Below are positions 1 to 64,000 of a DNA stretch of 64,000 nucleotides, piece by piece. Positions within the stretch are counted from its first letter, which is position 1. Every line of letters starts with the position of its first letter. The notes under the pieces are model-generated. The model had not been told where the DNA came from and made no database searches. It saw only the letters and a program-made list of their open reading frames with translations. This DNA comes from Tenacibaculum todarodis. GTDB taxonomy: Bacteria > Bacteroidota > Bacteroidia > Flavobacteriales > Flavobacteriaceae. Position numbers and translations under genes: made by a program. Location of the stretch: contig NZ_CP018155.1 of the NCBI RefSeq assembly GCF_001889045.1, positions 2,110,001-2,174,000 of the forward strand, read 5' to 3'.

Positions 1-363
1 CAGATTGAATCTATCGCTGCTTCTGGTGCTAAAAAAACAACTGCTAAGAAAGCTGCTCCTAAAAAGGAAACAGTAAAGGCTGAAGCTAAAAAAGCTGCTC
101 CTAAAAAATCTTCTAAAGCAGATGATTTAAAGAAAATTGAAGGTATTGGTCCTAAAATTGCAGAAACTTTAGTAGCTGCAGGTTTAGCAACTTTTGCAGA
201 TTTAGCAAAAGCAAAACCAGCTGCAATTTCTGAAATTATTGCAGGTGTTCGTGGAAACCACGTAACAGATACTTGGCCAAAACAAGCTAAATTAGCTGCA
301 GATGGTAAGTGGGATGAATTAAAAGATTTACAAGATATATTAGACGGAGGAGTTGAAAAATAA
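1..363 (+). CDS. rplU: 50S ribosomal protein L21, C-terminal part (5' end outside window)
   Basis: The frame is open from base 1 and stops at 361-363, leaving the last 120 residues. Only about the first 10 residues look like the end of the L21 core. A Lys/Ala linker follows (residues about 11-40) with repeated AAPKK blocks, then a helix-hairpin-helix-like segment (KKIEGIGPKIAETL, about 44-57) and a helical tail. Extended L21 proteins with such a tail are common in Bacteroidota. The identity rests on this tail and on rpmA 38 bp downstream, the usual rplU-rpmA order. The protein is part of the large ribosomal subunit; what the tail binds is not known to me. Confidence 0.85.
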   Translation, partial: QIESIAASGAKKTTAKKAAPKKETVKAEAKKAAPKKSSKADDLKKIEGIGPKIAETLVAAGLATFADLAKAKPAAISEIIAGVRGNHVTDTWPKQAKLAADGKWDELKDLQDILDGGVEK

Positions 364-401
364 CTCACTAATATAACTTTAACCTATAAAAACTCAAGAA
401 A

Positions 402-662
402 ATGGCACATAAAAAAGGTGTAGGTAGTTCGAAGAATGGTAGAGAATCAGAATCGAAACGACTAGGAGTAAAGATTTTTGGAGGACAAGCTGCAATTGCA
501 GGTAATATTCTTGTCCGTCAAAGAGGTACAACTCACAATCCAGGTGAAAATGTATATATGGGAAAAGACCATACATTACATGCTAAGGTTGATGGTGTTG
601 TAGATTTCAAAAAGAAAAGAGACAACAAATCTTACGTTTCTATTATTCCTTTCGAGGCTTAA
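402..662 (+). CDS. rpmA: 50S ribosomal protein L27
   Basis: 86 residues, the normal length for bL27. It begins [19 protein letters not shown] and continues LGVKIFGGQ and ILVRQRGT, all family hallmarks. The glycine-rich N-terminus reaches the peptidyl-transferase centre in known ribosomes. The start directly gives the mature N-terminus, so no leader needs to be cleaved, unlike L27 of Firmicutes. It is co-transcribed with rplU, and a strong hairpin terminator lies 20 bp after the stop codon. Confidence 0.98.
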
Positions 663-682
663 GAAATAAAGATTATAATATT

Positions 683-715
683 AAAAACGCGCAAACAATG
701 TTTGCGCGTTTTTTT
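683..715 (+). terminator. Rho-independent terminator of rplU-rpmA
   Basis: A perfect 14-bp stem (683-696 with 700-713) has a 3-nt loop and ends in a T run. The core is ACGCGCAAAC paired with GTTTGCGCGT. Confidence 0.93.
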
Positions 716-753
716 ATGCTTCTTATTTATACTGAATTTGTATTTTTACGTTA

Positions 754-1989
754 ATGAATTTTCTTTACAATATATTAGTTTTTATTGCATCTCTTTTATT
801 ACCATTGATAGCTTTATTCAATAAAAAAATAAAGTTATTTGTTGATGGAAGAAAAGAAACATTTACAAAACTATCTTCTATCAATAAAACCGATAAAGTA
901 ATTTGGTTCCATGCGGCTTCTTTGGGCGAATTTGAACAAGCAATACCTATTATAGAAGAGCTTAAAAATAAATACGATAATTATAAAATTGTTGTAACCT
1001 TCTTCTCTCCTTCTGGATATGAAATAAGAAAAAATTACGCTTTAGCAGATATTGTATGCTATCTTCCTTTAGACTCTAAAAGTAAGATGAAGAAATTATT
1101 AGAAATTGTTCACCCTACAGTTGCAATATTTATAAAGTATGAATTCTGGCCAAACCTTTTAAGTCAGTTAAAACGAAAAGAAATTCCTACTATTTTAGTT
1201 TCAGGAATTTTAAGAGAGAAACAATCATTCTTTAAATGGTATGGGGGTTTTATGAGAGAAAAGCTGAATACTTTCAATCACTTTTTTGTTCAAAATGAAG
1301 AATCGAAAAAACTCTTAAAATCTATTAATTTAAACAACGTTACAATTGCTGGAGACACTCGTTTTGATAGAGTTTCAACAATCTTAAACCAAGACAATAG
1401 GTTAGATTTTATTTCTGAATTTAAAAATAGTAAATATGTAATTGTTGCCGGAAGTACTTGGCAAGAAGATGAAGAATTATTGGTAAACTACATCAATAAC
1501 GAAGCATCTGAAGAAGAAAAATTTATTATTGCTCCACACAACATCAATCAAAAAAATATTGAAATTTTAAAAAATTCAATCTTAAAAAAGACGGTGTTAT
1601 TTTCTGCTAAAGGGAATACAAGCTTAGCAGAATATCAAGTTTTTATTATTGATACTATTGGGATATTAACCAAAATATATTCTTACGCAGATACTACTTA
1701 TGTTGGTGGCGGATTAAAAACTGGCTTGCATAATATTTTAGAACCCGCTACTTTTGGAGTTCCTATTGTTATTGGAAACAAATACAAAAAGTTTAAAGAA
1801 GCTGAAGATTTGGTAGCTTTAAAAGGTTGTATTTCAATTAATAATCAAGAAGAGTTTTCTACTATTTTTACAAAATTTAAAGCAGATGAAAACTATAGAA
1901 AATCAACAGGAAATATCAACAAAAAATATATTCAAGAAAATTTAGGAGCAACTCCTTTAGTTGTTAATTATTTAAAAAACATACTTTAA
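754..1989 (+). CDS. waaA: 3-deoxy-D-manno-octulosonic acid transferase (WaaA/KdtA)
   Basis: 411 residues, the usual GT30 family size. It transfers Kdo from CMP-Kdo to lipid A precursor at the inner membrane. An N-terminal membrane anchor (about residues 1-22) is followed by the Kdo-transferase N domain with GEFEQAIPII (catalytic Glu region), then SGILREKQSFFKWYGG, and a C-terminal GT-B half with YVGGGLKTGLHNILEPATFG. The start at 754 lies 13 bp after a near-consensus -7 box (TGAATTTG, 733-740). A YeeE-type gene starts 2 bp after its stop, so the two are probably co-transcribed, although the functions are unrelated. Confidence 0.93.
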   Translation: MNFLYNILVFIASLLLPLIALFNKKIKLFVDGRKETFTKLSSINKTDKVIWFHAASLGEFEQAIPIIEELKNKYDNYKIVVTFFSPSGYEIRKNYALADIVCYLPLDSKSKMKKLLEIVHPTVAIFIKYEFWPNLLSQLKRKEIPTILVSGILREKQSFFKWYGGFMREKLNTFNHFFVQNEESKKLLKSINLNNVTIAGDTRFDRVSTILNQDNRLDFISEFKNSKYVIVAGSTWQEDEELLVNYINNEASEEEKFIIAPHNINQKNIEILKNSILKKTVLFSAKGNTSLAEYQVFIIDTIGILTKIYSYADTTYVGGGLKTGLHNILEPATFGVPIVIGNKYKKFKEAEDLVALKGCISINNQEEFSTIFTKFKADENYRKSTGNINKKYIQENLGATPLVVNYLKNIL

Positions 1990-1991
1990 TT

Positions 1992-2549
1992 ATGGAATTT
2001 ATAACACAACCTTGGCCGTGGTTTATAGGCGGACCATTAATAGCAATATCTTTATTGCTATACTTTTATTTTGGTAAAAACTTTGGAGTTTCTACTAATT
2101 TAGAAACGCTGTGTACAATGGCTGGTGCAGGTAAAATTTCAGACTATTTTAAAAAGGATTGGAAAGAACGAGATTTCGCTTTACTATTTGTAGTTGGTTT
2201 AATTATTGGCGGTTTTATTTCTTCAACTTATTTAATTCCTAATCAAACTATAGATTTAAATCCAAAAACAATTAAGGAACTTACAGATTTAGGTTTTTCT
2301 AATGTTGGTAATCAATATTTTCCAGATGAAATTTTTAGCAAAGAAGCTTTCTCTTCTATAAAAGGATTTTTAATTCTTTTAGTTTCAGGTATTTTCGTAG
2401 GCTTTGGAACACGTTATGCTGGCGGTTGTACTTCTGGACATGCAATTACTGGTTTAAGTAGTTTACAACTACCTTCATTATTAGCAGTAATTGGATTTTT
2501 TATTGGTGGTATTATTGCCACTTGGTTTATAATCCCTTTAATATTTTAG
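1992..2549 (+). CDS. YeeE/YedE family sulfur transporter, first half-protein
   Basis: 185 residues with about five hydrophobic segments. It carries the family signature GGCTSGHAITGL (cysteine about residue 151) near the C-terminus, as in thiosulfate-transporting YeeE proteins. In Bacteroidota the transporter is split into two genes; the partner follows at 2644. Substrate is probably thiosulfate or another reduced sulfur species, by family only. It starts 2 bp after waaA stops. Confidence 0.85.
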   Translation: MEFITQPWPWFIGGPLIAISLLLYFYFGKNFGVSTNLETLCTMAGAGKISDYFKKDWKERDFALLFVVGLIIGGFISSTYLIPNQTIDLNPKTIKELTDLGFSNVGNQYFPDEIFSKEAFSSIKGFLILLVSGIFVGFGTRYAGGCTSGHAITGLSSLQLPSLLAVIGFFIGGIIATWFIIPLIF

Positions 2550-2585
2550 CCAATAATTGGTATTAAACAAAATTAAAAACACTAT

Positions 2586-2593
2586 TAACTTTG
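2586..2593 (+). promoter_or_regulatory. Putative -7 box upstream of second YeeE-type gene
   Basis: TAACTTTG matches the Bacteroidota -7 consensus TAnnTTTG, 50 bp before the start at 2644. No TTG lies at the expected -33 distance, so support is moderate. Confidence 0.4.
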
Positions 2594-2643
2594 TTTCTTT
2601 GTGAGTAATCCGGAAACAGAATAAAGTTTAAAAACATATTCAA

Positions 2644-3057
2644 ATGAAAAACATCAAATTTTTAATCTTAGGAATCTTTTTTGCAATCGTTTTAAGCAAA
2701 ACTCAAGCAATTTCTTGGTATCGTTTTTATGAAATGTTTAAGTTTCAATCTTTTCACATGTATGGAATTATAGGTGGCGCCGTAATTGTTTCAATGGTTT
2801 TTATGCAACTTTTTAAAAGTGGAAAAATAAAAGACATTAATGGAAATTGGATTGTGCCAAAACCGAAGAAAAAAGGAACTATCAGAACAATTTTAGGTGG
2901 AACATTCTTTGGTTTAGGTTGGGGGATTTCTGGCGCTTGTGCTGCTCCAATTTTTGTGATACTAGGATTTGAATTGATCCCTGCAATCATTTTATTAATT
3001 GGTGCTTTAATAGGTGCTTTTGTGTATGGTTTGTTGAGTAAAAAACTACCTCATTAA
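2644..3057 (+). CDS. YeeE/YedE family sulfur transporter, second half-protein (DUF6691-like)
   Basis: 137 residues with four probable membrane helices. The motif GWGISGACAAPIFVILG (cysteine about residue 100) corresponds to the second cysteine loop of full-length YeeE. Together with the preceding gene it would rebuild one membrane channel that passes sulfur ions from cysteine to cysteine. It may have its own promoter. Its stop overlaps the stop of the convergent DUF4230 gene in the tetramer TTAA. Confidence 0.85.
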   Translation: MKNIKFLILGIFFAIVLSKTQAISWYRFYEMFKFQSFHMYGIIGGAVIVSMVFMQLFKSGKIKDINGNWIVPKPKKKGTIRTILGGTFFGLGWGISGACAAPIFVILGFELIPAIILLIGALIGAFVYGLLSKKLPH

Positions 3058-3659
3058 TCTTTAAACTTAGGGAGCTTTTCTAATAAATTTTGATTAGTAT
3101 TATCTACAACTTCCCATTTGTAAATAGATGAAAGCTGATAAATTTTAGACAATTCTTCAAACAATCGTTTTTTTGCCTCAATCTTTAGTCTAGATAATTC
3201 AACCGTTTCTTTTATTTTATCAATACTTTTTTGATTGATTTTATTCAGCTCGTCTTTTGTAAAAGAGTTAAAGTTACTTTGTTGCAAATCGAAATATTTA
3301 ATATCTGGAGAAATTAAAACCTCTTCTACAGGGATTTTATTAATTATAATTTGCTTTGTAATTGAGTCTATTTGAATATCCATTTTAGACAAATCGTATC
3401 CAACCTCAACTTTAGCATTTACAGAGATAATTGCCTTTTTATCAAAAGATAAATAATCGTAGAAGTATTTTTTTGAATCTGAATAATTGTACATTTCAGA
3501 AAATGTTCCTTCAGAAACCACCAATTTACTCAAGTCTTTAATTGAATTTACAACAACTTGAATTTCTTCTTGTTTATGATTAATTTCCTTTTGATCGTAC
3601 CAAAACTTAGCAACCAAAAAACCTAATAAAAAAACAGCTACATATTTTAAAAAACGCAT
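3054..3659 (-). CDS. DUF4230 domain membrane-anchored protein
   Basis: 201 residues. An N-terminal anchor (MRFLKYVAVFLLGFLVAKF) is followed by a long exported or cytoplasmic domain of the DUF4230 type (conserved VSVNAKVEVGYDL-like stretch, about 80-92) and a helical C-terminal region. The molecular role is unknown. It lies downstream of lspA on the same strand, separated by a palindromic repeat pair at 3693-3768, so it probably has its own transcript. Confidence 0.75.
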   Translation of the reverse strand: MRFLKYVAVFLLGFLVAKFWYDQKEINHKQEEIQVVVNSIKDLSKLVVSEGTFSEMYNYSDSKKYFYDYLSFDKKAIISVNAKVEVGYDLSKMDIQIDSITKQIIINKIPVEEVLISPDIKYFDLQQSNFNSFTKDELNKINQKSIDKIKETVELSRLKIEAKKRLFEELSKIYQLSSIYKWEVVDNTNQNLLEKLPKFKD

Positions 3660-3692
3660 TTGTAAAGTATTTTTATAAAGATACAGATTTCT

Positions 3693-3768
3693 GTCATTCC
3701 TGCGTAGGCAGGAATCTCAAAATTAACAAGATCAATTTTAATCAGATTCCTGCCTACGCAGGAATGAC
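3693..3768. repeat. Paired GTCATTCC palindromic repeat, copy 1
   Basis: Two 24-bp arms (3693-3716 and 3745-3768) are perfect reverse complements, separated by 28 bp. Each arm is itself palindromic (ATTCCTGC-GTAG-GCAGGAAT). The same design recurs at 55342-55417 and 58561-58625. It lies between lspA and the DUF4230 gene. Confidence 0.95.
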
Positions 3769-3779
3769 ACGTCTTAAGT

Positions 3780-4385
3780 TTAATCTTCCTTCGGAAACGC
3801 TTGTTTATTAAAGATAAAAAGCAAAACAGTACCTATAAAAATCCAAGAATCTGCACCATTAAAAATTGCATTAAAGAATGTAAAGTATTTTCCTCCAAAG
3901 AAAGGTAACCATTCAGGTAAAGTTCCTTCCCACATCGGGAAATACAACATATCTACTACCTTTCCGTAGAACATTTCTCCGTATGGTTTCTCAGCAAATA
4001 GTGTTGCTACTCCGTTATATGGTGTGTCAAAAATAATTCCGTAAAAAACAGAGTCAATAATATTACCAACTGCACCAGCAAAGATCAATGAAATTGCTAC
4101 TATAACTGCTGTATGAGTGTTTCTTTTTATTGTTTTTGTTAACCAATACATAATACCAGTAACCGCTACTAATCTAAATAAAGTTAAAAATAGCTTGCCT
4201 GTTTTACCACCAAACTCAAAACCCCAAGCCATTCCATTATTTTCTGTAAAATGAATAACAAACCAGTCTGAAAACACAGTAACTTCTTCACCTAAAACAA
4301 AATGTGTTTTTATATAAATCTTACTTATTTGATCTATTAATAAGGCAAGGAAAATAGTAAGAATTGCAATATATTTTTTTGACAT
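3780..4385 (-). CDS. lspA: Lipoprotein signal peptidase (signal peptidase II)
   Basis: 201 residues with four membrane helices. It cleaves the signal peptide of diacylglyceryl-prolipoproteins in the inner membrane. Visible family motifs are LLIDQISKIYIK at the N-terminus, ENNGMAWG, GNIIDS with one catalytic Asp, VVDMLYFP, and FNAIFNGADSWIFIG with the second catalytic Asp. It is slightly longer than E. coli LspA because of an insertion (about 110-140), typical of Bacteroidota. A TATTTTTG box lies 20 bp upstream. It follows ileS and a traR/dksA-like gene, a common order in this phylum. Confidence 0.95.
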   Translation of the reverse strand: MSKKYIAILTIFLALLIDQISKIYIKTHFVLGEEVTVFSDWFVIHFTENNGMAWGFEFGGKTGKLFLTLFRLVAVTGIMYWLTKTIKRNTHTAVIVAISLIFAGAVGNIIDSVFYGIIFDTPYNGVATLFAEKPYGEMFYGKVVDMLYFPMWEGTLPEWLPFFGGKYFTFFNAIFNGADSWIFIGTVLLFIFNKQAFPKED

Positions 4386-4404
4386 GTGTAATTTTTAACA
4401 GCAA

Positions 4405-4412
4405 CAAAAATA
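4405..4412 (-). promoter_or_regulatory. Putative -7 box for lspA
   Basis: On the minus strand this reads TATTTTTG, an exact TAnnTTTG match, 20 bp before the lspA start at 4385. Confidence 0.45.
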
Positions 4413-4427
4413 AGAAAACTATTGTGT

Positions 4428-5069
4428 TTATTTACTCGTTAACACAATATTAGCTTTCTTTGATATTATAGTGACATTTCTTAAGGAATTTGAAAGTTTT
4501 TTTTGATACGGATTTGATTCTAAAACGTTATTTACTTTAATAGTTCCATTTGAAGAATCTATATTTATTTCCCCTTCTGAAGCAGTTAAAAACACATTCC
4601 CAGAATATAAACGAAGTTGTAAATTTCCTTTTAAACTATTAAATTTTAGTGAACCTTTTTCAATAAAAACAGATAAATTTCCTTGATAACTTTTAGAAAC
4701 AATATCAACTTCTTCACCTAAAAAAGTAAGGTTTTTATTCTTTGGGATTTTAATTTTTACGGAAGCTCTGTTTAATCTTTCAGTAATAAATTTTCTAAAA
4801 ACAGGTTCTTTTTGTTTTATTTCAGGTTGAAAATCAATACTTAGAATTCCATTTTTTTCAGAAGTAATAATATGATGTGCAAAAGAATTTTCTTCATCTA
4901 AAAAAACAGTAATAAAATCATTTTCTGAAGTTTCTAAAACAATTTCATCCAAGCCTTTTGTATCAATTTCTATGTTATTAGTTGAAGCAATAAATTTCTT
5001 AGAACTTAATTGCTGACTAAAACTTAATGATTGACTTATTAAAAAGAGAAGTAAAAATGAGTTTCTCAT
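4428..5069 (-). CDS. Secreted protein of unknown function (DUF4097/adhesin-like beta repeats)
   Basis: 213 residues from the internal ATG at 5069. That start gives a clean signal peptide (MRNSFLLLFLISQSLSFSQ). The frame is open up to 5129, but the extra 20 codons would span the terminator stem of the preceding gene. The mature part is rich in beta strands with repeats of the form 'I-x-SxxGxIxV' (for example FIEKGSLKF, LYSGNVFL, INIDSSNGTIKV), as in putative auto-transporter adhesin head or DUF4097 folds. No catalytic motif is visible. Confidence 0.75.
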   Translation of the reverse strand: MRNSFLLLFLISQSLSFSQQLSSKKFIASTNNIEIDTKGLDEIVLETSENDFITVFLDEENSFAHHIITSEKNGILSIDFQPEIKQKEPVFRKFITERLNRASVKIKIPKNKNLTFLGEEVDIVSKSYQGNLSVFIEKGSLKFNSLKGNLQLRLYSGNVFLTASEGEINIDSSNGTIKVNNVLESNPYQKKLSNSLRNVTIISKKANIVLTSK

Positions 5070-5070
5070 A

Positions 5071-5103
5071 AAAGAAAAAAGCTTCCTTTTTAAGGAAGCT
5101 TTT
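5071..5103 (-). terminator. Terminator after the traR/dksA-like gene
   Basis: A 12-bp stem (5077-5088 with 5092-5103, core AAGGAAGC) has a 3-nt loop. On the minus strand a T-rich tract follows. It starts 4 bp after the traR/dksA stop codon and shows that the next gene must start at 5069 or later. Confidence 0.9.
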
Positions 5104-5106
5104 GAA

Positions 5107-5484
5107 TTATTGTTTGCGTTTTGCTTCAATGCTTAACGTTGCATGAGGCACAAGTTTTAATCGTTCTTTCTGAATTAATTTACCAGTAACTCTACAAACT
5201 CCGTACGTTCCGTTTTCTATACGTAACAAGGCGTTTTTTAAATCTCTAAGAAACTTCTCTTGTCTTATTGCTAACTGTACGTTAGATTCTTTACTCATTA
5301 CATCTGCTCCATCATCAAACGATCTAAATTGCGGTGATGTATCATCTGTACCGTTGTCAGATCCATTTTTATATGAGCTTTGCAATAATGCTAAATCTTC
5401 TTCAGCACGTGCTTTCTTTTTTAAGATAATCTCTTTAAATTCGTTTAAATCTTCTTCAGAATATTTAGCTATACTATCTGCCAT
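5107..5484 (-). CDS. TraR/DksA family regulator with degenerate zinc finger
   Basis: 125 residues. An N-terminal coiled-coil region (about 8-85) is followed by the DksA-type C-terminal segment YGVCRVTGKLIQKERLKLVPHATLS. Classical DksA has four zinc cysteines (CxxC-x17-CxxC). Here only the first is kept and the others are Thr, Ser and Ala, so zinc binding is unlikely. Family members bind RNA polymerase through its secondary channel. The gene lies 4 bp after ileS on the same strand and is followed at once by a terminator. Confidence 0.88.
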   Translation of the reverse strand: MADSIAKYSEEDLNEFKEIILKKKARAEEDLALLQSSYKNGSDNGTDDTSPQFRSFDDGADVMSKESNVQLAIRQEKFLRDLKNALLRIENGTYGVCRVTGKLIQKERLKLVPHATLSIEAKRKQ

Positions 5485-5488
5485 AATT

Positions 5489-8400
5489 CTACATTTTTTG
5501 TATTAATATTTTACTTTTTATGGTATCGAACTCAATTTCCGTACCATTTTCCAACGCATCCACAAAAACTAATTCATTGGTAAGCGTTTCGCTCATTATG
5601 TAATCTTTATTAATAGATACAGATTCTGCTAAGTCTTCAAAATTTAAAACGGTTAATTTTATTTTATCTGTTACTTCTAAACCTGAATCTTTACGTGCAT
5701 TTTGAATTCTATTTACTAGCTCTCTAGCTATACCTTCTTTACGTAAATCATCAGAAATTGTAACATCTAACGCTACTGTTATACCGTCTGAATTAGCGAC
5801 TAACCAACCTTCTATATCTTTAGAAGTAATAACTACATCAGAGACTTCTAAAGTAATCATTTTTTCATTAATTTCTAAAGAAATTTTTTCGTCTTTTTCT
5901 ATCTTCTGAATATCTTCTGCCGTAAAACCTTGAACAACATTCGCTACCAACTTCATGTCTTTACCAAATTTTGGCCCTAACGTTTTAAAGTTTGGTTTAA
6001 TTTGCTTCACTAAAATATCTGAAGCATCGTCTAAAAGTTCAATCTCTTTTACGTTTACTTCTGATTTTATTAAATCTGAAACCGCTAAAATTGACGCTTT
6101 TTGCGCATCATCTAAAACAGGAATCATTATTTTTTGTAACGGTTGACGAACCTTTATTTTCTCCTTAGCTCTTAACGATAATACTAAAGATGAAATAGTT
6201 TGTGCATCTTCCATTTTACGTTCTAACGCTTTGTCTATAATTGCTTCATTATAAACAGGAAAAGTTGATAAATGAATACTTTCAAACGTTTCTTGTTGCG
6301 TTGTAGCCATTAAATCTTGATACAATCTGTCCATGAAAAATGGAGCAACTGGTGCACTTAATTTTGCAACAGTTAACATACAAGTATATAACGTTTGGTA
6401 CGCAGAAATTTTATCTTGCTCATATTCTCCTTTCCAAAAACGTCTTCTACATAAACGAACATACCAATTGCTTAAATGATCTTGCACAAAGCTATTTATG
6501 GCTCTTGTTGCTTTTGTTGGCTCATATTCATTATACGCTTCGTCTACTTTCTTGATTAAGGTATTTAATTCTGAAAGAATCCAACGATCTATTTCTGGAC
6601 GTTCATTTAATGGAACATCATCTTCTGAATAATCAAACTTATCAATGTTTGCGTATAAACAGAAGAACGAATACGTATTATATAATGTCCCGAAGAACTT
6701 ACGTTTTACCTCTGCTATTCCTTCAACATCAAACTTTAAATTGTCCCACGGATTTGCATTTGAAATCATATACCAACGCGTTGCATCTGCTCCATAAGTT
6801 GATAATGTTTCAAAAGGATCTGTTGCGTTTCCTAAACGCTTAGACATTTTATGTCCATTTTTATCTAACACTAACCCGTTAGAAACAACATTTTTATACG
6901 CTACAGAATCAAAAACCATAGTTGCAATTGCGTGTAATGTATAAAACCAACCTCTTGTTTGATCTACACCTTCTGCAATAAAATCTGCTGGAAACGATTC
7001 GTTTTTATCAATTTTCTCTTTGTTTTCAAACGGATAATGCCATTGTGCATAAGGCATTGAACCAGAATCAAACCAAACATCAATTAAATCGCTTTCGCGT
7101 TTCATTGGTTGTCCACTTGCTGAAACTAAAGTAATTTCATCAACTATATTTTTATGTAAATCTATTTTAGCATAGTTTTCGTTTGACATATTACCAACTT
7201 CAAAATCTTGGTAAATATCTTTTGCTAAAACTCCTGCTGCAACAGCTTTTGCCATTTCGGCTTTTAATTCTTCAACAGAACCAATACAAATTTCTTCTTT
7301 ACCGTCTTCTGTTCTCCAGATTGGTAATGGAATTCCCCAATAACGAGAACGAGATAAATTCCAATCGTTTGCATTTGCTAACCAGTTTCCAAAACGACCT
7401 TCTCCGGTTGACTTTGGTTTCCAATTAATGGTTTCATTCAGTTTAAACATCTTGTCTTTAACGTCTGTAACTTTAATAAACCAAGAGTCTAATGGATAAT
7501 ATAAAATTGGTTTGTCTGTACGCCAACAGTTTGGATAACTGTGCACATATTTCTCAACCTTAAATGCTTTATTTTCTGTTTTTAATTTAATTGCTAATTC
7601 AACATCTACAGATTTTTCTGGTGCTTCACCATCTGTATAATATTCGTTTTTGACATATTTACCAGCAAATTCACCCATTTCTGGTCTAAATTTTCCTTGT
7701 AAATCTACCAACGGAACGGTGTTTCCGTTATCATCTAAAACTAATAGAGGTGGAATTTCTGGTGTTGCTTGTTTTGCAACCAACGCATCATCTGCTCCAA
7801 AAGTTGGTGCTGTATGTACAATTCCGGTTCCGTCTTCTGTAGTAACAAAATCTCCGGAAATTACTCTAAATGCATTTTCAGCATTTTCATAAGGCAATAC
7901 ATACTCTAATAATTGTTCGTATTTTATACCGACTAAATCTTTTCCTTTAAATTCTTTTACAACATAAAAAGGAATCTTTTTATCGCCTTCTTTATAGCCT
8001 AAAAGTTCAGATTTCTCTTCAACTTTATTGAATTTTTTATCAAACTGTTTTCCGACTAAGTTTTTAGCCAAAATAACATTCATTGGTTTAAATGTATATT
8101 GATTGTAAGTTTCAACCAACACATAATCAATTTTATTTCCAACGGTTAACGCTGTATTACTTGGCAATGTCCAAGGTGTTGTTGTCCATGCTAAAAAGTA
8201 GATAGTTCCTTCGTTTTGTAAAAATTCTGGAAGTGTTTCTTCAATAGCTTTAAACTGTGCAACAATAGTTGTATCGGTTACATCTTGATACGTTCCTGGT
8301 TGGTTTAACTCGTGCGAGCTTAAACCAGTTCCGGCTTTTGGTGAATAAGGCTGAATTGTATACCCTTTATACATCAATTTTTTGGTGTAAATTTCTTTTA

Positions 8401-8893
8401 ACAACCACCAAACCGATTCCATATATTTTGGATCGTAGGTAATATATGGATCATCCATATTTACCCAATAACCCATTTTGTTGGTTAAATCGTGCCAAAT
8501 ATCTGTGTAACGCATTACCGCTTTTCTACAAGCTGCGTTGTAATCTTCTACAGAAATAGTTTTACCAATATCTTCTTTGGTAATACCTAATTCTTTTTCT
8601 ACGCCTAATTCAATTGGTAAACCGTGTGTATCCCAACCTGCTTTACGCTTAACTTGGTAACCTTTCATGGTTTTATAACGTGGAAAAATATCTTTAATGG
8701 CACGTGCTAAAACATGGTGAACTCCTGGTAAACCATTTGCTGAAGGAGGTCCTTCAAAAAACACATAAGGTTCTGCACCTTCTCTTGTAGTTACACTCTT
8801 TTCGAAAATATTATTTTCTTCCCAATAGTTTAAAATTTCTTCTGCTACTTTTGGTAAATCTAACTGCTTATATTCTGCGAATTTTACGCTCAT
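5489..8893 (-). CDS. ileS: Isoleucyl-tRNA synthetase
   Basis: 1134 residues, the long form typical of Bacteroidota. It charges tRNA-Ile and edits valine. The HIGH-like motif is GLPGVHHVLA (about 55-63), the CP1 editing domain contains TTTPWTLPSNTAL (the GWTTTPWTLPSN-type motif), and the KMSKR loop (HKMSKRLGN) is near residue 682. The anticodon-binding domain follows, then a C-terminal extension. It heads a minus-strand run with the traR/dksA-like gene. The long length and HIGH region resemble the type often less sensitive to mupirocin, but that is inference. Confidence 0.97.
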   Translation of the reverse strand: MSVKFAEYKQLDLPKVAEEILNYWEENNIFEKSVTTREGAEPYVFFEGPPSANGLPGVHHVLARAIKDIFPRYKTMKGYQVKRKAGWDTHGLPIELGVEKELGITKEDIGKTISVEDYNAACRKAVMRYTDIWHDLTNKMGYWVNMDDPYITYDPKYMESVWWLLKEIYTKKLMYKGYTIQPYSPKAGTGLSSHELNQPGTYQDVTDTTIVAQFKAIEETLPEFLQNEGTIYFLAWTTTPWTLPSNTALTVGNKIDYVLVETYNQYTFKPMNVILAKNLVGKQFDKKFNKVEEKSELLGYKEGDKKIPFYVVKEFKGKDLVGIKYEQLLEYVLPYENAENAFRVISGDFVTTEDGTGIVHTAPTFGADDALVAKQATPEIPPLLVLDDNGNTVPLVDLQGKFRPEMGEFAGKYVKNEYYTDGEAPEKSVDVELAIKLKTENKAFKVEKYVHSYPNCWRTDKPILYYPLDSWFIKVTDVKDKMFKLNETINWKPKSTGEGRFGNWLANANDWNLSRSRYWGIPLPIWRTEDGKEEICIGSVEELKAEMAKAVAAGVLAKDIYQDFEVGNMSNENYAKIDLHKNIVDEITLVSASGQPMKRESDLIDVWFDSGSMPYAQWHYPFENKEKIDKNESFPADFIAEGVDQTRGWFYTLHAIATMVFDSVAYKNVVSNGLVLDKNGHKMSKRLGNATDPFETLSTYGADATRWYMISNANPWDNLKFDVEGIAEVKRKFFGTLYNTYSFFCLYANIDKFDYSEDDVPLNERPEIDRWILSELNTLIKKVDEAYNEYEPTKATRAINSFVQDHLSNWYVRLCRRRFWKGEYEQDKISAYQTLYTCMLTVAKLSAPVAPFFMDRLYQDLMATTQQETFESIHLSTFPVYNEAIIDKALERKMEDAQTISSLVLSLRAKEKIKVRQPLQKIMIPVLDDAQKASILAVSDLIKSEVNVKEIELLDDASDILVKQIKPNFKTLGPKFGKDMKLVANVVQGFTAEDIQKIEKDEKISLEINEKMITLEVSDVVITSKDIEGWLVANSDGITVALDVTISDDLRKEGIARELVNRIQNARKDSGLEVTDKIKLTVLNFEDLAESVSINKDYIMSETLTNELVFVDALENGTEIEFDTIKSKILIQKM

Positions 8894-8986
8894 TTTATCG
8901 ATATTTCTTATACGGTTGCGAAATTACGGAATTTCTGTAAATTGTTGTGTTTGAAGTTTGAAAATGTAAGAATAAAGAAAAGTAAC

Positions 8987-10576
8987 TTAATTTCCGCTAT
9001 CTGGAATTGAATCTGGGTCTTCTTGATCTAAACTAATAATTTCTGAAGTGTTAATAATTGTATTGACAACATTTACAGTTGCAGCTATTTCAATAGTAAC
9101 TGTTTGCCCATTTATTATTGTTACTCCACTTAAATCCCAATCTCCAGTTGTAGAGTTATAGGTCCCAGAAGTAATGGTTGAATTTGCTAAGTTGAAGCTT
9201 AAACCTGTTGGTAATAAATCTCTCACTAAAACTCCAGTTGCATCTTGTGGGCCATTATTGGTTATTGACAATGTAAATACAACAACTTCTCCAACTTTTG
9301 GTAATGCTTTATCTACCGTTTTTGTTAAGCTTAAATCAGATGTTGGGACGATTTCTAAAGTAAAATAATCGTTGTCATTAAAGGTAGCAGTTGAAGAATA
9401 AACTCCACCAGATAAAGTTAAATTATATTCTTCAACAATTGTACTAAAATCTGACGCTGTACTTCTTACCAGTTTTAAAATTCCAGCTGGTGTTCCTGTT
9501 AAATCTAAATCTGACGCATTTAAAGAAAAATTAACGGCTCCAACATCACTTCTTTCGCTAACCCGCCATTTTGTATCAATTTGATATCTTTTACTTGGCG
9601 ATGCAACTGCTGAAAAATTATAACTTGCATTCATTACATTTTCTCCCCAAAATAGGTATTCATCGTTTTGCAAATCATTTGGGTTGCTAATTTTAACAAT
9701 ACCTGTTCCTTGTGAATCAGTATGATTTGTTCCATCAGTTGCTTGACCGATACCTGCAACTTTATGATCAAAATCTCCATTTTCATCTTCATTATAAATG
9801 TTATCTGATATAGCAATACTTCCTAATTTTGCACTTAAATAATTATCTACAATATTCTTTTCTGCTAAAGACAGTCTATTATTATATAAAATTACCTCAT
9901 AAAAATCTCCACTTGCTTCATCTGCTCCATTTGTATTTCTTCCAATTCTGTCATAAGGAATTCCAACGGTTGAACTACCAACATTAATAGTACTTGTTAG
10001 ATTATTTGAAAATATATTTACACTACTTGATGCATTGTTCTTATGAAAAGAAACAATTGTATTTGCTCCAAAAGGAGAAGGTAATGTTGATTGATAATCT
10101 GCTACACCATAGCGAGTATATCCAATTCTATTAGTATTTGACCATTGCTCTACTCTAAGAGATAATGAACCTCCATCAAAAAAGGTGTTACTTCTTCCTG
10201 AATTAACAGGGTTTAAAGCAAAAAAAGCACTTGCATTTGTATATGTTCCAGTAGAAGTTGCATTTAAAAATTGTGCAGGATTTGTGCCTGCATTAAAATT
10301 TACGGCATTAAATGTTGGTAATGCATAAGTTGGTCTTCTGTTTCCTGTATTTGTAAAATTATTTCCATTTCCGCTATAATCGTTCCAAGAACTTATTCTA
10401 CTTCCTAAAGCAGGATTATTAGTTATATCTCCATCTGCATTAATATCACTTCCTCTCAACCAAATTTTTAAATTTGAAGTTCCATCTATTGAACCAACAC
10501 CACCAGGGCCAGTTTGAGAAAACATTTTAATACTGAATATTAAAAATAAATAAAATATAATCTTATTAATTTTCAT
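8987..10576 (-). CDS. Secreted LamG/DUF11-like surface protein, probably truncated at the C-terminus
   Basis: 529 residues. It has a signal peptide (to about residue 20, ending FSQ), a LamG/concanavalin-like region (about 25-255, starting GTSNLKIWLRG), a middle beta domain (about 255-410), and one DUF11 repeat (about 412-515: SLTKTVDKALPKVGEVVVFTL). It stops within the acidic Asp-Pro-rich linker (EDPDSIPDSGN) that normally leads to the next DUF11 unit or to a sorting domain. No T9SS C-terminal domain is present. It may be an adhesin fragment or a complete but short protein. Confidence 0.75.
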   Translation of the reverse strand: MKINKIIFYLFLIFSIKMFSQTGPGGVGSIDGTSNLKIWLRGSDINADGDITNNPALGSRISSWNDYSGNGNNFTNTGNRRPTYALPTFNAVNFNAGTNPAQFLNATSTGTYTNASAFFALNPVNSGRSNTFFDGGSLSLRVEQWSNTNRIGYTRYGVADYQSTLPSPFGANTIVSFHKNNASSSVNIFSNNLTSTINVGSSTVGIPYDRIGRNTNGADEASGDFYEVILYNNRLSLAEKNIVDNYLSAKLGSIAISDNIYNEDENGDFDHKVAGIGQATDGTNHTDSQGTGIVKISNPNDLQNDEYLFWGENVMNASYNFSAVASPSKRYQIDTKWRVSERSDVGAVNFSLNASDLDLTGTPAGILKLVRSTASDFSTIVEEYNLTLSGGVYSSTATFNDNDYFTLEIVPTSDLSLTKTVDKALPKVGEVVVFTLSITNNGPQDATGVLVRDLLPTGLSFNLANSTITSGTYNSTTGDWDLSGVTIINGQTVTIEIAATVNVVNTIINTSEIISLDQEDPDSIPDSGN

Positions 10577-10588
10577 AATGTAAAAACA

Positions 10589-11365
10589 TTAGAATCCTCT
10601 TTCATCTTTAATTTTCTCGTAGGCTTCTTGTATTTTCTGAAACTTCTCTTGAGCAACTTTAATATGTTCTGGTCCTAAATCTTGTAATTTATCGGGATGA
10701 TGTTTTTTAGCCATTTTTCTGTAGGCTTTCTTAACTTCTGCATCCGTTGCCGATTTTGTTATTTCTAAGATTTTATAAGCACTATCAACTGCATTAAAAA
10801 ACATTGCTTTTATGGAAACATAATCGCGTTGATTGATGTATAAATATCCTGCAATTTTTCTTATTTCTTCTTCTTCGGATGCTGTAACGTTACCGTCTGC
10901 TTTTGAAATTCCGAATAAAAAATGAACTAATTGCAATCTTGATGCGTGCGTCATATGTTCGCGGATTTGCATACATACTTGACGTACAGATACTTTCTTT
11001 TTTAGAATTCCGCTAAAAAGTCTAAATGCAGAATTTGCACGTTCTTTACCGTACATGTTTACAAAATGCTGACGGACATAATCTAACTCGCGCTGATCTA
11101 CTTTACCATCTGCTTTTATAACTACTGATGCTAAAACCAATAAACTGATTTCAAAATCGCCCGATTGTGTTTGACTTTGTTGTGGTCTTCTTCTACCACG
11201 AGTTTGGGTTTGTCGTCCTCTTTCGTAATCTATTTGTTCTTGGTTAAATCCATCCAATTTAAATCCGTCTACAAAACTACCAACTGCAAAACCAATTATT
11301 GCTCCTATTGGTCCGCCTAATGTAAATCCTAAACTTGCGCCTAACCAGCTTGCAAATTTCCCCAT
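10589..11365 (-). CDS. DjlA-like co-chaperone: TerB domain plus J domain
   Basis: 258 residues. A glycine-rich N-terminal membrane segment (about 5-32) is followed by a variable basic linker, a TerB domain (about 70-190) and a C-terminal DnaJ domain (about 200-258) with the HPD tripeptide at about 223-225 (KKHHPDK). This is the DjlA order (TM-TerB-J). It is expected to stimulate DnaK at the membrane. The short distance to the secreted-protein gene (12 bp) suggests co-transcription. A tandem 16-bp repeat lies in its promoter region. Confidence 0.88.
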   Translation of the reverse strand: MGKFASWLGASLGFTLGGPIGAIIGFAVGSFVDGFKLDGFNQEQIDYERGRQTQTRGRRRPQQSQTQSGDFEISLLVLASVVIKADGKVDQRELDYVRQHFVNMYGKERANSAFRLFSGILKKKVSVRQVCMQIREHMTHASRLQLVHFLFGISKADGNVTASEEEEIRKIAGYLYINQRDYVSIKAMFFNAVDSAYKILEITKSATDAEVKKAYRKMAKKHHPDKLQDLGPEHIKVAQEKFQKIQEAYEKIKDERGF

Positions 11366-11385
11366 GTTTTTGTTTTTTATAGTAG

Positions 11386-11393
11386 CAAAGTTA
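11386..11393 (-). promoter_or_regulatory. Putative -7 box for the djlA-like gene
   Basis: On the minus strand it reads TAACTTTG (TAnnTTTG), 20 bp before the start at 11365. It overlaps the edge of a perfect tandem repeat. Confidence 0.5.
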
Positions 11394-11421
11394 CAAAGTA
11401 AAAAAGTTACAAAGTAAAAAA
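11390..11421. repeat. Perfect tandem duplication of a 16-bp unit
   Basis: GTTACAAAGTAAAAAA occurs twice head to tail (11390-11405 and 11406-11421), just upstream of the djlA-like gene. Confidence 0.9.
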
Positions 11422-11445
11422 CAATGAAAAAAACAGATTGATAAG

Positions 11446-11581
11446 CCTGCGTGAAGGATTGAAATATTTGTTTGAGCTCTTTTTTTGAGGAACGAGGAAA
11501 AAAGCGAGTATTGAAAGCCTGACGGATTTGTAGTTTTTTGTGTAGAGAAACGAAGCAAAAAGCTATAAATGCGACACGCCC
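11446..11581 (+). ncRNA. Structured intergenic element resembling Flavo-1 RNA, copy A
   Basis: Contains GCGTGAAGGATTGAA, then TTTTTTTGAGGAACGA with a later A-rich partner, then GAAAGCCTGAC, and closes with ACACGCCC. GCGTG (11449-11453) can pair with CACGC (11575-11579). The same blocks occur in the same order at 40411-40563. I recall this pattern from Flavobacteria and think it is the Flavo-1 motif, but I cannot run the covariance model. The whole 288-bp gap between the djlA-like gene and the bacilliredoxin holds no protein gene. Confidence 0.55.
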
Positions 11582-11624
11582 ATATTTCGACTGCGCTCAA
11601 TACAAGGAATTTTAGAAAAATGAG

Positions 11625-11632
11625 TATCTTTG
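11625..11632 (+). promoter_or_regulatory. Putative -7 box for the bacilliredoxin gene
   Basis: TATCTTTG, an exact TAnnTTTG match, 21 bp before the start at 11654. No clear -33 TTG. Confidence 0.45.
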
Positions 11633-11653
11633 TAGTTCAAAATTTTATAGAAT

Positions 11654-12064
11654 ATGTATCCAGAAGAATTAGTAAAACCAATGAGAGACGAGCTTATAAA
11701 CGCTGGTTTTGACGCATTATATACCGCTGAAGACGTAGAAAACGCCTTAGCAAAAGAAGGAACAACTTTAGTAATGGTAAACTCTGTTTGTGGTTGTGCT
11801 GCAGGAACTGCAAGACCGGGAGCAATTGCTTCTTTAGGTGCAGGTAAATTTCCTACGCATTTAACTACTGTTTTTGCAGGTGTTGAGAAAGAATCTACAG
11901 CTAAGGCTCGTGAATATATGATTCCTTTTCCTCCATCTTCTCCAGCAATTGCGCTGTTTAAAGATGGTAATTTAGTACATATGTTAGAGCGTCACCACAT
12001 TGAAGGTAGATCTGCGCAAATGATTGCTCAGAATTTAGCAGGTGCTTATGATGAGTTTTGTTAG
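11654..12064 (+). CDS. BrxA/BrxB family bacilliredoxin
   Basis: 136 residues, normal length for the YphP/YqiW family. The redox motif is CGC (C46-G-C48 in NSVCGCAAGTARPG). In Firmicutes such proteins remove bacillithiol from mixed disulfides. Whether this organism makes bacillithiol cannot be judged here, although many Bacteroidota do. The gene is monocistronic: it is preceded by a structured RNA-like element and followed by a bidirectional terminator, convergent with sufS. Confidence 0.93.
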   Translation: MYPEELVKPMRDELINAGFDALYTAEDVENALAKEGTTLVMVNSVCGCAAGTARPGAIASLGAGKFPTHLTTVFAGVEKESTAKAREYMIPFPPSSPAIALFKDGNLVHMLERHHIEGRSAQMIAQNLAGAYDEFC

Positions 12065-12103
12065 TATTTAGAAACAAGACTTTTAGAGACAAGAAACAAG
12101 ACT

Positions 12104-12132
12104 AAAAAACCACTCTTTCGAGTGGTTTTTTT
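12104..12132. terminator. Bidirectional terminator between bacilliredoxin gene and sufS
   Basis: Stem 12104-12115 with 12120-12131 (core CCACTC/GAGTGG) has a 4-nt loop, with A and T runs on the two sides, so it can end both convergent transcripts. Confidence 0.92.
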
Positions 12133-12134
12133 AT

Positions 12135-13346
12135 TTATGATAACATCATTTTTGCTTTTTTGATGGCTTCAATCATTACATCTATTTCTTCTCTAGTATT
12201 GTAAAAAGCAAAAGATGCTCTTACCGTTCCTGGTATTTTATAGAACTCCATTATTGGCTGTGCACAATGATGTCCTGTTCTTACAGCAACACCTAACTTG
12301 TCTAAAATTACACCAATATCATATGGATGAATTCCTTCTATGTTGAATGAAATTACAGATGTTTTATGTGTTGTTCCGTAAATTCTTAATCCGTCTATTT
12401 CTAATAATTTTTGGGTTCCATAAGCTAATAGGTAGTCTTCTTGTTGTTGAATGTTATCGAATCCAACAGAATTCATGTAGTCTAATGCTACTCCAAAAGC
12501 TATTCCACCACAAATATTTGGTGTTCCTGCTTCAAATTTATGTGGTAAACCTGCGTAGGTAGTTTTTTCGAACGTTACAGTTTCTATCATTTCTCCACCT
12601 CCTTGATATGGTGGTAACATTTTTAATAACTCTTCTTTTCCGTAAAGCAATCCAACTCCAGTTGGTCCACATATTTTATGCGCAGACGCTACATAAAAAT
12701 CTACATCTAATTCTTGTACATCTGGTTTTATATGTGGTGTTGCTTGTGCTCCGTCAATTAAAACATAGGCGCCAAATTTATGCGCTGCATGTATAATTTC
12801 TTCAATTGGATTTATAGTTCCTAAAGCATTTGAAACGTGATTACAGAAAACCAATTTTGTTTTTCCGTTTAGTAATTCGTGATAATTATCCATGCGTAAA
12901 GAACCATCTTCGTCCATTGGAATTACCTTTAAAACAGCGCCAGTTTTTTCGCATAACATTTGCCAAGGCACAATATTAGAATGGTGTTCTAATGCAGAAA
13001 CTATAATTTCATCTCCTTCTTCTAATAACTCAGAAAAACCAGATGCAACCATGTTTATTCCATGTGTTGTTCCTGTGGTAAAAATGATTTCGTATGAATG
13101 TTTTGCATTAAAATGTTGTTGAATTTTAATACGTGCTTCTTCATATTTATCGGTAGCTTCTTGACTTAAACTATGAACACCACGATGAATATTTGCATTG
13201 TAATTTGAATAATAATCTACAATTGCATCAATAACCACTTGTGGCGTTTGTGATGTTGCTCCATTATCAAAATACACTAAAGGCTTGTTATTTACCATTC
13301 TTTTAAGAATAGGGAAATCAGCACGAATTTTATCAACTTTAAACAT
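12135..13346 (-). CDS. sufS: SufS-type cysteine desulfurase
   Basis: 403 residues, group II (SufS/CsdA-like). It takes sulfur from L-cysteine for Fe-S cluster assembly. PLP-binding lysine lies in SAHKICGPTGVG (about residue 224); the catalytic cysteine lies in VRTGHHCAQP (about 358). The N-terminal YFDNGATSQTP and RGVHSLS are typical. In many Flavobacteriaceae sufS follows sufD, but here it stands alone, about 40 kb from sufABCD, with its own promoter and a terminator 3' of it. No sufE is next to it. Confidence 0.94.
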   Translation of the reverse strand: MFKVDKIRADFPILKRMVNNKPLVYFDNGATSQTPQVVIDAIVDYYSNYNANIHRGVHSLSQEATDKYEEARIKIQQHFNAKHSYEIIFTTGTTHGINMVASGFSELLEEGDEIIVSALEHHSNIVPWQMLCEKTGAVLKVIPMDEDGSLRMDNYHELLNGKTKLVFCNHVSNALGTINPIEEIIHAAHKFGAYVLIDGAQATPHIKPDVQELDVDFYVASAHKICGPTGVGLLYGKEELLKMLPPYQGGGEMIETVTFEKTTYAGLPHKFEAGTPNICGGIAFGVALDYMNSVGFDNIQQQEDYLLAYGTQKLLEIDGLRIYGTTHKTSVISFNIEGIHPYDIGVILDKLGVAVRTGHHCAQPIMEFYKIPGTVRASFAFYNTREEIDVMIEAIKKAKMMLS

Positions 13347-13363
13347 AATACTAAATTATACAA

Positions 13364-13371
13364 CAAAGATA
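13364..13371 (-). promoter_or_regulatory. Putative -7 box for sufS
   Basis: On the minus strand this reads TATCTTTG, an exact TAnnTTTG match, 17 bp before the sufS start. Confidence 0.5.
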
Positions 13372-13438
13372 AGGCATGCTTTTTACAACACCTACACAAT
13401 AAATTATTTGTTACATTTACCTAACCAAACTACTACAC

Positions 13439-14761
13439 ATGAAAACTTTAAAACGAATTTTATTACTATTGGCTGTTTTACTTTTAATAGCCGTTTTTTA
13501 CAATTACCCAAAGTTGAATATTTTAGCAGGTTATTCTGCAAAATATGCAAGTTCTTCGGTTTTTGTAGCTGATAGAACTTTGGAATTTACTGATAAAACT
13601 GACTTAGATTTTGCTCCAATTAATTTGGCTTCTGATGAAATTTCTACAGAAGAAAAATGGGCAAGATCATCTGCTTTTGGTTTATTAACAAGAAAAGCAA
13701 TTTATAGAGAAGGTTTAGGTAGCGTTTTAATTACTGATGAAAGTGATTTAGAGAAAAATTCGTTAGTTCCTAAACGATTAACTCCCGATAATATTACTCC
13801 TTATCCGTATGGAAATGCAGCACAAAAAGATACTGTCTTCACAAATATTGATTACACTAAATTGAACGAAACTGTTACTTCAATTTTTAGTGATTCAACA
13901 AAAACAAGAGCGGTTGTTGTAATTTATAAAGACCAAATTATTGCTGAAAAATATGATACTGGTTTTGATAAAAACTCTAAAATATTAGGTTGGTCAATGA
14001 CAAAAAGCATTACAGGAACTTTGGTTGGAATGCGTCAGTTTGAAGGGAAAATGAATGTGCAAAACAAGGCGCCAATAACAGCATGGCAAAATGATCCTAG
14101 AAAAGAAATTACCATTCATAATTTATTACAAATGAATAGTGGTTTGGAATGGGATGAAAATTACGATGAAATTTCTGACGCTACGCAAATGCTATTCCTT
14201 GATAAGGATATGACCAAAATGCAAGCTAAAAAACAATTTGTAGGAAAACCGGACGAAACTTGGAATTATTCATCAGGAACTACTAATGTGTTATCTGGAA
14301 TATTGCGTGATAATTTTGCTACGCATCAAGAATATTTAGATTATTGGTACACAGCTTTGATTGATAAAATTGGTATGAATTCTATGCTTGTTGAAACCGA
14401 TTTAAGCGGAAACTACGTTGGTTCTTCTTACGGTTGGGCAACACCAAGAGATTGGGCTAAATTAGGCTTGTTGTATCTTAAAAATGGAACTTGGAAAGGC
14501 GAACAATTGTTTGATAAAGATTGGGTAGATTACGCAACTACACCAACACCAACTTCAGATGGTTGGTATGGAGCTCAAATTTGGTTAAATGCCGGAAACA
14601 GATATCCTGATATACCAAAAAACATGTATTCTTTTAACGGTTACCAAGGACAAAATGTATTTATTTTACCAAATGAAGAATTGGTAATTGTTAGAATGGG
14701 ATTAACTAAAAAAGCCGATGTGAATAGTTTTTTGAGTGGGATTTTAAAAAGTTTTAAATAA
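13439..14761 (+). CDS. Beta-lactamase family (class C-like) serine hydrolase
   Basis: 440 residues. An N-terminal membrane anchor or signal (LLLLAVLLLIAVFY) is followed by a periplasmic serine-hydrolase domain (about 150-440). The active-site SxxK is in LGWSMTKSITG, and the tyrosine motif is WNYSSGTTNV (YSS instead of YxN). Such proteins are esterases, peptidases or transpeptidase-like enzymes more often than true beta-lactamases. Substrate unknown. An HNH-like gene follows 5 bp later. Confidence 0.87.
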   Translation: MKTLKRILLLLAVLLLIAVFYNYPKLNILAGYSAKYASSSVFVADRTLEFTDKTDLDFAPINLASDEISTEEKWARSSAFGLLTRKAIYREGLGSVLITDESDLEKNSLVPKRLTPDNITPYPYGNAAQKDTVFTNIDYTKLNETVTSIFSDSTKTRAVVVIYKDQIIAEKYDTGFDKNSKILGWSMTKSITGTLVGMRQFEGKMNVQNKAPITAWQNDPRKEITIHNLLQMNSGLEWDENYDEISDATQMLFLDKDMTKMQAKKQFVGKPDETWNYSSGTTNVLSGILRDNFATHQEYLDYWYTALIDKIGMNSMLVETDLSGNYVGSSYGWATPRDWAKLGLLYLKNGTWKGEQLFDKDWVDYATTPTPTSDGWYGAQIWLNAGNRYPDIPKNMYSFNGYQGQNVFILPNEELVIVRMGLTKKADVNSFLSGILKSFK

Positions 14762-14766
14762 TTATT

Positions 14767-15525
14767 ATGAAGAAATGCTTGTGGTGCTTTAAAAATGAAA
14801 ATGAAACACTTTTTATTAAAAAAGCTCATACAATTCCAAAATCTTTAGGTGGTCAAAACTATAATCAAAATGTTTGTGATGAGTGCAATGAATATTTTGG
14901 AACGAAGCATGAAAATATCTATTCAATTGAAGAGGCATTAAAAGAAGGGTTTAATATTACTCGCTATAGAATATTGTTATCGTCACCAAATAAAAGGAAA
15001 ACAGGAGGATTTAAATCTCGTTTTTTTGAGATTAAAGAACGTAAAGGAAAGAAATCTGTACGATATAATAACTCATTTAAATTTAATTCAAATTTTCAAA
15101 AGGAATTATGTCGTTCATTTAAAAGAGGATTGTATAAAATGTTTTTTGAAGAACTTAATAGGCAAAAAAATATTGGTTATGAAGATAACTTTAATTTCAT
15201 AAGAAATTTCGCCCGATATAATAAAGGTGATATACCTGTTTTTTATTTTAATAGACTATATGGAATTTTTATGTTAACTGAAAATGAAGCAGCAACACCT
15301 TTTTTATTGTTTGACAGAATGAAATATTTATTTTCAAACAAAAAATTTCAGGAAATTGAATTCTTAGGTCATGTTTTTGGTTTTCCAATATCAAGTTATG
15401 ATGAAAATGAATTTAAAGAATATATAGAAAAATCCCTCAAAGAAAAAACAACTTTTTTCAAAGACATTACTTTAATTAAAAAGTTCACAGATATAGATTT
15501 TATACATAGTATTATGAATAAATAA
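14767..15525 (+). CDS. HNH endonuclease-like protein (HNH_5 type)
   Basis: 252 residues. The N-terminal 45 residues form a zinc/HNH-like module: CLWCF (CxxC), AHTIPKSLGGQ, then CDECNEYFG (CxxCN). This order matches HNH_5-type domains. The rest (about 60-252) is basic and helical, with no motif I recognise. The family name does not prove nuclease activity. It sits 5 bp behind the serine hydrolase and is closed by a strong terminator. I see no methylase or restriction partner. Confidence 0.75.
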   Translation: MKKCLWCFKNENETLFIKKAHTIPKSLGGQNYNQNVCDECNEYFGTKHENIYSIEEALKEGFNITRYRILLSSPNKRKTGGFKSRFFEIKERKGKKSVRYNNSFKFNSNFQKELCRSFKRGLYKMFFEELNRQKNIGYEDNFNFIRNFARYNKGDIPVFYFNRLYGIFMLTENEAATPFLLFDRMKYLFSNKKFQEIEFLGHVFGFPISSYDENEFKEYIEKSLKEKTTFFKDITLIKKFTDIDFIHSIMNK

Positions 15526-15556
15526 AAAAACCGATACAGAAATGTATCGGTTTTTT
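15525..15556. terminator. Bidirectional terminator between HNH gene and nqrF
   Basis: Stem core CCGATAC (15531-15537) with GTATCGG (15544-15550), 6-nt loop, flanked by A and T runs. Ends the HNH transcript and probably also the nqr operon from the other side. Confidence 0.9.
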
Positions 15557-15569
15557 GTTTTATAATGAA

Positions 15570-15631
15570 GTCTCGACTGCGCTTGACTTGACATTTTAAT
15601 TTTGAAGATACTGAAACAAGTTCAGCATGAC
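15570..15631. repeat. Degenerate flavobacterial intergenic repeat (TCTCGACTGCGCT ... TTCAGCATGAC)
   Basis: The right half (15607-15631) is the reverse complement of a GTCATGCTGAACTTGTTTCAG-type unit also seen at 27026-27050 with few changes. The left half begins TCTCGACTGCGCTTGAC, and a related fragment occurs near 11586. It lies downstream of nqrF, and nothing coding is here. Confidence 0.7.
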
Positions 15632-15643
15632 AAAAGTTATTGT

Positions 15644-16951
15644 CTATCCTCCAAAGTCATCAAAACGGATATTTTCGTCTGCAAGACCAAAATCTTCTCC
15701 CATTTTTTGTACTGCTTTGTTCATTAATGGTGGTCCACAGAAATATAATTCTAAATCTTCTGGTGATTCATGGTGATTTAAGTAGTTATCAATTACACAA
15801 TTATGTATAAAACCTACAAAACCATCTCCTGCTTCATCATTAATATCTTTTTTGGTAGTCCAATTATCTGCTTCTGCAGGATCAGATAAAGCAATGTAAA
15901 ATTTAAAGTTTGGAAAATCTTTTTCTAAAGCTCTAAAGTGTTCGATATAAAATAATTCTGCTTTAGAACGACCTCCGTACCAATAAGTTACTTTTCTACC
16001 TGTTTTTAATGTTCTAAATAAGTGATATAAGTGAGAACGCATTGGCGCCATACCTGCTCCACCTCCAACATATAACATTTCTGCATCAGATTCATTGATA
16101 AAGAATTCTCCATAAGGTCCAGAAATAACACACTTATCTCCTTTCTTTAAGTTGAATATGTACGAAGAAGCAATTCCTGGATTTACATCCATCCATCCAC
16201 CTTTCACTCTATCAAAAGGAGGTGTTGCAATACGTACATTTAACATAATCTCTCTTCCTTCAGCAGGATAAGAAGCCATAGAATATGCTCTTTCTACAGT
16301 TTCTGTATTTTTCATTACTAATGGTCTTAAGCCAAATTTATTCCACTCAGCTTCAAACTTATCTGCTACATCATGCTCTTCTGGATGCGCTGTAATATCC
16401 ATGTCAGCATAGTTTATTTCACAAGCTGGAATTTCAATTTGAATATATCCACCTGCTTTATAACCCATATCTTCTGGAATCTCAACAACAAACTCTTTAA
16501 TAAAAGTTGCTACGTTATAATTTCTTACAACAACTGCATCCCATTTCTTAATTCCAAAAATTTCTTCTGGAATAGAAATGTCCATGTCTTGTTTTACTTT
16601 TACCTGACAAGATAAACGAACACCATGTGCTAATTCTTTACGAGTAAAGTGAGGTGTTTCTGTTGGTAGAGCTTCACCTCCACCAGAGTTTACGTGACAT
16701 TCACATTGAATACATGTTCCACCTCCACCACAAGCTGATGGTAAAAATATTTTTTCGTTACCTAAAGTGGTTAATAAAGAACCTCCTGAAGCAACTTCAA
16801 TAGTTCTTTCTCCATTAATAGTAATTTTTACCGGTCCAGATGGCGATAATTTTTGCTTTACAAAAAGTAACAACGCTACTAATAATAAGGTAACTACTAA
16901 AAAGGCTCCTACTGTAGCTCCAATAATTCCAAAGTCAATTGCTCCTATCAT
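15644..16951 (-). CDS. nqrF: Na+-translocating NADH:quinone reductase subunit F
   Basis: 435 residues. NADH-oxidising subunit. An N-terminal membrane helix (about 8-30) is followed by a 2Fe-2S ferredoxin domain with Cys 74, 80, 83 and 115 (SACGGGGTCIQCECHV ... LSCQV), an FAD domain with RAYSMASYP, and an NADH domain with GGGAGMAPMRSHL and FCGPPLMN. Electrons go NADH-FAD-FeS and then to the membrane subunits. It is the last gene of the operon, and its start overlaps the nqrE stop by 1 bp. No apbE (flavin transferase) follows. Confidence 0.97.
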   Translation of the reverse strand: MIGAIDFGIIGATVGAFLVVTLLLVALLLFVKQKLSPSGPVKITINGERTIEVASGGSLLTTLGNEKIFLPSACGGGGTCIQCECHVNSGGGEALPTETPHFTRKELAHGVRLSCQVKVKQDMDISIPEEIFGIKKWDAVVVRNYNVATFIKEFVVEIPEDMGYKAGGYIQIEIPACEINYADMDITAHPEEHDVADKFEAEWNKFGLRPLVMKNTETVERAYSMASYPAEGREIMLNVRIATPPFDRVKGGWMDVNPGIASSYIFNLKKGDKCVISGPYGEFFINESDAEMLYVGGGAGMAPMRSHLYHLFRTLKTGRKVTYWYGGRSKAELFYIEHFRALEKDFPNFKFYIALSDPAEADNWTTKKDINDEAGDGFVGFIHNCVIDNYLNHHESPEDLELYFCGPPLMNKAVQKMGEDFGLADENIRFDDFGG

Positions 16952-17691
16952 TATTTAATTTCTTTAGTGTTAACAGCTACTTCTTCTTTAACTTCTTTAG
17001 TAGCTTCTTCTATTTTTTTCTCTTCAACCGTTTTTTCGATTGCTGTTTTATCTTCAGCTTTTGCTTCTTCTTCTCCACCTGTTAACATTCCACCGAAACT
17101 CATAAAACCAATTGCCATTAAACCTGTAACAATAAACGTAATTCCTAAACCTCTTAAAGGCGCTGGAATGTTAGAGTATCTAATTTTTTCACGAATTGCT
17201 GCAATAGCTAAAATTGCTAAAAACCATCCAATTCCTGATCCAACTCCGTACGTTAATGCCAAACCTAAAGTTGGTATCTCACGAGATTGCATAAATAAAC
17301 TTCCTCCTAAAATTGCACAGTTTACAGCAATTAATGGTAAGAAAATACCTAATGAATTGTATAATGATGGTGAAAATTTTTCAACAATAATTTCTACTAA
17401 TTGTACCATTGTTGCAATGGTTGCAATAAATAAAATAAATGAAAGGAAACTTAAATCGTATGCTGCATATTCTGCACCTAACCATTTTAAAGCTCCTGGT
17501 TGTAATATATATTGATCTAATAACCAGTTTAACGGTACTGTTACCATTAATACAAAGATTACTGCGGCTCCTAAACCTACAGCCGTAGTTACTTTTTTAG
17601 ATACAGCAAGGTAAGAACACATTCCTAAGAAAGTGGCAAATACCATGTTGTCTATAAAAATCGACTTGAAAAATAATTCTAAATGTTCCAT
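16951..17691 (-). CDS. nqrE: Na+-translocating NADH:quinone reductase subunit E, with charged C-terminal tail
   Basis: 246 residues with six membrane helices. Iron-ligating cysteines expected between NqrD and NqrE are at C25 (GMCSYLAVS) and C125 (VNCAILGG). Most NqrE proteins end near residue 200. This one continues from about 207 with some 40 residues made almost only of Glu, Lys, Ala, Val and Thr (EEEAKAEDK ... VNTKEIK). The tail is seen directly; its role is unknown. The gene overlaps nqrF by 1 bp. Confidence 0.96.
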   Translation of the reverse strand: MEHLELFFKSIFIDNMVFATFLGMCSYLAVSKKVTTAVGLGAAVIFVLMVTVPLNWLLDQYILQPGALKWLGAEYAAYDLSFLSFILFIATIATMVQLVEIIVEKFSPSLYNSLGIFLPLIAVNCAILGGSLFMQSREIPTLGLALTYGVGSGIGWFLAILAIAAIREKIRYSNIPAPLRGLGITFIVTGLMAIGFMSFGGMLTGGEEEAKAEDKTAIEKTVEEKKIEEATKEVKEEVAVNTKEIK

Positions 17692-17699
17692 AATATTTT

Positions 17700-18347
17700 T
17701 TAGTTTTCTTCGATTAATGCTTCGTTTCTACTACGTTGAATCCAAATAATAATTCCAACTACAATTAACGCCATTGGAGCTAATAACATAAATCCGTTAT
17801 TTTCATATCCTAAAGCATATAATCCAGTTTTTTCAATTGGATCTCCTAAAACTTTAAATCCTAATAAAGTACCAGAACCTAATAATTCTCTAAAGAATCC
17901 TACCAAAATTAAAATTACACCGTAACCAACTGCATTTCCAATTCCGTCTAAGAAAGAACGCCAAGGTCCGTTTGCTAAAGCGAAAGCTTCAAAACGTCCC
18001 ATAATAATACAGTTTGTAATAATTAGTCCGATAAAAGCACCTAAGGTTTTACTTAAATCATAAGCAACCGCCTTTAATACTAAATCTACTATAATTACTA
18101 AAGTAGCAACAACAATAAGTTGCGCAATAATTCTAATTTTTGAAGGAATAATGTTTCTCATTAAAGAGATAACAACGTTTCCTACTCCCATTACAAACAG
18201 CACTGAAACCGCCATTACAATAGAAGCTTTTAATTCTGCAGTAATTGCTAATGCAGAACAAATACCTAATACTTGAATAGTAATTGGATTGTTATCTGCA
18301 AATGGATCTGTGATTAATGCTGCGTCTTTTTTTGATAAAAGTCCCAT
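17700..18347 (-). CDS. nqrD: Na+-translocating NADH:quinone reductase subunit D
   Basis: 215 residues with six membrane helices. Cysteine motifs matching NqrE are LGICSALAITAELK (C30) and IITNCIIMGRFEAFA. NqrD and NqrE are related and pack as an inverted pair around an iron site in the known structure. It sits between nqrC and nqrE with gaps of 1 and 8 bp. Confidence 0.97.
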   Translation of the reverse strand: MGLLSKKDAALITDPFADNNPITIQVLGICSALAITAELKASIVMAVSVLFVMGVGNVVISLMRNIIPSKIRIIAQLIVVATLVIIVDLVLKAVAYDLSKTLGAFIGLIITNCIIMGRFEAFALANGPWRSFLDGIGNAVGYGVILILVGFFRELLGSGTLLGFKVLGDPIEKTGLYALGYENNGFMLLAPMALIVVGIIIWIQRSRNEALIEEN

Positions 18348-18348
18348 A

Positions 18349-19095
18349 TTAATTTGTTTTTAATGTTTTAAAGTAAGGTACATATTTTTTCAACTCAGAC
18401 TTAATCATTGCTGAAACTCCATCACCAGTAATTGTTGCACCGGCAATTGCATCTACTTCGTTATCTGTTTTATCTATATTCTTTGGATCGTTGTTGGATT
18501 TTGAAATTGCAATTCCTTTGAAATTACCATCTTTCTTTAAATTTTCTCCAATAAAATCATCCATAAAGAAACGTAGTTTAATGTTTGCACCTAAACCTGC
18601 TGTTTCTCCTTTATGATCAAAATAGGCTCCTTGAATAACCATATTTTCGTCCATACCAACATAAGCCCAAACTGCATCCCAAAGACCTTTACCTCTAATT
18701 GGTGCGATGTAAAATGTTTTACCATCTTTCTCTCCAATAAACAAAGGTAGCTTTCTTTCTTTCCCTTCTTTTTCTGCTGTTTGTTGCTTTTTAACATCAA
18801 TTAAATACGCATTTTCGTCTTCGGTAGTTTTATTTCCTTGAATTACTAATTGCTTTGTAATGTATTTAGAAAATTCTCCAGCTACTTTATCTTTAGAAAC
18901 AAAGATTGCGCTAGATTCATCATTTTCATTTACACCCATTGCGTATAAAATATTCTGTTGTTTTTCTATACGTTTGTTTTCATCAATTGTTGGTTTCAAC
19001 GATGATGCTAAAAACGCTAATAATGATCCTACTACTATTACCATTCCTGTGGCAAAAAGTAGTGTATATAAATTACTATCTGTTCTCTTACTCAT
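18349..19095 (-). CDS. nqrC: Na+-translocating NADH:quinone reductase subunit C
   Basis: 248 residues. One N-terminal membrane helix (about 10-32) precedes a periplasmic FMN-binding domain. The flavinylation motif DAIAGATIT (215-223) contains Thr221, the expected site of covalent FMN. That bond is made by ApbE, which is not encoded in this window. The gene lies in the tight nqr run (1-2 bp gaps). Confidence 0.97.
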   Translation of the reverse strand: MSKRTDSNLYTLLFATGMVIVVGSLLAFLASSLKPTIDENKRIEKQQNILYAMGVNENDESSAIFVSKDKVAGEFSKYITKQLVIQGNKTTEDENAYLIDVKKQQTAEKEGKERKLPLFIGEKDGKTFYIAPIRGKGLWDAVWAYVGMDENMVIQGAYFDHKGETAGLGANIKLRFFMDDFIGENLKKDGNFKGIAISKSNNDPKNIDKTDNEVDAIAGATITGDGVSAMIKSELKKYVPYFKTLKTN

Positions 19096-19097
19096 AA

Positions 19098-20303
19098 CTA
19101 GGCAGTTTTAACTTTAGCACGTTTTAATCTCTTTTTTACATTTCCTTGAACCACATAATGATCAATGGTTGGTGCAAATACATTCATTAATAGAATTGCA
19201 AGCATTACTCCTTCTGGATATGCTGGATTGAAAACACGAATCATAATAGATATAAAACCGATTAAGAAACCGTAAATCCATTTTCCTTTATTGGTTTGCG
19301 ATGCTGTTACAGGATCTGTTGCCATATACACTGCTCCAAATGCAAAACCTCCAATTAATAAATGTTTCCAGAAATCTAAACTCATTAATCCGTAGAACTT
19401 ACTTGTTTCACCAATCCAACCCATTTCTACAACTTGGTTGAATACAAAGCCCATTACTAAAGCTCCGATTACTGCTGATAACATTATTCTCCAACTTCCA
19501 ATTTTAGTGAAAATTAAAAATAACGCTCCAAGTAATATTAGTAAGGTGGATGTTTCACCAACCGAACCTGGAATAAATCCGAAGAACATATCCCAATTAG
19601 AAAAACTTGATTGTGCATTCTGAGCTAAACTACCTAACATAGTTTCACCTGAAATTGCATCTGCCGTTCCTGTTAATTCTCTTGCGTCTGCTACCCAAAC
19701 TTTATCTCCAGACATCCAAGTTGGATATGCAAAGAATAAGAATGCTCTAATAGTTAAAGCTGGATTTAAAATATTCATTCCTGTTCCTCCAAAAACTTCT
19801 TTACCAATTACAACACCAAAGATTACGGCTACTGCCAACATCCAAAGTGGTAAATCTATTGGTACAATTAATGGAACTAACATTCCTGTTACTAAATATC
19901 CTTCTTCTACTTCGTGTCCTTTAATTACCGCGAAGATAAATTCTACTATTAAACCAACTCCATACGATACAATTACTAATGGTAAAATTTTAGCTGCTCC
20001 GATAAGTAAATTATCTAAGTTCCAAAAGTTTCCACTAAAGAAAGACATTCCTTCAGTAAAACCATTAATTGCTGCGTTGTGTTGGTAACCTGCGTTAAAC
20101 ATACCAAAGATTAAACAAGGTACCAATGCCATAATTACTATGTTCATTGTACGCTTTAAATCGTCAGCTGCTTTTATATGAGTTCCGTTATGAGTGATCT
20201 CATTTGGTAAGTATAAAAAGGTATGGATTGCATTAAATGCAGGTGCCATTTTGGTTCCTTTATACTTCTCTTTTAAATTATGTAAATTTTGTTTTAAGCC
20301 CAT
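19098..20303 (-). CDS. nqrB: Na+-translocating NADH:quinone reductase subunit B
   Basis: 401 residues, about ten membrane helices. It is the main Na+-channel subunit and carries covalent FMN and riboflavin in known complexes. The flavinylation region PGSVGETSTL is visible, with Thr near residue 251. GGTGMNILNPALTIRAF and FGAVYMATDPVTA are also typical. Gap to nqrA is 1 bp. Confidence 0.97.
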   Translation of the reverse strand: MGLKQNLHNLKEKYKGTKMAPAFNAIHTFLYLPNEITHNGTHIKAADDLKRTMNIVIMALVPCLIFGMFNAGYQHNAAINGFTEGMSFFSGNFWNLDNLLIGAAKILPLVIVSYGVGLIVEFIFAVIKGHEVEEGYLVTGMLVPLIVPIDLPLWMLAVAVIFGVVIGKEVFGGTGMNILNPALTIRAFLFFAYPTWMSGDKVWVADARELTGTADAISGETMLGSLAQNAQSSFSNWDMFFGFIPGSVGETSTLLILLGALFLIFTKIGSWRIMLSAVIGALVMGFVFNQVVEMGWIGETSKFYGLMSLDFWKHLLIGGFAFGAVYMATDPVTASQTNKGKWIYGFLIGFISIMIRVFNPAYPEGVMLAILLMNVFAPTIDHYVVQGNVKKRLKRAKVKTA

Positions 20304-20304
20304 A

Positions 20305-21657
20305 TTATCCTAATTCTTCTCTCATTAAATCTAACCCTTCTCTGATTATTTTTTGGTGAGGTTGTTTTGATACACAAATAAACTCAGTCAATGCAAAATC
20401 TTCTGGCGCTACTTCATAGGCACCTAAAGCTTCCATTTCATCTAAATCTTTATACATACAAGCTTTTAAAAGTTGCATTGGATAAATATCTAAAGGAAAA
20501 ACTTCTTCGTAAGATCCTGTTACTACAAATGCTCTATGTTCACCATTTGTATTGGTATTTAGATCATATTTTTTCTTTGGAGTTAACCAAGAAAAAGTAA
20601 ATGCTCTTGAAGTTGAAATCTTATTAAAAATTGGCTTATTCCATCCAAATAATTCATAATCATTTCCTTCTGGAATTGCTGTAATTTGAGTGTCGTAATA
20701 TCCTAAGAAATTATCTTGAGAAACTTGCGTTCCACTTAATACATTTCCGCTAATAATACGTTCATTATCGGTATCTAAATTACCTTTTACAATGTCACCA
20801 ATATTTGCTCCTGCTAATACAGTTACATAATGTGGTTTGTTAAATTTAGAACCTGTTAATGCTACCGTTCTTGTTGCGTTGAATTTTCCTGTTAAGAATA
20901 ATTCACCTATTACAACTAAATCTTGCGGATTAACAACCCAAACAACTTCTCCTTTGTTTATAGGACTTACTTTAGCAATTTGCGTACTAACGTTTCCTAC
21001 AGGATGCGGTCCAGAAACTTGGTGTACTTCAACTCCTTTAGCAGATGCTAATGGCGAATTTGAAGAACCTACAGCAACATGCACTTTACCCGTTGTTAAC
21101 TTTGTTAACGCAGTTAAAGCTGTTTGTAACTCTGCTTCTTTACCTTTTAAAGTATAGTCTAAATCTCCCGCTAACGGCGCACTTGCGTGTCCTGAAACAA
21201 AAATTGCTTTTGGTGCTTGATTTGGATTTGCAACAACATCATAAGGACGTTGTTTAACAAAAGGCCAACAACCAGAAGCAAATAAATGATTTTTAACCTC
21301 CTCAGCAGACATTGCGTCTACATTAGCTGTTCCAAAATCCTTATAATCTTGCTTACTATCTGCAGTAATTTTGATGGTTAATACTTTTCTTCTTTCTCCA
21401 CGTATTATCTCAGAAATTTTACCACTTACCGGACTTGGAAATAAAATACGTTCATCACTTTTATCATAAAAAAGTGCTTCACCTGCTTTTACTTCTGTTC
21501 CTTCTTTTGCTAAAATCTTAGGGATAACTCCATGAAATTCTTCGGGATTTACTGCATAAACACTACCTAAAGAAAGTTTGGTAGTTGTTTGTTCTGCATC
21601 ACCGACAAGCTTAATATCTAAGCCTTTTTTAATTCGAATGTCTTTTGACATAGTCAA
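20305..21657 (-). CDS. nqrA: Na+-translocating NADH:quinone reductase subunit A
   Basis: 450 residues. Cytoplasmic, peripheral subunit with no membrane helices, proposed to take part in quinone binding. Recognisable parts are the N-terminal IKKGLDIKLVG, the biotinyl-like barrel (VPKILAKEGTEVKAGEALF-like region about 46-65), GCWPFVKQRPYD and FVSGHASAPLAGDLDY. First gene of the operon nqrABCDEF. A TAAATTTG box lies 29 bp upstream. Confidence 0.97.
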   Translation of the reverse strand: MTMSKDIRIKKGLDIKLVGDAEQTTTKLSLGSVYAVNPEEFHGVIPKILAKEGTEVKAGEALFYDKSDERILFPSPVSGKISEIIRGERRKVLTIKITADSKQDYKDFGTANVDAMSAEEVKNHLFASGCWPFVKQRPYDVVANPNQAPKAIFVSGHASAPLAGDLDYTLKGKEAELQTALTALTKLTTGKVHVAVGSSNSPLASAKGVEVHQVSGPHPVGNVSTQIAKVSPINKGEVVWVVNPQDLVVIGELFLTGKFNATRTVALTGSKFNKPHYVTVLAGANIGDIVKGNLDTDNERIISGNVLSGTQVSQDNFLGYYDTQITAIPEGNDYELFGWNKPIFNKISTSRAFTFSWLTPKKKYDLNTNTNGEHRAFVVTGSYEEVFPLDIYPMQLLKACMYKDLDEMEALGAYEVAPEDFALTEFICVSKQPHQKIIREGLDLMREELG

Positions 21658-21686
21658 GTTTAACTTTTAGTTATCTTAAAAACACG

Positions 21687-21694
21687 CAAATTTA
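21687..21694 (-). promoter_or_regulatory. Putative -7 box of the nqr operon
   Basis: On the minus strand it reads TAAATTTG (TAnnTTTG), 29 bp before nqrA. It is the only exact match in the divergent nqrA-plug gap on that strand. Confidence 0.5.
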
Positions 21695-21799
21695 CTGATT
21701 TTGTAAATTTTGGGTAAATATTTGCTTTCTTATCTTTAAATAAAAACTTTATTTATATTCGTTCTAAATAAATAGATTTTAGTTTGGCGTATATTTTGA

Positions 21800-21807
21800 T
21801 ACATTTG
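21800..21807 (+). promoter_or_regulatory. Putative -7 box of the T9SS plug gene
   Basis: TACATTTG lies only 5 bp before the ATG at 21813. If used, the transcript would be nearly leaderless. Confidence 0.5.
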
Positions 21808-21812
21808 TAAAT

Positions 21813-23030
21813 ATGATAAAGAATTGCATCCTTTCTTTTTTTCTATTGATGTTGAGCTTAACTCAAGCCCAAAATATAAAAACTATTCAACTACGTCCCT
21901 TGGGCGAAAATCAGTTTTCTGCAATTGTTCCTTTGGGATCTGTTTTAGAATTATCTTTTGATGATTTAGACGCTGACAGTAAAGAATATCAATACAAAAT
22001 AGAACATATGACTCCCGATTGGGAGCCTAGTAATTTAATTGCCAATCAATATATAAATGGATTTGAACAAAATTACATTTCTAATGTTTCAAATTCATTT
22101 AACACATTGCAAAACTACTCACATTATTCAGTACAAATTCCTAATCAAAGCACCTTAATTACCAAAAGTGGCAATTATTTATTATCTGTTTTAGATGAAT
22201 ATGATGAGATACTCTTTACACGAAGATTTGTCTTTTATGAAAATACGACAACTGTTGGAGTTGCAGTATATAGAAGTAGAGACACTAAAACAATAAACGA
22301 ACAGCAAACCATACAATTCTCAATAAATTATCCTGGAATACGAATAAATAATCCTTCTCAAGAGATAAGTGTTTCTCTTATACAAAACAACAATTGGAAC
22401 ACTGCTATAAATAATTTACAACCTCAATTTTTAAGACCAAATCAACTTTTGTACAAGTACACAAGAGAGACTAATTTTTGGGGCGGAAACGAATATTTAC
22501 ATTTCGATAATAAATACATTAGAAACACCAGTTTAAATATTGCTAAGACGGAACAAAAAGAGATTTTCCACAACTATTTATATATTGACGAACCTAGGGC
22601 GGAAAATATTTACACCTACAATCCAGACATAAACGGACAATTTGTTGTGCGAACTTTAGACGGAAAAAACCCAGAAACTGAAGCAGATTACGCAATGTTA
22701 CATTTTGCTCTCGAAGCTTTAGAACCTTATAAAAACAAAGATGTTTATGTATTTGGTGCTTTCAATAATTTTGAATTGAATACTGAAAACAAAATGACCT
22801 ACAATAAAGAAGCTAAGTTTTATGAAGCTGAAATTGCTTTGAAACAAGGTTTTTACAATTACAGTTATGCAACTATAAATGAAAACGGAATTGTAGATTT
22901 ATCTGAAATTGATGGCTCTTTTTATCAGACAGAAAATGAATATACAGTAATTGTTTACTACAAACCTTTTGGAGAAATTTACCATAGAGTTATTGGCGTA
23001 GGTAACGGTTTTTTTGATCAAAATAAGTAA
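21813..23030 (+). CDS. Type IX secretion system plug protein (former DUF5103)
   Basis: 405 residues with a signal peptide (cut after about LTQAQ, residue 20). The N-terminal domain (about 25-140: IKTIQLRPLGENQFSAIVPLGS, YKIEHMTPDWEPS, GFEQNYI) matches the T9SS plug first domain; later segments form the second domain and an E-set-like C-terminus. In Flavobacterium the plug closes the periplasmic side of the SprA translocon. Secretion genes sprA and porV are not here. Divergent from nqrA. Confidence 0.87.
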   Translation: MIKNCILSFFLLMLSLTQAQNIKTIQLRPLGENQFSAIVPLGSVLELSFDDLDADSKEYQYKIEHMTPDWEPSNLIANQYINGFEQNYISNVSNSFNTLQNYSHYSVQIPNQSTLITKSGNYLLSVLDEYDEILFTRRFVFYENTTTVGVAVYRSRDTKTINEQQTIQFSINYPGIRINNPSQEISVSLIQNNNWNTAINNLQPQFLRPNQLLYKYTRETNFWGGNEYLHFDNKYIRNTSLNIAKTEQKEIFHNYLYIDEPRAENIYTYNPDINGQFVVRTLDGKNPETEADYAMLHFALEALEPYKNKDVYVFGAFNNFELNTENKMTYNKEAKFYEAEIALKQGFYNYSYATINENGIVDLSEIDGSFYQTENEYTVIVYYKPFGEIYHRVIGVGNGFFDQNK

Positions 23031-23104
23031 AACTATTACCACAACTTTACACATCTTCCAGTTTAAAACTTGCACTACTCAAACAAAACCATTATTTTTA
23101 TTCA

Positions 23105-23491
23105 ATGGTTACAAAAATAACAAATGGCATTCAAATTTCTGTAAAGACTACTTACGACGGTACAATCCATCGTAACGATATAACTTACCATGCTTTTAGT
23201 TATTATATTTCTATTGTAAACAAATCTAAAGATACTGTACAATTAACAGAACGCTTCTGGAACATTTACGACTCTTTAAATGACCCTGATTTTGTTAAAG
23301 GAGAAGGTGTAATTGGACAAACACCAACATTATTACCAAATGATGAATACACCTATAAATCTAACTGTTTTTTACAATCTACAGCAGGTTCTATGAAAGG
23401 GTTTTACAAAATGATTAACCAAGAAAATAGTGATGAATTTTTAGTAGCAATACCAACCTTTCAACTTACAACTACACCACAACTCAACTAA
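23105..23491 (+). CDS. apaG: ApaG (Co2+/Mg2+ efflux-associated) protein
   Basis: 128 residues, full family length. It is a single FN3-like beta sandwich with typical ITNGIQISVKTTYDG, YTFYISIVNKS-like (YYISIVNKSKDTVQL), RFWNIYDS and GVIGQTPTLLPNDEYTYKS stretches. The biochemical role is still unclear; links to cobalt resistance and to Ap4A metabolism have been reported. Its stop is directly followed by the start of the DUF3667 gene (0 bp gap), so they share a transcript. Confidence 0.95.
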   Translation: MVTKITNGIQISVKTTYDGTIHRNDITYHAFSYYISIVNKSKDTVQLTERFWNIYDSLNDPDFVKGEGVIGQTPTLLPNDEYTYKSNCFLQSTAGSMKGFYKMINQENSDEFLVAIPTFQLTTTPQLN

Positions 23492-24634
23492 ATGGCTAAG
23501 AGTAAAAAACTTATTGAGATTAAAGATCCTGAATGTTTAAACTGTAGCTATCCTTTTTCTGGTTATGAAGTTTTTTGCCCAGAATGTGGTCAAAAAAATA
23601 AAGGTAACAAACTTACATTTGGTAGTTTTATAAAAGAAGTTTTTAATGGTTTTGTCTCTTGGGATGCAAAGTTTTGGACAACCATCTTTCCACTTTTATT
23701 TAAACCAGGTAAGGTTTCTAAAGATTATATTGAAGGGAAAAGACAGCGTTATTCTAATCCGTTTCGTTTTTATTTAACGGTTTCCATTTTATTCTTTTTA
23801 ATAATTGGTTTAACTAACAGTTATCAGAGATTACAAGATTTAAAAAGCGGTAAGAGCTCGAGTATAATGCAAGGGAAAAATTTTACCTTTAACAAAAACG
23901 GCATAAAAGCAGAAAATAATGATGTTAATTTAGACTCTGTTAAAAGCCAAGTTTTTAAACAAATAGAGAAAGAAGAAAACAGAAAAGATTCACTTACTCG
24001 ATTAGTAGAAAACCACACTATATCTGAAGAAAAAAAAGACTCTATATTAGGCTACAACAATAATGGAATAAACTTTGGTTTTGGCGATTCTAATCAAATG
24101 GGAAGATACATGTTGTTTCATAAAAAAAACCCTTCCGCTTCGCCAGATCAAGCGTTAGATAGTTTAAAAATTGAAAAAACATTTGCTAATAGATTTTGGT
24201 ATTCTAGAGCGGGTTTTATGAATAAGATGATGAGTGACAGTGAAACAAGTACTAATTTCTACAAACAAATGCTTTCGTATGCTTCTATTGCTTTGTTTAT
24301 TTTACTACCAATGTTTACGCTATTTTTAAGAATAATTTATGTGCGTAGAAAATTCACTTATATAGAACATTTAGTATTTGTATTTCATGTACAAACCGTA
24401 TTTTTCTTACTCTTTTCAATCTTTTATTTAATAAGTTTTGCCAACAATGCAGAAAATGCAATTCCACTATTTTTAGGATTATTTCTTATCTACCTTTTTA
24501 TAGCAATGAAAAGGTTTTATAAACAAGGATTTTTCAAGACATTTTTTAAATTTATGTTAGCCAATTTCGCATATATAATTCTAGCTTCTTTAGGTATGGT
24601 TGCTATTTCTTTTATTGCGTTTGCACTATCTTAA
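23492..24634 (+). CDS. DUF3667 membrane protein with N-terminal zinc ribbon
   Basis: 380 residues. The N-terminal zinc ribbon is CLNCSYPFSGYEVFCPECGQ (CxxC ... CxxC, about 15-34), followed by the DUF3667 core (SWDAKFWTTIFPLLFKPGK, YIEGKRQRYSNPFRFY), a first membrane helix, a long charged periplasmic-type loop with coiled-coil character, and three C-terminal helices. Function unknown. Its stop overlaps the convergent NRDE gene in TTAA. Confidence 0.87.
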   Translation: MAKSKKLIEIKDPECLNCSYPFSGYEVFCPECGQKNKGNKLTFGSFIKEVFNGFVSWDAKFWTTIFPLLFKPGKVSKDYIEGKRQRYSNPFRFYLTVSILFFLIIGLTNSYQRLQDLKSGKSSSIMQGKNFTFNKNGIKAENNDVNLDSVKSQVFKQIEKEENRKDSLTRLVENHTISEEKKDSILGYNNNGINFGFGDSNQMGRYMLFHKKNPSASPDQALDSLKIEKTFANRFWYSRAGFMNKMMSDSETSTNFYKQMLSYASIALFILLPMFTLFLRIIYVRRKFTYIEHLVFVFHVQTVFFLLFSIFYLISFANNAENAIPLFLGLFLIYLFIAMKRFYKQGFFKTFFKFMLANFAYIILASLGMVAISFIAFALS

Positions 24635-25311
24635 ACCAACAAATCTTTATAAGTCATTTTTACTAAATAATTTTCTTTTATTACTGAAGTAACACTCACT
24701 GTTTCTACAAACGGTCGTTTCATTTTTAGCGAAGTTCCAACATCTCCTTTTGTTTCATCTTGATGAAATTCTAAAATATTCGCCTGCTGAAAATCAACTT
24801 GTTCACTCAACCAATCTGCAAACCAATTTTTACGAGATTGCTTCATTTCTTCCGTATATAAAGTTGAAGAAGACCAAATATGTGGTTCTTGTGTTAGTTG
24901 CTTGAAATGCTTTTGAGTTCCATCCCAAACCAATTCAAAGGTTTGTAAACTTGTATTCCAATCTACCAAAACAATGGTAAACGGTTCAATATCTACAAAA
25001 TCATAATCAGTTATAAAAGCTACAGCATCATTAGAAATTAAAATTTCTTTTACAATTACACCTCTACTTAACCTGTAATATTTATTACGTTCATGTTTTG
25101 TAAATCCGCCATTTAGTAAGCAAACTAATCTATTTTTTTCACTTAAACCAATCCAAGTTCCCCCAGCTAATTCATCTTTCGGAAAGGTTAATTCCACACC
25201 ATTTTCATCATATTTTTTAGGCGGAATGGTTGTTCGGATCGGACTTTCATCTCTATTAGAAGTCAATATAAAATTGTTATTTCCCAAAGGGAGATAGGTA
25301 ACTGTACACAT
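24631..25311 (-). CDS. NRDE (TANGO2-like) family protein
   Basis: 226 residues. It begins MCTVTYLPLG and carries the namesake SNRDE motif at about 18-22, then GGTWIGLSEKNRLVCLLN. Cys2 after Met suggests an N-terminal-nucleophile type processing, as proposed for the family. In animals TANGO2 affects heme and lipid handling; bacterial function is not established. Convergent with the DUF3667 gene (4-bp overlap). Confidence 0.9.
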   Translation of the reverse strand: MCTVTYLPLGNNNFILTSNRDESPIRTTIPPKKYDENGVELTFPKDELAGGTWIGLSEKNRLVCLLNGGFTKHERNKYYRLSRGVIVKEILISNDAVAFITDYDFVDIEPFTIVLVDWNTSLQTFELVWDGTQKHFKQLTQEPHIWSSSTLYTEEMKQSRKNWFADWLSEQVDFQQANILEFHQDETKGDVGTSLKMKRPFVETVSVTSVIKENYLVKMTYKDLLV

Positions 25312-25346
25312 ATACTAAAAGGGTATTTAAAGTTGTATAAAAATTG

Positions 25347-25354
25347 TAACTTTG
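25347..25354 (+). promoter_or_regulatory. Putative -7 box for pruA
   Basis: TAACTTTG lies 39 bp before the ATG at 25394. It overlaps an in-frame TTG at 25352, which therefore cannot be the translation start of this transcript. Confidence 0.6.
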
Positions 25355-25393
25355 TATTTCAAATTTAATATAAATTCACAAACAACATACAAA

Positions 25394-27019
25394 ATGGCAA
25401 GAGGATTTTTTAACGTTCCAAAAGCAGTAAACGAGCCTGTAAAAGGCTATGCTCCAGGATCTCCAGAAAGAGAAGAATTATTAGCTACCTACAAAACAAT
25501 GTTTAACAGCAATATTGATGTGCCAATGCACATTAATGGCGAAGAAGTTAGAACAGGAAACACTAAAAACATAACTCCACCACACGATCATAAACATGTT
25601 GTTGGGCAATATCATACAGCAGATAAATCTCATGTAGACACTGCAATTTCTACTGCATTAGCCGCAAGAGAAGCTTGGTCTTCTGTTTCTTGGATGGAAA
25701 GAGCTTCAATTTTCTTAAAAGCTGCAGAATTATTAGCAGGACCTTATAGAGCAAAAATGAATGCTGCAACAATGATTGCACAATCTAAAAACGTACACCA
25801 AGCAGAAATTGATGCTGCTTGTGAAATGATCGATTTCTTCCGTTTTAATGTACAATACATGACGGATATTTTTAAAGATCAACCAGCATCTGCACCAGGA
25901 ATTTGGAACCGAGTTGAATATAGACCATTAGAAGGATTTGTATATGCAATTTCTCCATTTAACTTTACATCTATTGCCGCAAATTTACCTGCATCTGCAG
26001 CGTTAATGGGTAATGTTGTTGTTTGGAAACCATCTGATCACCAAGCATATTCTGCACAAGTAATTGTAGATTTATTTAAAGAAGCTGGTTTACCAGACGG
26101 TGTAATAAACGTTGTTTACGGAGATCCAGTTATGATTTCTGACACTGTTTTATCGCACGCAGATTTCTCTGGATTACACTTTACAGGTTCTACATTTGTA
26201 TTTAAAGAATTATGGAAACAAATTGGTAACAACATTCACACATACAAAACGTACCCAAGAATTGTAGGAGAAACTGGTGGAAAAGATTTTATCTGGGCAC
26301 ACAACTCTGCAAACCCTTTACAAATTGCAACAGCAATTACAAGAGGTGCATTTGAATATCAAGGCCAAAAATGTTCTGCAGCTTCACGTGCTTACATTCC
26401 TACTTCAATTTGGAGCGATGTAAAGAAACACTTAGTTGCACAAACAAATGAATTAAAAATGGGCTCTCCAGCAGATCCATCTAACTTTGTAAATGCAGTA
26501 ATACACGAAGGTTCTTTCGATAAAATTGCAAAATATATTGATCTTGCGAAAGCAGACAAAGATGCCGAAGTTATTATTGGTGGTAATTACGATAAATCTG
26601 TAGGTTACTTTATTGAACCAACAGTGATTTTAGCAAAATCACCAACATTTGCAACTATGACAACAGAGTTATTTGGACCAGTTATGACTATCTATTTATA
26701 CGAAGATTCAGAATGGGAAGCTTCATTAAAATTAGTTGATGAATCTACAGAATACGCATTAACAGGAGCCGTTTTATCTACAGACAGATACATTGTTGAA
26801 AAAGCTTCTAAAGCTTTAGAAAACGCTGCAGGAAACTTCTATATTAACGACAAACCAACTGGAGCAGTTGTGGGTCAGCAACCATTTGGAGGTGCAAGAG
26901 CATCTGGAACAAATGACAAAGCAGGTTCTGCACAAAACTTATTACGTTGGACATCTGTTCGTTTAATTAAAGAAACATTTGTAACACCAACAGACTATAA
27001 ATATCCTTTTTTAGGGTAA
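25394..27019 (+). CDS. pruA: L-glutamate gamma-semialdehyde (1-pyrroline-5-carboxylate) dehydrogenase
   Basis: 541 residues from the ATG at 25394 (MARGFFNVPKAVNEPV), the usual start of this family. An upstream TTG in frame lies inside the promoter box. It oxidises glutamate semialdehyde to glutamate with NAD+ in proline breakdown. Visible: YAISPFNFTSIAANLPA, VWKPSDHQAYSA, GLHFTGSTFVF, the Glu in IVGETGGKDF, and the catalytic Cys (about 327) in YQGQKCSAASRAY. A putA-like proline dehydrogenase is not next to it. A terminator follows. Confidence 0.96.
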   Translation: MARGFFNVPKAVNEPVKGYAPGSPEREELLATYKTMFNSNIDVPMHINGEEVRTGNTKNITPPHDHKHVVGQYHTADKSHVDTAISTALAAREAWSSVSWMERASIFLKAAELLAGPYRAKMNAATMIAQSKNVHQAEIDAACEMIDFFRFNVQYMTDIFKDQPASAPGIWNRVEYRPLEGFVYAISPFNFTSIAANLPASAALMGNVVVWKPSDHQAYSAQVIVDLFKEAGLPDGVINVVYGDPVMISDTVLSHADFSGLHFTGSTFVFKELWKQIGNNIHTYKTYPRIVGETGGKDFIWAHNSANPLQIATAITRGAFEYQGQKCSAASRAYIPTSIWSDVKKHLVAQTNELKMGSPADPSNFVNAVIHEGSFDKIAKYIDLAKADKDAEVIIGGNYDKSVGYFIEPTVILAKSPTFATMTTELFGPVMTIYLYEDSEWEASLKLVDESTEYALTGAVLSTDRYIVEKASKALENAAGNFYINDKPTGAVVGQQPFGGARASGTNDKAGSAQNLLRWTSVRLIKETFVTPTDYKYPFLG

Positions 27020-27025
27020 ACTATT

Positions 27026-27050
27026 GTCATTCTGAACTTGTTTCAGAATC
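27026..27050. repeat. GTCATTCTGAAC...TTTCAGAATC palindrome
   Basis: A 25-bp imperfect palindrome directly after pruA. It is a divergent relative of the GTCATTCC family and close to the reverse complement of 15607-15631. Confidence 0.8.
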
Positions 27051-27061
27051 TATATAATTTT

Positions 27062-27092
27062 AAAAAGCAATCTCACTTGAGGTTGCTTTTTT
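27062..27092 (+). terminator. Terminator of pruA
   Basis: 13-bp stem (27062-27074 with 27079-27091; one G-T pair), 4-nt loop, ending in a run of T. Confidence 0.9.
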
Positions 27093-27104
27093 GTTTGAAG
27101 CTAT

Positions 27105-27166
27105 TTCCTGCTTTTCACTATATCTTTTTTTCGTTCCTCAAAAAAGGATGTCGTTGCAATCAGGGC
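27105..27166 (-). ncRNA. Partial copy C of the Flavo-1-like element
   Basis: Read on the minus strand it contains CGACATCCTTTTTTGAGG, then AACGAAAAAAAGATATAG and GAAAAGC, the same core blocks as copy B (GACATCCTTTTT ... AAAAAGATATA ... GGAAAGC) and copy A (TTTTTTGAGGAACGA). The outer GCGTG/CACGC closing stem is not present, so this looks like a fragment. Confidence 0.5.
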
Positions 27167-27227
27167 TAAACTTGTTTGTGAGCTAATCTTAGTATTTTAC
27201 TTCAAATCATTTCTAAATTTATTTCAG

Positions 27228-27235
27228 TAAATTTG
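27228..27235 (+). promoter_or_regulatory. Putative -7 box before the 87-residue membrane ORF
   Basis: TAAATTTG lies 30 bp before the TTG at 27266 and supports a transcript in this short gap. Confidence 0.4.
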
Positions 27236-27265
27236 AGTTTTTGAACATAAAAACCACTTAATATT

Positions 27266-27529
27266 TTGAATCAACTTAAGACAATAACCAAGTTAAAGAC
27301 ACTTATTTTGTTAAATATTTTCTTTTTTCTGTTTAGTGTTTTTATTTTTAGCAATCTTAGAATTTTAGGAAATATAGCAAGTGCTAGAGATTTAATTCAA
27401 TTTTTTTCTGCGGTTTCTGTGGTTCTTTTTATAATAACAATAGTTAAGAAATATAAAATATCATGGATTATTACAAGTGCAATTCCAGCTATTATATTTG
27501 GGATAGTTGCACTTTCTGAAACTCTATAA
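27266..27529 (+). CDS. Small hypothetical membrane protein (TTG start)
   Basis: 87 residues if TTG at 27266 is used; no other Met occurs in the frame. Three hydrophobic segments (about 12-30, 42-58, 64-84) with a basic pair between the last two look like a small integral membrane protein. It resembles no family I know. A -7 box lies 30 bp upstream. The lack of an ATG keeps confidence low; the alternative is non-coding DNA. Confidence 0.45.
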   Translation: MNQLKTITKLKTLILLNIFFFLFSVFIFSNLRILGNIASARDLIQFFSAVSVVLFIITIVKKYKISWIITSAIPAIIFGIVALSETL

Positions 27530-27615
27530 CATTCATAAATTTAACTATTAAAGTTTTCTTTTTCAACCTTCAAAAACCAACAAAAAAATTACATTTCTAA
27601 TATCTTGTTTTAGGT

Positions 27616-27623
27616 TACCTTTG
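27616..27623 (+). promoter_or_regulatory. Putative -7 box for the DEAD-box helicase gene
   Basis: TACCTTTG, an exact TAnnTTTG match, 14 bp before the ATG at 27638. Confidence 0.55.
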
Positions 27624-27637
27624 CATAAAAAATAAAT

Positions 27638-28870
27638 ATGCAGTTTTCTGATTTACCTTTACACGAAACCATCTTAAGAGCAATTGCTCAAGAAAATTAC
27701 AGAACAGCAACACCTGTTCAAGAAAAGGCAATTCCGTTAGTATTGGCTAAAAAAGATGTAATTGTTTCTGCACAAACAGGTTCTGGTAAAACTGCTGCAT
27801 TTGCGTTGCCTATTATTCAAATGTTATTAGACGGGCAAAATTCAGAAAAAAAGAAAAAGAGAATTAAAGCCTTAGTAGTAAGTCCAACAAGGGAATTAGC
27901 GTTACAAATAGAGGAAAATTTTAAAAACTACAGCAAATTTACGGACTTAAAAACTACCACTGTTTATGGTGGCGTTTCTTTAAATCCGCAAAAAGAAGCT
28001 TTAAAAGAAGGTGTAGATATTTTAATTGCAACTCCAGGTAGGCTAATCGATTTACACATGCAAGAGCAAGTAGATTTACGTTCTCTAAAAATGTTTGTTT
28101 TAGATGAAGCCGATTTAATGTTAGACATGGGTTTCATTAATGATGTTAAAAAAATTGAAAGCTACTGTCCTCAAAAAAAGCAAACTTTATTATTTTCTGC
28201 AACCATGCCAGAGAAAATTGTAGCACTGGCAAACAGAACATTAATTAATCCTGAAAAAGTAGAAATTAATCCTGAGAATACAACCGCAAAAACTATAGGT
28301 CAGTTATTGTATCGTCTTCCAAAGAAAAACAAAACCGATTTGTGTTTACACTTATTAAGAAACACTATAAACGGGAAAATATTAATTTTTAGACGTACTA
28401 AATTTGGTGTAGATAAGTTAGAGCAAACCTTATTAAAAAACGATTATAAAGTTGGAAGTATTCATGGAGATAAATCGCAAATATTGCGTAATCAAGCAAT
28501 TGAAGACTTCAAAAACAAAAAAACACATATTTTAGTAGCTACAGATGTTGCTGCTCGTGGAATTGACATCAGTAAAATTGACGCTGTTTTAAATTTTGAT
28601 ATTCCAAATGTACCTGAAACCTATGTTCACAGAATTGGTAGAACAGGACGTGCAGGAAAATCTGGAATTGCTTTTTCATTCTGTAGTCCAGATGAAGATG
28701 CATACATCAACCTTATTGAAGAATTATTAGGTAGACCAATAAAACAAGTAGACGATCATCCCTATCCATTAGTACAACCAAAGAACAAAAAACCGAGTAA
28801 TACGATCAGTAAACATAAGAAAAGTAGAAAATCTGCTAATTCTAAAAAGAATAAAAAACGCTGGTATTAA
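27638..28870 (+). CDS. DEAD-box RNA helicase (RhlE-like)
   Basis: 410 residues. ATP-dependent RNA unwinding or remodelling. Motifs in order: Q motif region (YRTATPVQEKAIP), Walker A SAQTGSGKTAAF, PTRELALQ, TPGRLID, DEAD in VLDEADLMLDMGF, SAT, and domain 2 with VATDVAARGIDI and HRIGRTGRAG. The C-terminal tail (about 380-410) is Lys/Ser/Asn-rich and probably binds RNA. Convergent with rsmG, sharing TTAA at the stops. Confidence 0.95.
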   Translation: MQFSDLPLHETILRAIAQENYRTATPVQEKAIPLVLAKKDVIVSAQTGSGKTAAFALPIIQMLLDGQNSEKKKKRIKALVVSPTRELALQIEENFKNYSKFTDLKTTTVYGGVSLNPQKEALKEGVDILIATPGRLIDLHMQEQVDLRSLKMFVLDEADLMLDMGFINDVKKIESYCPQKKQTLLFSATMPEKIVALANRTLINPEKVEINPENTTAKTIGQLLYRLPKKNKTDLCLHLLRNTINGKILIFRRTKFGVDKLEQTLLKNDYKVGSIHGDKSQILRNQAIEDFKNKKTHILVATDVAARGIDISKIDAVLNFDIPNVPETYVHRIGRTGRAGKSGIAFSFCSPDEDAYINLIEELLGRPIKQVDDHPYPLVQPKNKKPSNTISKHKKSRKSANSKKNKKRWY

Positions 28871-29496
28871 GCTTTAAACTTCATTCCTAAATGCACCACT
28901 TTTTTGGTTTCAAAGAAATCTTCTTCAAAGAAATCTGGTAAATCATAAATAGTTGCAGAAGTATATTTTTCTAGCTCTTCCGTTAAATCGCCACCTTTTA
29001 AATACAAAATTCCGTTTTTTAAATCGTGATTTTGTTTTTTAGCAATTTTACCTTTATTCCAACGAACAAAAGTTTCCATTTGTGCAACGGCTCTACTTAC
29101 AATAAAGTCGTACGTATCTTTAACCTCTTCTACTCTACCATGCGTAGTTTTTACGTTTTCCAAACCTAAACCAGCAACAACTTCGTTTACTACTTTTATC
29201 TTTTTTCCAATAGAATCTACCAAATGAAACTGAACTTCAGGAAATAAAATGGCTAACGGAACTCCAGGAAAACCACCTCCAGTACCAACATCCATAACTT
29301 TTGCACCCGGTTTAAACTGCATCACTTTTGCAATTCCTAAAGAATGTAAAACGTGGCGTAAGTATAATTCATCAATATCTTTTCTAGAAACAACATTAAT
29401 TTTCAAGTTCCAGTCCTCATATAACTCTTGTAATTTAGAAAACTGCTCAATTTGAGTTGCTGTTAATTCTGTAAAATATTTCTGTATAATTTCCAT
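28867..29496 (-). CDS. rsmG: 16S rRNA (guanine527-N7) methyltransferase
   Basis: 209 residues from the ATG at 29496 (MEIIQKYFTELT). A 7-codon upstream extension is possible but lies near the promoter box. SAM-binding Rossmann fold with VMDVGTGGGFPGVPLAI, then LVDSIGKKIKVVNEV and FIVSRAVAQM are RsmG signatures. It methylates G527 of 16S rRNA. It overlaps the helicase stop by 4 bp (TTAA). Confidence 0.96.
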   Translation of the reverse strand: MEIIQKYFTELTATQIEQFSKLQELYEDWNLKINVVSRKDIDELYLRHVLHSLGIAKVMQFKPGAKVMDVGTGGGFPGVPLAILFPEVQFHLVDSIGKKIKVVNEVVAGLGLENVKTTHGRVEEVKDTYDFIVSRAVAQMETFVRWNKGKIAKKQNHDLKNGILYLKGGDLTEELEKYTSATIYDLPDFFEEDFFETKKVVHLGMKFKA

Positions 29497-29514
29497 AAAT
29501 AAAATAATAAGTTG

Positions 29515-29522
29515 CAAAAATA
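29515..29522 (-). promoter_or_regulatory. Putative -7 box for rsmG
   Basis: On the minus strand it reads TATTTTTG, 19 bp before the ATG at 29496. Confidence 0.45.
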
Positions 29523-29588
29523 GTTATACTTAACAAACAATTAGCAACAAAAACTGACGTTTATCATATAAAGCAACCACAAAAAGCA

Positions 29589-29596
29589 TAAATTTG
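29589..29596 (+). promoter_or_regulatory. Putative -7 box for the desaturase gene
   Basis: TAAATTTG, 19 bp before the ATG at 29616. Confidence 0.5.
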
Positions 29597-29615
29597 TAAA
29601 TTATATACAATACAA

Positions 29616-30707
29616 ATGAAAACAATAAACTTTTCGAGAGTAGATAAAGCTAAATTCTTTAGAACTCTAAACAAAAGAGTAAATACATATTTTAAAGAAC
29701 ATAATATAAAACGAACAGGAAACTGGAAACTATACACTAAAGCAATCTTAATGTTTGCAATTTTCTTAGTTCCATTCATTTTAATTTTAACTATTGACAT
29801 GTCTCAATGGATTAAATTAGCATTGACTGTTTTAATGGGAATTGGAATGGCTGGTGTCGGTATGAATGTTATGCACGATGCTAATCACGAGTCTTTTTCT
29901 AAAAGAAAATGGGTGAATAAATTAATGGGAAGCAGCATTTATATTTTAGCTGGTAATGTGTATAACTGGAAAGTACAACACAACGTTTTACACCATACAT
30001 TTACCAACGTAAAAGACCATGATGAAGACATTGATGCAGGAAGAATTATTCGTTTTTCGCAACATTCTAAATGGTTTCCTATTCATAAACTTCAAAAATA
30101 TTACTCTATATTTTTATACGGATTATTAACTATAAACTGGGCAATTACAACAGATATAAAGCAAATGCACAGTTATTTAAAACGTAAATTATCTTACGGA
30201 AAATTTCCAAATCCAGCTACAGAATGGACAAAATTAGTAATTTCTAAAATTGTGTATTACGCATTTTGGATTGTTTTACCAATTGCAGTTTTAGATGTTG
30301 CTTGGTGGAAAGTTTTAATAGGATTTTTTGTAATGCATTATACTGCTGGTATGATTTTAAGCCTTGTTTTTCAACTTGCGCATATTGTTCCAAATACAGA
30401 AATGCCACTTCCGGATAAAGACGGAAATTTAGAACACACTTGGGCAGTCCACCAATTATATACAACATCTAACTTTGCTCCTAGCAACAGATTGGTAAAC
30501 TTCTATACAGGAGGTTTAAATCATCAAGTTGAACATCATATTTTTCCACACATTTCTCACGTACATTATGGCAAATTGGCTAAAATTGTAAAAGAAACAG
30601 CAAAAGAATTTAACTTGCCTTATAATGAGTACAAAACTATGAGAAAAGCAATTGTAGAGCACTTTAAACATCTTGCAGCATTAGGAAAACAACCACAAAC
30701 CGCATAA
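29616..30707 (+). CDS. Membrane fatty-acid desaturase
   Basis: 363 residues with four main membrane helices. The three histidine boxes are HDANHE (about 90), HNVLHH (about 125) and HQVEHH (about 307), which bind the di-iron centre. The last box of the QxxHH type is usual for front-end or linoleoyl-CoA-type desaturases. It introduces a double bond in acyl chains, and a link to cold membrane fluidity is plausible but inferred. It is followed by an aminotransferase gene 15 bp later. Confidence 0.92.
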   Translation: MKTINFSRVDKAKFFRTLNKRVNTYFKEHNIKRTGNWKLYTKAILMFAIFLVPFILILTIDMSQWIKLALTVLMGIGMAGVGMNVMHDANHESFSKRKWVNKLMGSSIYILAGNVYNWKVQHNVLHHTFTNVKDHDEDIDAGRIIRFSQHSKWFPIHKLQKYYSIFLYGLLTINWAITTDIKQMHSYLKRKLSYGKFPNPATEWTKLVISKIVYYAFWIVLPIAVLDVAWWKVLIGFFVMHYTAGMILSLVFQLAHIVPNTEMPLPDKDGNLEHTWAVHQLYTTSNFAPSNRLVNFYTGGLNHQVEHHIFPHISHVHYGKLAKIVKETAKEFNLPYNEYKTMRKAIVEHFKHLAALGKQPQTA

Positions 30708-30722
30708 ATTATTATTACAAAA

Positions 30723-31910
30723 ATGGCACATCCATTATCTGATCGAATTAACAATTTACCAACTTCTCAAACTTTAGCAATGGCGGCAAAAGCCCGCGAA
30801 CTAAAAGCAGAAGGAAAAGACATTATTAGCTTAAGTTTAGGAGAACCAGACTTTAATACTCCAGATTTTATTAAAGACGCAGCAATTGAAGCTATTAATC
30901 AGGACTATAACTCTTACACACCAGTTGATGGTTATGTTGAATTGAAAGAGGCTATTTGCACAAAATTTAAAAGAGATAACGATTTAGAATATCAACCAAA
31001 TCAAATTGTTGTTTCTACAGGAGCAAAACAATCTATTGCAAACATTGCACAAGTGTTGTTAAATCCAGGAGATGACGTTTTATTACCCGCTCCGTATTGG
31101 GTAAGTTATTCTGCTATTGCAACCTTAAGTGAAGCTAATTTTATAGAAATTCCTTCTTCAATTGAAAGTGATTTTAAAATTACGCCTGCACAATTAGAAG
31201 CTGCAATTACACCAAAGACAAAAATGATTTTCTTCAACTCGCCAAATAACCCGAGTGGAAGTATTTATTCTGAATCAGAATATAGAGCATTAGCTGAAGT
31301 ATTAAAAAAGCATCCGCAGATTTATATTTTATCTGATGAAATTTATGAACACATAAATTATGGTGAAAAACCTTTCAGTTTTGCTAAAATTGAAGGAATG
31401 TTTGACCGTACAATTACTGTAAACGGATTGGCAAAAGCATTTGCTATGACAGGTTGGAGAATTGGATATATTGGCGCTCCACAATGGATTGCTAAGGCTT
31501 GTACAAAAATGCAAGGTCAGATTACATCTGGAACAAATTGTATTGCTCAACGCGCTGCAATTACAGCTGTTTTAGCACCCGTTGAAAAAGTCCAATATAT
31601 GGTAGACGAGTTTAAATCTCGTAGAAATATTGTATTAGATTTACTTGGTAAAATAGACGGACTTAAAATAAATGTTCCTGAAGGAGCTTTTTATGTTTTT
31701 CCTGATGTTTCTTCATTCTTCGGAAAAACTATCCGCAATAAGAAAGTAGAAAATGCTACAGATTTTTCTATGTTATTATTAGAAGAAGCTAACGTTGCTA
31801 CGGTAACTGGAGACGCATTTGGTGCACCAAATTGTATCCGAATGTCTTATGCTGCTTCTGAGTTACAACTTAGAGAAGCTATAAAAAGAATTAAAGAAGT
31901 ATTGTCTTAG
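30723..31910 (+). CDS. Aspartate aminotransferase-type PLP aminotransferase
   Basis: 395 residues, class I/II fold, Iγ-type aspartate aminotransferase family. Features: ISLSLGEPDFNTPDFI, YTPVDGYVELKEAI, FFNSPNNPSG, ILSDEIYEHINY, the PLP lysine (about 238) in NGLAKAFAMTGWRIGY, and the terminal Arg in CIRMSYA. Substrate probably aspartate and 2-oxoglutarate; prephenate cannot be excluded. It is probably co-transcribed with the desaturase. Confidence 0.92.
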   Translation: MAHPLSDRINNLPTSQTLAMAAKARELKAEGKDIISLSLGEPDFNTPDFIKDAAIEAINQDYNSYTPVDGYVELKEAICTKFKRDNDLEYQPNQIVVSTGAKQSIANIAQVLLNPGDDVLLPAPYWVSYSAIATLSEANFIEIPSSIESDFKITPAQLEAAITPKTKMIFFNSPNNPSGSIYSESEYRALAEVLKKHPQIYILSDEIYEHINYGEKPFSFAKIEGMFDRTITVNGLAKAFAMTGWRIGYIGAPQWIAKACTKMQGQITSGTNCIAQRAAITAVLAPVEKVQYMVDEFKSRRNIVLDLLGKIDGLKINVPEGAFYVFPDVSSFFGKTIRNKKVENATDFSMLLLEEANVATVTGDAFGAPNCIRMSYAASELQLREAIKRIKEVLS

Positions 31911-32122
31911 AAAGAAATTAAGACCAAGACTACAAAAAACAACGACACTTGCAAACTTGTTGCCAAAGAGCAACAAGTTGCTGCGTTGTATTTCTTTATA
32001 TTACTTTTAAATCCAGATAAAGATCTTGAACGGATAGAACGTACATTATTACGTATTTCTTGTTTATAACTGGAAGTTAAAATTCCTCTTTCTTCGATTG
32101 ATGTGTTTGATAAAGTTTTCAT
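31907..32122 (-). CDS. Possible small protein, low confidence
   Basis: 71 residues with an ATG start at 32122. The N-terminal 50 residues are polar and basic (Ser/Arg/Asn/Lys-rich), and the last 20 are hydrophobic. No family is recognised. It shares its stop region with the aminotransferase (4-bp overlap) and occupies the 377-bp gap 31911-32287, which otherwise holds only a 10-bp hairpin (31954-31963 with 31970-31979) without a T run. It may be a chance frame. Confidence 0.25.
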   Translation of the reverse strand: MKTLSNTSIEERGILTSSYKQEIRNNVRSIRSRSLSGFKSNIKKYNAATCCSLATSLQVSLFFVVLVLISF

Positions 32123-32287
32123 ACTATTTAGTTTAATTGATTACATCTGTTAGACGACATCAAAAACAAAATGTTACAAGAATATTTCAAGTATACGTTG
32201 AAAAACAAGCTATAAATCAATCGATTATCAATAAGAATGGTTTACACAAACCCCCTTAAAAATATTAAAAAAATTTCAAAATTTTAT

Positions 32288-32770
32288 TTAGAAACTCAAT
32301 TTTGAATACTTTTTAAATCGCTTTTTCTTCAACTTTTTAAGAAATAATGCTTTTTTATCATAGTCAATTAACGCTTTTCCACTTTCTAGAATGTCTGCAC
32401 CAATAATTCCATGAACTTCTTTGGCATTATGTTGTGTTAGAGCAGTATTTACATGCGTTAAATCGAACAGTACTAAATGACAACTATCAGTTTTCCATTT
32501 TCCTATTTTTAAGGTGTTGTTTTCAGATTTTTGAGTTTCCATTCCTGTTGCTCCAGCTCCAGCAGCTTTTATTTCACTTTCTTCAGAAATCAGGTTAAAA
32601 TGTTCAATTAAATCTAAACCAACGCAAGAATTAGAAGCGCCAGTATCTAAAATAAAACGTCCTTTAACACCGTTAATTTTTGCCTCCAATTCTAAATGAT
32701 TGGTAACAATTTTTTTCAGTTTAATTTTAATAAATTTCTTTTTTCGTAAGACTTTTTTCAGACTTTTCAT
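32288..32770 (-). CDS. Retropepsin-like aspartic protease
   Basis: 160 residues from the ATG at 32770 (MKSLKKVLRKKK). The frame is open 19 codons further, but that extension would run through the promoter and into divergent tatD. The aspartic protease motif is GRFILDTGASNSCVGL (DTGA, about 40), with a later hydrophobic-Gly element (VHGIIGADILESG) as in single-domain retropepsins, which act as dimers. The basic N-terminus shows no signal peptide, so it is probably cytoplasmic. Substrate unknown. Confidence 0.85.
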   Translation of the reverse strand: MKSLKKVLRKKKFIKIKLKKIVTNHLELEAKINGVKGRFILDTGASNSCVGLDLIEHFNLISEESEIKAAGAGATGMETQKSENNTLKIGKWKTDSCHLVLFDLTHVNTALTQHNAKEVHGIIGADILESGKALIDYDKKALFLKKLKKKRFKKYSKLSF

Positions 32771-32775
32771 TTCAG

Positions 32776-32783
32776 TACTTTTG
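32776..32783 (+). promoter_or_regulatory. Putative -7 box for tatD
   Basis: TACTTTTG lies 20 bp before tatD. The opposite promoter box lies 5 bp away, so the divergent promoters overlap. Confidence 0.45.
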
Positions 32784-32788
32784 TTACA

Positions 32789-32796
32789 CAAAGATA
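32789..32796 (-). promoter_or_regulatory. Putative -7 box for the retropepsin-like gene
   Basis: On the minus strand it reads TATCTTTG, 18 bp before the start at 32770. Confidence 0.5.
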
Positions 32797-32803
32797 GCCA
32801 AAA

Positions 32804-33568
32804 ATGATTACAGATACGCACACACATTTATATTCAGAACAATTTGATGAAGATAGAAAGACAATGATGCAACGCGCAAAAGAAGCTGGTGTTTCTCGCT
32901 TTTTTATTCCAGCTATAGACAGTTCTTACACAGAAAGTATGCTTACTTTAGAACAAGAATATCCAAATGATGTGTTTTTAATGATGGGTTTGCATCCAAC
33001 TTCTGTAAAAGAAAATTACAAAGAAGAATTAGCGTTAGTTAAAGAATGGATTGACAAGCGCAACTTTTTTGCCATTGGAGAAATTGGTATCGATTTGTAT
33101 TGGGATAAAACCTTTTTACCACAACAGCAAGAAGCTTTTAGAACACAAATACAATGGGCTAAAGAGAAAAAATTGCCAATTGTAATTCATTGCAGAGATG
33201 CTTTCGATGAAATTTTTGAAGTTTTAGAAACCGAAAAAAGTGATGATTTATTCGGAATTTTTCATTGTTTTACAGGAACTTTAGAACAAGCCGAGAAAGC
33301 AATTTCCTACAATATGAAATTAGGTATTGGTGGAGTTGCAACCTTTAAAAACGGAAGGATTGATAAGTTTTTGAATCAAATTGATATAAAACAGATAGTT
33401 TTAGAAACAGATTCGCCCTATTTAGCGCCAACTCCATACAGAGGAAAACGCAACGAAAGCTCGTATATAACTCAAGTTGTAGATAAATTAGTTGATATTT
33501 ATGGTTTAACTTTCGAGGAGATTTCTAAAATTACTACGCAGAATTCTAAAGATATATTTAATGCCTAA
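32804..33568 (+). CDS. tatD: TatD family metal-dependent deoxyribonuclease
   Basis: 254 residues, amidohydrolase-like TIM barrel. Metal ligands are seen in ITDTHTHLY (residues 2-10), GEIGIDLYW (Glu/Asp), IVIHCRDAF, FHCFTG and LETDSPYLAPTPYRGKRNES, all canonical for TatD. Family members are 3'-5' exonucleases used in DNA repair and oxidative stress. The next gene overlaps by 8 bp. Confidence 0.95.
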   Translation: MITDTHTHLYSEQFDEDRKTMMQRAKEAGVSRFFIPAIDSSYTESMLTLEQEYPNDVFLMMGLHPTSVKENYKEELALVKEWIDKRNFFAIGEIGIDLYWDKTFLPQQQEAFRTQIQWAKEKKLPIVIHCRDAFDEIFEVLETEKSDDLFGIFHCFTGTLEQAEKAISYNMKLGIGGVATFKNGRIDKFLNQIDIKQIVLETDSPYLAPTPYRGKRNESSYITQVVDKLVDIYGLTFEEISKITTQNSKDIFNA

Positions 33569-34646
33569 AAGAAGACATTTTGAGACGCTTGATGCCTTAC
33601 GATTCTTCGCTTTTTTCGTAGTATTTTTATCACATTGTCCATTAAAAGAAATTCCGTACTTAAACTATTTTTCAAAAAGTGGTGGTATTGGTGTTTCTTT
33701 CTTTTTTGTCTTGAGTGGCTTTTTAATCAGTTATATTTTATTGTTTGAAAAACAGCAAAAAGAAATTAACCTAAAGAACTTTTTTGCAAGAAGAATGTTA
33801 AGAATCTGGCCGCTGTTTTATGGACTTATTCTATTTGCATGGGCAACACCCTATTTATTAGATTTTTTAAACCTTTCTTATTCAAGTGAAGGTTATAACC
33901 CAAATTGGTTTTCTTCAATTTTATTTTTAGAAAACTACCAAATGATGTTACAAAACTCATTTCCAAATGTTTCTCCTTTAGGAGTAATGTGGTCTGTTTG
34001 TATTGAAGAGCATTTTTATATTATTTGGGGAATTTTGTTTTATACAGTAGCAATTAAAAATATTCCTAAATTAATAATTGGTTCAATAATAATAGCTAAC
34101 ATTTTTAGGCTTGTATACCATAATCTTTCAATAGAGTTTATTGATGTTTTTACAAATTTAGATTTATTTGCATATGGTGCAATTCCAGCCTATTTAATTA
34201 TAAAAAAGCCAGAAATCTTTAGTTATTTTGAAAAATTAAACCCTCTTATAAAACATAGTTTTGTAGTAATTACAATTGCAACTGTTGTAATTATTAGTAA
34301 TAATAATTTTCCATATTGGGAGTTGTATGCAACTACAGTTTTAGGTGTTTTATTTACCATTTTACTAGTTTTTACTATCTTAAAAACCAATAAGCTGTTT
34401 ATTTCAAATAATTCTATTTTTAGTAAATTAGGAAAATACACTTATGGTTTATACTTACATCACACCATTTTTATTAAATTAACATTCCGAACTATAGACA
34501 AGTTTATAATAATTGAAAGTGCAATTTTAAGGAATATAACAATAAGTCTATTCGCTTTAATACTGTCAATTATAGTAAGTATTATATCATTTTATCTATT
34601 TGAAAACCAATTTATAAAACTTAAAAAGTATTTTTACAAAAGTTGA
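33561..34646 (+). CDS. Acyltransferase 3 (OafA/YrhL-type) membrane protein
   Basis: 361 residues with about ten membrane helices. The N-terminus FETLDALRFFAFFVVFLSH contains the family His, then SGGIGVSFFFVLSGFLISY and FFARRMLRIWPLFY. These proteins transfer acyl groups to surface carbohydrates (O-antigen, capsule, peptidoglycan). The substrate cannot be told from sequence; no glycosyltransferase cluster is near. It overlaps tatD by 8 bp and ogt by 4 bp. Confidence 0.9.
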   Translation: MPKRRHFETLDALRFFAFFVVFLSHCPLKEIPYLNYFSKSGGIGVSFFFVLSGFLISYILLFEKQQKEINLKNFFARRMLRIWPLFYGLILFAWATPYLLDFLNLSYSSEGYNPNWFSSILFLENYQMMLQNSFPNVSPLGVMWSVCIEEHFYIIWGILFYTVAIKNIPKLIIGSIIIANIFRLVYHNLSIEFIDVFTNLDLFAYGAIPAYLIIKKPEIFSYFEKLNPLIKHSFVVITIATVVIISNNNFPYWELYATTVLGVLFTILLVFTILKTNKLFISNNSIFSKLGKYTYGLYLHHTIFIKLTFRTIDKFIIIESAILRNITISLFALILSIIVSIISFYLFENQFIKLKKYFYKS

Positions 34647-35131
34647 GTATACAAACTACATATTACAAAACACCCATTGGTACAGCAAAAATTGTTGGAG
34701 ATGAAGATGGAATTCAATCTATTTCTGTAATTGATGACGCTTCGGCTACGCTCAGCGATCAAAAGGAAATTCCTGAGAATTTAAAAAATTGTATAACTCA
34801 ACTCGACGAATATTTTGCAGGAAAAAGAACAGAATTCGATTTAAAATTAAATCCGCAAGGAACAGATTTTCAGCAAAGAGTTTGGGAAGAGTTACCAAAA
34901 ATCTCTTACGGAAAAGTAAGAACCTATTTAGAGCAAAGCAAACAGCTAGGCGATATAAAAGCAATTAGAGCAGTTGCTACAGCAAATGGTAAAAACCCAA
35001 TTTGGATTGTAATTCCGTGTCATAGAGTAATTGGCTCTGACGGTTCTTTGACAGGCTACGCTGGCGGAATATGGCGTAAAAAATGGTTATTAGAACATGA
35101 AGGTTTCTTAAAACAACAGTCGCTTTTCTAA
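34643..35131 (+). CDS. ogt: Methylated-DNA-[protein]-cysteine S-methyltransferase
   Basis: 162 residues with a TTG start at 34643; there is no early ATG, and TTGA overlaps the TGA of the previous gene by 4 bp, which suggests translational coupling. The acceptor cysteine (C126) is in IPCHRVI. The DNA-binding helix region GKVRTYLEQSK and the C-terminal GYAGGIWRKKWLLEHE are typical. It repairs O6-methylguanine by a suicide transfer. Together with tatD it makes a DNA-repair-flavoured operon. Confidence 0.94.
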   Translation: MSIQTTYYKTPIGTAKIVGDEDGIQSISVIDDASATLSDQKEIPENLKNCITQLDEYFAGKRTEFDLKLNPQGTDFQQRVWEELPKISYGKVRTYLEQSKQLGDIKAIRAVATANGKNPIWIVIPCHRVIGSDGSLTGYAGGIWRKKWLLEHEGFLKQQSLF

Positions 35132-35177
35132 CAAGTATAAAAAGGATTATAAATTAGGTCTCGACTTTCGAGTAAAC

Positions 35178-35185
35178 TAAATTTG
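35178..35185 (+). promoter_or_regulatory. Putative -7 box for the 1125-residue outer-membrane protein
   Basis: TAAATTTG, 21 bp before the ATG at 35207. Confidence 0.5.
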
Positions 35186-35206
35186 TAATAACTTCGTTAC
35201 TACATT

Positions 35207-38200
35207 ATGATCAAAAAACTCTTTTTTGTTTTTTTATTTTTCTTCGGATTTTTTGCCCAAGCGCAAAAAATATCGAAAGAGTTTAGGTCAAAAATAATAA
35301 ACATACAAAAAGATACAATTCAGTTAGATTCCATAAGTATAAACCCAGCAAATTTTAAGGTTTTTACTTCGGATAAAAAACAGCTTTCAACTTCAGAATT
35401 TCAAATAGATTTTTCAAAAGCACAATTAATAATCAACAGTAAGAAATACAATGATATTTTAGTTGAATATTATCGATATCCTGAATTTATTACCAAAACC
35501 TACACACCTTTCGACAAGAAATTAATTGTACCAAATACCAATAATGATGGACAATTATATAGTTTAACTACCAACAAAAACAAGAAGGATATTAAATTGT
35601 TTGACGGTTTAAATACACAAGGTTTTATTGCTCGTGGAATAACGGTTGGTAACAACCAAAATGCTGTTACAAACTCGTCTTTAGATTTAAATATCTCTGG
35701 AAAGTTATCTGATAAAGTTGGTATTAGAGCCAATATTTTTGATACTAATATTCCGCTACAACAAAATGGATATTCGCAAAATGTTACAGATTTTGACAGA
35801 ATTTTTATAGAAATGTTCAGTGAAAATTGGCGAGTAAAAGCTGGTGATGTTTCTCTAAAAAATGATAATTCGTATTTTTTAAATTTCGAAAAACAAGTTG
35901 CAGGTGTAGAAGTTGAAGCAAATTTAAGTGATAGAACAACCGTTTCTGCTTCTGGAGCAGTAGTTCGAGGTCGTTTTTCTGCTTTTAATCTTGTAGGAAT
36001 TGAAGGAAACCAAGGTCCATATAAATTATTGGGACCAAATAATGAACCTGCAATTGTAATTGTTTCTGGTAGCGACAAGGTTTTTGTAAACGGAATTCAA
36101 TTAAACAGAGGTGAAACTAAAGATTATGTAATTGATTACAACATTGCAGAAATTCGTTTTAATACAAGATATCCAATAACAAATGACATGAGAATTCGTG
36201 TAGAATTTCAGTATTCTGATAGAAATTACACACGATTTATAACTTATGAAAAAGCGGAATATAAAAGCGATAATTTCTCAATTTCGGGTCATTTTTACAA
36301 TGAAAATGATGCTAAAAATCAACCTTTACAGCAAAGTTTAACCGACGATCAAAAACAAATTTTAGCCAACGCTGGTAACGATACTTCGTTAATGATTTCT
36401 GAAAGTGCATTTTTGGATGAATATTCACCAAATAGAATTCAGTATAAAAAAACAATTGTTGGTGCTGTAGAAACTTTTGAACATTCTACAGATGAAAATG
36501 ACGAATTATACACAGTAACTTTCACTAATGTTGGTACAAATCAAGGAGATTATGTTATTGAGAATACGATTGCTATAGGAACTATTTTCCGCTACGCGGG
36601 AAATAACGCAGGTAATTACAACCCAATTGTTAAATTGATTGCACCAACAAGTTTACAGATTTTTGACATAAACGCAAGTTACAATCCAACAGAAAAAACC
36701 ACTATAAATGCCGAATTAGCATATAGTAATAACGATTCCAATCTATTTTCTTCCATAAATGATAGCGAAAACAAACGCTTTGCTACTAAAATTAATTGGC
36801 AACAGGTTTTAATTGATAAAAAATGGCAATTAAAAAGTGATGTTGATTATAAATATATTCAAGATAATTTTACAACAGTACAGCGTTTTCAAAATGTGGA
36901 ATTTAACCGAGATTGGAATTTGGTAAATCCAATTGGAAATCAACATCAAATTGGTGCAAAATTTATCCTTCAAAACAAAAAAAATGATTTTGTTTCTTAT
37001 GGATTTCATCATTTAAATTTTGCTGATAATTTTAATGGAAGTAAGCATGAAATCAACTCAAAATTACAATTCAATACAACCACTTTTTCTACAGACGGAA
37101 GCTTACTAAACAACACTTCACTAGTTGATAAAGACAATTTCTTCAGATTAAAATCTACTATAGAACATAGTTTTGGAAAACCTTGGGCTGGAGCATTTAT
37201 TAATTTTGAAACCAACGAACGAAAAGATAAAAATACAGATGAATTTAGCAATTTAAGTCATCAATTTAAAGAATATGAAACCTATGTTGGCGTTGGAGAT
37301 TCTGCGAAGATTTTCGCAAAATTCGGATTTAATTATCGAACCAACGATAGCGTAAAAAACAATAGTTTTACCCAAATAAATAATAGAAAAACGTTTTATA
37401 TAGACAGTAAAATTATTCAGAATAAAACAACAAACTTATCTATGTATGCAAATTATAGATTGACGGAAAATGCGTTTGCTGAAAACGAAAAATCCTTGAA
37501 TTCAAAAATAGTTTATAATCAGCAATTTTTTAATAATTTCTTGAATTTAGGAACTACTTATGAAACCTCATCTGGAAACATCGCAAGACAAGATTATGTG
37601 TATGTAAAAACAGAACCAGGGCAAGGTTTTTACACCTGGATTGATTACAATAACGACGGAATTCAGCAGTTTGAAGAATTTGAAATTGCGCAATTTCAAG
37701 ACCAAGCAGATTACTTGCGAATTGCCTTGCCAAACTTACGTTATGTGCCAACGCAACGTGCAAAATGGAAACAATCAATTAGTATAAATCCGGCTGGTTG
37801 GGCAAACAAAACTGGAGTTAAAAAGACACTTTCTCACTTTTATAATCAAACTTATTTATTAATTGATAACGAACAACAACGCGTTGGAGATTCTTTTAAT
37901 TTAAATCCGTTTGATTTGGACGAAGACAAACTACTAGCCTTGGCTTTCAATTTTAGAAACAGTGTCTATTTTAATAGAAATTTGCAGAATTACAGTTTAA
38001 CGTATACATACGGAAAATCAAGAAACAAACAGCAATATAGTGTTGGAAATCAGGAAAACAACACATTTATTCATCAATTGGAATTACAACATAAGTTATC
38101 TAAATTTTGGGTGTTAGATTTTAAAACAGCTACTTCAGAAAACAAATTAGAAACTGAAAATTTTGCCAATAGAAATTATACAATTTCGAGTAAAGAAATT

Positions 38201-38584
38201 ACTCCAAAATTCACTTTTCTCTATAATAAAGATCATCGATTTTCAGTCTTTTATGAATATGTAAAAAAGGAAAACGGTATTGAGAATTTTGAACAATTAA
38301 ACCAACAGCAGTTTGGAGCTTCTTACTTTTTTATCAGTAAGAAAAGAAATCAGATTAGTGCAGATGTAACCATGTTTTTAAACGATTTTACTGGAAATGC
38401 TAATTCTCCTGTTGGTTATCAAATGTTAGAAGGTTTACAAATTGGTAGAAATTATACTTGGAATATGTTGTTTAACCAGAAATTAAACTCTTACCTAAAT
38501 CTAAATTTAAATTATTTGGGTAGAAAAAGCGAAAACTCTAAAACCATTCATACAGGATTGGTACAGTTAAAAGCTATTTTTTAA
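35207..38584 (+). CDS. Large outer-membrane beta-barrel protein of unknown function
   Basis: 1125 residues. Signal peptide (MIKKLFFVFLFFFGFFAQA), an N-terminal periplasmic-type domain (about 20-135), then DGLNTQGFIARGITVGNNQ leading into many amphipathic beta strands to a C-terminal Phe (QLKAIF), as in outer-membrane barrels. At 813-824 an EF-hand-like loop (DYNNDGIQQFEE) is visible. No TonB box or plug domain was seen, and it is not like SprA. Similar unnamed proteins exist in Bacteroidota to my knowledge. It stands alone behind the ogt operon. Confidence 0.75.
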   Translation: MIKKLFFVFLFFFGFFAQAQKISKEFRSKIINIQKDTIQLDSISINPANFKVFTSDKKQLSTSEFQIDFSKAQLIINSKKYNDILVEYYRYPEFITKTYTPFDKKLIVPNTNNDGQLYSLTTNKNKKDIKLFDGLNTQGFIARGITVGNNQNAVTNSSLDLNISGKLSDKVGIRANIFDTNIPLQQNGYSQNVTDFDRIFIEMFSENWRVKAGDVSLKNDNSYFLNFEKQVAGVEVEANLSDRTTVSASGAVVRGRFSAFNLVGIEGNQGPYKLLGPNNEPAIVIVSGSDKVFVNGIQLNRGETKDYVIDYNIAEIRFNTRYPITNDMRIRVEFQYSDRNYTRFITYEKAEYKSDNFSISGHFYNENDAKNQPLQQSLTDDQKQILANAGNDTSLMISESAFLDEYSPNRIQYKKTIVGAVETFEHSTDENDELYTVTFTNVGTNQGDYVIENTIAIGTIFRYAGNNAGNYNPIVKLIAPTSLQIFDINASYNPTEKTTINAELAYSNNDSNLFSSINDSENKRFATKINWQQVLIDKKWQLKSDVDYKYIQDNFTTVQRFQNVEFNRDWNLVNPIGNQHQIGAKFILQNKKNDFVSYGFHHLNFADNFNGSKHEINSKLQFNTTTFSTDGSLLNNTSLVDKDNFFRLKSTIEHSFGKPWAGAFINFETNERKDKNTDEFSNLSHQFKEYETYVGVGDSAKIFAKFGFNYRTNDSVKNNSFTQINNRKTFYIDSKIIQNKTTNLSMYANYRLTENAFAENEKSLNSKIVYNQQFFNNFLNLGTTYETSSGNIARQDYVYVKTEPGQGFYTWIDYNNDGIQQFEEFEIAQFQDQADYLRIALPNLRYVPTQRAKWKQSISINPAGWANKTGVKKTLSHFYNQTYLLIDNEQQRVGDSFNLNPFDLDEDKLLALAFNFRNSVYFNRNLQNYSLTYTYGKSRNKQQYSVGNQENNTFIHQLELQHKLSKFWVLDFKTATSENKLETENFANRNYTISSKEITPKFTFLYNKDHRFSVFYEYVKKENGIENFEQLNQQQFGASYFFISKKRNQISADVTMFLNDFTGNANSPVGYQMLEGLQIGRNYTWNMLFNQKLNSYLNLNLNYLGRKSENSKTIHTGLVQLKAIF

Positions 38585-38646
38585 GTATGTTTGTGGTATT
38601 ATAATTGATACAATAAAAATTAAGATATTCATTTTAAAAATTATAT

Positions 38647-39144
38647 ATGAAAAAATTATTGATAGTAATAACAATGTTTATTAGTTCATTTTCTCAAGCG
38701 CAACAAGAAATTAGTGTAGATTTAGGAGATGCTTTGGCAATGAAAACTTTGGAATTAACGTATGAATATTACATAAATCCACAATCTTCAATTGGTGTTT
38801 CTGCTTTATTTAATTTTGAAGGAAGAACTTCAGATTTTAGATATAATGAAGATAGAATGATTACACCTTTTTTCCGTCATTACTTTACAAATAACCAAAA
38901 CTGGAATTATTTTGGGGAAGTTTTCTTGGGTGTAAATACTGGTGAAGATGAAGTTGAAATTGATGGTGTAAAAAGTTACGAAGACTATACAGATGGTGCT
39001 TTAGGCGTCTCAATAGGTTCTAAATATGTGTCTAGTGGTGGTTTTGTTGTTGCTATACATGGTGGAATTGGAAGAAACATGTTTGGATCTGCATCTCCAA
39101 TTATTGTTCCTAGAGTTGGTGTTAATTTAGGATATAGATTCTAA
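38647..39144 (+). CDS. Small outer-membrane beta-barrel protein
   Basis: 165 residues. Signal peptide (cut after about FSQAQ, residue 20), then eight or so predicted amphipathic strands ending PRVGVNLGYRF with terminal Phe. It resembles small OmpW/DUF3575-like barrels; function unknown. The 62-bp gap to the large barrel gene suggests possible co-transcription. A strong terminator follows. Confidence 0.78.
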   Translation: MKKLLIVITMFISSFSQAQQEISVDLGDALAMKTLELTYEYYINPQSSIGVSALFNFEGRTSDFRYNEDRMITPFFRHYFTNNQNWNYFGEVFLGVNTGEDEVEIDGVKSYEDYTDGALGVSIGSKYVSSGGFVVAIHGGIGRNMFGSASPIIVPRVGVNLGYRF

Positions 39145-39164
39145 GTTATTCAACTATTTAAAAC

Positions 39165-39194
39165 AAAAAAACCGAGCAATATGCTCGGTTTTTT
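39165..39194. terminator. Bidirectional terminator
   Basis: Stem ACCGAGCA (39171-39178) with TGCTCGGT (39182-39189), 3-nt loop, flanked by A and T runs. It ends the small-barrel gene and the convergent cupredoxin-like gene. Confidence 0.92.
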
Positions 39195-39213
39195 CTATTA
39201 TTACCTTTTAAGA

Positions 39214-39582
39214 TTATTCAACAACCAATGTATATTGAGGCGTTTTGTTAAAAGGACAAAAGTATTTATACGTTCCTTTTTTCAAGATTACTTCTTTAGA
39301 AGATTCTTTTTTACCGTGTTTTACCATTTGAGAAACATACGCGTCTTTTATATGGTTTTCTGGTTTAGAACCATCTTTACCGTCTTTAATTAAAACTAAT
39401 CCAACTTCTGGAGCAGCATTGTTGTTTGAAACCTCAAAAACATAAGTTCCTTCTGAAAGTGTAAGTGATTTTTGTGTAAATTCTCCAGATGTTTGCTCTA
39501 AAGAAACTGTTTTTACTGTTTGTGCATTTGTGTTAAATGCAAATCCTAATACAATTACTACTACTGCTATTAATTTTTTCAT
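39214..39582 (-). CDS. Secreted cupredoxin-like protein
   Basis: 122 residues. Signal peptide (MKKLIAVVVIVLGFAFNTNAQ) and one cupredoxin-like beta domain. The C-terminal loop is YKYFCPFNKTPQYTL: a Cys (C109) is present, but the His and Met ligands expected after it are Asn/Lys and Gln, so a normal type-1 copper site is doubtful. It lies 32 bp behind the AhpD-like gene and probably belongs to its operon. Confidence 0.78.
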   Translation of the reverse strand: MKKLIAVVVIVLGFAFNTNAQTVKTVSLEQTSGEFTQKSLTLSEGTYVFEVSNNNAAPEVGLVLIKDGKDGSKPENHIKDAYVSQMVKHGKKESSKEVILKKGTYKYFCPFNKTPQYTLVVE

Positions 39583-39614
39583 GATTTTTATTATTTATTG
39601 GTTTAAATTATTTG

Positions 39615-40163
39615 TTATAAAGTTGCTACTTCTAAAGATTGTGCTACTGGAAAATCTACTGCTACATCTGTAGTTTTATGGAAGTAGTTTGTAATTGAAA
39701 TTTCTCCGATTAAGATAATTGCATCTGCAAGATTTCCTTTTGTATATCCTTGAGCGTATAAATTCTCTACTGTTTCTGGTGTTGCAGCTCCTCTATTTAA
39801 AGCTACACTTCTAGAAAAATTAGCTAAGGCATTTAATTTTGTATCAAATGATGCTTTACCTACTCTTAATTCTAAAATTTGATCTTCAGAAAAACCATTC
39901 ATTTTACCTATTGCTGTGTGTGCAGATAAACAATAAACACATTCGTTTACTTGACTTACTGCTAAATTGATTACTTCTTTTTCTTTTGCTGAGAAGCTTG
40001 TTTTACCAGCTCCTATTGCTAAGAAGTTTCCTAAAGCTGTTTCACTATGTGCAAATGCTGCATATAAGTTTGGTACAAAACCTAAACCTTTTTCTAATTG
40101 ATCAAAAATTGCTTGATTGTTTGCTGATACTTCTTCTCTTTTTGGTACGTTAAATGTGCTCAT
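39615..40163 (-). CDS. Carboxymuconolactone decarboxylase/AhpD-like protein
   Basis: 182 residues, all alpha. The AhpD-type motif ECVYCLSAHTAIGK has C75, C78 and H82, as in alkylhydroperoxidases. C-terminal GEISITNYFHKTTDVAVDFP is typical of this subgroup. Probably a peroxide- or thiol-linked reductase in the cytoplasm; the substrate is unknown. It stands in a minus-strand cluster with a mini zinc-ribbon peptide and a cupredoxin-like gene, next to an AraC regulator. Confidence 0.88.
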   Translation of the reverse strand: MSTFNVPKREEVSANNQAIFDQLEKGLGFVPNLYAAFAHSETALGNFLAIGAGKTSFSAKEKEVINLAVSQVNECVYCLSAHTAIGKMNGFSEDQILELRVGKASFDTKLNALANFSRSVALNRGAATPETVENLYAQGYTKGNLADAIILIGEISITNYFHKTTDVAVDFPVAQSLEVATL

Positions 40164-40213
40164 AATTTCTATTTTTAAATTGTTTTATTATTTATTTTAA
40201 ACTTGTTTTACTT

Positions 40214-40312
40214 TTATTCTTTACACTCGCAAAGTTGTTGTTCTGGGTTTTGTTCATCATAAGTTTGGTAACCCCAACAGTTTGGGCATTGTATATTTTC
40301 TATTGTTTTCAT
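40214..40312 (-). CDS. 32-residue zinc-ribbon-like peptide
   Basis: The frame is open from 40438, but the likely start is the ATG at 40312 (MKTIENIQCPNCWGYQTYD), since the upstream part runs into regulatory repeats and the -7 box. Four cysteines as CPNC and CECKE suggest one small metal-binding knuckle. It is a very short, acidic protein; similar short CPNCWG peptides near AhpD-like genes seem familiar from Flavobacteria, but I cannot verify this. First gene of the run to the AhpD-like and cupredoxin-like genes. Confidence 0.6.
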   Translation of the reverse strand: MKTIENIQCPNCWGYQTYDEQNPEQQLCECKE

Positions 40313-40332
40313 ATTGTTATTGTTTGACACTG

Positions 40333-40340
40333 CAAAGATG
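40333..40340 (-). promoter_or_regulatory. Putative -7 box for the zinc-ribbon/AhpD-like/cupredoxin cluster
   Basis: On the minus strand it reads CATCTTTG, one mismatch from TAnnTTTG, 20 bp before 40312. The direct repeats at 40363-40389 lie where an activator would bind. Confidence 0.45.
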
Positions 40341-40362
40341 CAACCAATAGCAACCTCAAAAA

Positions 40363-40389
40363 TTGGACAAAAGTTCCTTCTGTTTGGAC
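40363..40389 (-). promoter_or_regulatory. Putative AraC-type operator: two GTCCAA half-sites 21 bp apart
   Basis: TTGGAC at 40363-40368 and again at 40384-40389 (GTCCAA on the minus strand, each with a T-rich 5' side). The 21-bp spacing is two helical turns, as for classical AraC half-sites. They sit from about -33 upward of the box at 40333-40340. Confidence 0.45.
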
Positions 40390-40410
40390 TAAGTAAAAAA
40401 GTTGACAAAA

Positions 40411-40563
40411 ATGCCCGCGTGAAGGATTGAAGTGACATCCTTTTTAATGTCAGTTAGAGTAATTTTCTTGAAGAATGAAAGAAAATTGTATCGAGAACAA
40501 ATTAAAAAGATATAACGGAAAGCCTGACTTGGTCCTGATTGCTATCAGGATAAAGGCACGCCC
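40411..40563 (+). ncRNA. Structured intergenic element resembling Flavo-1 RNA, copy B
   Basis: GCCCGCGTG (40413-40421) opens and GGCACGCCC (40555-40563) closes the element. In between are GAAGGATTGAAGTGACATCC with TTTTT, later AAAAAGATATAACGGAAAGC, and a hairpin TCCTGAT/ATCAGGA. Block order matches copy A at 11446-11581. The 289-bp gap between the AraC gene and the small peptide holds only this element and the promoter. Confidence 0.6.
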
Positions 40564-40601
40564 AAAAAAAGAAAATTAGAAATACTGAAACTAGTTTTGT
40601 A

Positions 40602-41441
40602 CTAGTAATCCTTTTTAAATTGAAGTGGAGATTTTGAGTTTGCTTTAGTAAAAAAGCGCGTAAAATAAGCTGGATCGTTAAAACCAAGTTCAAAAGCTAT
40701 TTCCTTTACAGATTTATCTGTGTATATAAGTTGACGCTTTGCTTCAAGTAAAATTCGGTTTTTAATAAAGTCTGACGGAGTTTTTGTGCCTAACTTTTGA
40801 AAGTGTTTGGTAATAGATTTTGGAGAAACTCCCAATCTATTTGCATACGCAGTTACGGAATGAAGCGTTCTAAAGTTTTGCTCTACCAACAAACTAAAAT
40901 CTTTAAAAAGACGTGTTTCTGTGTCTTCTTTAATAACATGATTTTCTTTCTTTACACGAACTGCGCAAATAATAAATTGCTTTAAATAAGATTGTAACAT
41001 GTCATATTGAGCCGTTTCGTTTTGCTGAAACTCTTCAATAAGGCTTTCTAAAATAAAACTAAGCTTTTTGGTATCTTTCTCACAAGGTTTTACAAACGGC
41101 GTTTCATAAATATTGTTGAATAGAATTCCGTTGCATGCTACTTCTTTATCGTGTGTTTGTATGCAGTAAAAATCTCGTACAAAAGTAAGTTTATAAGCTG
41201 TTTTAATTTGTTCGGAATCTACCGTAAACACTTGTCCAGGCGATAAGAAAAACAACACATTGTCTGTAAATGAGTATTGCTCAAAATCGATATTATAAGT
41301 TCCTTGCCCTTCTTTAATCCAGTAAATGGAATAGGCGTTTTGTTGCTCATTATGATCTATTGTACAGGCTTTTTCAAACTGAACTGTACTTACCGAAAAA
41401 GTATCTTTATAAGCGTATTTTACAATGTCTTGAACTGCCAT
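40602..41441 (-). CDS. AraC family transcriptional regulator
   Basis: 279 residues. An N-terminal cupin-like ligand domain (about 20-150) is followed by two helix-turn-helix motifs (about 185-279) with YANRLGVSPKSITKHFQKLG and the family signature KEIAFELGFNDPAYFTRFFTKANSKSPLQFKKD. Likely controls the adjacent AhpD-like cluster, since direct repeats with AraC spacing lie in front of it. The effector is unknown. Confidence 0.93.
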   Translation of the reverse strand: MAVQDIVKYAYKDTFSVSTVQFEKACTIDHNEQQNAYSIYWIKEGQGTYNIDFEQYSFTDNVLFFLSPGQVFTVDSEQIKTAYKLTFVRDFYCIQTHDKEVACNGILFNNIYETPFVKPCEKDTKKLSFILESLIEEFQQNETAQYDMLQSYLKQFIICAVRVKKENHVIKEDTETRLFKDFSLLVEQNFRTLHSVTAYANRLGVSPKSITKHFQKLGTKTPSDFIKNRILLEAKRQLIYTDKSVKEIAFELGFNDPAYFTRFFTKANSKSPLQFKKDY

Positions 41442-41568
41442 TTATTGTTTTTGTGGTTACTTGGTCGTAAAAATAGGTGTTAATATACTGTTTTAGCAAA
41501 GTTGCCTTAAAAGATTAAACCTTTTTACAATTATAAGGTCTTAATATAGTATATAAAAATAAACATTT

Positions 41569-42789
41569 ATGAAAACAAGAAAAGTTATATTACTTGCGTC
41601 AATAATATCTTTATTTTTTTCTTGTGATAAAGATGAAGAAAAATATGTCTTAATAGAAGAAAATCCGCTTTTAGAATTAAATCTCCCTGAAACTTATTTT
41701 AATTACGCAAACATTCTATTACCAGACCACTACACAATCGATGAATTTCCTTCACAATTTAATTTTCCAGCTGTTACGGAATTAGATAATACACCAGCAA
41801 ATAACCCAATAACAAATGCTGGAGCAACATTAGGTAGAGTACTTTTTTATGACACTAAACTTAGTGGGAACGGAACCGTTTCATGTGCTTCTTGCCATAA
41901 AGCTGAACAAGGTTTTTCTGATCCAAACGTACTAAGTATAGGTTTTGAAGGGGAAGAAACACGAAGACATTCTATGGGAATTGTAAATGCTCGCTATAAT
42001 GCTGGCGGAAAGTTCTTTTGGGATGAACGTGCTGAAACTTTAGAAGAACAAGTTTTAATGCCCTTTCAAGACGAAGTAGAAATGGGTTTAACGCTTCAAG
42101 AACTTGTAAGTATTACCAGTAATCAAACATATTATCCTATCTTATTTCAAGATGCTTTTGGAGACCCTACAATTACAAGTGATAGAATTTCAAAAGCTTT
42201 GTCTCAGTTTGTTCGAAGTCTTGTAAGCGTTACGTCAAAATATGATTTAGCTAGAGAAGATGTTGATTCTCCAATTACTGATTTCCCAAGTTTTACAAAT
42301 CAAGAAAATAATGGAAAAAGGCTTTTCTATTTACCACGTCAACTTACAAATGGAGTAAGTGGGAACTGTGTTGGTTGCCATCAAACAGAAGCATTTATAG
42401 GTCCTTCACTTACCAATCTAGGTCCTCTTACAACTTTTACAACAACAAATGGTTTAGATGCCACTTCCACTACAGATTTAGGAGTTAATGAGACAACAGG
42501 AAATCCAAACGATATTGGAAAGTTTAAAATTCCTTCACTTAAAAACATTGCTATTCGTCCACCTTATATGCATGATGGTAGGTTTGCAACTCTAGAAGAA
42601 GTGGTTGAACATTATAGTTCAGGTATTCAAAATCACCAAAACTTAATATCACCCTTGGTAAATAGTAACGGAGAAGTTGGTCAGTTTAACTTTACTCAGC
42701 AAGAAAAAGATGCTTTAGTTGCGTTTCTAAAAACATTAACAGATAACCAAATGCTCTCTGATGAAAAATATAGCAATCCATTTGAATAA
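41569..42789 (+). CDS. Di-heme cytochrome-c peroxidase family lipoprotein
   Basis: 406 residues. Lipoprotein signal with lipobox ending SLFFSC (Cys19). Two heme-binding motifs: CASCH (106-110) and CVGCH (267-271), as in bacterial cytochrome-c peroxidases and MauG-type enzymes. C-terminal PPYMHDGRFATLEEVVEHY is typical. It would reduce H2O2 (or oxidise a substrate) in the periplasm. A sulfatase gene begins 1 bp after its stop, so both are surely on one transcript. Confidence 0.92.
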   Translation: MKTRKVILLASIISLFFSCDKDEEKYVLIEENPLLELNLPETYFNYANILLPDHYTIDEFPSQFNFPAVTELDNTPANNPITNAGATLGRVLFYDTKLSGNGTVSCASCHKAEQGFSDPNVLSIGFEGEETRRHSMGIVNARYNAGGKFFWDERAETLEEQVLMPFQDEVEMGLTLQELVSITSNQTYYPILFQDAFGDPTITSDRISKALSQFVRSLVSVTSKYDLAREDVDSPITDFPSFTNQENNGKRLFYLPRQLTNGVSGNCVGCHQTEAFIGPSLTNLGPLTTFTTTNGLDATSTTDLGVNETTGNPNDIGKFKIPSLKNIAIRPPYMHDGRFATLEEVVEHYSSGIQNHQNLISPLVNSNGEVGQFNFTQQEKDALVAFLKTLTDNQMLSDEKYSNPFE

Positions 42790-42790
42790 C

Positions 42791-44080
42791 ATGAAACAAT
42801 TACTTTTTATAACTCTAATCTTTACGTTTTTTAGCTGTGGTAAAGATGAAACAATAATTAACAATACAAACCCTATTGAGAGTTCTCCTAACATACTTTT
42901 AATTATTGCAGATGATATGGGAAAAGATGCTACAAATGGGTTTTCTGAAGGAATTATAAAACCGAATACGCCCAACATTGATGCTATAAAAAACACAGGG
43001 CTTAGTTTTAATAATTTTTGGGTTTACCCAACCTGTACGCCAACACGATCTTCTATTATTACAGGTAAGTATGGTTATAGAACAGGTGTAAAATGGGTTG
43101 GTGATCAATTAGATTTATCTGAAACTATTCTTCAAAAATATATTAACAATAATACCTCTAATACATACGCAACTGCAATTGTAGGGAAATGGCATTTATC
43201 TGCCAACAATACAACTATAAATCCAGAAAACTTAGGATTGGATTATTATGCAGGTATTTTTAATGGAGCAGTTAGTAATTATTATAATTGGGAGTTAACT
43301 GAAAATATAAATACAACAACGCAAACGGAATATACTACCAAAAAATTAACCGATTTAGGAATAGATTGGATTAAAGAACAAGAAAAACCATGGTTTATGT
43401 GGTTAGCATATAATGCACCACATACACCATTTCACGTTCCACCAAATGAAATGCATTCTCAAGGAAATTTACCTGATTACACTAATGGAATTGATGAAAC
43501 ACCTTACTTTATGGCAGCAATAGAAGCTATGGATTTCCAAATTGGTAAAATGATAAATTCGCTAACTGAAGATGAAAAGGAAAATACTATAATCATTTTT
43601 ATTGGAGATAACGGTACAACTTCAGAAGTTGTTCAGAGTCCTTACACAAGAAATAAAGCAAAAGGAAGTTTATACCAAGGTGGAATAAATACACCAATGT
43701 TCATTTCGGGGAAAGGAGTTTCTAGAACAGGAATTGATAATAACTTAATCACAAGTACAGATTTGTTTGCTACTATTGCTGAAATTTCTGGTGTATCTGT
43801 TAATGAAATTCACGATAGTAAAAGTTTTAAATCTTTACTATATCAACCATCAACTATTCGTCATTTTCAATATTCAGAAAAAGATGATGGAACAAATAAT
43901 CTTTGGACTATAAGTAACGGAAACTATAAGTTAATAGAAAAGGCTAATAGCAACAAAGAATTATACAATTTAATTAATGATGCTTACGAACAAAACAATT
44001 TATTAAATGGAACACTATCTAATACAGAAACTAATGCTAAAACTGAATTAGAAAATGAATTATTAAATATTCGACAATAA
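42791..44080 (+). CDS. Sulfatase (arylsulfatase-type) lipoprotein
   Basis: 429 residues from the ATG at 42791; an in-frame ATG at 42761 would lie inside the peroxidase gene. Lipobox ends FTFFSC (Cys16). Metal ligands DD at 41-42 (LLIIADDMG), and the formylglycine motif CTPTR with Cys82 that must be modified to become active. GKWHLS and GDNGTTSE complete the type I sulfatase pattern. Probably releases sulfate from a sulfated compound in the periplasm; substrate unknown. No SusC/D pair or glycoside hydrolase is near. Confidence 0.92.
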   Translation: MKQLLFITLIFTFFSCGKDETIINNTNPIESSPNILLIIADDMGKDATNGFSEGIIKPNTPNIDAIKNTGLSFNNFWVYPTCTPTRSSIITGKYGYRTGVKWVGDQLDLSETILQKYINNNTSNTYATAIVGKWHLSANNTTINPENLGLDYYAGIFNGAVSNYYNWELTENINTTTQTEYTTKKLTDLGIDWIKEQEKPWFMWLAYNAPHTPFHVPPNEMHSQGNLPDYTNGIDETPYFMAAIEAMDFQIGKMINSLTEDEKENTIIIFIGDNGTTSEVVQSPYTRNKAKGSLYQGGINTPMFISGKGVSRTGIDNNLITSTDLFATIAEISGVSVNEIHDSKSFKSLLYQPSTIRHFQYSEKDDGTNNLWTISNGNYKLIEKANSNKELYNLINDAYEQNNLLNGTLSNTETNAKTELENELLNIRQ

Positions 44081-44116
44081 AATAACAACTTATGTTAACT
44101 CAAACTTTAAAGATGT

Positions 44117-45391
44117 TTATTTATTACTAGTTAATTTATTTAAATTCAACACCAAAAAGGTAATAAGTGCTGGTAAAACCCAACCTAAACTATGTTCAGC
44201 AAACGGAATAATACTTTTTATACCCGTTAAGCTTTCTCTTGGAATAATAAATCCTAAAAAATCTGGGATACTAAATATAAAGGTTACTAAAACAACCATT
44301 TTAAAAACCATTGCTGATGCATATTTTTCTGGAAGTACATTTAATAGAATTAACACAATAGTTATTGGATATAAAAACATTAATGCTGGCACAGCCAACG
44401 TAATAATTAAATCTACTTTGTAGCTTCCTACAATAACACCAATTATACAAGCAATTGCAGCAGTAATTATGTATATTTTTTTAGAATTTTTATAAATTCC
44501 TTTTATATAATCTGCTGTTCCTGTTACAATACCGACGGCTGTTGTAAAACAAGCTAAAGCAACTAAGACACTTAAAAAAGTGGTTCCGAAATTACCAAGT
44601 GTTTGTGAACTTAAACTAGATAAAACTTGGGTTCTAGAAGAGTTTTCTGCAAAAGTTGAAGAAAATAATGATCCGCTTAAAATTAAACCTCCGTAAATTA
44701 ATAATAAACCTGTTCCTGCAATTAAACCTGCTTTTCTAATCAGTTTTCTTTTGGCATCAAAAGTTGTATGACTACTATAGTTTAAAGAAATAATAATAAC
44801 CGCACCAACAACAACACCTCCAATTGCATCAAAAGTTTGATAACCTTCTAAAAGTCCATCTATAAAAGGAGTTTTAAATACTGAAGGATTTACTGTTTCT
44901 GGTGAAGTAAAAATTGCAACCACAATAATTCCGAGTAGAATTAAAACTATAATTGGCGTTAAAAACTTACCGATTAAACCAATAACTCTTGATCTATTTA
45001 TTGCAAAAATAAAAACCAACCCAAAATAAACAATACTTGTTAAAAGTGCTGGTGTTTCAAAAAATGGCTGCACAGTCATTTCATGCGTTACCGCCGCCGT
45101 TCTTGGAGATGGAATTGCAACAGAAATAATATAAATTAGAAAACAGTAAACTGAACTAAAAATAGGTGACACTTTTTTACCAAAATCATACAACGTTCCT
45201 TGTAGTTTTGCATGTGCAAAAATTGCTAAAATAGGAATTGCAACAGCTGTTAAAACAAATCCCAAAACAACAATCCACCAATTTAAACCCGATTTTACAC
45301 CCAATGTTGGTGGTAAAATTAAGTTTCCAGCTCCAAAAAAGAGTGAGAAAAGCGCAAAACCTGCAATCCAAATTTCTTTCGTTTTATTCAT
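44117..45391 (-). CDS. brnQ: Branched-chain amino acid:cation symporter (BrnQ)
   Basis: 424 residues with twelve membrane helices. LIVCS-family motifs: FSLFFGAGNLILPPTLG near the N-terminus and VPALMFLYPITIVLILLN later. It imports leucine, isoleucine and valine with Na+ or H+; with Na+-NQR present in this genome, Na+ coupling is likely but inferred. Divergent from the hydrolase gene over a short 35-bp region with a dyad. Confidence 0.93.
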   Translation of the reverse strand: MNKTKEIWIAGFALFSLFFGAGNLILPPTLGVKSGLNWWIVVLGFVLTAVAIPILAIFAHAKLQGTLYDFGKKVSPIFSSVYCFLIYIISVAIPSPRTAAVTHEMTVQPFFETPALLTSIVYFGLVFIFAINRSRVIGLIGKFLTPIIVLILLGIIVVAIFTSPETVNPSVFKTPFIDGLLEGYQTFDAIGGVVVGAVIIISLNYSSHTTFDAKRKLIRKAGLIAGTGLLLIYGGLILSGSLFSSTFAENSSRTQVLSSLSSQTLGNFGTTFLSVLVALACFTTAVGIVTGTADYIKGIYKNSKKIYIITAAIACIIGVIVGSYKVDLIITLAVPALMFLYPITIVLILLNVLPEKYASAMVFKMVVLVTFIFSIPDFLGFIIPRESLTGIKSIIPFAEHSLGWVLPALITFLVLNLNKLTSNK

Positions 45392-45401
45392 TTTGTAAAT
45401 T

Positions 45402-45409
45402 TATCTTTG
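45402..45409 (+). promoter_or_regulatory. Putative -7 box for the alpha/beta hydrolase gene
   Basis: TATCTTTG, 17 bp before the ATG at 45427. It is the left half of a dyad TTATCTT-5 nt-AAGATAA (45401-45419), whose mirror on the minus strand is near the brnQ start. Confidence 0.5.
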
Positions 45410-45426
45410 CCGAAGATAACAGAAAA

Positions 45427-46206
45427 ATGATTTTACAACACAAAGGCATCAATATTTTTTATTCAGACGTTGGAAAAGGAAGCGCTGTGGTTTTATTACA
45501 TGGTTTTTTAGAAAATACAACAATGTGGAAAGACATAGTTCCTAAACTTACTAAAAGAAATAGAGTAATTACTATAGATTTACTTGGTCATGGACAAACG
45601 GATTGTTTGGGTTATGTGCATTCTATGGAGACAATGGCTGAAGCTGTTGAAGCAGTTTTAAAACATTTAAAATTACGTAGAATAACATTAATAGGTCATT
45701 CTTTGGGCGGTTATGTTGCATTGGCGTTTGCTGAAAAAAATCAGAAAAAAATTAAAGGTTTGTGTTTAATGAATTCTACCGCGCAAGCGGATGATGAAGA
45801 ACGAAAAAAACTACGTGCTAGAGCTAATAAAATGGTTCAAAATAGTTTTGAAAGCATGGTTAAAATGTCTGTTGCCAATTTGTTTTCTTCGGAAAATTGG
45901 ACGCGTTTTTCAAACGAAATAGAATCAACAAAAACGGAAGCATTAAAAACACCAATACAAGGTTATATTGCCACAAATGAAGGCATGAAAGAAAGACCAA
46001 ATAGAGAAGCTGTTTTATTGAATTCGAGCTATAAAAAGTTGATGATTATTGGTAAAAAAGATCCAGTTTTAAATTATAACTCTTTGATTGAAGAATGCAA
46101 AAGAACCAAAACCGAAACAGTTGTTTTTCCTGATGGACACATGAGTCATATTGAAAATAAAGAGGAATTAATTACTACTTTAAAAAGTTTTTTGAAGGAT
46201 TTTTAA
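45427..46206 (+). CDS. Alpha/beta-fold hydrolase
   Basis: 259 residues from the ATG at 45427; the longer open frame upstream lies over brnQ and is rejected. Oxyanion-hole region VVLLHGFLENTTMW, nucleophile elbow GHSLGG (Ser about 92), and the catalytic His in PDGHMSHIE near the C-terminus. Cap helices in between. It is similar to esterase/MhpC-type enzymes; substrate not recognisable. Confidence 0.9.
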   Translation: MILQHKGINIFYSDVGKGSAVVLLHGFLENTTMWKDIVPKLTKRNRVITIDLLGHGQTDCLGYVHSMETMAEAVEAVLKHLKLRRITLIGHSLGGYVALAFAEKNQKKIKGLCLMNSTAQADDEERKKLRARANKMVQNSFESMVKMSVANLFSSENWTRFSNEIESTKTEALKTPIQGYIATNEGMKERPNREAVLLNSSYKKLMIIGKKDPVLNYNSLIEECKRTKTETVVFPDGHMSHIENKEELITTLKSFLKDF

Positions 46207-46220
46207 TCTTAATTTTTAAC

Positions 46221-46228
46221 TATATTTG
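46221..46228 (+). promoter_or_regulatory. Putative -7 box for the membrane AraC regulator
   Basis: TATATTTG, an exact TAnnTTTG match, 16 bp before the ATG at 46245. Confidence 0.5.
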
Positions 46229-46244
46229 ATTTCAATTTAAAAAA

Positions 46245-47360
46245 ATGAGAGAAATAAGTTTATTATCTATAATTGGTATTGTCTCTTTTTGTATTTCTCT
46301 TTTATTGGCTTTTTTCCTTCTTTCAGTAAAGTCAAAAAATAAAATTAGCAACAAGTTATTTGCTGCTTTTTTAATTTTAAGCGCTATTGATTTAAGTGGT
46401 TGGTTTCAATACCTATATCTTCCTGGTTTAAGTAATTTAGGAATGTTAAAAAGCCTGTTTTCTTTTTTTCAGATGCCCGTTTTGTATTTTTATGTGCTAT
46501 CTGTATGTTATTCCGATTTTAAGTTAAAACCAAAACATTTACTTCATACAATTCCTTTTTTTATTGCTAACATCTTATTAATACCGAGGTTTTATGCTGT
46601 AAATCAGGAATTAAAAATAAAGCTATGGGAAGACTATAATAGTATTTGGGAACTTATATATGTGCATATTTCTATTGAATTACAGTTTATTATTTATATC
46701 ATCTTAATTTTTATACTATTAAATAGGTATAAGAAAATTTATCAGCAAAATTTTTCTGATACAGGTTCCAAAGCATTCGATTGGCTTTTTCAATTTACTC
46801 TAGTTTCAGCAATAATACACAGTGTTGTTATTGTAAAAAACTTTTTAAAGTATATTGATAATAGAGAAAATACTTTTGAGTCGGTACAATTACTTGTTAG
46901 TATTTTAGGACTTATAGTTATTTGTTGGTATGTTCTAAAAGCATTAAAGTACCCTCAATTATTTAATGCCGTTGATTCTAAAACAGCATTAGTTTCTTCT
47001 TCTAAGAACATCTTTAAAAACGAAAATAATAAAGAAATTGAACGATTAACTTCTTACATGAAAACTGAAAAACCATATTTAAATCCTTCTTTATCAATTC
47101 GGAATTTGGCAGAAGAACTTAAGATGAATTCTAGAGATGTTTCTGTATTGATTAATCAAAATTTAAATCAGCATTTTTTCGATTTTGTAAATGAATACAG
47201 AATAAAAGAAGCAATGGAAATATTAAAAAATCCATCTAAAAGTAAGCATACAGTTTTAGAAATCTTGTATGAAGTCGGTTTTAATTCTAAATCTTCTTTT
47301 AATACTGCTTTCAAAAAGCACACTGGAAAAACCCCAACCGAGTTCAGGAAAAGCACTTAA
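46245..47360 (+). CDS. Membrane-bound AraC family transcriptional regulator
   Basis: 371 residues. Seven hydrophobic helices (about 5-240) precede a C-terminal AraC DNA-binding domain (about 262-371) with SIRNLAEELKMNSRDVSVLINQN and ILYEVGFNSKSSFNTAFKKHTGKTPTEFRK. Such membrane sensors in Flavobacteria often sit next to an outer-membrane receptor gene. Here one follows at 47507, with three copies of a 10-bp motif between them, which makes this regulator the best candidate to bind them. Confidence 0.9.
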   Translation: MREISLLSIIGIVSFCISLLLAFFLLSVKSKNKISNKLFAAFLILSAIDLSGWFQYLYLPGLSNLGMLKSLFSFFQMPVLYFYVLSVCYSDFKLKPKHLLHTIPFFIANILLIPRFYAVNQELKIKLWEDYNSIWELIYVHISIELQFIIYIILIFILLNRYKKIYQQNFSDTGSKAFDWLFQFTLVSAIIHSVVIVKNFLKYIDNRENTFESVQLLVSILGLIVICWYVLKALKYPQLFNAVDSKTALVSSSKNIFKNENNKEIERLTSYMKTEKPYLNPSLSIRNLAEELKMNSRDVSVLINQNLNQHFFDFVNEYRIKEAMEILKNPSKSKHTVLEILYEVGFNSKSSFNTAFKKHTGKTPTEFRKST

Positions 47361-47374
47361 AAACAAATAGTTAA

Positions 47375-47444
47375 CACAAAGTCGAACGTTTATAAAATAA
47401 AGTCGAACTCATTTTAAATCTACAAATGAGTTCGACTTTGTGTT
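47375..47444. promoter_or_regulatory. Three AAAGTCGAAC sites (two direct 21 bp apart, one inverted)
   Basis: AAAGTCGAAC at 47379-47388 and 47400-47409, and its reverse complement at 47431-47440. The inverted copy can pair with either direct copy: 14 bp with 47375-47388 (using 47431-47444) or 16 bp with 47400-47415 (using 47425-47440). Could be AraC binding sites, a hairpin, or both. No T run follows. Confidence 0.6.
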
Positions 47445-47472
47445 TTCGGTCGCATAGCTTTTAATTCTAACG

Positions 47473-47480
47473 CACTTTTG
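47473..47480 (+). promoter_or_regulatory. Weak -7 box for the barrel/receptor gene
   Basis: CACTTTTG (one mismatch from TAnnTTTG), 26 bp before the ATG at 47507; the inverted AAAGTCGAAC site is about 30 bp upstream of it. Confidence 0.35.
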
Positions 47481-47506
47481 TATCATCAAACACAAAAACC
47501 ATAAAA

Positions 47507-49897
47507 ATGAAAACTTCAAAAAGAGTTAAAGCGTTATTAATAGTATTATTTTTTCCTGTAATAATATTTGCACAAAGCATTTCAGGAAAAGTAAAAGATG
47601 CTTCAGAAAACATTCCTTTTGCCGATATAATAATTAAGGATGCATTAAATAAGATAATTACTGGAACTTCAACGGATGACAATGGAAGCTTTAATATCGC
47701 CTTAAAAAAAGGAAATTATATTGTTACAGTTTCTTTTTTGGGTTATAAAAATTGGTCAAAACAAGTTTTAATTGATACTAATAACTTAAATCTTGGAACA
47801 ATTGTTTTAGTTGAAAATTCTGAAAACTTAGAAGAAGTTATTGTTAAGTCTAACAAAAGAATTATTGAAAGAAAAGTTGATAGACTTGTTTTTAATGTTG
47901 AAAAAAGCATTGTAGCTTCAGCTGGAAATGGTATTGATATTTTAAAAATAGCACCAAGAGTTCAAGTTCAAAATGGTGTGGTTGCAATTCTTGGAAAAGG
48001 AACTTCTAGAGTATTAATTAATGGCAGAATTTCTCCATTGGAAGGAGAAGATTTAACTAATTTTTTAAACGGATTAAGTGCAAACGACATTAAAAGTATT
48101 GAGATAATTACGAATCCGCCAGCAAAATATGATGCTTCAGGAAATGGAGGTTTAATAAATATTATCTTAAAAAAAGGAATTCAAGACTCTTGGAGAAATT
48201 CTACTACATTAGTTTACAATCAAAATAGATACAATTTTGGTACCATTAGAAATAATTTCTATTTAAATAAAAATAAAATTTCACTTTCAGCAAGTGTAAA
48301 CGCTACAAAAGGAAATTTTGAAAATGCTGAAGGTTTACAAATAAAATATCCAACTAATTTTTGGGATATAAATGTAGATTCTAAAATGAGTAACGACAGT
48401 TTTTCCGGAAGAGTTTTATTAGATTATGCTGTTTCAGAAAACACAACAATTGGTATACAATATTTAGGAAATACTAGTAAACCTGGAGGTTATACTACAA
48501 CAACTTCTACAATTTTAAATAATAATGATACTTTAGACAGAACCCTAGTTAACAAAGGTGATAATGATGTTAAAAACAAAAATAATTCTGTAAATTTTCA
48601 TGCTATTACCGCCATAGACTCTTTGGGTAAAAGCCTTTCTTTTGATGTTGATTACTTTAGTTTTAGTTCAAAGAACAATAGAGATTTTATAACCGAAGAA
48701 TTTAATAATACTGGAAATTCTCAAGGAATAAACTCTGCCGCAATAAATCTTTCTAACCAAGAAATTAATAATTTTAGTTCTAAGGTTGATTTTGATTATC
48801 CACTAAAAAAAGTAAATCTTTCTTTTGGATTAAAAGCTAGTTTTACCAATACAGTTAGTGATGTTTTATTTTATAACTCAATTTCTGGTTCTCCTGTATT
48901 AGATGCATCTAGATCTAATAATTTTACATATAAAGAAGATAATTTTGCCGCTTATGCTTCTGGAAATACTAAGTTAAACGATAAATTAGAAATGCAGTTT
49001 GGATTGCGTTTAGAAAATACAAAAACCGAAGGTGTAAATGAAGAAATTAATCAGAAAAACTTAAACGATTACACAAAATTATTTCCAACTTTATATTTTT
49101 CGTACGCAAAAAATGAAAATAATAATTTTGGTATCTCTTATGGAAGAAGAATTAATAGACCAAATTTTAGAAATTTAAATCCGTTTAGATATTATATTAA
49201 TGACAATAGTTATAGTGAAGGAAATCCTTTTTTACAACCAACATTTAGTGATAATTTTGAGTTATCACATTCTTACAAAAGAAAATTTAATACAAGCTTA
49301 TCTTTAAATATTATTACAGACGGATCTGGAACTGTTTTTACTTCTGATGCAGTAAATCAGACACAAATTGTTACCAGAGAAAATTATTACAAACAATATA
49401 ATTATGTTTTTACTGAGAGCTTTTCTTATAGTAAAATGTCTTGGTGGCAAAGTCAAAATAGTTTTAATTTATTAGGGTTTTACACAAAATTCACAAAAGA
49501 CTTTGGAACAAAGCCTAAAAATGGAGTGCAATTATATTTAACATCTAACAATACTTTTTCTTTAGCCGAAAACACAAAACTTCAAGTTAACACTTCATAT
49601 AGCTCAAAACACAATAGAGGTTTGTTTAGCGTTGGAGAAATGTTTGATTTATCATTTGGATTACAACATAATTTCACAAAAAGTAATATTAAATTATCTT
49701 TATTAGCAAATGATGTTTTAAATACTAATAGTTTAAATAATTATGTTTCTGTAGTAGACGGAATTGAACAGATTTACAGGCAAAATGAAAGCTCTAGAAA
49801 CTTTAGAATTTCACTTTCTTATGATTTTGGGAACAAAAAAATAAATGTAAAAGATAGAAATTTTGGAAATAATGATGAGCGAAATAGAACAAATTAG
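47507..49897 (+). CDS. Outer-membrane beta-barrel (TonB-dependent receptor-like) protein
   Basis: 796 residues. Signal peptide (to about residue 23, ending IFAQS), a carboxypeptidase-regulatory-like domain (about 25-105: ISGKVKDASENIPFADIII), a plug-like domain (about 120-220: VLINGRISPLEGEDLTNFL, IEIITNPPAKYDASGNGGLINIILKK), then a barrel to the C-terminus. It belongs to the outer-membrane barrel family related to TonB receptors but without a clear TonB box. Ligand unknown; expression likely under the adjacent AraC regulator. The end is basic (DRNFGNNDERNRTN), not the usual terminal Phe. Confidence 0.88.
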   Translation: MKTSKRVKALLIVLFFPVIIFAQSISGKVKDASENIPFADIIIKDALNKIITGTSTDDNGSFNIALKKGNYIVTVSFLGYKNWSKQVLIDTNNLNLGTIVLVENSENLEEVIVKSNKRIIERKVDRLVFNVEKSIVASAGNGIDILKIAPRVQVQNGVVAILGKGTSRVLINGRISPLEGEDLTNFLNGLSANDIKSIEIITNPPAKYDASGNGGLINIILKKGIQDSWRNSTTLVYNQNRYNFGTIRNNFYLNKNKISLSASVNATKGNFENAEGLQIKYPTNFWDINVDSKMSNDSFSGRVLLDYAVSENTTIGIQYLGNTSKPGGYTTTTSTILNNNDTLDRTLVNKGDNDVKNKNNSVNFHAITAIDSLGKSLSFDVDYFSFSSKNNRDFITEEFNNTGNSQGINSAAINLSNQEINNFSSKVDFDYPLKKVNLSFGLKASFTNTVSDVLFYNSISGSPVLDASRSNNFTYKEDNFAAYASGNTKLNDKLEMQFGLRLENTKTEGVNEEINQKNLNDYTKLFPTLYFSYAKNENNNFGISYGRRINRPNFRNLNPFRYYINDNSYSEGNPFLQPTFSDNFELSHSYKRKFNTSLSLNIITDGSGTVFTSDAVNQTQIVTRENYYKQYNYVFTESFSYSKMSWWQSQNSFNLLGFYTKFTKDFGTKPKNGVQLYLTSNNTFSLAENTKLQVNTSYSSKHNRGLFSVGEMFDLSFGLQHNFTKSNIKLSLLANDVLNTNSLNNYVSVVDGIEQIYRQNESSRNFRISLSYDFGNKKINVKDRNFGNNDERNRTN

Positions 49898-49903
49898 AAA
49901 TGC

Positions 49904-49933
49904 AAAAAGCCATCCGAATAGATGGCTTTTTTT
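49904..49933. terminator. Bidirectional terminator between receptor gene and thiL
   Basis: 11-bp stem AAAAAGCCATC (49904-49914) with GATGGCTTTTT (49921-49931), 6-nt loop. Confidence 0.92.
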
Positions 49934-49949
49934 ATTCAAAAAATATTTT

Positions 49950-50999
49950 TTAATCTTCTTTAAAAGAACTCCAACCTTGCGCTTTTAGCTCCATTTCTTG
50001 TCCAGAACGAGTAACTAAATTCATTCCTTGGTTTTCTTCCGTAATATGGCCAATAATAGAGAAATTAGGATTTCCTTTTATGTTGTCAAAATCTGCAATA
50101 GGAACTGTAAAAAGCAGCTCGTAATCTTCGCCACCACTTAAAGCAACCATGGTAGAATCTATATCAAACTCTTCACAAGCAGAAATAACTTGAGGGTCTA
50201 AAGGTAATTTGTCTTCGTAAATCTTACACCCAACTTTACTTTGTGTTGCAATGTGCATAATTTCAGACGAAAGTCCGTCAGAAATATCAATCATCGAAGT
50301 TGGTTTTATATTTAATTCTGCTAAAACTCCAGCAACATCTTTACGTGCTTCTGGTTTTAATTGTCTCTCGATTAAATAGGTGTAATTTTCTAAATCTGGT
50401 TGATTTTGTGGATCTACCTGAAATACTTGTTTTTCTCTTTCTAAAACCTGTAAACCTAAATATGCTGCTCCTAAATCTCCAGAAACCACAATTAAATCGG
50501 TTGGTTTTGCTGTATTTCTATACACAACATCTTCCTTTTTTGCAGTTCCAATTGCAGTAATAGAAAGCAACATTCCTTTTGTAGAAGACGTTGTGTCTCC
50601 ACCAATTAAATCAACATTATACGTTTCACAAGCTAGTTGAATTCCTGCATATAATTCTTCCAAAGCTTCTAATGGAAAACGGTTAGAAACAGCAATTGAA
50701 ACTGTAATTTGCTCAGCAGTAGCATTCATTGCATACACATCAGACAAATTAACCATAACGGCTTTGTAACCTAAATGCTTTAACGGCATATAACTTAAAT
50801 CAAAATGTACGCCTTCAATTAATAAATCTGTAGTAACTAATGTTTCTTTTCCTTCAGAAAAAACAACGGCACAATCATCTCCAATTCCTTTAATTGTCGA
50901 TTCTTGACTTATTTTAAAATACTGTGTTAAATGCTTAATTAAACCAAACTCTCCAAGTTCAGCTAACGTTGTTTTTTGTTGATTTTTATCTTCTAACAT
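49950..50999 (-). CDS. thiL: Thiamine-monophosphate kinase
   Basis: 349 residues. ThiL phosphorylates thiamine monophosphate to the diphosphate coenzyme. Motifs: GIGDDCAVV, TTDLLIEGVHFDL, NLSDVYAMNA, LIGGDTTSS, VSGDLGAAYLG, MIDISDGLSSEI and SGGEDYELLF. No other thiamine gene is near. Divergent from the M1 peptidase gene; a TATTTTTG box lies 33 bp upstream. Confidence 0.96.
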   Translation of the reverse strand: MLEDKNQQKTTLAELGEFGLIKHLTQYFKISQESTIKGIGDDCAVVFSEGKETLVTTDLLIEGVHFDLSYMPLKHLGYKAVMVNLSDVYAMNATAEQITVSIAVSNRFPLEALEELYAGIQLACETYNVDLIGGDTTSSTKGMLLSITAIGTAKKEDVVYRNTAKPTDLIVVSGDLGAAYLGLQVLEREKQVFQVDPQNQPDLENYTYLIERQLKPEARKDVAGVLAELNIKPTSMIDISDGLSSEIMHIATQSKVGCKIYEDKLPLDPQVISACEEFDIDSTMVALSGGEDYELLFTVPIADFDNIKGNPNFSIIGHITEENQGMNLVTRSGQEMELKAQGWSSFKED

Positions 51000-51032
51000 A
51001 ATTTAAAAATAAATAGTACTACTTTTAGGGTT

Positions 51033-51040
51033 CAAAAATA
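51033..51040 (-). promoter_or_regulatory. Putative -7 box for thiL
   Basis: On the minus strand it reads TATTTTTG, 33 bp before the thiL start. Confidence 0.4.
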
Positions 51041-51046
51041 CTCGTT

Positions 51047-52960
51047 ATGGTTCGATTAATTGCAATATCCATCTTTATTTTCCTTGGAAATACTAAAATT
51101 AATGCGCAAGAAATTATAAACATTTCTGAATCTGAAGCAAAATCTGCCGAAAAAAGAGCTCTTTTTAGAGTAAATCCTAACACTTCTAATTACGACATTA
51201 CGTATCATAAATTAGAATTTACCGTAGATCCAGCGGTAGCAAGTATTTCTGGAAAAGTTACTACAACCTTTACAGCCAAAGAAAATTTAGCTACTGTTGT
51301 TTTTGATTTAGATGATAATATGGTTGTCTCAAGTGTTTCTCAAAACGGAAATTCACTTTCATTTTCTCAAAACACAAATGATGAATTGGTAATTACACTT
51401 CAAAACACATTAGATTCTAATATAGCTACAAGTGTTTCTATAGAATATAGTGGAAACCCTACAAGCAATGGTTTTGGATCTTTTGAAGTTAGTACACATA
51501 ATGGAACTCCAGTTCTTTGGACGCTTTCTGAACCTTATGGAGCATTAGGTTGGTGGCCTTGTAAACAAGATTTAAATGATAAAATTGATGAGATAGACGT
51601 ATATATTACCGCTCCCGAAACTTACACTTCTGTATCTAACGGATTAGAGCAAGGAACTACAACAAGTTCTGGAAATAAAACCACACATTTTAAACATCAA
51701 TACCCTATTCCAGCTTATTTAATTGCAATTGCCGTTACCAATTACAATACTTATTCTCATCAAGTTTCTCATAATGGAAATAATTTTCCAATAATTAATT
51801 ATGTGTATCCAGAAAGTCAAACATCTGCACAAACTAGCACTTTAATTACAGTTGATATTATGGAGAATTTTATTGATTTATTTGGTGATTATCCATTTAA
51901 AAATGAAAAATATGGACATGCTCAATTTGGCTGGGGAGGAGGAATGGAACACACAACAGTTTCTTTTATGGGAAGTTTTAATAGAGATTTAATTGCCCAT
52001 GAATTAGCCCATCAATGGTTTGGAAACAAAATTACTTGCGGAAGTTGGAAGGATATTTGGTTAAACGAAGGTTTTGCAACATATTTAACAGGTTTAAGTA
52101 TTGAAGATTTAGATGGAGAAACTTCTTTTAAAAGTTGGAGAAACTCTAAAATATCTTCTATAACAAGTTTAACCAACGGAGCTGTTTATTTATCTGACAA
52201 CGATACTCTAAGTGTAAATAGAATTTTTAATAGTAGATTATCTTACAATAAAGGTTCAATGGTGCTCCATATGTTGAGAAAAAAACTAGGAGACACAAAC
52301 TTTTTCGTAGGAATAAAAAACTATATAAATGACACAAATTTAATCTACAACTACGCAAAAACTCCAGATTTAATAACGCATTTAGAAAGTTCAAGTGGTT
52401 TAAATTTAGAAGAATTTTTTAATGATTGGATATATAATCAAGGATATCCAACTTATGCTTTAAACTGGCATCAACCTGCTTTAGATAAAGTTTCAATAAC
52501 ATTAAACCAAAGCCAAAGCCACAATTCTGTCTCCTTTTTTGAAGCCAATGTTCCTGTGCGATTATTTGGGTCAAATGGTGAAATCTTAGATCTTGTTTTA
52601 GACAATACTACCAATGGTGAAACTTTTTTAGAAAACGTTTCTTTTATAGTAAGTACTATCGAAATTGATCCTGACTTTCATTTAATTTCAAAAAACAACA
52701 CTGTTATATTAGGTTTAGATAATCAATTATATGTAGAAAATAATGTTTCTTTTTATCCAAATCCTACTTCTGGTATTCTAAATATTGAAGCAACAAAAGA
52801 TATCATTATTAAAAGTATAATAGTTAATGATGTTTTAGGAAAGCAAGTTTTTAAAACCTCAAGTGAACAAATAAATTTATCTTTTTTAAATTCTGGAATT
52901 TATATTGTTAAAGTCCTAACTAATGCTGGAATTCTTCATAAAAAAATTATTATTAAGTAA
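51047..52960 (+). CDS. Secreted M1 family aminopeptidase with T9SS sorting domain
   Basis: 637 residues. Signal peptide (to about residue 21, ending INAQ). N-terminal beta domain, then catalytic domain with WGGGMEHTTVSF (GxMEN-like, here MEH) and the zinc site HELAH (H318, E319, H322) plus Glu341 in NEGFATYL. The C-terminal ~75 residues (VSFYPNPTSGILNIEA ... KIIIK) are a type A T9SS sorting domain, so it is exported through the type IX system. M1 enzymes remove N-terminal residues from peptides; here probably for extracellular protein use. Confidence 0.94.
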   Translation: MVRLIAISIFIFLGNTKINAQEIINISESEAKSAEKRALFRVNPNTSNYDITYHKLEFTVDPAVASISGKVTTTFTAKENLATVVFDLDDNMVVSSVSQNGNSLSFSQNTNDELVITLQNTLDSNIATSVSIEYSGNPTSNGFGSFEVSTHNGTPVLWTLSEPYGALGWWPCKQDLNDKIDEIDVYITAPETYTSVSNGLEQGTTTSSGNKTTHFKHQYPIPAYLIAIAVTNYNTYSHQVSHNGNNFPIINYVYPESQTSAQTSTLITVDIMENFIDLFGDYPFKNEKYGHAQFGWGGGMEHTTVSFMGSFNRDLIAHELAHQWFGNKITCGSWKDIWLNEGFATYLTGLSIEDLDGETSFKSWRNSKISSITSLTNGAVYLSDNDTLSVNRIFNSRLSYNKGSMVLHMLRKKLGDTNFFVGIKNYINDTNLIYNYAKTPDLITHLESSSGLNLEEFFNDWIYNQGYPTYALNWHQPALDKVSITLNQSQSHNSVSFFEANVPVRLFGSNGEILDLVLDNTTNGETFLENVSFIVSTIEIDPDFHLISKNNTVILGLDNQLYVENNVSFYPNPTSGILNIEATKDIIIKSIIVNDVLGKQVFKTSSEQINLSFLNSGIYIVKVLTNAGILHKKIIIK

Positions 52961-53051
52961 CTTTTTCTTCAAATTTTAGAAGTATCAATAAAATCAATTT
53001 AAACATTGTCTTTGATAATGAAAGTTTGCTGTATTAATGCGACTTATATCG

Positions 53052-53059
53052 TATATTTG
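53052..53059 (+). promoter_or_regulatory. Putative -7 box of the suf locus
   Basis: TATATTTG, 31 bp before the sufA start. TTTG at 53025-53028 could be the -33 element, with a 23-bp spacer, slightly long. Confidence 0.5.
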
Positions 53060-53090
53060 CAATCAATTTAGATTTAATCTATTTAAAATT

Positions 53091-53420
53091 ATGATAAAAG
53101 TTTCAGACACAGCAAAAAAGAAAGTCATAGAGTTAATGACTGACGATGGTTTTGACGCATCAAAAGACTTTGTAAGAGTTGGTGTAAAAAGTGGCGGTTG
53201 TTCAGGTTTATCGTATGATTTAACGTTTGATAAAACACAACAAGAAAACGACAAACTTTTTGAGGAAAATGATGTAAAAATTGTTGTTGACAAAAAGAGC
53301 TTTTTATATTTAGTAGGAACAACCTTAGAATATTCTGGAGGTTTAAACGGAAAAGGTTTTGTATTTAACAACCCAAACGCAAATAGAACTTGTGGTTGTG
53401 GAGAAAGTTTTTCTTTGTAG
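53091..53420 (+). CDS. sufA: A-type Fe-S carrier (SufA/IscA family)
   Basis: 109 residues from the ATG at 53091 (MIKVSDTAKKK). An ATG 18 codons upstream (53037) lies before the promoter box and is rejected. Three conserved cysteines: C37 in SGGCSGL, C101 and C103 in TCGCGESF. It carries or inserts Fe-S clusters. First gene of the suf run; sufB follows after a foreign-looking small gene. Confidence 0.93.
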   Translation: MIKVSDTAKKKVIELMTDDGFDASKDFVRVGVKSGGCSGLSYDLTFDKTQQENDKLFEENDVKIVVDKKSFLYLVGTTLEYSGGLNGKGFVFNNPNANRTCGCGESFSL

Positions 53421-53438
53421 AAAAGTTCAAAATTTAAG

Positions 53439-53455
53439 GTTTAAAATTTAAAGTT
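53439..53455. repeat. Left terminal inverted repeat of the four-helix-bundle unit
   Basis: GTTTAAAATTTAAAGTT ends exactly at the base before the ATG at 53456. The reverse complement with one mismatch is at 53856-53872. The adjoining sequence repeats the same AT-rich motif. Confidence 0.75.
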
Positions 53456-53848
53456 ATGGCAACCGTTAAAATGTTTGAAGATTTAGAAATTTGGAAACTT
53501 TCTAGAATTCTTTGTAACGACATTAATCAAGTTGCAAATAATACTGAATTAAGAAAAGATTACAGATTGTATAATCAAATTGATGGTTCTTCGGGTTCTG
53601 TTATGGATAATATTGCTGAAGGATTTGAAAGAAACGGAAATAAAGAATTTATTCAGTTTTTATCAATAGCAAAGGCGTCTTGTGGAGAAACAAGATCTCA
53701 ATTATATAGAGTTTTTGATAGAAATTATATAAATGAAAAAGATTTTAATAAGCTAAAAGAACAATCATTAGTTTTAAGTAAAATGATTGGTGGATTTATA
53801 AATTATTTAAAGAAAAGTGAATTTAAAGGAAGTAAGTATAAAAGTTAA
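53456..53848 (+). CDS. Four-helix-bundle protein (23S rRNA intervening-sequence type)
   Basis: 130 residues. The family features are [11 protein letters not shown] at the N-terminus, [41 protein letters not shown], and a helical C-terminus. Homologues were first seen as ORFs inside 23S rRNA insertions and are scattered in Bacteroidota genomes; molecular role uncertain. It interrupts the suf operon between sufA and sufB and is bounded by 17-bp inverted repeats, as expected for an inserted unit. No transposase is present. Confidence 0.9.
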
Positions 53849-53855
53849 TACGCAC

Positions 53856-53872
53856 AACTTTGAATTTTAAAC
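53856..53872. repeat. Right terminal inverted repeat of the four-helix-bundle unit
   Basis: AACTTTGAATTTTAAAC, matching the left repeat in inverse orientation at 16 of 17 bases. A second AACTTTGAATT follows just before sufB. Confidence 0.75.
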
Positions 53873-53887
53873 AATGAACTTTGAATT

Positions 53888-55333
53888 ATGAAGTATACAG
53901 AAGAAGATTTAGAACAAGAATTAAAAACCAAAGAATATGAGTATGGTTTTTATACAGATATAGAGAGTGAAACCTTTGCAAAAGGGCTAAATGAAGATGT
54001 AGTTCGTGCTATTTCTAAAAAGAAAAACGAACCACAATGGATGACCGATTGGCGTTTAGAAGCATTTAGAGTTTGGGAACAAATGGAAGAGCCAGAGTGG
54101 GCAAATGTAAATTATGAAAAACCAAAATTTCAAGACATTGCTTATTATTCTGCTCCAAAACAAAAGCCAAAGTTAAATTCTTTAGACGAAGTTGATCCAG
54201 ATTTATTAGAAACGTTTAAAAAATTAGGAATCTCTATTGATGAACAAAAGAAACTTGCCAATGTTGCGGTTGATATTGTTGTAGATTCAGTTTCTGTTGC
54301 AACAACTTTCAAGAAAACATTAGGTGAAAAAGGTATTATTTTCATGCCTATTTCTGAAGCAATACAAGAACACCCAGAATTGGTTAGAAAATATTTAGGA
54401 ACCGTTGTACCAACTACAGACAACTTTTATGCAGCATTAAATTCGGCAGTTTTTTCTGATGGATCTTTCTGTTACATTCCAAAAGGAGTAAGATGTCCGA
54501 TGGAATTATCTACTTATTTTAGAATTAATGAAGGAGGAACAGGTCAGTTTGAAAGAACACTTGTTGTTGCAGACGAAGGAAGTTACGTTTCTTATTTAGA
54601 AGGTTGTACTGCGCCGAGTAGAGATGAAAATCAATTACACGCAGCTGTTGTAGAATTAATTGCAATGGATGATGCAGAAATTAAATATTCTACCGTACAA
54701 AACTGGTATCCTGGTGATGCAGAAGGTAAAGGTGGAGTTTTCAACTTTGTAACTAAAAGGGGTTTATGTGAAACAAACGCAAAAATTTCTTGGACGCAAG
54801 TAGAAACAGGTTCGGCTGTTACTTGGAAATATCCTTCTTGTATCTTAAAAGGAAATAACTCGGTTGGCGAATTTTATTCGATTGCAGTAACTAATCATTT
54901 TCAGCAAGCCGATACAGGAACAAAAATGATTCATTTAGGAAAAAACACTAAATCGACCATTATTTCTAAAGGGATTTCGGCAGGAAAATCACAAAACTCA
55001 TACAGAGGTTTAGTTCAGATAAATTCAAGAGCAGAAAATGCACGTAATTTTTCGCAATGCGATTCTCTTTTAATGGGGAATGAATGTGGAGCACACACGT
55101 TTCCGTATATAGAAGCAAAAAACAAATCGGCACAAATAGAACACGAAGCAACTACAAGTAAAATTGGTGAAGACCAACTTTTCTATTGCAACCAACGTGG
55201 AATTGATACCGAAAAAGCAATCGCATTAATCGTAAACGGATTTAGTAAAGAGGTTTTAAATAAATTGCCAATGGAATTTGCTGTAGAAGCTCAAAAATTA
55301 TTGGAAATTAGTTTAGAAGGTTCTGTAGGGTAG
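53888..55333 (+). CDS. sufB: Fe-S cluster scaffold subunit SufB
   Basis: 481 residues, normal SufB length. Beta-helix scaffold of the SufBCD complex. Recognisable parts are [74 protein letters not shown] and the C-terminal [21 protein letters not shown] with conserved Glu and Cys. It assembles clusters with SufC and SufD; SufS would supply sulfur. Confidence 0.97.
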
Positions 55334-55341
55334 CTAAAATT

Positions 55342-55417
55342 GTCATTCCTGCGAAGGCAGAAATCTCATAATAGAAAGATAAATTAATAATAAGATTCCT
55401 GCTTTCGCAGGAATGAC
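55342..55417. repeat. Paired GTCATTCC palindromic repeat, copy 2 (inside suf operon)
   Basis: Arms 55342-55365 and 55394-55417 are reverse complements with two mismatches and a 28-bp spacer, the same arm and spacer lengths as copy 1. It overlaps the ATG at 55413 that opens the following frame. Confidence 0.93.
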
Positions 55418-55424
55418 AGAAAAT

Positions 55425-56249
55425 ATGAAAAAAATAATTTTCTTATTACTTGCAATTAGCATAGTAAGCTGTAAAAAAGCTGAGGAAACAAAGCAAGTTG
55501 ATGTAAAGTTACATCAATTAGTTGGTGGGTCTATTTTAGTAAAAAAGCTAGAAGTTTTTTCTCAAGACACAACCTATACAGGTCAACAAAAACAATTTAC
55601 AGATGCTTATTATGTAATTTCTCATCCAAAAGGAAACTTAATGTGGGATGCAGGTTTGCCAGAACAATTAGTAAAACCACAACCTTATGATGAACCAAGT
55701 GGAGTTTACAGAGTTCGGAGACCAGATTCTTTAGTTAATCAATTAAAAACTATTGGTTATAAAATTGAAGACTTTAAATACTTTGCAATGTCTCACTCAC
55801 ATTTTGATCATATTGGACACGCAAGTTATATGAAAGATGCAACTTGGATTGTACAAGAAAATGAATACAATGTAACAGTTGGGGATTCTGTAAAAGTGAA
55901 AAATCCATCATTAACTGCTTTAACAAACGTTAAAAAAATTAATGGAGATTATGACGTTTTTGGAGACGGAACGGTAGTAATAAAATATATGCCTGGTCAT
56001 ACAATTGGGCATCAAGTATTATATGTAGAAGTTGCTGGATTAGAAAAACCTGTTTTATTAACGGGAGATTTATATCATTTTGAAGAAAACAGAACAACAA
56101 AAGGAGTACCGTCTTTTAATTATAATGTTGCACAAACATTAGAAAGTATAGACAAGTTTGAAGCTTTTGCAAAAGAAAAAAATGCTGAAGTTATTATTCA
56201 ACATTCTCCAATAGCATTTGAAAAATTAGAAAAATTATTAAAAAAATAA
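55425..56249 (+). CDS. Metallo-beta-lactamase fold lipoprotein (lactonase-like)
   Basis: 274 residues from the ATG at 55425 (MKKIIFLLLAISIVSC, lipobox Cys16). The ATG at 55413 lies within the repeat arm. Zinc motif HSHFDHIGH (HxHxDH), then GHTIGHQVL and LTGDLYHF, and a late His (IIQHSP). It resembles AHL-lactonase-like hydrolases, but the substrate is not proven. It sits between sufB and sufC, where the operon normally has no such gene. Confidence 0.9.
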   Translation: MKKIIFLLLAISIVSCKKAEETKQVDVKLHQLVGGSILVKKLEVFSQDTTYTGQQKQFTDAYYVISHPKGNLMWDAGLPEQLVKPQPYDEPSGVYRVRRPDSLVNQLKTIGYKIEDFKYFAMSHSHFDHIGHASYMKDATWIVQENEYNVTVGDSVKVKNPSLTALTNVKKINGDYDVFGDGTVVIKYMPGHTIGHQVLYVEVAGLEKPVLLTGDLYHFEENRTTKGVPSFNYNVAQTLESIDKFEAFAKEKNAEVIIQHSPIAFEKLEKLLKK

Positions 56250-56288
56250 ACGCTTAAAGCAAAAGCTTAAGGCACATAGCAAATAATC

Positions 56289-57038
56289 ATGTTAAAAATC
56301 AACAATTTACACGCCTCAATAGAAGATAAATCAATCTTAAAAGGATTGAATATAGAGGTAAAAGCTGGTGAAGTTCACGCAATAATGGGACCAAATGGTG
56401 CTGGTAAAAGTACCTTAGCAAATATTATAGCAGGAAAAGAAGATTACGAAGTTACCAACGGAACTATCGAGTTAAATGGTGAAGATATTAGCGAATTAGC
56501 ACCAGAAGAAAGAGCGCATAACGGTGTATTTTTATCGTTTCAATATCCTGTAGAAATTCCTGGAGTTTCTGTAACAAACTTTATTAAAACAGCTATTAAC
56601 GAAACTCGTAAAGCTAAAGGTTTAGAAGACATGCCAGCAAAAGACATGTTAAAAATGATTCGTGAGAAATCTGAATTATTAGAAATAGACCGTAAATTCT
56701 TATCTCGTTCTTTAAACGAAGGTTTTTCTGGAGGTGAAAAGAAACGTAACGAAATTTTTCAAATGGCAATGTTAGAGCCAAAATTAGCTATTTTGGATGA
56801 AACTGATTCAGGTTTAGATATTGATGCTTTACGTATTGTTGCAAATGGTGTAAATAAATTAAAATCTAAAGACAATGCAGTAGTTGTAATTACACACTAT
56901 CAACGTTTATTAGATTATATCGTTCCAGATTTTGTACACGTTTTACACGATGGAAAAATAGTAAAAACTGGAGATGCTTCTTTGGCTTTAGAATTAGAAG
57001 CAAAAGGATACGATTGGATTAAGAAGGAATTGGTGTAA
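56289..57038 (+). CDS. sufC: Fe-S assembly ATPase SufC
   Basis: 249 residues, ABC-type ATPase. Walker A GPNGAGKST (about 36-44), signature LNEGFSGGEKKRNE, Walker B LAILDETDSGLD, and switch His in VVITHYQRL. Energises the SufBCD scaffold. A 148-bp repeat-like gap separates it from sufD. Confidence 0.97.
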   Translation: MLKINNLHASIEDKSILKGLNIEVKAGEVHAIMGPNGAGKSTLANIIAGKEDYEVTNGTIELNGEDISELAPEERAHNGVFLSFQYPVEIPGVSVTNFIKTAINETRKAKGLEDMPAKDMLKMIREKSELLEIDRKFLSRSLNEGFSGGEKKRNEIFQMAMLEPKLAILDETDSGLDIDALRIVANGVNKLKSKDNAVVVITHYQRLLDYIVPDFVHVLHDGKIVKTGDASLALELEAKGYDWIKKELV

Positions 57039-57047
57039 ATAAGTAAG

Positions 57048-57183
57048 CAGTTTGCAGTTGACAGTTTGCAGTGACTCACTCTAAACTGAAAACTCAAATT
57101 TTAAAATATTCTGTCTTTTTTGAAGTGTTTTTAACACATAAAGTTAAATACTGCTAACTGAAGACTGAGTACTGAAAACTGAA
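57048..57183. repeat. CAGTTTGCAG-type repeats between sufC and sufD
   Basis: CAGTTTGCAG occurs at 57048-57057 and 57062-57071 (14-bp period). The other end (57150-57183) carries inverse CTGAAAACTG-type repeats. The 148-bp gap holds no gene. It looks like a short, gene-less element or its remains. Confidence 0.6.
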
Positions 57184-57186
57184 AAA

Positions 57187-58500
57187 ATGGAATTAAAAGA
57201 TAAAATAGTATCGTCTTATGTAGCTTTTGAAAATGATGTAGACATCAATTCAGAAATACATAATATACGTACAAAGGCATTACAAAATTTTGAAGAATTA
57301 GGATTTCCTACTAAGAAATTAGAAGCATGGAAATACACTTCTTTAAATTCAGTTTTAAAGAACGATTATAGCATTTTTCCTAACAAGGAAAACACGATTG
57401 AATTTGCTGATGTAAAGAAATATTTTATACACGATATTGACACGTATAAAATTATTTTTATTGATGGAAAATATAGCTCTTTCCTTTCTGATGTAACGCA
57501 CGATGGGAAAGATATTTGCCTACTATCTTCTGCTTTATCAAAAGCAAAATACAGTCCTGTAATTGAAAACTACTTCAATAAAATTGCAAAACAAGACAAT
57601 TTAACATCGTTAAATACAGCATTTGCAAACGAAGGTGCTTACATCTATATTCCTAAAAATGTAGAGGTAGAAAAGCCGATTCAAATCATCAATTTTACAA
57701 CAGGTTCTGAAGCTGCAACTATGACTCAGCCAAGAAATTTAATTGTTGTTGAAGAAAACGCTCATGTTCAAATTATTGAAAGAAATCAAAGTTTAACAGA
57801 CAATGCAGTTTTATCAAATATTGTAACGGAAGTTTTTGCAGCTAAAAATTCTACGGTAGATATTTATAAAATTCAAAACGACAATATAAATGCTTCTTTA
57901 GTAGATAATACTTACATAGAGCAAAAAACAAATAGTGTAGTTTCTGTACATACTTTCTCTTTTGGAGGAAATATTACTCGTAATAATTTAAATTTCTATC
58001 AGCGTGGAGAACACATGGACTCTATCTTAAAAGGGATTACAATTATTGAAGGGAAACAACACGTAGATCACCACACTTTGGTACATCATATTGAACCAAA
58101 TTGCGAATCTCATCAAGATTATAAAGGAATTTTTGACGAGCGTTCTACAGGTGTTTTTAACGGTAAAGTAATTGTAAATAAAGAAGCTCAGAAAACAAAC
58201 GCTTATCAACAAAACAACAATGTGTTGATTAGTGATAAAGCTACAATTAACGCAAAACCGCAATTAGAAATTTTTGCTGATGATGTAAAATGTTCTCACG
58301 GTTGTACAATTGGTCAACTAGATGATGATGCTTTATTTTACATGCAACAACGTGGTATTCCGAAGAAAGAAGGAAAAGCATTGTTAATGTATGCTTTTGC
58401 AAATACTGTTTTAGAAAGTGTAAAAATACCAGAAGTTAAACAACGTATTAATAAGTTAATAGCAACAAAATTAGGTGTTGATATTGGCTTTGATTTATAA
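57187..58500 (+). CDS. sufD: Fe-S cluster assembly protein SufD
   Basis: 437 residues, beta-helix paralogue of SufB. Typical KLEAWKYTSL near the N-terminus, ANEGAYIYIPKNVEVEKPI, and C-terminal HGCTIGQLDDDALFYMQQRGI with FADDVKCSHG before it. Forms the SufBC2D complex. Last suf gene here; a terminator and a palindromic repeat follow where sufS is often found. Confidence 0.96.
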   Translation: MELKDKIVSSYVAFENDVDINSEIHNIRTKALQNFEELGFPTKKLEAWKYTSLNSVLKNDYSIFPNKENTIEFADVKKYFIHDIDTYKIIFIDGKYSSFLSDVTHDGKDICLLSSALSKAKYSPVIENYFNKIAKQDNLTSLNTAFANEGAYIYIPKNVEVEKPIQIINFTTGSEAATMTQPRNLIVVEENAHVQIIERNQSLTDNAVLSNIVTEVFAAKNSTVDIYKIQNDNINASLVDNTYIEQKTNSVVSVHTFSFGGNITRNNLNFYQRGEHMDSILKGITIIEGKQHVDHHTLVHHIEPNCESHQDYKGIFDERSTGVFNGKVIVNKEAQKTNAYQQNNNVLISDKATINAKPQLEIFADDVKCSHGCTIGQLDDDALFYMQQRGIPKKEGKALLMYAFANTVLESVKIPEVKQRINKLIATKLGVDIGFDL

Positions 58501-58524
58501 TATCTAAAACACTTTTAGTATATT

Positions 58525-58553
58525 AAAAAACCACGCAAATTGCGTGGTTTTTT
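58525..58553 (+). terminator. Terminator of the suf operon
   Basis: 13-bp stem with core CCACGCA (58531-58537)/TGCGTGG (58541-58547), 3-nt loop, T run. 25 bp after the sufD stop. Confidence 0.93.
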
Positions 58554-58560
58554 ACGTCTT

Positions 58561-58625
58561 GTCATTCCTGCGAAGGCAGGAATCTATTCTTACTTTATTT
58601 GGATTCCTGCCTTTGCAGGAATGAC
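58561..58625. repeat. Paired GTCATTCC palindromic repeat, copy 3
   Basis: Arms 58561-58584 and 58602-58625 are reverse complements with one mismatch, spacer 17 bp. It directly follows the suf terminator. Confidence 0.94.
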
Positions 58626-58650
58626 AGATAACCTAAAAACGCAAAATTTT

Positions 58651-59529
58651 CTATTCGGCAATTTTTTCTCCCATTTTAACAAAGGATTCAATTTTGTTTT
58701 TTGTGTTGGTAAGAATATCTTGGTCAATTTTAATTTTGTCTTTATCTACTAAAATTACAACTGTAGAACCTCCAAAAGCAAAATAGCCCATTTCATCTCC
58801 TTTATTTAAAGGTTTATTTGGCGTATAGGTTTCTATAATAGTTCCTACCATAGTTGCGCCAACTGGAGCCAATAAAACCTCACCTTTATCTTCTGTTTTT
58901 AATTCACAAAACTCACGTTTATTTTCACAAAAAACTTTGGTGAAATTACTTGCTAAAGCGTGTGGAGAAACAGAAAAATAACTACCTTTTATTGTTGTGG
59001 TTTCTGTTGGAATACCATCATACGGAAAATGAAAACGGTGATAATCATTAGGTGCTAATCTTAAAATTAACATGGAAGCATTTTTATATTTTTCAGCTAA
59101 GTTTTCACTACCTAAAAACTCAGAAAGTGTAAATTCTCTTCCTTTTACAAAGAAATTATGCACTTCAGAAATATCTTTAAAAGCTAACAACCTTCCATCT
59201 CCAGGAGACACAAAATTACTTTCAATTGGTCTAGCTGATGATTTTAATTTTCGGTAGAAAAAATCGTTAAATGTAGTAAACTCTTCTATTTTTTTAACCG
59301 ATTCGGTCATGTCAATTTTTAACTCTTCAACAAAACCTTTAATCTTTTCAACCGATGAAGGTTTGTCCATTCTTCTACCATAAAAAGCAGAAATAAACTT
59401 TCGTTTTGCTATTGGCAACAAGGTTAACTTTGCAAACGGATTGTTATAAAAAAACTTCAATAAGTTTTCTGCTGGCGGAGTTTCGGTTTGTAATTCGCCT
59501 GTTTTTCTGTTTATATATTTAATTGTCAT
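58651..59529 (-). CDS. psd: Phosphatidylserine decarboxylase
   Basis: 292 residues. Makes phosphatidylethanolamine. Self-cleavage motif AFGGSTVV with Ser255 giving the pyruvoyl group (GGST instead of LGST). SPGDGRLLAF and RLAPNDYHRFHFPYDG are family motifs with the catalytic His/Asp region. Membrane-associated enzyme, proenzyme cleaved to alpha and beta chains. Confidence 0.95.
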   Translation of the reverse strand: MTIKYINRKTGELQTETPPAENLLKFFYNNPFAKLTLLPIAKRKFISAFYGRRMDKPSSVEKIKGFVEELKIDMTESVKKIEEFTTFNDFFYRKLKSSARPIESNFVSPGDGRLLAFKDISEVHNFFVKGREFTLSEFLGSENLAEKYKNASMLILRLAPNDYHRFHFPYDGIPTETTTIKGSYFSVSPHALASNFTKVFCENKREFCELKTEDKGEVLLAPVGATMVGTIIETYTPNKPLNKGDEMGYFAFGGSTVVILVDKDKIKIDQDILTNTKNKIESFVKMGEKIAE

Positions 59530-59608
59530 TAAAGAATTTTATAAAGAATGGTTAAAGATACTACAAGAAAACTGATTTTTAGAAATGATATAAAAAATTA
59601 TACAGTAT

Positions 59609-59689
59609 GTCATTCCGAACGAAGTATGAGGAGGAATCTCTAAAATATTAGATTTCTCAATCGCCCAAAAAGGCTCATTTAGGAATGAC
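59609..59689. repeat. Divergent relative of the GTCATTCC repeat family
   Basis: Begins GTCATTCCGAACG and ends TAGGAATGAC with GGAATCTC and GATTTCTC in between, so only the outer 7-8 bp are inverse copies. It lies between psd and the helicase gene. Confidence 0.75.
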
Positions 59690-59695
59690 AAAACA

Positions 59696-62104
59696 TTAAA
59701 CTTCCATAGACATTAAAACCATTTTTAATTCCATGTAGGTAAAACTTGGATCTACTTTTTCTTTAAGTGCAGTTAATCCTTTTACTTCACCAGCAGCTTC
59801 TACTTCTTTTAATATTTTTTTATAGCGCTTTAATTCAATTAATTCTAGCACATCTATTTCTCCTGAAGAAATATAATTTGCTAAATGATTTTCTATAGTT
59901 CCAGCAGTTAAACTACGTGCTTTTCCAATTTCTTTTATGGAAAGTCCAGATTTAAACAACTCAAAAGATATTTGTTTCGTTGGTTTTTTATCTTCCTTTT
60001 TTTGCTCGTTGAATTTATTAATTCCGTTTTCTTCACAATAACTGTTTATTACTTCTAAAATTTCTTCACCATATTTAGAAACTCTAATTTTACCCATTCC
60101 TGAAATTTTTAACAATTCTTTTTCTGTTCGTGGAAGAAGATCACACATTGCGTATAAGGTTTCTTGCGTAAAAATTTGAAAAGCTGGTATACTTTCGGCA
60201 ATTCTAATTTCGTCTCTTAATTCACGTAATTTTAACGCTAAAATAGGATCTCTTTTAGAAGAAAGTTTCTTTTTCTTTTTGGTTGGCGCTGTTTTTTGTA
60301 AAACCGCTTTGGCTCTTACTCCTAAATAATCTTTAGCTTTAAATCCTTTGCTCATTTTTTGAAGTGCAAACAGCTTTTCCATTAACCTTTCTTGCAATGC
60401 ATCAAACTGTTTTGAGAAGTCTTTTTTTACCGCTTTATTATCTGTTGAAAACTCTATTGCATTTAGTGGTTTTAGAATATTCTCTTTTGTTTGTGTTATA
60501 AAATAATCGAGTGCTTTTGCAAAACGCTCTTGTATTGCTGAACTATTTTCGGGTAAAATGCCATCTTCGTTAATTTGAGCCAATTGATTTCTAAATCCGC
60601 TTGAAACTTTCATTAGCGCAACAACTCCTTTGTCTTTTATAATTTGAAGATGATCAATAACTTCACCTTTTATACTTGTTCTATTTTTATAAAAAATATC
60701 AATTAAACGCGTAGTTGGATATAAAAAAGGTTGATAATCAAACAATTCTGAAATTAAATTCAACTGAAATTGTTGTTCCGATTTGTTTAAAATACTTTCG
60801 TCAGGATGATTTTCTTCAACCGATTCATTAAAAGAACTAACCGTTTTATCATTTATAATTGCGCTGCTTGTAATTGGAGTTTTCAACACCAAGCCTTCCA
60901 AAGAAGTACATCTACTCATGGCAACATACGTTTGTCCGTGCGCAAAAGAAGCTTCGGCATCAATAATTGCTTTTTCAAAGGTTAATCCTTGGCTTTTATG
61001 AATAGTTATTGCCCAAGCTAAACGTAACGGAATTTGCTTAAACGAACCCGAAACATCTTCTTTTATCTCTTTTGTTTCTTCGTTAATTGAATAATTTATG
61101 TTTTCCCAAGTTTCTCTTTCTGCAACAATTTCGTCTATTTCATCGCCACATTGTACGGTTACATTTTCTCTTGAAATATCAGTTACGATTCCTATTTTAC
61201 CGTTGAAAAATCTTTTTTCTGGTGAAGAATCATTTTTGATAAACATAACTTGTGCTCCAACTTTTAATTCTAGTTTTTCTGAATTCGGAAACGAATTTTC
61301 ATTGAATTTACCAGAAACCTCAGCATCAAAATAATAACTTCTGTTAGAAATTTTATTCAGTTCAGAATCGTTAATTAAATTGGCTCTGTTGTTATGGGTG
61401 GTTAACGTGATGTAACCTTCTTCTTTGGTTGGTGAAAAAGTTGGATTGTAGCGTTTGTTTAAAATTGCAGCAGATTTTTCTGATAATTTATCGTTTCTAA
61501 TTTCATTTAGAATTGTGATAAAATCTTCGTTTTTCTGACGATAAATATGCTTTAACTCAATAGAAACTACATTGGCTTCTTGATAAGCTTGAGAACTAAA
61601 AAAATAAACGGTATTGTAATATTGTTGTAGTAAACTCCATTCGTTTGGTCTAACAACTGGCGCTAACTGTTGTAAATCTCCAATCATTAAAACTTGTGCT
61701 CCACCAAATACCTTATTTCGGTTTTTGTAACGGCGCATTACTTGGTCTATTCCGTCTAACAAATCGGCACGAACCATAGAAATCTCATCAATAATTACTA
61801 AATCTAGTGATTTTATAATATCAATTTTTGTTCTTGAAAACTTACGTTGTTGGTTTGTATTGGCAATCTGATTTGGTAAAATAGGTCCAAATGGCATTTG
61901 AAAAAACGAATGAATAGTAACACCTTTTGCGTTAATTGCTGCAACACCTGTAGGCGCAACAATTACCATTCTTTTTAAAGATTCGCTTTTAATTTTATGC
62001 AGAAAAGTAGTTTTTCCTGTACCTGCTTTACCTGTGATAAAAAGATTTCTATCGGTTTTTTCTATAAACTGTAAGGCAAGTTCTAATTCAGGATTTTTAG
62101 GCAT
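59696..62104 (-). CDS. PIF1-like helicase with HRDC and helix-turn-helix C-terminal domains
   Basis: 802 residues from the ATG at 62104; the open frame to 62125 would need a TTG. N-terminal SF1 helicase core with Walker A ITGKAGTGKTTFL (about 27), IVAPTGVAAINAKG, DEISMV and RLAWAITIHKSQGLTF, as in PIF1/RecD2-type enzymes. Near the C-terminus an HRDC domain (about 610-690, KLRELRDEIRIAE ... KISGMGKIRVSKYGEE), then an HTH_40-like segment (LFKSGLSIKEIGKARSLTAGTIENHL). Likely a 5'-3' DNA helicase for repair or replication. Confidence 0.9.
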   Translation of the reverse strand: MPKNPELELALQFIEKTDRNLFITGKAGTGKTTFLHKIKSESLKRMVIVAPTGVAAINAKGVTIHSFFQMPFGPILPNQIANTNQQRKFSRTKIDIIKSLDLVIIDEISMVRADLLDGIDQVMRRYKNRNKVFGGAQVLMIGDLQQLAPVVRPNEWSLLQQYYNTVYFFSSQAYQEANVVSIELKHIYRQKNEDFITILNEIRNDKLSEKSAAILNKRYNPTFSPTKEEGYITLTTHNNRANLINDSELNKISNRSYYFDAEVSGKFNENSFPNSEKLELKVGAQVMFIKNDSSPEKRFFNGKIGIVTDISRENVTVQCGDEIDEIVAERETWENINYSINEETKEIKEDVSGSFKQIPLRLAWAITIHKSQGLTFEKAIIDAEASFAHGQTYVAMSRCTSLEGLVLKTPITSSAIINDKTVSSFNESVEENHPDESILNKSEQQFQLNLISELFDYQPFLYPTTRLIDIFYKNRTSIKGEVIDHLQIIKDKGVVALMKVSSGFRNQLAQINEDGILPENSSAIQERFAKALDYFITQTKENILKPLNAIEFSTDNKAVKKDFSKQFDALQERLMEKLFALQKMSKGFKAKDYLGVRAKAVLQKTAPTKKKKKLSSKRDPILALKLRELRDEIRIAESIPAFQIFTQETLYAMCDLLPRTEKELLKISGMGKIRVSKYGEEILEVINSYCEENGINKFNEQKKEDKKPTKQISFELFKSGLSIKEIGKARSLTAGTIENHLANYISSGEIDVLELIELKRYKKILKEVEAAGEVKGLTALKEKVDPSFTYMELKMVLMSMEV

Positions 62105-62141
62105 TGTAGCTTTTTTAGGATGCAAGGTAAAGAATACCTAT

Positions 62142-63323
62142 TTATTTTCTTACTATTTTCTGCCTCTTTCTCAATGAAATTAAACCTAGTACTGGACCAA
62201 TTGCTAAAACCATATAAATTTTATTTGAATCTAATATATTGGTTAAACTAGTAATATATTGAATACTAATAATTGTAATAGAAAAACCAATACAATTAAC
62301 AATTGTAAGTGCAGTTCCTTTTAATTTTACAGGTGCATTTTGCGCAACTAGAGTAGATAAAAGAGGCGAGTCTGCAATAACAACAAATGCCCAAAATATT
62401 AGAAAACTTAAAAATAATATTTCATTGTTACTTCCCAAAATTAATGGAGAAATAATACAACATAAACAAGACAAAAACAATGCGATAAAAGCGGTTCTCT
62501 TTATACCAATTAACTTAGAAATATAACCACTAAAAATACAGGCAATGCTTCCTGTTGCTATAATTATAAAAGACCAAAGAGAAATATTAAGAGACAATTC
62601 TTGTTGTAAGCTATATTGCTTTAAAATAACAGGAACAAATGCCCAAAAAGCATACAATTCCCACATATGTCCAAAATAACCGAAAGCAGCCGATCTAAAT
62701 TCTTTTTGATGGAAAACTTTAAAAAAAGCAAATAAATTTGTTTTCTGACTAGGCTTTCTAAAAGGCCCATTCGGAACAAATAGTAACATTATTAAACCAC
62801 CCAAAAAGGCGAGTATAGATGTTGTTAGTATTGTGTATTTCCAGGAATAATAGCCTGTTACATTTTTTAGTAAATGTGGAAAAGCTGTCCCTAAAACTAA
62901 GGCACCAACTAAAAATCCTAAAGATTTTCCAAGATTATCTTTATAATAATCGGCAGCTATTTTCATTCCTACAGGATAGATTCCTGCTAGAAAGAAACCT
63001 GTAAAAAAGCGCATTGAAAGTAAACTGGTTATGTTATTATGGTCCCATAAAACACCTAAATTTAATAAAGCACCAAAAAAAGCACTTGTAAAAAACACTT
63101 TAGACGGAGAAAAACGATCTACAATTGTTAAAATAGCAAATATTAAAGTACCAATAATAAATCCAAACTGTACTGCTGAAGTTAAATGGCCTAATGCATT
63201 ATCTTTTAAGTTAAAAGTAGTAACTATATCATTAATAACTCCATTACCTGCAAACCAAAGCGAGGTGCAGAAAAATTGAGAAATTACAATTATCGGAAGA
63301 ATTATTTTAGTATTTCTAGGCAC
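62142..63323 (-). CDS. MFS transporter
   Basis: 393 residues with twelve membrane helices. MFS family; no substrate-specific motif recognised. N-terminal ISQFFCTSLWFAGNGVINDI resembles nitrate/sugar-type or unknown-solute carriers. The start at 63323 overlaps the DUF2200 gene by 8 bp, so they are co-transcribed. It lies 37 bp upstream of the helicase start on the same strand. Confidence 0.88.
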   Translation of the reverse strand: MPRNTKIILPIIVISQFFCTSLWFAGNGVINDIVTTFNLKDNALGHLTSAVQFGFIIGTLIFAILTIVDRFSPSKVFFTSAFFGALLNLGVLWDHNNITSLLSMRFFTGFFLAGIYPVGMKIAADYYKDNLGKSLGFLVGALVLGTAFPHLLKNVTGYYSWKYTILTTSILAFLGGLIMLLFVPNGPFRKPSQKTNLFAFFKVFHQKEFRSAAFGYFGHMWELYAFWAFVPVILKQYSLQQELSLNISLWSFIIIATGSIACIFSGYISKLIGIKRTAFIALFLSCLCCIISPLILGSNNEILFLSFLIFWAFVVIADSPLLSTLVAQNAPVKLKGTALTIVNCIGFSITIISIQYITSLTNILDSNKIYMVLAIGPVLGLISLRKRQKIVRK

Positions 63324-63684
63324 GTAAAATCTTTTCCATTTTTCTACCTTTTGCTAATTCATCTATTAGCTTTTCCATTTGACGGCATTGTTTATACAGC
63401 TCAAATTCAGGTTCTATTTCTTCTATTCTATAACCACAAACAACTCCTTTTATCATATGTGCATTAGGATGTAAGGTAGCTTCTTCAAAAAAAGTTTTAT
63501 AGGTTACTTTTTCATCGATAAGCGATTGCAATTTCTCTTCATTAAAACCCGTAAACCATTCTAATACTTGATGAAATTCTTCGCGAGTTCTACCGTTTTT
63601 CTCTAATCTATTCCAGTAAAGTGGGTAAATAGTTGCAAATATCATATTGGCAACTTGCTCGTTTTTTTTGGTGGTTACTTTCAT
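63316..63684 (-). CDS. DUF2200 family protein
   Basis: 122 residues, full length for the family. MIFATIYPLYWNRLEKNGRTREE, WFTGF and ATLHPNAHMIKGVVCGYRIEEIEP are its conserved stretches. Small cytoplasmic protein with unknown function. It precedes the MFS gene with an 8-bp overlap. Confidence 0.9.
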   Translation of the reverse strand: MKVTTKKNEQVANMIFATIYPLYWNRLEKNGRTREEFHQVLEWFTGFNEEKLQSLIDEKVTYKTFFEEATLHPNAHMIKGVVCGYRIEEIEPEFELYKQCRQMEKLIDELAKGRKMEKILRA

Positions 63685-63764
63685 TTTGATTCAGTTTTTC
63701 TTTAGCTTTATTTCTTCATAAATTACCTAAGCAATTTTACATCATAATGCACAAATCATTATAA

Positions 63765-64000
63765 TTATTTGACTTCTATGATGTGAGAAATTGAATATTT
63801 GACAATTCTATTTTGACCATCTTGATTACCAGGTTTCATTTTAGGCAATTGTTTTATAACTCTAATTATTTCACTTTTAATTTTTGGATGTGGTGCTCTT
63901 GCATTAATATTTACAATGTTTCCATTCATGTCTATAAGAAAACCTATTAAAACCATTTTCTTACCAGAAGATAAACCTAAGTTATTTGATATTTCTTGAT
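63765..64000 (-). CDS. TonB-type energy transducer, C-terminal domain (5' end outside window)
   Basis: The frame is open to the window edge, so the 63-residue stretch from the internal Met is not the real start. The visible 78 residues match the TonB C-terminal fold: NNLGLSSGKK, LIDMNGNIVNINARAPHP, IIRVIKQLPKMKPGNQDG and a final beta strand (VKYSISHIIEVK). Such a domain contacts TonB boxes of outer-membrane receptors. Confidence 0.85.
   Translation of the reverse strand, partial: QEISNNLGLSSGKKMVLIGFLIDMNGNIVNINARAPHPKIKSEIIRVIKQLPKMKPGNQDGQNRIVKYSISHIIEVK

Follow-up and report, generated by a model that had tools for sequence, protein, structure and literature searches.

A four-helix-bundle gene fills the sufA-sufB junction together with its repeats

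We analysed a 64,000-nt stretch of the Tenacibaculum todarodis genome (contig NZ_CP018155.1, positions 2,110,001 to 2,174,000; hereafter the window). Profile matches identify, on its plus strand, a sufA-like gene (53091–53420; PF01521, 9e-18; TIGR00049, 8.5e-34), sufB (53888–55333; NF008773, 6e-275; TIGR01980, 1.2e-192), sufC (56289–57038; TIGR01978, 1.7e-112) and sufD (57187–58500; TIGR01981, 5.1e-86), in agreement with the Fe-S operon named in a preliminary description of the locus. Between the first two lies a gene for a 130-amino-acid IVP/S23 protein (53456–53848, plus strand; PF05635, 5.3e-33; TIGR02436, 4.3e-31). Its product scores 113.9 bits against PF05635 (curated cut-off 33.8) and 107.4 bits against TIGR02436 (cut-off 24), above both cut-offs, in line with the four-helix-bundle assignment made earlier. 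PF05635 is the only Pfam match at E ≤ 0.001, with no match to HuH/Y1 single-strand transposases, and to our knowledge no catalytic site is known for this family. No RT gene was found among the ORFs around the element. The relatives of the protein in the PDB are 2gsc (3.8e-6) and 2rld (0.0067), each entry containing five chains; the title of the 2gsc paper speaks of five four-helix bundles.

The preliminary description had placed this gene between 17-bp inverted repeats. These repeats are real (left, 53439–53455, GTTTAAAATTTAAAGTT; right, 53856–53872, AACTTTGAATTTTAAAC), they are complementary at 16 of 17 positions, and the ORF begins on the base after the left one and ends with 7 bases between its stop and the right one, but the structure is larger than first described. 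The full inverted repeat measures 33 nt at 82% (53426–53458 / 53853–53885). The 5' arm (53424–53458, plus strand; also found by TRF at 53422–53455) parses into five 7-nt units, AGTTCAA, AATTTAA, GGTTTAA, AATTTAA and AGTTATG, as does the 3' arm (53853–53887, minus strand), which reads AATTCAA, AGTTCAT, TGTTTAA, AATTCAA and AGTTGTG. The first base of the 5' arm lies 3 bases past the sufA stop, the arm overlaps the IVP start codon, and the last base of the 3' arm directly precedes the sufB ATG; arms and gene together fill the whole space between the sufA stop and the sufB start. The local inverted-repeat score is 21, compared with a maximum of 19 and a mean of 12 in 60 dinucleotide shuffles, and taken alone the inverted repeat is modestly beyond chance.

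Elsewhere in the operon, a metallo-beta-lactamase-fold gene (PF00753, 55413–56249) lies between sufB and sufC, with a palindrome (ATTCCTGCGAAGGCAG / CTGCTTTCGCAGGAAT, 55346–55413) ahead of it.

Paired arms flank IVP genes across phyla

The genome contains 10 PF05635 copies, all of which have arm-like flanks by eye, in differing letters; four (L002, L004, L005, L009) beat all 60 of their own shuffles and the other six do not. PF05635 is present in 49 of 58 genus genomes and was matched in 235 of 296 sampled Bacteroidota genomes, all of these being species representatives that are mutually related, so that counts across genomes are not independent. Within the genus, an inverted-repeat score of at least 16 was reached by 41/62 IVP genes, compared with 8/216 other ORFs (controls that often adjoin an element themselves), 26/372 combinations of swapped 5' and 3' arms and 9/248 shuffles. 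The rest of the phylum behaved alike (39/66 IVP genes versus 4/81 other ORFs, 17/396 swapped arms and 5/264 shuffles); 13 IVP ORFs with short flanks or no ATG were left out of the comparison, and start codons were assigned by rule. Because the IVP genes score high and swapped arms score low, the arms pair within a copy and not between copies. High scores are also common among 80 relatives of 2gsc drawn from genome contigs across many phyla, 3 loci of which were left out: 48/77 reached a score of at least 16, as opposed to 5/77 for the best of eight shuffles each. Arms are nonetheless weak, with scores below 16, in 21/62 genus, 27/66 other phylum and 29/77 many-phyla IVP genes, which counts against the explanation that we favour below.

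A single fixed terminal inverted repeat common to all copies is ruled out, since arm sequence differs between copies. The fixed 17-bp repeats of the preliminary description are thus replaced by arms of about five degenerate 7-nt units, and its expectation that the repeats recur around other copies is borne out for the architecture but not for the letters.

One of the own-genome copies, L008, has an in-frame stop; this decaying gene keeps its arm-like flanks.

Arms are runs of AG-anchored units that most often number five

Units have the degenerate form AGNNNNN on the 5' side and its complement on the 3' side. In the 70 nt upstream and downstream of IVP genes the match at lag 7 is 0.40–0.41, compared with 0.28–0.32 in shuffles, and lag 14 is also raised; an independent many-phyla set likewise gives 0.41 at lag 7. 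Runs of at least four units were found upstream as AG in 52/128 cases and downstream as CT in 51/128, versus 4 and 8 on the wrong strand. Of 106 elements, 80 are best described by a unit of 7 nt, 22 by one of 8, 3 by one of 6 and 1 by one of 9. The AG at fixed spacing is common to the elements, and the other letters of the unit are private to each lineage.

Unbroken runs of exactly five units occur at 22/128 genes upstream (AG) and 25/128 downstream (CT), as opposed to 0.1 in shuffles; runs of exactly four occur at 12 and 10, and runs of six at 6 and 7. Five remains the commonest number when each of 70 site groups, which were chained through flank similarity, contributes one element (five, 12.5 upstream and 13.3 downstream; four, 6.5 and 5.5; six, 2.9 and 3.8), and also among the 77 many-phyla genes (upstream: five 8, four 4, six 5; downstream: five 15, four 7, six 1). 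With five chains in the 2gsc and 2rld entries, this number suggests one unit per subunit.

Junctions occur in filled, empty and decayed forms

The elements have definable boundaries relative to the neighbouring genes: the median start of the repeat lies 1 base ahead of the point where the upstream stop codon ends, and its median end lies 5 bases short of the downstream ATG. We surveyed the sufA-sufB gap in 54 congeneric genomes with both genes on one stretch (62 rows, with some genomes represented twice). The gene is present in 16, a gap of 13–56 bp is found in 34, three gaps are decayed and one is of another kind. The decayed gaps (L067, L080 and L084), 106–153 bp long, match filled gaps in alignments (E = 2e-32, 8e-12 and 2e-17), and a 140-bp gap (L093) was assigned no kind. 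Comparison across relatives thus reveals empty-site alleles instead of a gene that is always there and, with similar boundaries at other copies, supports the earlier description of a compact, bounded cassette in the suf operon. Other IVP lineages found at this gap are only 39–48% identical to the suf-copy protein, and the junction has therefore been entered or exchanged more than once. Gain and loss are indistinguishable for the suf-site alleles. The site of another own-genome copy, L003, likewise occurs among relatives both as a short gap and in filled form. The L003 junction of many congeneric genomes (L181, L189, L191, L197, L199, L208 and others) holds a conserved intergenic stretch of about 110 nt (GAAGCTATTTCCTGCTTTCC ... 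AGGGCTAA) that is unrelated to heptads.

Elements also occur without a gene. On both strands of the window, five-AG runs at 7-nt spacing occur twice only, both times in the sufC-sufD gap. The AG-run scan and unit parse give a 5' arm (57042–57076, plus strand) of AGTAAGC, AGTTTGC, AGTTGAC, AGTTTGC and AGTGACT; the AG-run scan gives a 3' arm (57146–57180, minus strand) of AGTTTTC, AGTACTC, AGTCTTC, AGTTAGC and AGTATTT, each arm having all five AG. The inverted-repeat score of this gap was reached by 6/200 shuffles, and it is the one gene-less element found in our own-genome search, which covered the 64-kb window. Among 23 stretches, the sufC-sufD gap contains an IVP gene in 4 and none in 19; 12 of the 18 gene-less gaps scored (a 1272-nt gap, L220, was left out) have an inverted repeat reached by at most 10/200 shuffles, and several unrelated arm families are represented. 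Back at the sufA-sufB junction, the decayed gap L067 retains both arms and the final codons of the gene, a deletion product from which we conclude that gene-less elements arise via internal deletion.

Arms travel with the protein lineage

Close proteins share arms even at unrelated sites. For pairs at non-homologous sites, the mean arm-arm score rises with protein identity, from 8.0 at 35–45% (n = 2649) and 8.6 at 45–55% (n = 1559) to 10.1 at 55–65% (n = 189), 12.3 at 65–75% (n = 35) and 25.5 at 75–85% (n = 4). When mapped on a protein tree (a quick tree from few columns, with long-branch warnings, and with the lag-9 row L153 left out), unit length requires 9 changes, versus a mean of 23 in 2000 label shuffles, none of which fell below 17. 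The signal is weaker when each site group is represented by a single row (50 in all): 5–6 changes versus 7.7–10.4, with 1 to 75 of 2000 shuffles as low among the five draws listed of 10. One supported clade is filled by octads, another by hexads and a third by CG-anchored heptads. Because unit length and anchor track the protein tree, the repeat grammar is a property of the protein lineage; and because, in addition, closely related proteins keep similar arms wherever their genes are sited, we regard the arms and the gene as parts of a single element.

This coupling could also be read as that of a resident regulator, in which the arrays serve the protein itself as operator or translation-control sites and are copied along with the gene by ordinary duplication and horizontal transfer, with no dedicated mobility. 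The 5' array does abut or overlap the start codon, and the arms co-vary with the protein. Such a regulator leaves unexplained the inverted 3' arm, the dispersed gene-less copies, and the precise present and absent sites with intact adjacent genes, and we give this explanation only a slim chance.

Plasmid copies and insertion sites in Nostoc

IVP genes are found on 18 plasmid records, 4 from Riemerella and 14 from cyanobacteria. Ten of the 18 were examined closely and 7 of those reach a score of at least 16; the Riemerella plasmid copy, like the suf copy, lies downstream of a SufA-like gene. One Nostoc plasmid junction is filled in three records (L214, L239, L240), empty in five (L209, L241–L244) and occupied by another small gene in one (L245), and a neighbouring junction is filled in one and empty in eight. 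At the first of these the inserted DNA comes after the TA of the upstream gene's stop codon, with TTCTA on both sides in 2/3 filled alleles, and at the second ATG alone is common to both sides. The one clean pair of natural alleles, empty and filled, has no long target duplication, and the two sites have no clearly regular one. In the N6 plasmid, a 182-bp insert with heptads at its ends splits the IVP gene, and this nested insert has a duplication of at most 1 nt. We considered whether the 182-bp insert was an IVP-derived solo copy and rejected this: it is a separate repeat of about 180 bp, heptad-ended, high-copy in Nostocales and present in 35 plasmid records. It therefore supports the mobility of heptad-ended DNA and not descent from IVP elements. 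Examples of the repeat are L240 and L247–L252, and in Calothrix it lies between two annotated RarA-fusion reading frames.

The bounded units, the empty sites and this nested gene-less insertion are what might be expected of a cassette moved by a conventional transposase acting in trans on the inverted repeats, as the preliminary description proposed. MITEs and other DDE-mobilised transposons have fixed terminal inverted repeats, whereas the arms of IVP elements differ between copies and offer no fixed terminal sequence; and there is no clearly regular target duplication at the two Nostoc sites. Two copy-rich genomes of the genus, G017 (11 copies) and G020 (9), had no match to the RT family PF00078 or the Y1 transposase family PF01797, in a search that covered these two families. 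We therefore discarded an RT or a Y1 transposase as a required partner, found no support for the transposase originally suggested, and regard transposition of this kind as highly improbable.

Among cyanobacterial plasmids, three IVP genes lie inside CRISPR-Cas operons (L210, L213, L218), in the orders cas6-IVP-cas4 and cas10-IVP-cmr3 (Cmr3-family). At one of these, in Pseudanabaena (L213, cas6/cas4), the two heptad arrays are direct instead of inverted, an arrangement that counts against our favoured explanation.

Dispersed heptad arrays accompany the gene in Xanthomonadaceae

At five loci in Xanthomonas, Luteimonas and Dokdonella, an IVP gene lies between accB and accC (identified by NCBIfam match at 3/5 loci) with GGGAATC or GGGATTC arms; the Xanthomonas IVP loci with GGGAATC arms are L253–L255. 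The GGGAATC 17-mer GGGAATCGGGAATCGGG occurs 125, 49, 64, 97 and 16 times in the five genomes, overlapping matches inside one array being counted separately, and its backward pattern occurs 0 times. Plus/minus pairs of GGGAATCGGGAATCGGG 50–120 bp apart are present in the match list. These counts agree with the 186 GGGAATC arrays reported for X. campestris, which are intergenic, have a mean distance of 28 nt to the 5' neighbour, consist mostly of four units and include 70 convergent inverted pairs (PMC4692102). The same unit also brackets IVP genes in Xanthomonas, and the crystallised IVP XCC0516 (2gsc) comes from X. campestris itself; the sections of PMC4692102 available to us name no protein partner.

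Across the family, PF05635 is found in 52/119 genomes. The dispersed GGGAATC 17-mer occurs in 30/52 genomes with an IVP gene versus 8/67 without one (Fisher 1.2e-7), leaving 22 IVP-positive genomes that lack it, while the corresponding figures for GGGACTC (GGGACTCGGGACTCGGG) are 18/52 and 4/67, and GAGGAAC (GAGGAACGAGGAACGAG) occurs in 5 genomes, all IVP-positive. The backward control of GGGACTCGGGACTCGGG gave matches only in G384 (85), whose IVP arms read AGGGCTCAGGGCTCAG. Arms from 40 of the genomes reached a score of at least 16 in 36 (unshuffled). The arm motif GGGANTN was not significantly associated with the GGGAATC 17-mer in 20 + 20 genomes (11/20 versus 6/20, p = 0.20), a null result that we attribute to the use of several units by the arms, and a unit-by-unit test was then made. 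Arm unit and genome-wide unit were concordant in 19 cases where 11.5 were expected, a value matched in 1/5000 permutations; individual Fisher tests gave 0.003 for GGGAATC, 0.025 for GGGCTCA, 0.69 for GGGACTC and 0.15 for GAGGAAC. The tests are convincing only for the pooled permutation and for GGGAATC. Of nine genome-unit pairs with perfect arm-unit matches, eight have 8–279 dispersed matches and one, G388 with a GAGGAAC arm, has none. In this one family, the gene is linked to dispersed arrays.

Heptameric repeats have been described as over-represented in bacteria and discussed in terms of quadruplexes and slippage (PMC4692102, in the part available). By that account, polymerase slippage would produce heptad arrays anywhere and the gene would be a passenger, as the arrays without a gene and the eight IVP-negative genomes with GGGAATC arrays might suggest. 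Slippage does not lead one to expect a period and motif that track the IVP lineage, inverted pairs of arrays that bracket the gene as AG runs at one end and CT runs at the other, a unit number that peaks at five in both arms, or the tie between array presence and the gene, and we attach very little weight to it.

A possible RNA-level route and the rRNA intervening sequences

IVP elements mostly lie in the sense orientation within transcribed units, as judged from mechanically predicted ORFs: 57/62 copies in the genus lie between two near same-strand genes and 0 beside an opposite gene, and in the rest of the phylum 46/66 have same-strand neighbours and 5/66 have opposite ones on both sides. 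This bias may reflect selection against operon disruption. It is also what an RNA-level intervening sequence would display, in which the arms pair into a stem in the transcript, RNase III cleaves the resulting mRNA hairpin and spread occurs by reverse transcription or reverse splicing; on this account selection at the RNA level maintains the complementarity of the arms. The suf copy shares several features with the 23S rRNA intervening sequences (IVSs) that carry an S23p ORF in Leptospira and Coxiella, namely the protein family, a gene between inverted repeats, a length of about 430 nt and a sense position in a transcribed unit. The Coxiella rRNA IVS is an RNase III substrate (PMC4990558), and PF05635 has been reported to be similar to the DGR accessory protein Avd (PMC10053308), according to the portions of these papers at hand.

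Arm mismatches have no G.U-compatible bias (130 compatible and 156 not, p = 0.14), and within the genus the counts lean the other way (52 versus 75), so we rejected the idea that arm complementarity is maintained by pairing in RNA. RT (PF00078) is found in only 26/58 congeneric genomes and is absent from G017, G020 and G028 (13 copies). No RT, template or variable repeat of the DGR kind was apparent at the element. Because there is no G.U bias and no RT in copy-rich genomes, an RNA route is disfavoured, and we judge it unlikely, though less so than the other alternatives. The suf copy has complementary ends like an rRNA IVS, but sits between sufA and sufB and not in 16S or 23S rRNA, and in an Rfam scan of 14 other IVP loci without neighbouring ORFs none lay in rRNA.

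A probable REP/RAYT-like family with an unrelated protein

The architecture and population structure of these elements are those of a REP/RAYT-like system, and the protein is that of the rRNA IVSs. REP/REPIN sequences and RAYT (TnpA_REP), as described in the accessible parts of PMC3116915, PMC8266576 and PMC8049555, have in common with IVP elements a lone gene flanked by repeats, dispersed gene-less inverted pairs, a repeat type that matches the protein type, and intergenic positions beside gene ends; in Xanthomonadaceae the gene is indeed flanked by a repeat with further copies dispersed through its own genome. They differ in that RAYT is an HuH (Y1) nuclease whereas IVP is a four-helix bundle related to 2gsc, and in that a REP is a single palindrome whereas the repeats of IVP elements are arrays of 6–8-nt units.

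We consider it likely that the suf feature belongs to a small mobile element with many copies across bacteria, in which inverted arrays, each of about five 7-nt units, enclose an S23/IVP gene whose protein binds the array and spreads copies. Gene-plus-repeat, gene-less and empty relatives in many bacteria point to a little-noticed family of mobile DNA, best read as an IVS-like and REP/RAYT-like repeat family; we infer that its trans factor is the pentameric S23/IVP protein, acting through binding and movement of the arrays. IVP, a homopentamer in solved relatives, would bind the array, probably with one AG per subunit, five units to five subunits. As a trans factor it would spread both gene-bearing and gene-less arrays, perhaps via single-stranded or replication-linked DNA in the way that RAYT spreads REP hairpins. 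On the 5' array, beside its own start codon, IVP would also limit its own synthesis, and the 23S rRNA IVS would be such an element that landed in an rRNA gene. TRAP is a ring that binds spaced (G/U)AG triplets. The likeness to IVP, spaced AG units whose number would match a ring, may be an analogy only, as the proteins are unrelated, and no such comparison was found in open-licence PMC papers.

More tentatively, and with somewhat less than even confidence, we propose a class of mobile DNA that occurs throughout bacteria and works without a transposase. In it, a ring-shaped, non-enzymatic S23/IVP pentamer would read about five AG or lineage-specific units, one per subunit, at a clade-set spacing of 6, 7 or 8 nt, and would copy itself and gene-less arrays into operon junctions. 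Its products would include rRNA IVSs, the GGGAATC arrays of Xanthomonas, the heptad elements of Nostocales and perhaps the TAACTGA repeats and the trnL P6b repeats of Nostoc. In the parts of the following papers available to us, GGGGA(C/T)T arrays are described in Nostoc PCC 7120 (PMC4692102), and the origin is left open both for the TAACTGA heptamers of Beggiatoaceae, Cyanobacteria and Bacteroidetes (PMC4679880) and for the Nostoc trnL P6b repeats TDNGATT / NNTGAGT (PMC4476775). Those two sets resemble IVP arms as heptamer arrays adjoining a start codon or as repeatedly replaced heptad hairpins; neither 'four helix' nor 'S23' occurs in the available text of PMC4679880.

The closest precedent is PMC4990558, which, in the part available, reports tandem heptamers GACAGAT (AGATGAC in AG phase) directly before the S23p start codon at one rRNA IVS and calls the role of S23 in rRNA intervening sequences unclear; heptads, unit number and gene-less copies are not generalised there. 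We found no paper tying PF05635/S23 genes to dispersed heptad arrays among open-licence PMC papers and, as far as we searched, the wider link between gene and array is not in print. That link gives a very common uncharacterised protein family a testable job as a repeat-reading ring, and gives orphan heptameric repeats, previously put down to slippage (PMC4692102, in the sections available), a likely agent. It also provides a counterpart of REP/RAYT that is built on an unrelated protein and in which spacing changes with the protein clade, and makes the old question of IVS movement testable in harmless bacteria.

Two further observations were made in passing. The only Rfam match among the 14 loci scanned was a SAM_alpha riboswitch (L170:405–482; 37.6 bits, gathering threshold 36) near a Bacteroidota IVP gene, in an unexpected host. 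Within the window, positions 11386–11421 contain a tandem repeat with periods of 8 and 16 nt (CAAAGTTA / AAAGTTACAAAGTAAA) that resembles an octad arm, with no IVP gene noted near it.
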